Positions 1 to 36,431 of a stretch of DNA of 36,431 nucleotides are shown here, piece by piece (the stretch's first letter is position 1; each line of letters opens with the position of its first letter). Source of the DNA: Cochliopodium minus (taxonomy: Eukaryota > Discosea > Himatismenida > Cochliopodiidae). Both the position numbers and the translations under genes were made by a program. Under the pieces are notes generated by a model. That model saw only the letters and a program-made list of their open reading frames with translations. It searched no databases and was not told where the DNA came from. The stretch is from contig JAMYWO010000069.1 in assembly GCA_024220525.1 (NCBI GenBank), positions 92,544 to 128,974 of the forward strand, given 5' to 3'.

Positions 1-6
1 TTTTTT

Positions 7-1527
7 TTACTGCATCTTGATCCAACACATTGAAATAGGTATTGCAACGTAATTACTCAATCCTCTTGATGTTTTTTTGAAAATGAGAAACTTTGAGTCG
101 GTCTTAAAGAAGTGATCTATTTTGCTGGATTTCTCATCTTCTCCCCTCTCCTTGCTTTCTTCTCTTTCATAGATTGTGAGCTTTGATTTTCTTTTCTTGT
201 AGAAATACCTGAATCCATACTTTATATTTTTCTCATTTCTGTTGACAACTTTCACGAAACAAAACTCTAGAGCATTTCTTTTTTCTTTTGGAAAAGGATT
301 CTTCTTGAAAGTTTGGATTTCCAAAGGATATACATCAGAGTTATTGGTTCTTCTCAAAACTTGCGATTTAGTCAATCCTTCAACGTTTGTGAGACTAACA
401 AAGTGGGATTGAAAAACGTGTTGAATAGACAAGATGGGCAAAGGGAAAGAATCTGTAGATTTCTTCTTTCTAGGGTAGAAATGTACAGGCTTTGTAGAAT
501 TGATAGAGGACCAAAGAAATATTCTGATATCCAATGCTTGACAAGCAGAGTAGATTGTTATTTCATCTCCAATGAAAGATTTGTCATTAGATACTTGATC
601 GCAATAATCTTCCCAGCTAAGATCGTGTGTTTTCGAGATCCATTTCTCCAATGTGAATTTTTTTTTGATGTATTCAGTATCAGAGAGATTCTTCTTGGTA
701 TGATGAGATCTCCTCTCCTTTTCATCTCCTATCTGATTGTTTTGATTGATATCATCCACAATCTTTGCCTCTTTTATCTCCTCCTTCATGTCGATCATAG
801 ATTTCAGCTTTAAATCTTTATCTCCTTCTTTCCAAAAGTTCTTCCACTTTTTTGTGAAGAGATATTTCTTTCTTTTCGGAGAGAATTTAAAGTTTCTGTT
901 CTTTTTCATCCAACTGATCACCTTCTTTGATATTTCTTCAGGATCTATCATGAAACTCTTTATCATCGAAAGTTGATGTGCAATCACTTCAAAGATGCCT
1001 CCCCTTTCTTTCGGGATAAGGTCGAAGAGCTTTAATTTTTCTGCAAGATCTTCCTCTTTCTCTTTTCCTTCTTTCTCCACATTAAAATTTAGGAGATATT
1101 TGCAATATTTATAATCTATAATTGAGAAATAATTCAGATAAATAATAGAAATAAATGAGGAAATTTGTAAATATATATAACTTACAATCGATTTGATGAT
1201 AAAACCAACTTCTCAATCCATTTTCTTCTTTTTCTTCCAAGTTACGAGAAAAATTCCTCTTCCCTCGATTATTACTGAGATTTCCATCCAATGATTCAAT
1301 TTGATCATTTCTATCATTCACTTGATCTGTTTCTGTTGTACTGATATCACTCATGTATCCATCATCAATCTTTTCTAATTCGATTTCCTCCTTTCCTGCC
1401 TTCAAATCATCTAAATTGGGTTGAAATTTTTCAAAAAATATTCAGATTTTTTTTATTATTTACTGTTTGCTCGCACACTTTGCACATAATTTATAGAACC
1501 TTCTTTGTTTAATTTTAATCTGTTCAT
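7..1527 (-). CDS. OTU-fold protein, probably catalytically dead
   Basis: The model has three exons (1527-1464, 1410-1186, 1115-7) encoding about 465 residues. All joins are GT-AG and in phase 1. The third exon carries an OTU (ovarian tumour) cysteine-protease fold. The usual D-G-N-C-L-F motif is replaced by E-R-G-G-I-F near residues 133-138, so the nucleophile position is Gly. It is followed by IAHQL, a middle strand around GDEITIYSACQALDIRIF, and the His-loop match SHFVSL near residue 335. OTU enzymes normally remove ubiquitin. Without the Cys this one would at most bind ubiquitin, which is inference. The region before the domain is acidic and low complexity, and a Lys-rich stretch sits inside the OTU fold. 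The ATG at 1527 rests on phase agreement only. The stop at 7-9 overlaps a GTAA, so a further exon to the left cannot be excluded. Confidence 0.6.
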
Positions 1528-1776
1528 TTTTCAAAGATTTGGTTTTTTTTTATTTTGAATCATTTTTGAAATTGGGATAAAATAATAAAATAAAATTTTA
1601 TATAAAAAAAGACCGAAATAAAAAAAGTATAATTTACCCATAAATTTCAAGATCAATGAAAGAATAGAAAGGATTTAAATGAAGGATGGAAACAAGCTGA
1701 ATGAATTTAAAATTAAATAATTGAAAAAAAAGAAAGGTGAATAAAAGAAAAAAATGAGGTTTAATAATCTTGTTTC

Positions 1777-4622
1777 TTAGATCAAAGTAGACAAGACCCC
1801 AAAATTGAATACACCAAGACCTATTCACAAAGAAAAAGTAAATAAAATGAGAAAAAAAGAAAGAAAGAAAGAGATTTACCAGTAACTGCATCCCAACTAG
1901 ATGAGATATGAATTAAAAAAGAATAAAAAAAAACAAATTGATTGAAAAAAGTTTCTAACCCTACTTTACATGGGAAACCTGGGCAACAAGAGTTTGGATT
2001 GGAACCTTGGGTGATGTCACTAAAAGCTAATGTGCTATTAGCTTGGATGGAATATAACAAAGGAGCAACAAAACCTTTAAAGGTAAAAAGAGGTAAAGAA
2101 GATCAAAACATAAAAGATGGTTATTATGAAAATTATAAAATATTGAAAGTTAACATTGAAAAAGAAATTTTTTTTACCCAAAGTACTTTTTCCTGCGTTC
2201 AAACGAACATCATTCAAAAGAGTGAGCATTGCACTGATCACCTATTATTTGATATTTTAAAGTTAATAATATTTTTTTTTAAAAGAGAAATTTTTTTTTT
2301 TTTGGTTTTAGGTTTACAGGTGCTGCACAACTGGTTCCTCCTACTGCAATATCGTTTCCTTCATAAGTTACAAGAACAGATTCACTGAATGAAGCAACAT
2401 CAGGGATAGCTCTTCCTGTACTATTGAAAAAGCTAGTGGAAGGAATTCCTTTAAAAAAAAGTTTTATTCAAAAAAAAAATTATTTCCTCAAACAATTTTT
2501 TCTTTTCATTTTTTACCTGGCAATTTGAGATAGTTTGAAACAACTCCATCTTGAAATCCAAATCTGCTGAAGGTGTTGGAAAATCCTCCGCTAGAGATGG
2601 TGTCTCCTCTTCCTACGGTGGAAATACCTCCTGATGCCAAGACGTAAGGACTAGATGCTGGAAAGTTGGGGAGAAATTTTGTGCAACCTCCATTGCAACC
2701 AACACCATCATCTCCACTTTTAAAGTTATAAATAAATAATAAATAAAAAATAAAAATAAAAAATAAAATAATAAAATAAAATAATATTTAATAAAATAAA
2801 AATAAAACCTTGCAAATACGATGGTAATTCCGGCTAACCCTAACTTTATGAATTGAACATTAACAGCTTCCATGAAACTTATATCTAGGGAGTCTTCTAC
2901 ATCACCGTATGAAACACTGTGTACATATGGGAGGTCGGTGGTGTTTTCGAGTCCGTACAACCAAGTGAGAAAAGGTTCTTGTTGATCGTGCTCACCTATA
3001 AAAATCATAGGAAATGTAAATAAAAAATGAAAAAAATGTGATTAAAATAGGGTAATCAAAAATAAAATAAATAATAAAATAATAAAATAATAAAATAAAA
3101 AATAAAAAATAAAAAATAAAAAATAAAAACAAAACAAAAATAAAGCAAACAAAAACAAAAAATCAAAAAATTTGTCAAAAAAACTTAAATTACCTCCAGT
3201 AGATACAAACCAAGTCTTTGTTCCTTGATTAACACCTATGATATATTCAATGTCGAGTTGTGCTTCTACACCTACGTTGTTTGCATTGTTTGGTCCTACC
3301 TCCTTGTAGACTTTGATGTTTGGAATGTTTTGACTGGTCAAAAAGGAAGAAAGGTCACCAGGATTGTAGTATTGTTGAAGAAACTGAGCTACAGCTTGTT
3401 GATTCTTGTTATCTGAAAAGAAAGAATTGAAAATAAAAAAAAATAAAAATAAAAACTAAATTTAGATTTATTTTTAATTTGTTTTAAATTCAAATTCAGA
3501 ATCAATAATTAATTTTTTTTAAAAAAATATTTTACTTGGGTTTCCTGTAACACTATTTATCAAAAAAATATTTTTTCATTAATTAGTACCATATTTTTAA
3601 ACTCTTTGTGTATTTACCTGATATTAAATGTGTTTCTGATAGTCTGAGGTACTACGTAAGCTCTCTTTCCCAATCTAGTATCTTTTCTGTCGATTTTCAT
3701 TTTCTTTACTCTTGGCAATCTCTTGACTCCTCCTACAAAATGAAGAACCTCTCCCAATTCTTCTGGGACAGAATATTTTTCAGCTCTAAAAATAAAACAA
3801 TTGTTATTTGGGTTTAAAAAATAAAAAAAAAAAAAGTGGAGATTTGAAAAAAAAAAACATATGGAGAAATACTTTTCATGAATAATTATTTTAAATTTTT
3901 TTTTTAATTTACCTAATTAAAACTTTTTTCAAGTTGATGTTTTTATATTTGTGGAAAGATGTCTCGAGCATTTTTTCTCCTTTGGATACTGTTGTTTCTA
4001 CTTTTACAAAGTCTTTGTGGTCAGAGAGATGATACTCGTCGATCCCATTGGATTTCAAAAAAGAAATCAATTTTTCTGTTGAGATGTTAAGTTTTAAATA
4101 TTCAAATTTTGAAATGAATTTATCATCTTTATACCTATGTTTTCTTGCTTAGGTTCGACCAAAGATCTTTTAATAAAATATTTATAAAATTATCATTTGA
4201 GTGAAAAAGAAAAATTAATATATGATGAGAATAATATGAAGCATATGTAAATTTGTATCTTGTTTATAATACTATAAATCTTTCAATACATATTTGAATC
4301 AATGATAATATGTTATACCCTGATTGTTTCCATGTTAAATGCTTTCCATAATCTTTATGCTTTGGATCAGATACTCTCATGAACATTTCCTATTGTCATT
4401 ATAAAAATATTTTTATATTTTTTATATTAGATGATCATAATGGGATACCAATGATTTTGCCAAATTGGTATGTTTTAATGCAAACAACAAACTGATATTA
4501 TCATGTGGATCTGCTTTTTCAGATTTGACCCATCCATTTAATACTTGTTGCTTCCCTTCCAATTCAATTCTCTTGGAGAAAGTGAGGATGATAAGTAAAC
4601 AAATGAAAAATATTTGCTTCAT
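1777..4622 (-). CDS. TPP1: Tripeptidyl-peptidase 1 (sedolisin, peptidase S53)
   Basis: This lysosomal serine-carboxyl peptidase removes tripeptides from N-termini. Fourteen exons in consistent phase encode about 533 residues (human about 563): 4622-4449, 4389-4319, 4166-4135, 4075-3913, 3785-3618, 3552-3536, 3412-3194, 2995-2809, 2716-2517, 2448-2318, 2241-2178, 2074-1960, 1896-1880, 1820-1777. An N-terminal signal peptide (MKQIFFICLLIILTF) leads into the propeptide, which includes SDPKHKDYGKHL and FVGG. The catalytic Glu and Asp lie in GVEAQLD, the oxyanion Asp in FASGDDG and the Ser in GGTSCAAP. The calcium-site Asp lies in SDITQG and the C-terminus in WDAVTGLGVFNF. All key residues are present, so it should be active. 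Exons 6 and 13 are only 17 nt long. The last two joins depend on a GTTAGA donor and an exact phase match. Confidence 0.93.
2717..2808 (-). repeat. AATAAAA-repeat intron in the TPP1 gene
   Basis: This short intron between the exons carrying FASGDDG consists largely of AATAAAA/AAATAAAT units on the plus strand (T-rich on the coding strand). It begins GTTTTA and ends AAAAG. Confidence 0.8.
2996..3193 (-). repeat. Long AATAAAA-repeat intron in the TPP1 gene
   Basis: About 198 nt between the exons encoding STGG and EHDQQEP. Most of it (3060-3170) is AATAAAA/AAAAACA repeats on the plus strand, that is, T-rich on the coding strand. It has a GTAATT donor and a TTTTTATAG acceptor. Confidence 0.8.
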
Positions 4623-4696
4623 TTTTTTTTTTAATTTTGAAAAGAAAATTCTCTTTTTTTTTCTATTTTAATGAATAACTTTTTTTTTATTTCTTT

Positions 4697-6794
4697 TTAA
4701 ATAAGAAAAAAATTTGGACATCTGCTGTAAATTCTGAGCACAATTGAAGAGATTTTTACAAGATCCATAAGTTCAGAGATTACATTTTGAAAATAAAAGT
4801 TATCTTCAAATTTTAAATTGAATTCATTTGAAGAAATGTTCTTGAAATTGAGATGAGGTGAAAAGGGAAACAATGTCAGGGAAACAAAATGCTTGATTAA
4901 TTTTATTTTCAGATATTTTGGAACATTATATTTTGAGACTTTCAAAGTAGTCAAGAATGTCATAATTTGTGATTTAATTTCTTTTGAAAAATATTTGTAA
5001 TTATTTGGTTCGAAAGCTTCATAATTTTCTATTTCTTCAAACTTTTCAAGCAAATTTTTAGTTTTCATGAAATGTTTAATTTTTAGATAATCTTCTGTTT
5101 TAATATTGAAACCATTTGTGACAAAAAGAACAAGAACGGATTTTATTTCATCAAAATTTATTTTTCCAAAATTCAAATTTGAAAAATAATATTGAAGAGG
5201 ATTTAATCCACTCCTGTTTTTTATATGAACATTGCAGTTTAAATTTGTAACCAAATAATTTATAATTTCTAGATTTCCTCTTTCGCAAGAATTATGGAGG
5301 ATCGAATTACCATAATTATTTGATGAAAGGTTATCAGAACCAACTTTTTCTATTAAAAACTTTACTATTTTCAAATTTCGATTCCTTTTACAAGCAAGAA
5401 GTAAAACACAATCCCCTTGGTTATTTTTTATATTTACATCACAACCCATTTTATCAATTAAATACACAACTGATTCATAATTTTCACTGTTCAAAACTGA
5501 ATGGTGAAGAATGGTGTTTCCATCATTATTTTTAAAGTTCATTTTGAAATTGAATTCATTCAAAAATTTCAAAACTTCAATTTTGTTTTCTTGTTTACAA
5601 ATGTTGTGTAAAAAAGTATTCCCACTTTTATTTGTTGCATATATATCACATATTATTTCACTCACCAAGTACTTTATAATTTCAAATTTTCCAATAAAAC
5701 ATGATGCAATATGGACTATTGTATCACCATTTTTATTTTCGAGATTAACATCACACTCAACTTCTTCAATCAAATATCTTATCACTTCTAAAGAATTACA
5801 ATAACAAGCGTTATGTAGAATCGAATTTTTATTTTTGTTTTCCAAATTAATATCACATTTAACCTCTTCTATCAAATATTTTATTACTTTTATATTTTTG
5901 TTCAAAAGACATGCATTGTGAAGTAATGAATTACCTCCAGAATCAATTAGATCAACATCACATTTAATTTCTTTTACTAAATATTCAATCAATTCCAAAT
6001 TTTTATTTGAAAGACAGGCAGTATGAAGAATACTTAAACCTTCTCTATTTTTAGTCTTCACATCACATTTAACATCTTCAATTAAATATTTGATCACTTC
6101 AAAACTATTTCTATAACACGCCATCTGAAGTACAGAATCTTCATGTTTATTTTTAAAATCAATTATTCCTTTCTCAAATCTTTCAAACAAATATTTTATA
6201 GTTTCAAGGTTTTCATTTTGGTAAAATGCACAATGAAAAAATAAATTTCCTTGGAAATTCTTTACGTCTTTTAAATCTTCAAATTTTTCAATTAAATATT
6301 TTATAACTTCCAAACTGTTTCTATAACATGCTTTGTGAAGAATGGTCTCATTTAATACTGCAATTTTTACTTTATGATTCATTTTTCCAATCAAATATTT
6401 AATCACATCCAAATTACTATTCAGATAACATGCAGCATGCAGATAAGATTCTCCACTCTTATTTTCATAGTCTTGATCATACCCAAATATCTTTATCAAA
6501 TGTTTAATCACATTGAGATTCTTGTTGAATGCAAAACAATAAAATAGAATTGTTTCTCCCATCCTATTTTTCCTTTCGATATCAATCTGATTGTTTCTAA
6601 CTAGCTCATCCAATACATTTATATCATCAATCGTAGTCAAAATCAAATCTCCTTTGTTGAAATCATCTTTTAAAAATTAATTAGATGAATTTATGAAATG
6701 AGAATTATTCTAAACCTATTTCATAATTGCATTCATCTATCAAAAAATTTAAATAAATTTCTTCTCCTTTATAAATGCATATATCTTCTTTCAT
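4697..6794 (-). CDS. Ankyrin-repeat protein with short C-terminal module
   Basis: Two exons (6794-6716 and 6666-4697, phase 1 join through GTTTAG...TTTTAAAAG) give about 682 residues. After about 60 N-terminal residues, fourteen tandem ankyrin repeats follow, with a local consensus near N-K-x-G-N-x-L-H-x-A-C-x-x-N and EVIKYLIEEVKCDVN. The repeats are unusually uniform. The C-terminal 170 residues are helical and non-ankyrin. They contain KEIKSQIMTFLTTLK followed by VPKYLKIKLIKHF, which closely resembles the tail of the RCC1 protein at 29395-30962. Ankyrin repeats bind other proteins. The tail could recruit a common partner, as a SOCS or F-box does, but this is inference. No signal peptide or membrane segment is seen. 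The upstream gap to the neighbouring nuclease gene is only about 106 bp. Confidence 0.88.
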
Positions 6795-6900
6795 TTTTTT
6801 TTTTTATTTTTTTAAATTACAACATAAAAAAATCTATCCTCTTGAAAAGAACTTAAGAAAAACAAATTTTTTCTAATAAATACTTTAATAAAACCAACCA

Positions 6901-7927
6901 TCAATTGTAATCAAGTTGAGCCATCATTGAAATATGATCAGAATTGTAATTAATAGCAGAACCCTTAGGAAGATGAGGAGGCTCAAGCAAAGACAAACAT
7001 TTCAAAGAAGTGGGTATGTAAAAAATGTGGTCGTTAGATTCCTTATACTCTTTAAGGTTTTCTTCTTCATAAATAGTTTGGAATTTTTTTCCAAGAGAGG
7101 GCAAATCACCCAAATAATTATTTTTTTTCAACAATTCTTTATCACTAATATTCCCATTTAATATTATTTCTATTCCTCTGTTTTTTAGAGATAAATTGAA
7201 GTCTCCAGCAATGATAGTGGGTGTGGAGGGAGTGTATGAACGCAAGTTTTCTTTTGTAACGTTGACTTTTTCTATTTCAGAAGCGTATTCAAGTGTTTTG
7301 TTAATTAATAAGTGGGCTTGCACAATTTTTACTTTTGTTGACAAGAAATTTAAAAAGATTAGTAAATTAATTTATTTTTTTTGTGATTAATTAATTTATT
7401 AATTTATTAATTTTTTTTTTTTTACTTTCTTCTTCTTTCCATACCAATTGTGTATTTGTCAAAATCAATTTCTTTTGTGTCAAAGTATCTTCTATATAAT
7501 TAATGATTGCTATATTATCTCTGTTGAAAATCTCTCTTTTATTATCGGGTATATAATCCATCGATGTGGCATCATCCAAGTTGATACGCTTGGAATCTAT
7601 AAAATTAAATCTATCTTTCTTACATAAGATTGCACAACCATCTCCTCGAAGCCCATTTCTCTTTTCAAAAGAAGAGATATATCCAAATTCGATAAAATTA
7701 GGTTTAAAATAGGTATTGTAGTCCAATAATTCGCATTCTTGCAACAATAGTATATCTGGCTGATAAAAATCGATCTCCTGGTTTATCTTGGCGGATCTTT
7801 TCTTCCAATTATTGAATTTCTTATCATGTTGTTTAGCGAATTGAACGTAATTAGGAGATAAAATGTTATAGGTCATAATCTTGAAAGAGGTTGAAGATGG
7901 AAAAATATTTTGATTACGGAATAACAT
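6901..7927 (-). CDS. CCR4/Angel/nocturnin-like EEP nuclease
   Basis: Two exons (7927-7426 and 7331-6901, phase 1) encode about 310 residues of the endonuclease/exonuclease/phosphatase fold. Visible motifs are the metal-binding Asn in MTYNIL, the Glu in ILLLQE, the loop GDGCAILCKKDRF, NTQLVW (the usual NTHL position), GDFN, NDHIFY and the terminal NSDH. The order and spacing fit the CCR4-type deadenylase subgroup. There are no leucine-rich repeats, so it is closer to Angel, nocturnin or PDE12 than to CCR4 itself. Its expected role is 3'-5' removal of poly(A) or a related phosphodiester reaction, which comes from family knowledge. The ATG at 7927 is the first ATG in frame. A codon two positions earlier is TTG and was not used. 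The intron is about 94 nt, very A/T-rich, and ends in AAAAG. Confidence 0.85.
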
Positions 7928-8081
7928 TTTCAATTTTTTTTTATTTTAATTTCTGACGATAATAAACAAAATCAAAAAGAAATGATAAATCTTTATTAAA
8001 TAGTGAAAAAAAAATTTATTAAATTTTTGTTCTTTAGTTTTGTTAGAACTGTTTGGTTTTGAATAAATAACTTAATTTCTC

Positions 8082-11000
8082 TTATTTCTTTGAATTCTTT
8101 TTTGCTGCTTTTTTCTTGGTAGCTTTCTTCTTTGGAGAAGATTTGGTTGGCTTGACTGCCTTTGTAGGTTTCTTGACGGACTTTTTGGGTTTTTTAGGAG
8201 AATCATCCTCCTCACTCTCTTCCCCACTTCCCTCCTCACTCTCCTTCTCACTTTCCTCGCTCTCTTCACTTTCATCTTCCATGTCATCGTCTTTTTGAGG
8301 AACTTTCTTTTTAGGAACAAAGTTTTCTTTTTTGGGAGGTTCAACTTTTTTAGGTTCTTCTTTTGCTACTGTCTTGATTTCTTCTTTAACTTTTTTTGGT
8401 TCTTCTTTTGGGACTTTTCTTGGTTCTTCTTTGACTTGTTTAGGCTCTTCTTCCTTCTCGACAATTATGTTTTCTTGTTGAGGAGGTTCCTCTTTTTCTC
8501 CGATCTCTTCTTTGTTTTGTTCGATTGTTTGGTTCTCTTGATTAGATCCTTCAACTGGTTTGTTTTGTTGGAAATTCTGAGAATAATATTCCTCATCAAT
8601 GATAGCACCAGTGTTTTGTTGATCTTCTTCATCATCTTTCATCTCAACATCATTTTTGTCGTCATCAATAACCTCATTTCCGGTCAAAGATAGAAAGTTT
8701 TGAGGAGGCTGCATCTTTTGTCTAACTTGTTCCTCATATACAATTTGTCCCAAATGAGTAACATCTTTGATGATAAACTGATCTTTTTCATCCAACTTTG
8801 CTTCGAAATGACGTTGAGTAGGATATTGCTCAGAAGGAACCAAATGAAGCTCGGAAGGTCTTTGATTCAAATATTTGAAGACGTTTGCAAGTTCCAAACA
8901 GTTTTCAAAAAGACTTTTTCTACAAAATACGTAAAGACCCAATCTAGCTCTACTCATAGCTACAACTAGTCTTCTCACGTCTCTGATATGACCCACATTG
9001 TTGGTTCTTACGAGAGACAACAAGATGATATCGTTCTGTTGACCTTGAAAACGATCTACGGTCGCAATTTTGTGAGGAAACCCGATGTTTTTGTTGCTGA
9101 GGCATCTCTTTTTCACGACATCTCTTAGGAGTTGTTTTTGACCGTTATAAGTGGTAAGGATAGTGATGGAACTTGCAGGATATCCTCTCAATCTCAACCA
9201 AATGTAAAGAGAAACTAATTCAAAAGTAAATAAAAAAGATAAAAGATAAAATTAATTATTTTCTTTACCAACATACTCTGCTTCTCCCAAGTTTTGATAA
9301 AAGTACGGTGTTGGTTGAACTTCTCCTTTTCCTTGAAAGTTTTCTACGTTGATGAGTTGATAATCAAACGAGAGACCCGCGTTGGCCTTCAAGAAAACGT
9401 CACTGCTTACATTGGGAAGATCTTTCAAGACGGGATATCTCCAGTTGAAAAGTTTAGAGAGTGATGGCCTTGAACGACCTTGTGTATCCAAAATAATGGA
9501 AGGGACATTCAATCTGACGAATCTGGAAAACATAGATTGATCAAATCTGGAGTATCTTTGAAAAGCAGTGTTCTTGACGACAGGAGGAAGCTGATTGTGA
9601 TCTCCTATAAGAACAAATCTTTTCAAGTTTTTCTTTTGTCCAAGCTCAGATTTTTGTAAAAGGAGAGGAATGAATGTATCCAACTCTAACACTTGAGCAC
9701 TTTCTTCCATCACCAAGTTATCAAAAGAAAAGTTGCATTCTTTGATCAATTTGGATCTAATGAGAGAAGCATGGGTACAAGTCATTGCAACAATTTTGGC
9801 TTGGGAAGAAACAATGTAGTTACCTCTTTCTTTGGAAGTTCTGAGTATTTCAAACACTTTGAGGTGTTCTATTTCGCTGAACAAATCCACAATTTCTTTG
9901 AAAAGAGTGGAGATACTTTCTGTTCTTTCACCAAAAAATTTTCTGAAAGGAAAGTTCTCAGTAGCCCATTCCCCAGTTGTCAACTTTTCGATTTGTTCTG
10001 TGTTGTATACATGGTGAAGTTGAAAGATATCATTTATTGTTATATTCTTTGGATCAGGGAGTTTGAGGTCTTTGTGTTGTTCTCTGCACTTTGAAATGAA
10101 AACTTCCCATGCGGAGTAAACGTACAACTTGTAAAAACTGATGGCAAATTCACAAGTACTTCCATAGTCACCTGATACAGCAAGAGATTCACAAAGATGT
10201 GATACTTGTTCAAGCAAAGATACTCTTCTTTCCAACATTAAATTAACTCTTCCAATTTTTGTGAAATCTCCTTTTGTATCCAATGAAGAAGATCCGTGTC
10301 CGAGTCTCACCATGTGTTTCCCATCAATGTCCAAAGCCGCCAACTTATCGAATATCTGATTCAACGCATTGTTTGAATGTGTAACAACTAATGTTCTTTG
10401 ATTAGGATAGTTTTTGTAAATGAGAGACAAAGCCTGCACACAGACATCAGTTTTACCTTTTATCCAAATTTGTTTAAATTTGCTTTTAAGAAAAGAAAAT
10501 CTTTTTTACCTGATCCAGGTGGTCCTACTATAAGTGTAAGACCTTCACTCAAGCAATTTTTGATGGATAAAACTTGGGTAGGAGTGAAAGGAATTTTGTT
10601 TGTCTTTATTTTCTTGGAAAGTTTGGGAACCTCATCATATCTGACTGTAATCTGATTTTTATCTGAAAACTTGATATAAGTATGGTGTTGAGTTTGAGGG
10701 AAGCTGTTTTCTTCTTTGATCTCAATGTTGGGAAAACAATGCACCAAATGTTCTCTTGAAAGAAAAGTATCGTTAAAGTTGATGAAAGTATCTTTTGGAA
10801 GTTCATTTTTGAGGTTGTTTGGATCGCCATAACCCAAAAAGACGTCTTTAAACCAATCAGGGATAGAAATCGTTTGATCACTCACTTGGTTGATCATGGT
10901 TTTCATTGTCTGAAGAACAGCCTTAAAGTTATTTTCTTTTCTCTTTCTTTTCATCAAACAGTTGAAAGTGGTATAAGGAGAAGGATCCAATTTTTTCAAA

Positions 11001-13029
11001 TCATCAATATGGTATTGGGAACTGTCGAGCTTAACTTTCAAAGTTCTGATATCACCAATAGGATTGGTGAGTCTATCAGGAGCATCATTGTCAATAATTC
11101 TATCTCTTTCATCTCTAAACTCAATAACTTCACATCCTCTCGCATATTGCAATCCATACTTTTCTCCGTAGTTCAAACCCTTCTGGTTGACAGGTGGTTC
11201 GTTGATAGAAAGAAGATAAAGAACATCATAGAGTCTCAAGTCATCCCACTCTTTTCTAATTTTCCCACTAAAGTTTTTCAAAGAAAATTTAATGTTTGCA
11301 ACAATAGATCCTGGTTTTTCTTGTCCCAATTTAGGCTGAGATACGTAAAGAATGGTAAATTCTTTGATGGGAAGTGCATTACTTGACCAACCATGAAACC
11401 TGATAACAGGATTGGGAGAAAGAACGTGATCAATAAGTTTGGGCTGTAATCTTGAGACTACTTTTTCCATGTCAGCTTTGATTTCATAAGCAGATTCAAG
11501 TCTATAAAGATTGAAACTTCTAAGAAGAAAGTCATAGAGAGAAAGAAATTGAAGGTTCAACTTTGGCAAAGCAAGAGGTCTCTCACCATTATACTCGAAG
11601 CTGTCTGGAATGATTTTTTCGTCCCAAAACATTTCCTCTGTAGGATAAAGAGGCATGGTATTGATTGCATCAATTCTTGATGTTCTTCTTTCATATTTTG
11701 AAATGAATATTTCTTTAAGAAGATTGTTGTCCAAATCTTTTTCTGTGTTTCCAATAATGTTGAGTTTGACACAAAGGAGCTGAAGTTCTTCTTCGTCCAA
11801 CTTTGCGATATGCTTTGCCAACAATTCTCTGTTATCAAAAGAAGATACGTTAGAAAGAGCCAAAGACCTTAACTTTTCTGGGAAGTTTTTAAAAGCAACT
11901 CTTTGCAAGTAGGAAACTTTGGCAGTGTGGAATGCACTGATTTGGGTTTCGGTGTAAGGATTTCCACTGAAGTCATTCACTTCAAAGTTTAAGTAAAAAT
12001 TCAACATCTTGAACATCTTTCTGAAAAGGTAAGTGGAATCATCATCAGAGGTAGAAAAGGGAGACAATCTGATATGTTCTTCTAAATGTAAGGCTTCGAC
12101 CAAGAATCTAAAGTATCTTCTTGTCGGGATCTGAGAAAGAAGATCGATGATGAACTCTAGGAATCTCTCGAAATAGATCATCGCAGATGGATCATTATCC
12201 TCTTTGTCCAGATCGTAGTTTTTCATATCTTGAATGAAATCTTCAATCAATGTTCTCATGAATTTTTTATCATTCTCTTTGAATTGATTGCTGTTGTTTT
12301 TGACATGCTCATATTGTTTTGATACTTTCTTTGGAGTATTTTTATCATTCAATACATGATTGATCAGATTTTCATCGATAGATAGCCACATTGGGAGATT
12401 ACATATTGGGAAGAGATTCTCCACTATCTTTGGCTCTTCAAAGCTTGAAAAGCAATTGGTTAAAAAATAGATATAAGAGATCTTTTCTGTAAATGTCTTT
12501 ATATTCTCCCTCATCCAATTTATATCAATCACATGCTTCAAAAATTGAGAAAATAATTCTTCTGATCCATTCTTGAAAAAGTCTATTTTTATAAAAATTA
12601 TATCATTCAATCAATATTATAAATATTGCAGTTTATAGAAGCAAATTAATAAGTAATTTTTCTTTTATAATTTAGAATTTGATTACCCCATGCTTTTAAT
12701 TTATCGTTATGTTTTTGATTTATCATGAGAATGATAGATATGATATGATCTCTCGGGGATTTTTCATTATAATTTGGCCATAAATAATTTTCAAGGTAAT
12801 TAGATACTTCAAGAATAGATACTCTTGAAAAATAATTCTCTCCAGATAAATCTTCTTTATAGATTCGGGTGATCAATTCACTTGAGAAAGAGGATTTATC
12901 TATCTTCTGCCAAGTTTTATTTGCCAAAATATAGAGTGGATCTTCCTCTAATTCTTTGATACTTGGCAATACTCTTGTCTTTTTTGTAGATTTGAATTTT
13001 TTGTTTTGTTGAAAACTTCTTTTCTTCAT
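8082..13029 (-). CDS. AQR: Aquarius-like intron-binding spliceosomal RNA helicase
   Basis: Four exons (13029-12687, 12582-10510, 10456-9269, 9214-8082) encode about 1578 residues (human AQR about 1485). Almost every Aquarius landmark is readable: SILEVSNYLENYLWPNY, LPMWLS, MPLYPTEEMFWDE, LALPKLNLQFLSLYDFLLR, KENNFKAVLQTM, and the SF1 motifs GPPGSGKT (about 799-806), EESAQ, IGDHNQLPP, DTQGRSRPS, VDRFQGQQND and VAMSRARLG. Aquarius binds the intron upstream of the branch point in activated spliceosomes and links splicing to later RNP assembly. This is fitting in such an intron-dense genome. The first intron of the helicase core (10457-10509) lies inside the P-loop codons. After the conserved core comes a long tail of Glu/Pro/Lys repeats, an acidic block, and a basic histone-H1-like end (KKKATKKKAAKK). 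I do not recall that end from animal AQR. Confidence 0.95.
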
Positions 13030-13251
13030 CTCCCAATCAATTTTTTTATTTTTTTTTTAATTTTTGATTTTGTTGTTAACAATTCTTTTTTCTTTTGGTC
13101 TCAAAATTGAAATTTCTGAATAAAATAGAATAATAAACAAAAAAAAAAAGATTCAATACATTGAGTAAAGTGTTTTTGAGAATTAATTATACATGATTTT
13201 TAATTTTTTTTTTTTTTTATAATAAATTAAATAAAAAAGATAAAACAATCC

Positions 13252-14846
13252 TCAAAGATTATCTTCATCGGATTGCTCATCCAACTCAACATCCATCTTG
13301 ATAAAATTTCTGCTCTTGGAGGTCCTGAAATATCTCAAAAGAATGAAATAAAACATGGAGAAACCAACAATGAAACCAATGATTCCAAAAACAACGAAAA
13401 AAGGTCCAAAAGTAATTTTCTTTTGATTTCTTACACTAGAAATGTTGTCAAAAGGATTACACGAATCATCTTCATTATCTTCTACATAGTTTTGGCAATT
13501 ATCCAAAAAAGATTGGTAAGAAGCAGTGCAGTAGAGCTCGTAGAACTGCTCCAAAGGGCAGCCCAACTTGGCTTTTTCACTGTGGAAATGTAAACAAGAA
13601 TTAGGTTTACGTTCGCCATTATAATAAATATTAACATATCTTTGTCCATCTAAAGAGAAATTTTAATATTTAATAAATTTAAAGAAAAGATCTAAAAAAG
13701 TGAAATTCAAAAACAATTTTATAGGAATAAAGTAAAGAGATATGAAAAAACAAAAATTGATTATTTAAAAATTATTTAATTAAATAAAAATAAATTTGGA
13801 GAGATGTTTTACCTATGTTAGTTATTTCAAAGTTTATGTTTGCTGTGTAACCAGGTATGGAATCCATACTTTCATTCATATTTAAGGCTCCCAAAAGGGG
13901 CATGAGGGTGGTATCATGGCCACTGTAGATGATCCACTTTGGTTTGTTATTGTCCTTGAGAAGACTCTCGAATCTAGCCCTGAAATCCAAAAAGATGTTG
14001 GTGGAGACAATGGTGGAAAGATAATTCTCATTTTCAGTGAAAAAAATTTTCCATAATCTATCCCCAATCTTTATCACATCATTGATTTCTTGATCTGTCA
14101 AATTCTTCAAGATATTATGTCCCTCATGTTGTTTGGCACAATAGATCGGATCATAAAACTTCTCATGCCATTTCAATAGTGAAATATCTCCAGGCCATCC
14201 AAAGAGATCTTTGAGTTTGGCTGATAGAAGCTTTGTATTTTCTTCATTCTCCAATTCTTTGTATTTTTTGGATTGGAAGGAGATTTGGGCCTTATAATCT
14301 GCCACATTATCACAATTATTCAATGCATTCAGAATTAAATCATTCTTTTTGATGTTGCTACTGATTAATATAGGTAAATACGCCGATTTTAAATTCTCAA
14401 TGAACATCCCATGCAATACTGCATTTGCTGTTTGTAATGTTCTTGAATAATCAGATGATTCCACATAGATCTCGTTAATAGCCTTTTCGAAATCTGATGA
14501 GAGGAATCCTTGGTAGTTTTTCTTTAAATCTAATCCCAATTGTAATGCTTGATTCAATCCTTTTGTTGTCAAAAATCCTATAGTCTCATTCCATACATAT
14601 CTATAATTTTTTGGTGGTACATGTATTGGTGTTCTATCTCCATGTCTGAAAAATGTCATCACCTATAATTCAAATAAATTCATTTTATAATTCTTTATAT
14701 TGATGAATTCTCTTTAAATATATTCCATTCTTTAACTGATATTTTTTTTATAGGGGTGATGAATAAATTTTTATTACGAATTCCAACTTTGGTTCTGATG
14801 CTAAATATAAGGAAGCAAATAAAAACAATATTAACAATATTTTCAT
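13252..14846 (-). CDS. Histidine acid phosphatase, type I membrane (lysosomal type)
   Basis: Three exons (14846-14778, 14662-13813, 13649-13252) encode about 438 residues. Exon 1 is a signal peptide (MKILLILFLFASLYLAS) and joins in phase 0 to VMTFFRHGDRTP, which holds the RHGxRxP nucleophilic His. The proton-donor pair is in YSGHDTTLMPLLGAL. The C-terminal luminal part (IYYNGERKPNSC, CPLEQFYELY) matches prostatic and lysosomal acid phosphatases. A transmembrane segment follows (FVVFGIIGFIVGFSMFYFIL), then a short acidic cytosolic tail ending DEDNL. The layout is that of lysosomal acid phosphatase (ACP2). The expected reaction is hydrolysis of phosphomonoesters at low pH. The gene sits between AQR and a secreted-protein gene, with about 140-220 bp on either side. 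The exact substrate is unknown. Confidence 0.9.
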
Positions 14847-14987
14847 TTCCAATTCAAAATCTGCTTTTCCCTTTTTTTTTTTTTTTTAAACACGTTTCAA
14901 AAAAATTAAAATCAAAATGAATAAAATATCTCCAATATCTTTTGAATGAAATATCTCGAAAACTTGTTCAAAATATAATTTAATTGA

Positions 14988-15752
14988 CTATAGAATAACC
15001 CATTCTTGAATATTATCAACTATATAACGAGGCAAACCAAGAAATATATAAGATGGAGTATGATCTTCTTTACATTCCACATCTTCATATTTGATTTTGT
15101 TGTTTTCTTCGATATTTTCTTTGAAATCTTGATAAATAAAGGTTCTATTGTAATCCTTCAACTCATCTACCAATCCAACAACAACCATACTCAATGGAGA
15201 TCTTGTGGAAACATTATTTTCATCTTCAATTATCTTTTCAGTGTAAGTGGATTGTAAAACAATCTGAGATTTAACTGTCCATTGATAGATCTGAGCATCA
15301 TTATTATCATATTTCCATCCTTCAAAATTCTTGGGAGGATGCATTGATCCTTTGAAATTATTTTTAACACAAAATCTTTTTCCAGATTCATTATCGTTCC
15401 AATATAAAATATGGACACCCTAATAAGGTTTTGGTTTGATTGAATCAATCTAATTTTAGTTAAGTTTTCTCATCTACTGTATTACCTTATTAAAGTCCAA
15501 TAGACTTGTGATGTGATTTGGAGCAAGATTAGAATAATATTTTTCCATTTTTGAAGTGTAATCATAGTACACAGATAGATCAGAGGTCAAATTTCCTTTG
15601 AAATATTCGTATAATCTATATTGATGAACATATCCCCATTCTGGAGGATTATATTTAGGGGCAGATCCAAATTGTACTGCATCATCGATTTGGAACAAAT
15701 AAATGTTGATAAATAAAGAGAAAATGATCAATAATCTGTTTGATAATTTCAT
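14988..15752 (-). CDS. Secreted protein, possibly ependymin-like
   Basis: Two exons (15752-15486 and 15419-14988, phase 0) give about 232 residues. The first 20 residues form a clear signal peptide (MKLSNRLLIIFSLFINIYLF). An upstream in-frame ATG at 15800 would put 16 polar residues in front of it, so I prefer 15752. The mature part has PPEWGYVHQYRLYEYFKG, then VYYDYTSKMEKYY, a Gly-x-His-x-Leu-Tyr-Trp strand and a single early Cys in KRFCVKNNF. Several N-glycosylation sequons are present (NLT, NES, NRT, NVS). The order W...Y...D-YYDY...LYW...C resembles ependymin-related proteins, which are secreted or lysosomal lipid-binding beta-barrels. The match is weak and from memory. If it is wrong, this is an orphan secreted protein. 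There is no transmembrane anchor. It ends at TAG. Confidence 0.7.
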
Positions 15753-15872
15753 TTTTTTTTTATTTTTTATTTTTATAAAGGTATTGATTTGATAAGACAT
15801 ATATTTAATATGTGAAGAGAATATAAAGGTTATGATTTATAAATAGACTTTATTAGATTTTATATTTCACTA

Positions 15873-16697
15873 TTAATTTTCAAATACTTGATCAATTTGA
15901 GATTTGGGAGTTTTCTTCTTATCTTCCACTTTCTTTTTAGCCATCTTTTCTCTATATTGTCTTTCAGATTTATATTCCATGAACAATTTTCTTTTTTTAT
16001 CTTGTCTGAGAAGAGATGGATGAACAAAATCTCCGCTTTGAAACAATACAGGACCACCAAATTCTCCATCAAAGATTTTGATAGGATCGATGACGAATCT
16101 AGGTCCAATTTCGATCAATGAAGGTTCTACCTCATGTGTTTCCTCATTCTTTTGTTCACCTATTTGATAGTGTCTGAACCAGATTTTATCGTCCAAGATG
16201 GAGAAGGTGATAACATGATCTATGAATGGCTTTGATTTTTTATATCCCTTGGGTGTAGGGAAGATGGATTGTAAGATATTTCTCATCAATGCCCATTTAG
16301 GTTCAGTTTCAAAGGTGGAATCGAATGAGATGATAGGTCTGCTTCCCTTCAAACAATTTCCTGTGAAATGCAATTCTTTCATAGTATGTACTCTTGATAA
16401 ATATCCTTTCAAAGTTGGTCCACCCTTTACGGAGAGATAAATATATAAATCTTGTTTCTTTCTACATTCGAATAATATTGTTGCATTGCATCCTGCTAAT
16501 TCTGCAATTGTAGGTACTTCGGTTACATTCATTTTTTTATCCAATTTCTTTTCTTTTACACTGTTTGGAAGGATCAATCTCAAATCCTCCATCAAATGTC
16601 TTCCCTTTTGATTAATTCCTCTTGTACAAAATACCAATGTTTTCAATGGTACTTTTCCTGATTGAATTTGTTGTTCTTTCTCTAATTCTTGTTTCAT
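15873..16697 (-). CDS. BRX1: Ribosome biogenesis protein BRX1 (BRIX domain)
   Basis: A single exon encodes about 274 residues (yeast Brx1 about 291). It carries the complete BRIX signature: TLVFCTRGINQKGRHLMEDL, then LDKKMNVTEVPTIAELAGCN, FECRKKQDLYIYLSVKGGP, HTMKELHFTGNCLKGSRPI, SFDSTFETEPKW, a KSKPFIDHVITFSILDDKIW segment and WFRHYQIGE. The C-terminus is Lys-rich (KMAKKKVEDKKKTPKS). BRX1 works in the nucleolus in early assembly of the 60S subunit. I start at the ATG at 16697, which precedes KQELEKEQQIQ. Upstream in-frame codons contain no other ATG before A/T-rich sequence, although a small 5' exon cannot be excluded. No intron is needed, which is unusual in this window. Confidence 0.94.
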   Translation of the reverse strand: MKQELEKEQQIQSGKVPLKTLVFCTRGINQKGRHLMEDLRLILPNSVKEKKLDKKMNVTEVPTIAELAGCNATILFECRKKQDLYIYLSVKGGPTLKGYLSRVHTMKELHFTGNCLKGSRPIISFDSTFETEPKWALMRNILQSIFPTPKGYKKSKPFIDHVITFSILDDKIWFRHYQIGEQKNEETHEVEPSLIEIGPRFVIDPIKIFDGEFGGPVLFQSGDFVHPSLLRQDKKRKLFMEYKSERQYREKMAKKKVEDKKKTPKSQIDQVFEN

Positions 16698-16929
16698 TCT
16701 CGAATCTTTTTCCAAAATCAATTTTATTTTTTATTTTTTGAAAGAAAATATTCAGAAAAATAAAAAAAAGGAGCAAAAGAGAACTATCAAAACTGAATGG
16801 ATTGAATAGAATTACTTGATGGATACCATATTATATCTTAGTTGAAAATTATCATGTGTCAATAATGATTATGAAGATATTTTAAAGATTGAAAAAAATT
16901 TTCTTTTTATTTACAATTATATTTAATTT
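16698..16929. other. Intergenic gap between two minus-strand genes
   Basis: About 230 bp of A/T-rich sequence separates the 3' end of the unrecognised gene (16930-18423), which lies to the right, from the BRX1 start, which lies to the left. It should hold the BRX1 promoter and the terminator of the upstream gene. I see no conserved element, hairpin or further ORF. Confidence 0.5.
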
Positions 16930-18423
16930 TCATGCCAATAAGTAAACCATCAAGTAATCATAGATCATTATATCCAAAAGTTTGGGACTGGTCAAAATTA
17001 CCTTGAGGAAATCAATCAAAGCAGCAATAGTTTCTTTGGGGATTGGTGTTTTGGGAAGAGCGGTTTGGATGAGAAGAATGATCTTCTGAGACAATTGATC
17101 ATAGAAATCTTTGGTCTCCATATTCTTTTGTTGCATCTGTAATTCAACTGGTTTAAAATGAGGCTCCAACTTTGAAATGATTTTGAAAGTATCTTCAAAA
17201 GTGAAGGCCTCTTTATCTATCCCTGCGATTTTTTGAGAGTCTTTCTCATTGAACAGTAAAGTGTACACAAACTTGATCTTGGATAGATCACTGTTGGGAT
17301 TGGGATTGATAGCCTTGCATATGGCTTTACCTATAACTTTGTTAGGAACAACGTACAAAGCACCAGACAAGAGTTTTTGCGAAAAAAAACCTATTTTGAG
17401 GCAAGATATGAGGTTTTTAGAGATCGAATCAATGAGATCCCCGTATTGTAAAGCGATCAGTTTCTCCGTCTCACTTTCTTTCTTCTCTTCTTCTTTATCG
17501 TCCTTTTTGGTGTCTTTTTTGTTGTTATTGGTGTTTTTGGATTCCATCATGTTCTTTTTTTCTTTCTTCTCTTTCACTATTTCAAAGACAACATCTATTG
17601 ATCTCTTTAAGAAAAAAAAAAAAAGATTTTCAAAAAGTATACTTGAGATTTTCTTGCAAAATTCTTTTTTGTTTACCTTTAATATTTTTGCCAACAGATT
17701 TGGATTGAAATAGCTTTCGATTGAGGTTATTATCACTGGAGCCATCGAGGTCACGATAGATCTGATCATTATCTTGATCTTTTCGGGCTGATTTTTGCAT
17801 GTTTTTTCGGTCTTTTCCAACAAGAGAACCTTCAATTTGTTTATCTTTTTTATTTTCAAGCTTTGATCATTGTTTTGATCAAAAATGGATTGCATCTTTC
17901 TTTTATTTTCTTGTCTTTGTAGCAAGATAAGACTATCACTGAGATTTTGTTCATTTAATACTTCATCTTTGTTTTTCTTCTTGATCAAAGTGGATGCTTT
18001 TGATACATGTTCGAAGAAATGATTCAATCCCAACAAGATTTGAAGGATATATCTTTTGGTTTCGGCACATACAAAACTCTCTTCCAAATTGGGGATAGTG
18101 GTATATGTTGTTTTGATTGATTTGGGCAAATAATTTGTTATTGTATTGATTATAACGTTTGATAGATTGAACATAACTTGATTTTCTGGTTTAGGTGATC
18201 CTAGGACATAATGATACATTATTGAAGATGATAATATTGATGAATAAGATGATAATAGTCTCAAATTGTTTATTGTGTTCTCCCAATCTTCTTTTTCTTC
18301 CTCTTTCATTATATTATTTATTATTTTGTCATTATGGTTGTAATTTTCCTGAATACTATCAAAATGTTTTGGATTTATAAATGGTTTGGGCATTGTTGTT
18401 TGTATACCTTCTTTTTCGCTCAT
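16930..18423 (-). CDS. Unrecognised 473-residue helical protein
   Basis: I do not recognise this gene. Two exons (18423-17677, 17604-16930) give about 473 residues. The 72-nt stretch 17676-17605 begins GTAAAC, ends in a T-tract plus CTTAAAG, and contains no stop, so the whole region also reads as one open frame. I treat it as an intron because of these ends and its Phe-rich translation. An ATG at 18489 is in frame, but the ATG at 18423 (MSEKEGIQTTMPKPF) looks more likely. The protein is mostly amphipathic helices with two Lys-rich low-complexity linkers (around KEKKEKKNMMESKN and KKDDKEEEKKESE). It has no signal peptide, no clear membrane span and no catalytic motif. It is divergently oriented to the methylcrotonyl-CoA carboxylase gene, with about 330 bp between them. 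Confidence 0.75.
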   Translation of the reverse strand: MSEKEGIQTTMPKPFINPKHFDSIQENYNHNDKIINNIMKEEEKEDWENTINNLRLLSSYSSILSSSIMYHYVLGSPKPENQVMFNLSNVIINTITNYLPKSIKTTYTTIPNLEESFVCAETKRYILQILLGLNHFFEHVSKASTLIKKKNKDEVLNEQNLSDSLILLQRQENKRKMQSIFDQNNDQSLKIKKINKLKVLLLEKTEKTCKNQPEKIKIMIRSIVTSMAPVIITSIESYFNPNLLAKILKVNKKEFCKKISSILFENLFFFFLKRSIDVVFEIVKEKKEKKNMMESKNTNNNKKDTKKDDKEEEKKESETEKLIALQYGDLIDSISKNLISCLKIGFFSQKLLSGALYVVPNKVIGKAICKAINPNPNSDLSKIKFVYTLLFNEKDSQKIAGIDKEAFTFEDTFKIISKLEPHFKPVELQMQQKNMETKDFYDQLSQKIILLIQTALPKTPIPKETIAALIDFLKVILTSPKLLDIMIYDYLMVYLLA

Positions 18424-18752
18424 TTTCCTTTTTTTTTTAAAATTAATCATAAAATTTCCCTTTAAAAAAAAAGAACCTGATCTTAACATAATTCCACAAA
18501 TTAGAATGGGTGCTTGATAATACCAATTAATTATTCACTATTTCAACTTTATATAAATAAATATATTTTTCTCTTTATAATAATTTAACTGAATATTAAA
18601 TATTTTTTTTTTCCATTATTTTTGAATGATGATTCTTGTAATGGTGTTTGGGATTTGGAATATTCTTATTCTGAAGATTGTCAGAAGATGATTTAAAAAT
18701 TTTTAAAAAAAAAATATCGTTTTAATTTCGAAAGATCAAAAGAAAAAAAAAG
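18424..18752. promoter_or_regulatory. Divergent intergenic region (shared promoter candidate)
   Basis: About 330 bp lie between two genes transcribed away from each other (unknown helical protein to the left, MCC beta subunit to the right). It is A/T-rich, with T- and A-runs at both edges and a slightly more complex core around 18620-18700. I see no ORF or RNA gene. By position it must contain both promoters. No specific box can be supported. Confidence 0.45.
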
Positions 18753-21152
18753 ATGTTCAAATTCAAGAAATATAACAAATTTTCCAAAAATTGCAAATAT
18801 TTATTCAATAGCCAAAGCTATTTCAAAGTATAAAAGAATTTTTCTTAATTAAAATATAGATTAAAATATTAATACCCAAACAATCACAGAATTTTTCCAA
18901 ATTTTCTTACAACACATCTGTAAATTCATCTGGAAATATATTGGACGGAACCTTACCAGAAGATTATAAAGAGAATCAAGAGCATATGGACAAATTGGTG
19001 AAAGAATTTGAAACCAACATCAAAAAAATCAAGTTGGGAGGAAATGAAAAGGCAAGACAATTGCATAAGAGCAGAAATAAGATGTTTGTACGTGAAAGAA
19101 TCGATGCCTTGCTTGATGTTGGATCTCCATTTTTGGAATTATCTCAATTGGCTGGATATCAATTGTATAAGGATGGTGATAAAGTTGAAGGTAAATGGAG
19201 AGAAATAAAAAATATTTTTTTATTTTGGCTGGTTTTTAATAAATTATAAATTTTTTGATTTAAAAAAGATGTTCCATGTGGTGGTATTGTGACCGGAATA
19301 GGTAAAAATAGAAAAACAATAATCATACTATAAAGATTCGATAAATCAAAATATTTTGATTAAAATCAAAATTATTTTAATTGATAAAGGATATTGCCTA
19401 TAAATAAGCAAATATTAGAAATTAAATGATAATTTGAATTTGTTCTATCTAATATTCCCTAATAATTTCTCAATATTTGAAAATTATAATTATATTCTAA
19501 ATAATGAGATCATAAATTTAATTAAATAGGTAGAATACATGGAACTGAATGTATGATCGTTGCAAATGATGCAACCGTGAAGGGAGGAGCATACTATCCA
19601 ATTACAGTTAGAAAACATTTGAGAGCACAAGAAATAGCACAAGAAAACAGATTACCATGTATTTATTTGGTAGATAGTGGTGGAGCTAACTTGCCAAGAC
19701 AAGATGAAGTATTCCCTGACAAAGAACATTTTGGTAGAATATTTTACAATCAAGCTAACATGTCTTCAAAGGGAATACCACAAATTGCAGTTGTTATGGG
19801 TTCATGCACAGCTGGTTAGTCCGATTAATTCAAAAAATTATTTTTTTTTTTAAAAAAAGTTTTTTAAACTTTGAATAAAGGAGGTAAAAAAGTTTTTTAA
19901 AACAATCATTAAACTTAAAATTTTTAATCAAATTTAATCTTTTTAGGTGCATACGTTCCTGCTATGGCTGATGAAAGTGTAATTGTCACAAAGACTGGAA
20001 GTATTTTTCTTGGAGGTCCTCCTTTGGTTAAAGCAGCAACAGGAGAAGTGGTATCCATGGAAGATTTGGGAGGAGCTAAGTTACATTGCACCACAAGTGG
20101 GTTGACCGATTATTTCGCTAACGATGATCCACACGCATTGAGCACAGCAAGAAGAATCATCTCAAACTTGCACTATCAAAAATCTAACAACTTTTATGAT
20201 GTAGCACCTGTAGAAGAACCTCTTTTTGATCCAAAAGATATGGGCGGAGTTATTCCTTTTAATACCAGAAAACCTTATGATGTTCGTTCTGTCATCTCCA
20301 GAATCGTCGATGGAAGTAAATTTGACGAATTCAAAAAGATGTACGGAGACACCATCGTTACTGGTTTTGGTAGACTCTATGGTCATCCTGTTGGTATTGT
20401 TGCTAATAACGGTATCTTGTTTTCTGAATCTGCTTTGAAGGCTGCTCACTTTATCCAATTATGCAATCAAAGAAAAATTCCTCTCATCTTTTTGCAAAAT
20501 ATTACAGGTGAGATCTTCTCTTTTGATATTTTTTTGTGAGTATAAATTACTTTATTTGAAATAGGATTTATGGTTGGAAGACAATACGAATCTGAAGGAA
20601 TTGCAAAACATGGTATACTTTTTTTTTTTTTTGGGAAAAATAAATAATAATATTTGTGCATTTTCTTAGGTGCAAAGATGGTCACTGCTGTCAGTTGCTC
20701 TACTGTTCCTAAATTGACTGTAGTCATTGGTGGAAGTTATGGTGCAGGTAATTACGGAATGTGTGGAAGAGCTTACCAACCAAGATTTATGTGGATGTGG
20801 CCAAACTCAAGAATATCTGTCATGGGGTAACCAGATAGTTTTTATTTTCAAATTTTCAAATTTAAAATATTTTTTTCTTAGTGGTGAACAAGCTGCTTCT
20901 GTTTTGTCTCAAGTTAAAAGAGAACAATTTGAAAAGGAAGGGAAACAATGGTCTGTTGAAGATGAAAATAAGTTCAAACAACCTATTTTGGATAAGTATG
21001 AGACCGAAGGTAGCCCTTACTATTCTTCCGCAAGACTTTGGGATGATGGTGTCATCAATCCTTCTGATACCAGAGTTGTTTTGGGTTTAGGTCTTTCTAC
21101 TGCTTTGAATTCCAATATTGATCCTGTAAAGTTTGGAATATTTAGAATGTGA
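18753..21152 (+). CDS. MCCC2: 3-methylcrotonyl-CoA carboxylase beta subunit, mitochondrial
   Basis: The carboxyltransferase subunit of MCC carboxylates 3-methylcrotonyl-CoA in leucine breakdown, in the mitochondrial matrix. Eight exons (18753-18827, 18890-19190, 19269-19301, 19530-19814, 19947-20507, 20565-20612, 20670-20826, 20882-21152) give about 576 residues (human about 563). Landmarks are [77 protein letters not shown], the acyl-CoA loops around LLGGPP-like [41 protein letters not shown] and the terminus KFGIFRM. Exon 1 encodes a Lys/Asn/Ser/Phe-rich, acid-free leader ([17 protein letters not shown]), a plausible mitochondrial presequence. The first acceptor could instead be at 18859, adding ten residues. 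The biotin-bearing alpha subunit is not in this window. Confidence 0.94.
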
Positions 21153-21351
21153 TTTTTATTAAAAACAAAAGAAACAAGTTTTAACTCAAAATGATTTAAA
21201 TTGTTGAATACTTTTTTATCTTTGAATAGAATCGTTTTTCTAAAGTACTTTGGAATCTATTTGATAAACTCAACTTTTTATTCTATCAAAAATAAAAAAT
21301 AAAAAAAAAAAAAATTCAGATTTTTTTTATTGTTTATTTTATATTGAAAAA

Positions 21352-24300
21352 ATGAATGCAAATGGAAGTGAATGGGAATTCAAATTTAAATCATGGGAAG
21401 AAAATCAATCAAATCCAACCTTCAAATTTTTGAGGATTGATGTAGAATCACAAAAAATAATTTTTGAAGAGATATTGGGTAAAATAAAAAAAAATAATTC
21501 AAATAAGAATATGAATAAATCAAATTTATACAGATATATGTTTGGAATGGGAAATTTATTAATGGAAATTTTTAAAAATCATTTTCACATTAATTTTCCT
21601 TTATAATTTCTCTAACTCATAAATATTTGATTTGGTCACTTTATAAAACAGGTGGTAGAAGAGTATATTTGAAATATCCAGTGAGCAAGGAGGATATATT
21701 TTATCCTGAAGGTCCGAAATGGACAGAGGAATTAATGATGTTCTGCTTGGACAACTATCCAAGTTATGAAAAGGTATTAGATAAGATGAACAACATACTA
21801 TTGGATCTGAACAATAAAAATCCCAACAAAAATGAGAATGCTTATACTAAAAGCAAAAAGAAAAGCGATAAAATGAAGGATTCTTCTGATGATGACGATG
21901 ATGATGAAGAAGAATCTGGAGATAGTGACACAAGCACAGATGTATCATTATCATCAAGTGGGGTATTCGAGATAGGAGGGATTCATTTTGCAATGGGAGA
22001 TAACGAGTTGGAGGAGTTGAAGGAACATGTCAAAGAAGCTGTCGATCTTTTGGGTGAAGGAAAAATTATGATAGAAGAGGATGTTGCCTCTGTAATTTTT
22101 ATTTTTGATCCAAAAGATGCATTCAAAGAGGAGTATGCAACTTCACTAGGTAAAAAAAAAGTTTCATTAATTTTTTATTTGAAAATAAATACTCGAAAAA
22201 TAAGGAATTTCAATCGAGGAACCCGTAGAAAATTTTTTTTTTTAATTTTAATAATTTCTAATTTTAATTTCTAATTTTAATTTTTTTTTTTATTCTTTTT
22301 TTAATTAAAGATACGTATCATGTTGAGTTATGAGAGAAAAGGAAAAGTGGAAGTGAAGGTTTCACAACAAGGCAGAAACAACAATTATGGTATTAAATAC
22401 TTCTTGAGGGAGATCATAGAAGATTACTTGAACGACTTCAAAGAAAAGAAGAAAAGAAGTGGAATGTCTCTCACATTAGACAATATCTTCAGTGAAATAA
22501 ATCCACCAAAGGACGAAAACGATTTGGAACAATTGATTATTAAGGAATCAAAAGTAGAAAAGAAAGCGGAACCTCCTAAACCTGTAAATGAACCGGTTGT
22601 AATCAGCAAGGAAAACGTCTACACTGTTGTAAACATGGGTTTTAGTATTGGTTCTGCTGTTTATGCTTTGTTTGAGGCGAAGAACTTTACTGATGGAGCT
22701 GTAAATTTATTGTTGTCCAATGTTGAAAAATACTCTCCTCCTCATCAAATTGATGTAAGCTAAATATAAGTTTTTATTTTTATTAAATTTTTCTCTTTTA
22801 ATAGATACACGCTTCTGAATTGGAGAATATGGGTTTTGATTTGATTGATGTTTATATTTCTTTGAGAGAAACAAAGAGTTTTGAAAAGTCACTCGAAATC
22901 CTCATGAACGAGCCCAACCAAAAGACCAAAAAGACCAAAAAAGTAAAGAAGGAAATCAAGTTGCCTAGAAACACACCTGAATATCTCACTGAATGGGTGA
23001 AAAGTAGAGGTGACTCTATCTTGAACAACACCTACATTTGTCTTTATTTTTGGCTTCGTATGAGACTCCGATTTCATCATACTAGATGTATTATATGTTC
23101 AGGTGTACATAAATGTAATCCTTCTGTTGGAAGGTAAAAAAAAAAATTGAGTAATTTGATCTTTTTTACTTTAAAAATATATTTTTAGTAAACCTGTTGT
23201 TTGTTCAAAGGGTCTTTGTGTTTTTGCTGTAAAACATTTTACAATAAATTTTTTTTGTATTATTTTCGAAAATATCATACTATTTTAGTGGGAAGAAAGA
23301 AAATTGGGAGAACTTCAAGACACAAAACGTATAAAATTATTTGATTTTTTTATTCTTTTAGTTTTAACTTCTTTTTAGTTTGGTAATTTCTTTTAAAATT
23401 TATAATCTCTCAAAATTTAATACCATTGTTTTCATTATAGCCCATTTTTGGATTGCGAACACAGTGTGTTTGATCCAGAAAAATTCAAACACTTGAATCA
23501 AGCATTATGCAGGTAATTATAACAATATTTTCTTTTAAAATTTGACAAATTTTTTAAAAATAATAAAGTCAAAACAATAAATTTGGTGTGGAGTTGAATT
23601 TCTTGATAGAAATGGCTCAACACAAATATTTGCCTTACGAATCTCTTTTAGATTTCATTTCGGTTGGAGCCAAACAAAACAACATGCAAGTAAAGAAGAT
23701 TACCAACGTCTTGAATCCTCCTCTTTGTGCCAGATTCGAGAGAAAGCTCGATGAGATCAAAAAGTTGAGAGGGAAGGAGGTCACAAAGTATGAGTTGGTG
23801 TATCATGGAACTTCTTCGACAAATATTACTTCTATTTTAAAGAATGGTTTGCTTGTTCCTGGAAAAAATTATATTATTGATGGAAAACCTTTGTGCATCG
23901 GACATGTAAATCAAAAATTTTTTAACACTTTTTTTTATTTTTACTATTTTTTTTAATTTTTAAAAGGCTACTGATACAGGTTGGTATGGTAAAGGTATTT
24001 ACACATCTCCTAATGCTGGTGTTTCATTGGGATATTGTAGATCAGGAGGAATGCTTTTAATCTGTAAATATTCTCATTTTTATTTTATTTTTTTATTTTT
24101 ATTTTATTATTTTATTTTATTTTATTTTATTTTTATTTTATTTTTATTTTATTTTTATTTTATTTTTATTTTATTTTTATATTATTTTATTTTTTTATTT
24201 TATTATTTTTTTATTTTTTTGTTTTTATTTTTATTTTTTTGTAGGTTCCATTATCATGGGTAAAAAATATCAATGCCCTGGTTGTATCACTGGTCAACCT

Positions 24301-24408
24301 TTGAAAGAGGGTTATGATTCTCACACTGATCCTCAAGGTAATGCAGAGTGGATCGTCTTCCATGAAGCCCAAATCTTGCCTTGTTATTTGGTAGAGTTTG
24401 GAGCTTAA
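21352..24408 (+). CDS. PARP6/8-like ADP-ribosyltransferase with two UBA domains
   Basis: About ten exons: 21352-21478, 21652-22160, 22311-22754, 22805-23108, 23189-23228, 23289-23328 (uncertain), 23441-23512, 23569-23905, 23967-24063, 24245-24408. The N-terminal part (VIFIFDPKDAFKEEYA, IRIMLSYERKGKVEVKV) resembles the N-terminal domain of PARP6/8. An acidic linker (SSDDDDDDEEESGDSD) splits it. Two UBA-like units follow (VVNMGFSIGSAV; LENMGFDLIDVY). Next come a Cys-rich element (CIICSGVHKCNPSVG and KPVVCSKGLCVF), matching the PARP6/8 zinc-like region, and a PARP catalytic domain with YHGTSSTNITSILKNGL, GWYGKGIYTSP and AEWIVFHEAQILP. Exon 2 needs a weak GTTTCA donor at 22161 for frame. The phase between 23328 and 23441 does not close with simple GT-AG joins, so that segment is unresolved. 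The expected activity is ADP-ribosylation of proteins. Confidence 0.82.
24064..24244 (+). repeat. Intron made of TTTTA/TTTTTA tandem repeats
   Basis: This whole intron of the PARP gene, between GTAAAT and TTTGTAG, is a run of TTTTA and TTTTTATTTTA units with no other content. It is the most regular of several T-rich introns in the window. Confidence 0.9.
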
Positions 24409-24479
24409 AAAATTTTTTTATTGTTGAAAGAGAAAGCATTTTTTTTTATTAAATTTTTAAATTTAAATTATAAAAAAAA

Positions 24480-25633
24480 ATGAAAATAAAAAATTCATCT
24501 TTCCCTTCAAAATTAAATCTTCTTGTTCAAAATTATGTTGATAAGAGAAAGGATGTATCTTTGAAAATTGGTATCATCAAAAAGGGAAGAGTATATTACA
24601 AGTCAAATGAGGAATATATCGCACCCAGAAACAATATCTATGAGATAGGATCTATTTCAAAGATTTTTACAGGAATCTTATTAAGAAAATTAGAAGAGGA
24701 TGGGGTTGTGAAGATTGAAGATAAAATTTCCGATATTCTCCCCTCAAACATTTCAGAGAAATTAAATGAAAAAGTTTCAAAGATTAACTTGATAGGATTG
24801 GCAACTCATACATCTGGATTGCCAAGATTGCCAAGTGGATTGAAATTATTGGATTCAGATCCTTACAAGGATTTCAACGAAAAAGATTTGTACGAAGATT
24901 TGAAAAAAGAAATTTCTTTAGAAAATGTTGGTAATTATGAATATTCAAACTTTGGTGTTGGCTTGTTGGGTCACTTACTAAGTTTAAAAACAAACAAAAA
25001 ATTTGAACAGTTAGTGAAAGAGAACATTTGTGATGTGATTGGAATGAAAGATACAGTAATTAACCTTGATGAGAATCAAAAAAAAAGATTGACACAAGGT
25101 TATTACATGAAAGAAGGATTGAAAGCAAACAAGTGGAATTTTGATGGTAAATTAAAAAAAAATTAAATTTTTTTCATTTTTTTTTTTTTTCCATTAAAGT
25201 TTTGGCTCCTGCAGGTGCTATTTGTTCTACCATTGATGACATGCTTCTTTTTTTGAAGGCCAACATGTATGAAGAGCAAACATCCCTTTCAAAAGCCATC
25301 CACAATTCTCACCTTCCTCTTTTGGAAATGGAAATTTTCAAAATGGGCTATTGTTGGCATATCTTCAAGTACAAAAATGATTTTGATTTGGTATTTCATA
25401 ATGGAGGTACAGAAAAAATAATATTATTTTTTTTTTTCTTTAAATAAAATTTAAAAGGTACTTTGGGTTTCATTTCATATTTGGGCTTTGTTAAGAGCAA
25501 GGATATTGGTGTTGTCCTTTTATCTAACTATGGCGATGCAATTGTTGGTGATACTTCTCTGGACACTCTAGCTATTGAAATACTCAATTTAGTAGATGAA
25601 GAAAAGGAATTGCCAAACCAAATATCAATTTAA
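24480..25633 (+). CDS. Serine beta-lactamase-like hydrolase (LACTB type)
   Basis: Three exons (24480-25146, 25200-25406, 25458-25633; both joins phase 1 at Gly or Val codons) encode about 349 residues of the class C beta-lactamase/DD-peptidase superfamily. The acylating Ser and its Lys are in GSISK (Ser58, Lys61). The second motif is YSN in NYEYSNFGVG, and the third is HNGG followed by TLGF. The mid-domain signature LATHTSGLPRLPSG and PAGAICSTIDDML are also typical. In eukaryotes, family members are proteases or esterases rather than antibiotic-resistance enzymes. The natural substrate here is unknown. No signal peptide is seen, so it is probably cytosolic. The gene starts only 71 bp after the PARP stop and ends 53 bp before the LRR gene. 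Confidence 0.9.
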
Positions 25634-25686
25634 AAATTTGAACATAAAATAAAATAAAAAAAAATTGAAAAAATTATAATTTTTTA

Positions 25687-26717
25687 ATGGGAAATAAAAG
25701 TAATAAAGAAAAAAAAGATAAAGGAACACCAAAGGAGAAAAATACTCCTCAAAATGATACAATAAATAAAACTGTTCAACAAAATAACAAGGGATTAGAA
25801 GATATGGAATCCTTTGTACAAGAGGGGGTGGAGGTATTGATGTTAAATGACAATAAAATATCTTCTATACCCTCAACCATCAATAAATTGAGTGATACTT
25901 TGCAAGTGATCTATTTAGAGAACAATAATTTAACAGAGATATGCATTGAATTGAAATTATGCAACAATTTGGAAGAAATAAACTTTAATAATAATAAAAT
26001 ATGCATTTTGCCAGATATATTTGAAAATTTATTGAATCTTAAAAACTTATATCTCAACAATAATCAGATTGAAGCTATTCCATCTTCAATAGGAAACTGC
26101 AAAAGTATGTTAGTGATACATTTCAATGATAATAAAATATTGGAGATGCCTGATACTTTTTCTCAACTAAAAAATTTAAAGTTTTTGTCAATGAATAATA
26201 ACAAGTTGAAAAATATCATCAGTTCTTTGTCTGAATGTGAAAATTTGAAAAGATTATATCTAAATGGAAACGAAATTAATGAAATACCAGGAGAATTATC
26301 CAAAATACAATTAGAACAACTTTACTTGGGCACAATTTTAATTTTATTTAAATTTAATTTGGTTTTAATAATTTATTTTTAAAAGGAGATAATAAATTTG
26401 ATTTATTCCCACAAACAATACTTAAGATGGATAGCCTTTGTGAACTCACCCTGACAAATAACTTTATAGAAGAAGTACCAAAAGAGTTTTCTTTGACCAA
26501 TTTACAAAAGTTGACGATAATAAATAACAAACTCACTCGTTTGCCATCTACTTTGAATTTACCTTCACTTGAATGGATGTATTTGAATAACAATGAAATT
26601 AAAGAGTTACCATCAACTCTTTTATTGCCAAAATTACAATTTCTATGTGTTACTGGTAATGAAAATATAGAAGTTTCGGAGAACATTTCAAACAAATTAA
26701 CAAAATTTATTAAATAA
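25687..26717 (+). CDS. Leucine-rich-repeat protein, possibly N-myristoylated
   Basis: Two exons (25687-26329, 26386-26717) give about 324 residues. The start MGNKSNKEKK fits an N-myristoylation signal (Gly2, Ser5, basic residues), which would place it at a membrane. After a polar linker of about 45 residues, ten or so LRRs follow with units such as LPDIFENLLNLKNLYLNNNQ and IPSSIGNCKSMLVIHFNDNK. This is the L-x-x-L-x-L-x-x-N-x-L-x-x-[IL]-P class found in Shoc2/Ras-binding and plant-type LRRs. Frame and repeat continuity (QLYLG then DNKFDLFP) require an intron whose 5' end is GC (26330) and whose 3' end is TTTTAAAAG (26385). No GT donor fits. There is no kinase or other effector domain. The function is probably protein binding. 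Confidence 0.88.
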
Positions 26718-26849
26718 ATGAATAAAGTGTTTTTTAAATTAATTTTATTTTGTTTTTCAAAAAAGATAATAAAAAAAAGAATTTTGAAATTAAAAATAAA
26801 TGTAAAGGTCAAAAAAATTTGAATAAAAAAATTTTTTTTTGAATGATGT

Positions 26850-28774
26850 TTAGTTTTCTTTTTCATCTTGATAGATTGGGTTAGGACCATACAAATCTTT
26901 TGGTCCGTGAAGGTCAGGTCTAGTTGGGAATCTTTTCCACCATCTAACTTTTCCGGATTCCTCTATTAATTTATAAATTAATTTAAAATATTCAAAAAAA
27001 ATTAAAAGGAAAATTGATTTACCTTTAAATTTACAATACTCATAATTTTTCCATAAGCTCACAAATGGGTTTTCGGTGGTAGTGTTGTATAATTCACCGA
27101 GGATAGGTTTGATAGCTTGGGTTGCTTCATATGCGTGATAGTGAGGGATTTTGGAGAAAAAGTGGTGCAAAACGTGGGTGCTTCCAATTTTGTGGTGGAG
27201 CCTTTTAAAGAAAAGAAAGTTAGTTTCATATATATTATGATTTTAAAAGTTGTTACCAGTCAAAAATTCCGTATGGACGATCGATTGTAGACAATGCACC
27301 TCTTGTGAAGTCCCAAGCTTCTTCAGAGTAATGAGGAAGTTTAATATCACTGTGATGCAAGACTTATCAAAAAAGAAATTTAGAAAAATTGAACAAAATA
27401 AAAGATATTTTTCTTCTTACAAGTATACATCATCAACCAACTGGTTTCAACCAAGTAAGACATGAAGTAGTATTTGCAAAAAGACCACCATCCAAAAAAG
27501 TGGATATAAACACCAAAGAGGACAATTACGTTGACCAAAATGAATGAACTCAAGTGAACATAAACTAAAAGAAAAAAGTAAAAATCGACAAATAAATGTT
27601 AAATTTTGTTACCAGAGTTGCTTTTTCTAAAGAAAGGGGAACTTGGGTTAAAGTGACTGATCCATTTTGGTTTGGTTTTATTCTCTTTGTCAAAGTAAGT
27701 ACTTCCAGTATGCCCAATTAAATATCTGAAAAAAAAATTGGGGTTATTTTAAACAAAGTAATTTCAATAAAACAATTCATAAAAAACTTACGCTTGAAAA
27801 CCAATGACCAACATTCTAACGAGATAAAAAAGTTCCCAAAATACATTTCTTGATTCTTGATGATCTCCAAACTTGGATCTCTTGAAAGGAATGAAGCCAG
27901 TGTCTCTGTCGTAATCGTTGGTTGCGATGTGATGTGCTGCATGGGAGTACTTCCAACTGAAATATGGAATCAGCAAAAGACTGTGGATAGTTCCTCCTAC
28001 TATGTTGTTAATGAGTTTGAATTCAGAGAATGCATCATGCCCACATTCCTATAAAGAAAAAAATATTAAAATCAATAAAAGTTTTTTATTGAATAAAAAA
28101 AAATATGAAATAAATATCGTAGATTCCAATTGTATTTGGTACATATTTATTTCCTTTCAAAATTTATATTAAATTTATAACTTTCTATATTTAATATTGA
28201 AAAGAGATAGTTGAAAATGATTTTTACGTGTGCAAGAACCCATAATCCAAGAACTAAATTATGTTTAAAAAAAAGATTATTAGCGAAAATTAAGTGAAAT
28301 TAGAAGGAAGATTAAAATAAAAGGTTTATTTGAAAATTATCGAAGATATGCCGAATTAAATAGGAAGATTAATTGATTTTGGGATTTTTAGGTATTCCAA
28401 TTGAATAAAAAAATTATAAAATTTAAATATTTTATATTCTTTTTCCTTTGAAAATTATAAAAAAATTTTATATTTTTAAAATCAAAAATTATGGAGTGAT
28501 AATTGAAATAAATTTTACATGCTGTTCCTTGAGCAACCCAATAAACAGGATACAACAAGAATCCATAAGGTATAAATTGCAACATGTATGCACAATAGAA
28601 CAATACTGCAACAAGAGCAATATCTCTGAAAAGATAATAGGAGGATTTCAATAGAGATCTTTCAAAACAATGTTTTGGGATAGCGTTTTTCAATGTTGAT
28701 ATTGAAAAATTTGGATTTTTTGGGCATATTTTGTATGCATTAGGTGGTATTATTTCCCTCTTATAATCTTCCAT
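26850..28774 (-). CDS. Membrane fatty-acid desaturase, FAD2 (delta-12) type
   Basis: Eight exons (28774-28519, 28254-28229, 28048-27792, 27725-27613, 27564-27421, 27362-27257, 27201-27023, 26962-26850) encode about 397 residues. The three di-iron His boxes are present: [14 protein letters not shown] and [50 protein letters not shown] and [15 protein letters not shown] are FAD2-like. Such enzymes sit in the ER membrane and introduce the delta-12 (or omega-3) double bond into acyl chains. Regiochemistry cannot be read from sequence. Hydrophobic stretches ([20 protein letters not shown] and [20 protein letters not shown]) are the membrane segments. Exon 2 is only 26 nt and ends right after the first His of box 1. 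The gene is convergent with the LRR gene, with about 130 bp between stops. Confidence 0.93.
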
Positions 28775-29394
28775 CTCTTTTAGAATATACTCTTTTTTTT
28801 TGAAAAAATACCTTTCTTTAATTTTTATTTATTTTATTTTTATTTTATAATTTATTATTTTTTTTTCTCACTTGATTCAAAAATATCAATTAAATGCATC
28901 ATTGTTGATATGATTTGTTCATCATAAATATCTCCAAAGCCAAATAATAAAGAAAAATATCTTTCCGATTATTTATTTCATCAAAATTTATCTCTCAACA
29001 TCTGAAATTAACTCACAACAAATGGATGATATGGTACATGGTAGGTGAAATTTTTCAATTTATTGGAGTAAAATAAAAATCTTTTTTTTTTTTTAGGAAA
29101 GTAAATTTTCTAAAAGTGATTGTATTTTTGCAAAGAAGTTGAGATGTGATTAAATGGAAAGAAGATTCTTTTATATTTTATCTTTTCAGAGGAAATAAAT
29201 ATAAAAAATATTGATTGATCAAATGGGGAATTCAAAGAAGTAAATCTATTATTTTACTTTATTAATTTTTGGACAGCTTTATTAAAATTTCCTTCACATT
29301 TCGTCTACCTAAATTTTAATTTTTAAATTTCTTTTGGATTTGATAGTAAAATTGATTGTTATAATTTGATGAATATCACAACTACTTCCAGTGC
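28775..29394. other. Divergent intergenic region, may hide a small 5' exon
   Basis: About 620 bp lie between the desaturase start and the first supported codon of the RCC1 gene. The sequence is A/T-rich with several poly-T tracts. I see no ORF of note. A short piece around 29022-29043 (ATG followed by GTAGGT) looks like a possible first exon, but it does not join in frame to anything I can defend. Both promoters should be here. Confidence 0.4.
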
Positions 29395-30962
29395 ATGTGT
29401 TTCATATCACAATATGTTTTTAAAAGGTTAAGATTTAGAATATAATTCAAATGATTAATGGTTTGTTTTAGAAAAAATAGTGAAGGACAGTGCGGAGTTG
29501 GAAATGTAGAAAGTGACAGGATTTTGATACCCACAAAAATAATGAATAATACAAACATAAAATGTTTTATTTTGGGCACCTTCTGTTCTTTATTTTTGGA
29601 AAGTAAACTTTTTTTTTTATGTAATAAAGTTTTAAAACTTTTAAAAAGGAAATGGTAATTTGTATGGATGTGGTAACTATTTTTAATTTTAAAAACTACC
29701 TTATTCATTGTTTTAGGGAGATACGAAAGTTTAGGAATAAAGAACGATTCCAAAAATGTATTTACTCCAAATTTTATTTATTTATGTTCTGATGTAAAGA
29801 AAGTTTGCTCATTTCATAGAATTACCATTATCCAAAAAAGTAAACAACATAAATTATAAAAATTAAATGTAACGGAAATATTTTTAGATGATGGAAAGAT
29901 ATTTTGGTGTGGAATTTGGGCTTCGTTAAAAAAGAAAACAGAAGAATTTGAGGAAATAAAAATAAATAATGTTGTTGATTTTTCTTGTGGATTTGGACAT
30001 TTTTTATTTTTAAAAGGTTTTTTTTTTTAATATTGAAATAATTTAAAATTTTTATAACAATTATTTCAAGAAAATGGGGAAGTATGGGTAATTGGATCTA
30101 ACCAATTTGGTGAATGCGGTTTTGAGAGAGATAAAAATTCTTTGAGTGAACTTTCTCTTTTGTTAACTGACAAAAGTATATTAACTGTTAGTTGTGGATT
30201 CAATCATTCTTTTATTCTATCAAGTAATTATTTCATTAGAACAAATTTATTAATAATAATTGTTTAAAAGGAGATGTTAGAGGAAATACAATATTAAATG
30301 TAACTGGGAGAAATGATTTTAAACAATTAGGGTCAAGCAAACTTGATGATTCTAGTTATTTTGGAATTAAAAAGATCTATGATTACCCAAATATTTCTTC
30401 TATGTGTTGTGGATTTCATCATAGTTTAATTTTAACTTGGAAAGGGGAAGTTTATGGATGTGGAGATAATCAATTTGGTCAGTTGGGAATTTTTAAAAAA
30501 AAATCTAAAGTGTTTACGAAAATAAATTTAAATTCCAAAGTTTGTTTTGTTGTCACTGGTTTGCACAAATCTTTACTTGTTGATGGTATGAAAATTAATA
30601 AATTATAAAGTATTGATTTTTTTTTCTTTCAGAAAACAAGCAAGTTTTTGTGTGTGGGTATGGTGTATATGGTCAACTAGGTTTAGGAGATGAAAAAAAT
30701 AAATTAAAATTAACTCAAATACCTTTTGATGATTTAATGTTGATACATAATATTCAAATTTTTATTGTAAATAATTTTGTTTAAATAAAATTTTATTAAA
30801 CTTTTTTTTCAGGAATGGAATCTAAGTTTACATAAAAACTATAAAAAAGAGATTAAGGAAGGAGTTCTAACTTTTTTGTTGTGTATGAAATACTTTTACA
30901 AGCTCACTCTAACCAAAATGCCAAAGCCAGTTCAACTTAAAATCATTAAATTTTCAGTTTGA
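29395..30962 (+). CDS. RCC1-repeat protein with short C-terminal module
   Basis: Nine exons (29395-29426, 29472-29602, 29649-29672, 29717-29839, 29888-30016, 30071-30223, 30271-30585, 30633-30766, 30813-30962) give about 396 residues in consistent phase. The start is uncertain, because the first frame is open leftwards to 29365 without another ATG. Six or seven RCC1-like blades are recognisable by units such as NSEGQCGVGN, ISSMCCGFHHSLILTWKGEV, YGCGDNQFGQLG and VFVCGYGVYGQLGLGD. RCC1 propellers act as GEFs or as protein-binding scaffolds. No RanGEF-specific feature is evident. The last exon adds a module (KEIKEGVLTFLLCMK ... MPKPVQLKIIKF) that resembles the tail of the ankyrin protein at 4697-6794. 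One internal exon is 24 nt. Confidence 0.85.
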
Positions 30963-31009
30963 TTTTAAAAGAAATGTTCTCTTTAAAAAAAAAAATTAAA
31001 AAAAATTGA

Positions 31010-32404
31010 ATGTATAAATCTTTAATATACAAGGTAAATTAATTTCATTTGAATGATAAAACAATTATCCATTTAAATTGTTGATTTAGCACAGTTTTTC
31101 TTTCGCTATTGGATTTTTTGTGGCATATATTTTCATCAACATTTCCACATTGAATCACACTCAAAATCAACTTGCTGAAATCCTTATTTATCAACATAAT
31201 AACAGAGATAGATCGATATCTGCCACAAGAAATGAGGTGAAAGAAGAAAGGAAAGATCCTCCACAGAAAATGATTGAGCCTATAAAAATTGATGAGAAAA
31301 GGAAGAAATACTATACAATAGAGGAGCCTATATTTGAATTAGATGATAATCAAAAGATCATTTTTCCACAAGGAATTAAAAGAATATTAAGTAAAAGGAA
31401 ATTTAAATTATATAAACTATAAATACCATAATCAGGAATAGATTAATACTCACACCATTATCTTCTCAATTAATTTTGAAATTATTTTATGTGAATCATT
31501 GATTATAATTCTATTTTAAAGTTGATGTTGGTGTATTGGTTAGATCTGGATTTCATGATTACGTGGTGAAGAATGAGGATGTATTTTTGATTGGATTTGA
31601 GCCAGATATCCTCAATTTCAATAAGGCAGTCACATCAAATCCGAAAAATTCAAAGATCATCAAAGCTGCGGTATCAGATATACAAGGAGTATTACCATTC
31701 TTTCCACATTCAGGTAAAAAAAAAAATATATATATATTTTGGAGATTTTAGATCACATGTGAATCATCATTGATTTCAACAAATATATCTTGTCATCTTG
31801 ATTTTATCATCATTATATATTTATTTAATATAAAGGTGGAACTGGATCAGGATTATCTTTAGAAAAAAATACAAATGCTTTTTTGGGTCAATCATATTTA
31901 ACATCAGTGATCGTCTTGGAGGATTTGTTAAAGTATATAGATAATAAATACAAACTTTTTTATTTAAAGGTATTTATTTTGAAAGTTGGATTGCTCTTCT
32001 TTAAAGATTTACTTTTTTTTTTTGTTTTAGGTAGATGCACAAGGTTTTGATTTACACATTCTGAGATCTGCGGGGAAATTAATTCACAATATCGAGAGTA
32101 TTACTGCTGAATGTCAAGAATTGGAAAGAGGAGATCCAAGAGAGTAAGAATTTTATTTTTAAACTTTTGAAAATAATTTTATTTATATTTATTTATTTTT
32201 TAAAATAGATACACTGGAACTTCTTGCCATCTTTCGGAAATGAAGGAATATATGATCAGTGTTGGGTTCTCTCATATTGTTTGTGATCCTACTGCCGGGT
32301 ATGCTTCTATTCGTGAGATAAATTGTCACTTCGGTAAAACTGAGGAAGCGGCAAAATTTGCACAGACTATGTTCAAATTACAACTTCCAGATGTTTATTA
32401 TTAA
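31010..32404 (+). CDS. FkbM-family SAM-dependent methyltransferase, type II membrane
   Basis: Six exons (31010-31033, 31090-31390, 31522-31713, 31836-31969, 32031-32143, 32209-32404) give about 319 residues. The first 24-nt exon encodes MYKSLIYK. It joins in phase 0 to HSFSFAIGFFVAYIFINIS, giving a short cytosolic tail and a signal-anchor typical of Golgi type II enzymes. A charged stem follows, then the FkbM methyltransferase domain: IDVGVLVRSGFHDYVV, FLIGFEPDILNF (SAM-binding acidic residue), KAAVSD, SVIVLEDLLKYI and LKVDAQGFDLHILRSAG, the most diagnostic motif. ITAECQE and a C-terminal helix follow. FkbM enzymes often O-methylate sugars or polyketides, so glycan methylation in the Golgi is a reasonable inference. 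The gene starts just 47 bp after the RCC1 stop. Confidence 0.88.
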
Positions 32405-32801
32405 ATGGATTTCAAAATGTATTAATAATCGGATAAATAAAATTTGATGATGGTTTTGGAATTGATAATTAAAAGAAAAATTGTTTATGAAATTGTTTGA
32501 ATTTTTTAAATCTCAAATATTGAAAATAGTAAAAAAAATGATTTCAATTCAATTTTTTTGATATTGTCAATCTGATATCAAAACTTATTCATTAAAATCC
32601 AGTGTTTGGATTATCTTCTAAAAGAAAAGCTGGAAAAAATGATGTACAACCAAAGTATCCAAAAATATATTTTAATCGATCAAAATTTTGAAGTTGATCT
32701 AGCATTATTTTTTACTTTACAAGTAATATAAGAAGAGATGGTTGTTCCTTATTCTATATCTAAAAATCCATTTTGGTGTATTTTTCTTTTCATTTTTTTG
32801 A
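32405..32801. other. Intergenic region, nothing recognised
   Basis: About 400 bp of A/T-rich sequence follow the FkbM stop. I find no exon, RNA gene or repeat that I can support. It probably carries the 3' end of the FkbM gene and the flank or unaligned part of the retroelement-like fragment that follows. Confidence 0.4.
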
Positions 32802-32981
32802 AATCTCAATAGAGCACAATACTTAATTCCGACTTCGAGTTGGAAAGGAATATATGATGATTACGAATTCATGGTGTTTGCAATGAATACCTTTGGAGGT
32901 ATTGGCATACAAGGAAATCGTGTAATTGGGAGAATGGCAACGGGATTGGGAAATGTCCTGAATATTTCAGGAAAGGAAGCT
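32802..32981 (+). mobile_element. Retroelement-like ORF fragment (possible LINE), cut at the N
   Basis: An open frame of 60 codons reads into the single N without a stop. Its core (FMVFAMNTFGGIGIQGNRVI, then GRMATGLGNVLNISG) resembles, from memory, the conserved segment found C-terminal to the reverse-transcriptase domain in many eukaryotic retroelement proteins (pattern F-x-P-F-A-x-E-T-x-G-G-x-G, then an I-x-x-x-A helix). Codons are less A/T-biased than in neighbouring exons (CCG, TCG, GGC, ACG). I cannot tell the family. LINE is only the likeliest guess, and a host exon is possible. The frame is open only from 32802, and a tentative splice acceptor precedes 32811. Confidence 0.35.
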
Positions 32982-32982
32982 N
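32982..32982. other. Ambiguous base N, probable assembly join
   Basis: This is the only non-ACGT base in the window. An open frame on the plus strand runs into it from the left. On its right, the minus-strand kinase gene loses homology here, at an apparent GTAA splice donor. Both observations fit a gap or mis-join better than a simple sequencing ambiguity. Confidence 0.6.
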
Positions 32983-35900
32983 TTACTTCCATATGTTGAT
33001 TCTTCTCTCAACTTTTGCTTCTTTGAATTCCAACTTTCGGTGAAAGGCCAACAATTATCAATCATTTCTTCCTCACTATTATAATAAGAGGAGGAAGTCT
33101 TTAAAGATCCTTCCAAATTCAATTTTGGAATTTCTAATTTAGAATTTATTAGAGGTACATCTTCTTTATTGGGATCGTAGTGTTTCCAAAACTCTGTGAA
33201 AGCGTTTTCCAATGAACCTGCTTCATCAATAATCGATTCACAATCTTCAAGTGATTTTTCACTGGTTGCAACCTTTTTTGAAAAAGTTAAATGAATTTAA
33301 AATATTATCTTTTAAAGAAATTCCATTAATAAAAACTAAAGTAAGAATGTTTAAAAACTTTTTAAAAAAAAAAAACAGAAGAAATAATGTTAAAAAATGA
33401 TTTAATGTATTTTAATTTTCATAATAAATTTAAATCAAAAAATAAAAAAAGAAATCAGAGTAATAATTTTAAAAAAAAATAATCATTCATAAAAATAAAA
33501 AAATCAATTAAAAAAATTATAAATGAAATCGATACCTCAAAATACATTAAAACAGGTTTGGTCGCTGTGTTGAAAATGTTCACATTCTCTGTCATTATGT
33601 TTATGACAATATGGAATTTGTCTCCGTAGTGCAAAGTTGGCAAGTAAAGCTTTCTCTTGAAGATGATGTTGTTAAGAAAGTGAATACTCTGTTCGACAAC
33701 TTCCTTTCCTTTTTCCCTTGAGTTGAAACCTTTTACAATAAAAATAAAAAATTTGATTAAAATGAAAATAATTATTAAAAAATAATAAAAAATAAATAAA
33801 AAAGAAAATAAAAAATAAAAAATGAAAAATTTGAAATTTGAAATAAAAATAAAACTTGAAATAAAAAATTTGAAATAAAAAATAAATATTAATATTAAAA
33901 ATAAAAGATAAAAAATAAAAAATAAAAAATATAAAATGTTTTACCTAACAACTCTAATTCGTTTACAAATTGATATAGATTCTTGAAATATGAAAGAGGA
34001 TCTTGTTTTGGTTTCCATTTTTTATCTATCAAATCATTCATCTTTTGTAAGTGTGAAAGAGATTTTTTATCTGCAAGATCATCCTCCAAAATCACTTTAA
34101 GTTGGATCTGAAGTTTGAGGGAGAAGTGAAGATCTTTCGTACATTTTTCAGTGAGGAAAAATTCTAAACTTTTTGAAACTTTGTCCTGTGCAAGAAGACA
34201 ACAAAATTGTGGCAAATAATACTCTTTAAAAAAAAATGAAAAATAAAAAATAAAAAAGTAAATAATAAAAAATAAAAAATTTGAAATAAAAAATAAAAAT
34301 AAATAAAAATAAAAATAAAAAATAAAAATAAAAATAAATAAAAATAAAAATTTGAAATAAAAATAAAAATAAAAAAATAAATAAAAATGAAAAATGAAAA
34401 ATTTGAAATAAAAAATTTGAAATAAAAAATTTGAAATAAAAAATCAAAAACAAAAATAAAATTTAAAAAAAATAAAAAAAAAAATATTAAAAACAATTTT
34501 ATTTTTCTTACCAATTTCTGAATTTGATAGATTGACAGTCCAACTGTTGATGAGTCCTTCTGTTGGCCAGTTTGTTTGAGGATTGTAAGATGGGTTTTCG
34601 ATGTATTTTATGAATGAGTCGATCATCTTATACACCACACTATGTTTGTTTTTGTGGTAAATGTTTTCGTTTTGAAACAAAACAACCAATTTAGATCTGA
34701 GTTGCTCTGCTTCTAATTTCGGAAGTTTTGGGAAACTTCCATAAAATTCCGAAATGAAAGCAATTTCTGCAACCAAATGTTCCAAGTTACATCTAGAAAT
34801 GAGCTCCAGTACAATATTTGTTTCACTAACTCCCGCAGACAACATTTGCTTGTAAACATGATGAAGAAGATCAATTTTCTCAGCAGGAGAGTGTTTGGTG
34901 ACGATTGTGTTGAACATCCTAACTGCATCTAACAAGATGAGAGAATCTTCTTCTTGATCTTCTACTGACTCCTCTATGATCTTGTTCTTCTTCCTCCAAA
35001 AATAAAATTCACTGTCTTTCTTTGAACAGATTTCCAAATAGTGAGAGAAAACATTAGAATAGATCAGTGGGAAGACCAGTTTTTGAATCAATACTTTGAT
35101 GGGTATTTCCACCAGCTTTTTGAATTCTTCGTCTTCTCTGTCTAGGCCTAGTTTTATGAAAATCAAACCAAAAACTTTGTCCAACAAACGATATGCCTCA
35201 TCTACAATTACGTTCTGTTGCATTTGTTTATTATTTTCGAGCCAAGGTTTCAACTCTTTAAAAAATGAAAAGAAAAATACACTTAGTTTAATAAAATATT
35301 TAAAAAGTGATAATATTTTCAAAAATAAAACAAGAAATTAAAATAAAATGAAATATGAATAAAAATAACTAAAATAAAGGTAAAATAATGTTAAATATTT
35401 AAAATGAAAATTTTCTTACCTTTTTGGAGTTCTTGACCTATTGGACTGGAAGAATTTAAACAGTTGTTCAGTTGTATTCTATTTCCTTTGAAACGCTCAT
35501 GTGACTTCCATTTTACATTGAATACGTCTCCGTTGTCATAGATGAGAACACCCGATCCAATTTTTCTTCCATGACTCCAATATCCCACATAAGTAACGAG
35601 GTATGTTTCAAGAGTACCTAATCCGTCCATCAAATTGTTTTTCCAATGACCTTTAATTTGTTTTAAAAATAAATTAAAAAATTGAATTTAGAAATTTGAA
35701 ATTTGAAATAAAAAAAATTAAAAAAATTATTACCGTAATAAGTTTCTCCATTTGGGTAATAACACATTCCTTTTCCAGTCCTTATATCTTCGTAAAATTC
35801 TCCGATATAGCACTCTCCGTCGGATTTTAGTTCTATTGCTTTGTTTCCGTGGCGCTGTATGGTAGGGATTCCATCCTTCAATATTCCCTTGACACTTCCA

Positions 35901-36414
35901 ATATAGGTATTTCCTTCTGGAGTAGAAACAGTACCAATACCAATTGGCAATCCTAATTAAAAAATAAAAAATAAAAAAGTAAAAATAAAATAAATAAAAA
36001 ATAATAAAATAAAAAAATAATAAACAATAAAAAAACAGAAAAATAAAAATAAAAAATAAAAAAAATTCACCATCTTTCCAATCTCCTGAAAATTCATTCT
36101 GATCTTCATATCTTATTTTTGCTCTTCCATTAACTTGATCTTCTGACCAGTTTCCTATCAATGTGTACTTTTCTCCACGTAGACACCCTGTGCCGGATCT
36201 CACTCCCATCATGAGATCACCTTCGTAAGCCTCCATTTTGTTATCGTTGTTTCTGTATTGGTACCATCTGTATCTAGGATCTGGCATTTTTTGAACGATC
36301 TCATCAATTTTACATAGAAAGGGAAATTCACTTTGGATGCTGAAAGTACATACTGGGGTAATGAGATCCCAATAAGCCAACTGTTTTCCCTTTCTCCTTT
36401 CTGTTGTTTCAGAT
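32983..36414 (-). CDS. MORN-VPS9-phosphatidylinositol 4-kinase fusion, partial at both ends
   Basis: Seven exons (36414-36071, 35952-35734, 35650-35420, 35255-34512, 34223-33945, 33729-33536, 33272-32987) read in one continuous phase for about 767 residues. The first visible exon starts in mid-codon, so the N-terminus lies beyond the right edge. Its MORN-like units include YEGDLMMGVRSGTG, LIGNWSEDQVNG, YIGEFYEDIRTGKG and HWKNNLMDGLG. The next part resembles a VPS9 Rab5-GEF domain (HSPAEKIDLLHHVYKQML, LEHLVAEIAFISEFYG). Then comes a type III beta PI4-kinase helical region (NSEIEYYLPQFCCLL, EKCTKDLHFSLKLQ) and the pre-kinase segment KRKLYLPTLHYGDKFH with KPVLMYFEV. The last residues KLREESTYG match the position just before the kinase N-lobe (R-I-R-E-G-S-P-Y-G-H in human PI4KB). 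The kinase domain itself is missing after the N at 32982. Confidence 0.8.
33730..33944 (-). repeat. T-rich low-complexity intron of the MORN-VPS9-PI4K gene
   Basis: On the coding strand this intron is made of TTTTTATTTT runs with interspersed TTTCAAATTT units. The same unit dominates the next intron upstream. Confidence 0.85.
34224..34511 (-). repeat. Long T-rich intron with TTTCAAATTTTTTAT units
   Basis: This intron of about 288 nt is nearly pure (on the plus strand) AAATAAAAAT plus several copies of AAATTTGAAATAAAA. It lies between the VPS9 exon and the PI4K helical exon. The direct repeats look like replication-slippage products. Confidence 0.88.
35953..36070 (-). repeat. T-rich low-complexity intron between MORN exons
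   Basis: On the plus strand the sequence is AAATAAAA-type repeats. On the coding strand it is T-rich and ends TTAATTAG. There is no other content. Confidence 0.8.
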
Positions 36415-36431
36415 CTTTAAAAATTAAAAAA

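Follow-up and report, generated by a model that had tools for sequence, protein, structure and literature searches.

Results

Gene content of the window

The window analysed here is the whole stretch of 36,431 nucleotides, that is, bases 92544-128974 of contig C69, in a genome assembly of 44.65 Mb and 598 contigs. We refer to the gene at its right end as copy B and to a second copy on C69 as copy C. The parts of copy B are as follows.

36071..36414, minus strand: exon 1, lead-in and first MORN repeats; the 5' side lies in an assembly gap
35734..35952, minus strand: exon 2, MORN repeats (reading frame and profile match)
35420..35650, minus strand: exon 3, MORN repeats and then a linker
34512..35255, minus strand: exon 4, VPS9-like region (sub-threshold) and the initial residues of the PIK match
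33945..34223, minus strand: exon 5, PI4KB-type accessory (PIK) region, EYYLPQF...
33536..33729, minus strand: exon 6, linker and likely first strands of the kinase N-lobe (LYLPTLHYGD...PVLMYFEV)
32983..33272, minus strand: exon 7, incomplete, leading toward the kinase and terminating in WNSKKQKLREESTYGS
32982: single-N assembly gap, which truncates copy B ahead of the kinase core

The seven in-phase exons of the first-pass annotation were recovered at the same coordinates; their six introns are all GT-AG, and the joined frame of 766 codons is open throughout, whereas the other two frames contain 52 and 50 stops. The acceptor AG of exon 1 falls just within the window's right end. C69 is rich in gaps: runs of 7,509 N and 4,141 N flank the window on its right and left, respectively. 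Because copy B is cut by the assembly at both ends, neither the start of the gene nor its kinase core can be read. The rest of the window contains the following features, apart from exons at its left end that are listed below.

4697-6676: ankyrin (Pfam, 5.6e-72)
7391-7945: endo/exonuclease/phosphatase (Pfam, 3.5e-9)
13772-14662: histidine phosphatase, branch 2 (Pfam, 8.6e-22)
24474-25166: beta-lactamase family PF00144 (Pfam, 8.8e-30)
25669-26382: LRR (Pfam, 3.2e-20)
31090-32404, plus strand: FkbM-like methyltransferase with an N-terminal membrane helix (by eye)
32802-32981, plus strand: open frame reaching the single N from the opposite side

The last of these frames, which has no Pfam match (the query being inexact over seven letters at its start), meets the N from the other side, and therefore the N may interrupt two converging genes. 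A tRNA scan across the window found none.

A second copy on the same contig

A genome search with the joined protein located copy C at C69 139804-142245, on the same strand as copy B. It covers residues 1-608 of the 766 at 73-87% identity exon by exon (78% amino acid identity in exon 1, 71% over its first 42 codons), and four intron positions are conserved, with lengths in copies B and C of 118/131, 83/167, 164/181, and 288/100 bases. The last of these introns separates NSEI from EYYLPQF, a splice that had been proposed to be in phase and is so; its counterpart in copy C is NSEI/EFFTLQF. Over 603 codons, our own Nei-Gojobori script gave a dS of 0.466, a dN of 0.100, and a ratio of 0.215, with all gaps consisting of whole codons. 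The estimate covers the shared exons, exons 6 and 7 having no counterpart in copy C, and from these substitution rates we conclude that the exons common to both copies are under purifying selection. The dS between the copies is 1.07 in exon 1 but drops to 0.26 by exon 4, and the 3' half may therefore have undergone gene conversion.

MORN repeats and PI4KB-type region

The MORN repeats that had been read from the sequence hold up well, as the profile search of the joined exons gave an E-value of 2.3e-14 and 52.7 bits against a cut-off of 22.5, with three stretches passing. A PI4KB-type region in copy B is supported by profile and lead-strand comparisons. PF21245 (PIK accessory) scored 24.9 and 26.9 bits, just below its curated cut-off of 27, and the PI4KA-like sequences on contigs C435 and C49 scored 25.2 and 24.7; when the genome was searched with PF21245, exon 5 of copy B was not among the five rows listed, and exon 5 of copy C appeared at E 0.173. 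In the PDB search with residues 265-766 of copy B, PI4KB ranked first at a non-significant E of 0.38. In the shuffle test C49 gave 2 and 3 of 1000 shuffles, and it has some small chance of being kin. The first-pass annotation placed the joint with the PI4KB-type part inside one exon, and this is barely so: the PIK match begins at residue 506, about 7 residues before the end of exon 4, but lies mostly in exon 5.

VPS9-like region

Exon 4 had been described as a VPS9-like Rab5-GEF module. A weak likeness to VPS9 stands: Pfam matches exist in all four queries, all of them below the cut-off of 27 bits, namely 15.9 bits for the whole copy B protein (E 0.017), 19.1 for exon 4 (0.0017), 19.3 for copy C (0.0015), and 20.1 for a trimmed stretch (0.00087). 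The first-pass annotation named the lack of a VPS9 profile match as a refutation, and these sub-threshold matches go halfway toward it. The exchange function does not stand in the same way, as neither an aspartate finger nor the matching tyrosine was found. At the positions of Rabex-5 Asp313 (the aspartate finger) and Pro317, both copies have either a gap (hhalign) or other residues, and the Tyr354 equivalent is another residue in both, judged by eye on a weak alignment. In the report on Lpg0393, exchange was severely affected when the residues equivalent to Asp313 and Tyr354 were mutated (PMC4379102). The region may possibly have a VPS9 fold, and judging by these residues it is expected to have no GDP exchange activity.

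The comparisons with VPS9 vary widely among methods. None of eight shuffles and not the one reversed sequence matched VPS9 in Pfam. With a home-made VPS9 profile, the score of copy B was reached by 3 of 2000 shuffles, and with a profile of VPS9 plus the helical bundle it was reached by none of 2000, the bundle being in register; the full profile aligned the helix IQKLVFPLIYSNVF onto LEKYVMTKLFTRVF of AtVPS9a. However, copy C scored 8.5 with the latter profile, below the best shuffle (11.2), and 383 of 2000 shuffles reached the score in a two-sequence VPS9 profile. Pairwise alignments were out of register, both with AtVPS9a (455 of 1000 shuffles for copy B, 819 for copy C) and with Rabex-5 (23 and 19 of 1000), and hhalign against a small VPS9 alignment returned a P of 0.019 and a probability of 2.5%.

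There is a considerable chance, though clearly short of even, that exon 4 encodes a lineage-specific helical linker and not VPS9 at all, a reading compatible with the explanation of the gene that we prefer below. Chance Pfam matches were nearly as strong as the VPS9 ones (Sep15_SelM at E 0.0051 on one shuffle, and InhA-like_MAM at E 0.0018 on another region, the 370-residue exon at the window's left end), and DUF3924 outdid VPS9 by E-value on those residues in each of the three window queries, although not in copy C (0.021 vs 0.0015). Moreover, a profile built from exon 4 of both copies matched nothing in the PDB, and an AF2 model of exon 4 alone was all-helical at a pLDDT of 46.6, of no use for judging a VPS9 fold. 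Speaking against a plain linker are the Pfam controls, none of which matched VPS9, and the two home-made profiles that few or no shuffles reached.

Search for the kinase core

The genome was searched with PF00454 (38 rows) and with the kinase of the canonical PI4KB on contig C89 (25 rows), and ORFs were inspected on seven contigs (C89, C435, C49, C574, C493, C210, and C38); C130, C2, C167, C12, C364, and the remaining rows lay outside this inspection. Among the matches read, no kinase core fitting copy B was found. The strongest matches to the C89 kinase after C89 itself were C435 (47%) and a 35-residue piece on C210 (86%). As candidates for the missing kinase, C435 and C49 were rejected as PI4KA-like by eye, C493 and C38 as class III PI3K-like by eye, C574 as a DEP/PX-type PI3K by eye, and C210 as merely a 35-residue piece beside a gap. 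The latter piece (G000:C210:42453-42557; L051 2954-3058), which shares 86% of its residues with the PI4KB kinase of C89, directly adjoins an assembly gap and is possibly a second or broken PI4KB copy. PI4P synthesis in the same polypeptide, which had been put forward earlier, cannot be claimed, because the assembly holds no kinase core for copy B, which ends at the N at 32982.

Copy C stops after exon 5, before the kinase, and its locus contains no N. From intron 5 it passes without a gap into plus-strand ORFs that look ankyrin-like by eye (L029 1593-2320), through T-rich low-complexity sequence, TTTTTATTTT; the break is possibly a true loss or a misjoin. We therefore weighed a kinase-less scaffold derived from PI4KB, in which the kinase core was lost and the MORN, helical, and PIK parts were kept as a membrane adaptor. 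Both copies end ahead of the kinase core, no fitting core appeared among the genome matches read, and intron 5 of copy C runs into opposite-strand ORFs in a locus free of N, all of which favor such a scaffold. Nevertheless, the end of copy B coincides with an assembly gap while its lead is still PI4KB-like, the genome set apparently includes no contigs shorter than about 10 kb, and a misjoin is easy in low-complexity sequence like that at the break of copy C. We regard the scaffold as rather unlikely.

N-terminal region and window ends

In copy C, the MORN part is preceded by a further N-terminal stretch of some 470 residues. This stretch starts with an ATG at L029 6462, comprises three more coding exons, and is joined to the MORN exon in phase by a 192-base GT-AG intron. 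Corresponding exons, which belong to a further copy or to the 5' half of copy B itself, lie at the left end of the window.

1464..1527, minus strand: N-terminal exon, weakly OTU-like region
1186..1410, minus strand: N-terminal exon, same region
11..1115, minus strand: N-terminal exon, same region

These exons run up to a splice donor at the left edge of the window, their final residues being ...ISMCWIKM, and they are 65.4% identical to the N-terminal region of copy C over 442 codons, with a ratio of 0.205. The window breaks ten bases into the N-terminal/MORN intron at its left end and carries the final 17 bases of that intron at its right end. The two ends (1-1527 and 36414-36431) may thus reflect three tandem copies, or else a single gene whose halves are separated by a tandem or circular unit of 36 kb.

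Copy C or its pieces scored 15.7, 17.1, and 16.7 bits against OTU and a left-end piece 15.5, all under the cut-off of 23.3. Neither the 370-residue exon at the left end nor a 54-residue piece of copy C had an OTU match. The catalytic Cys motif of OTU was not seen in either N-terminal region, both having GGIF at the expected site by eye, and the region is possibly a dead OTU fold.

Discussion

The readable part of copy B encodes, in order, MORN repeats and a weakly VPS9-like region, then a PIK region of PI4KB type, followed by a PI4KB-like lead toward the N-lobe of the kinase. Of the MORN-VPS9-PI4K fusion first proposed, the coupling of MORN repeats to a PI4KB-type helical and pre-kinase segment survives, with order and splice joints repeated in copy C, while the Rab5-GEF part shrinks to a weak VPS9-like stretch and PI4P synthesis cannot be claimed. 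Copy B resembles PI4KB/Pik1 in its PIK region with the YLPQ core, in the lead strands, and in the W..K..LRE.S.YG lead to the kinase; it differs in having MORN and VPS9-like parts in place of the usual N-terminus, and in that its kinase core is not seen while a canonical PI4KB lies elsewhere in the genome (C89).

We consider copy B to be probably a divergent PI4KB (phosphatidylinositol 4-kinase III beta) paralogue of an AT-rich eukaryote, with its kinase core in the gap and a non-exchanging VPS9-like region. MORN repeats serve to associate proteins with membranes; the helical region of PI4KB binds Rab11. In such a paralogue, the kinase core would lie beyond exon 7 in the gap at 32982, and the MORN repeats would keep the protein on a membrane. 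The VPS9-like region would carry out no GDP exchange; it would act instead as a spacer, or present a surface that binds a Rab or another partner, and PI4P would thereby be made at the MORN-docked membrane. A fuller version, in which a complete OTU-like/MORN/VPS9-like/PI4KB chain exists in tandem copies and the pseudo-exchange domain binds an endosomal Rab, siting PI4P synthesis on a Rab-marked membrane, is speculative, and we hold it to be distinctly unlikely.

That a single bifunctional enzyme combines an active Rab5-type exchange domain with an active PI4-kinase, as first proposed, is highly improbable. In its favor, MORN with VPS9 is the layout of alsin and has also been reported from trypanosomatids, Bodo, and Naegleria (PMC6032885), both copies give sub-threshold VPS9 matches, and the window exon beats every shuffle in register in the profile with the helical bundle. 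Against it stand the unmatched equivalents of Asp313, Pro317, and Tyr354 in both copies, two of which proved important in Lpg0393 (PMC4379102), the failure of copy C and of the two-sequence profile to rise above shuffles, the out-of-register pairwise alignments, and the unseen kinase core. Least likely of all is an assembly chimera of a MORN gene glued to a PI4KB gene, which the gaps on both sides in a gap-rich contig might invite, because copy C keeps the same order, splice joints, and intron positions at 73-87% identity per exon, with different intron lengths, a dN/dS of 0.215, and whole-codon gaps.

Copies B and C share with alsin (ALS2) and the protist MORN-Vps9 proteins the succession of MORN repeats and a VPS9-like region, but here the VPS9 region is sub-threshold and lacks the exchange residues, a PI4KB part comes after it, and, in contrast to alsin, the regions scanned give no DH/PH match. 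In plant PIP5K and similar proteins, a MORN or Rab-regulator module stands in one chain with a phosphoinositide kinase; these share with copy B the combination of a membrane- or Rab-related module with such a kinase, but belong to other kinase families. The survey of Vps9 proteins describes MORN-Vps9 proteins in those protists and names novel domain partners, and term counts in its main text found no occurrence of PI3K or PI4K (PMC6032885). Among the titles and abstract openings listed from the open-access literature, a weak test of absence, no MORN-VPS9-PI4K protein is reported, and 74 pattern matches in viral contigs yielded no relatives. To our knowledge, membrane docking or a Rab link to PI4P production is made by separate proteins in the cells studied so far. 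Should the kinase core be present, a natural fusion protein would couple PI4P production directly to membrane docking and perhaps to a Rab-binding surface; even without it, the front half of PI4KB would have been recruited into a new, selected, and tandemly duplicated protein.

Related and flanking sequence

A stretch elsewhere in the genome (G000:C395:3729-3971) matches part of the N-terminal region at 74% identity and has four stops in the matched span, some perhaps intronic, which suggests a further copy or fragment of that region. To the left of the window's gap, L064 1961-4919 carries ORFs that resemble a RecD/Pif1-type helicase and an integrase by eye; their Pfam matches, AAA_19 (E 0.0022) and Paf67 (E 0.0073), are both under the cut-off, and the stretch is possibly a mobile element.
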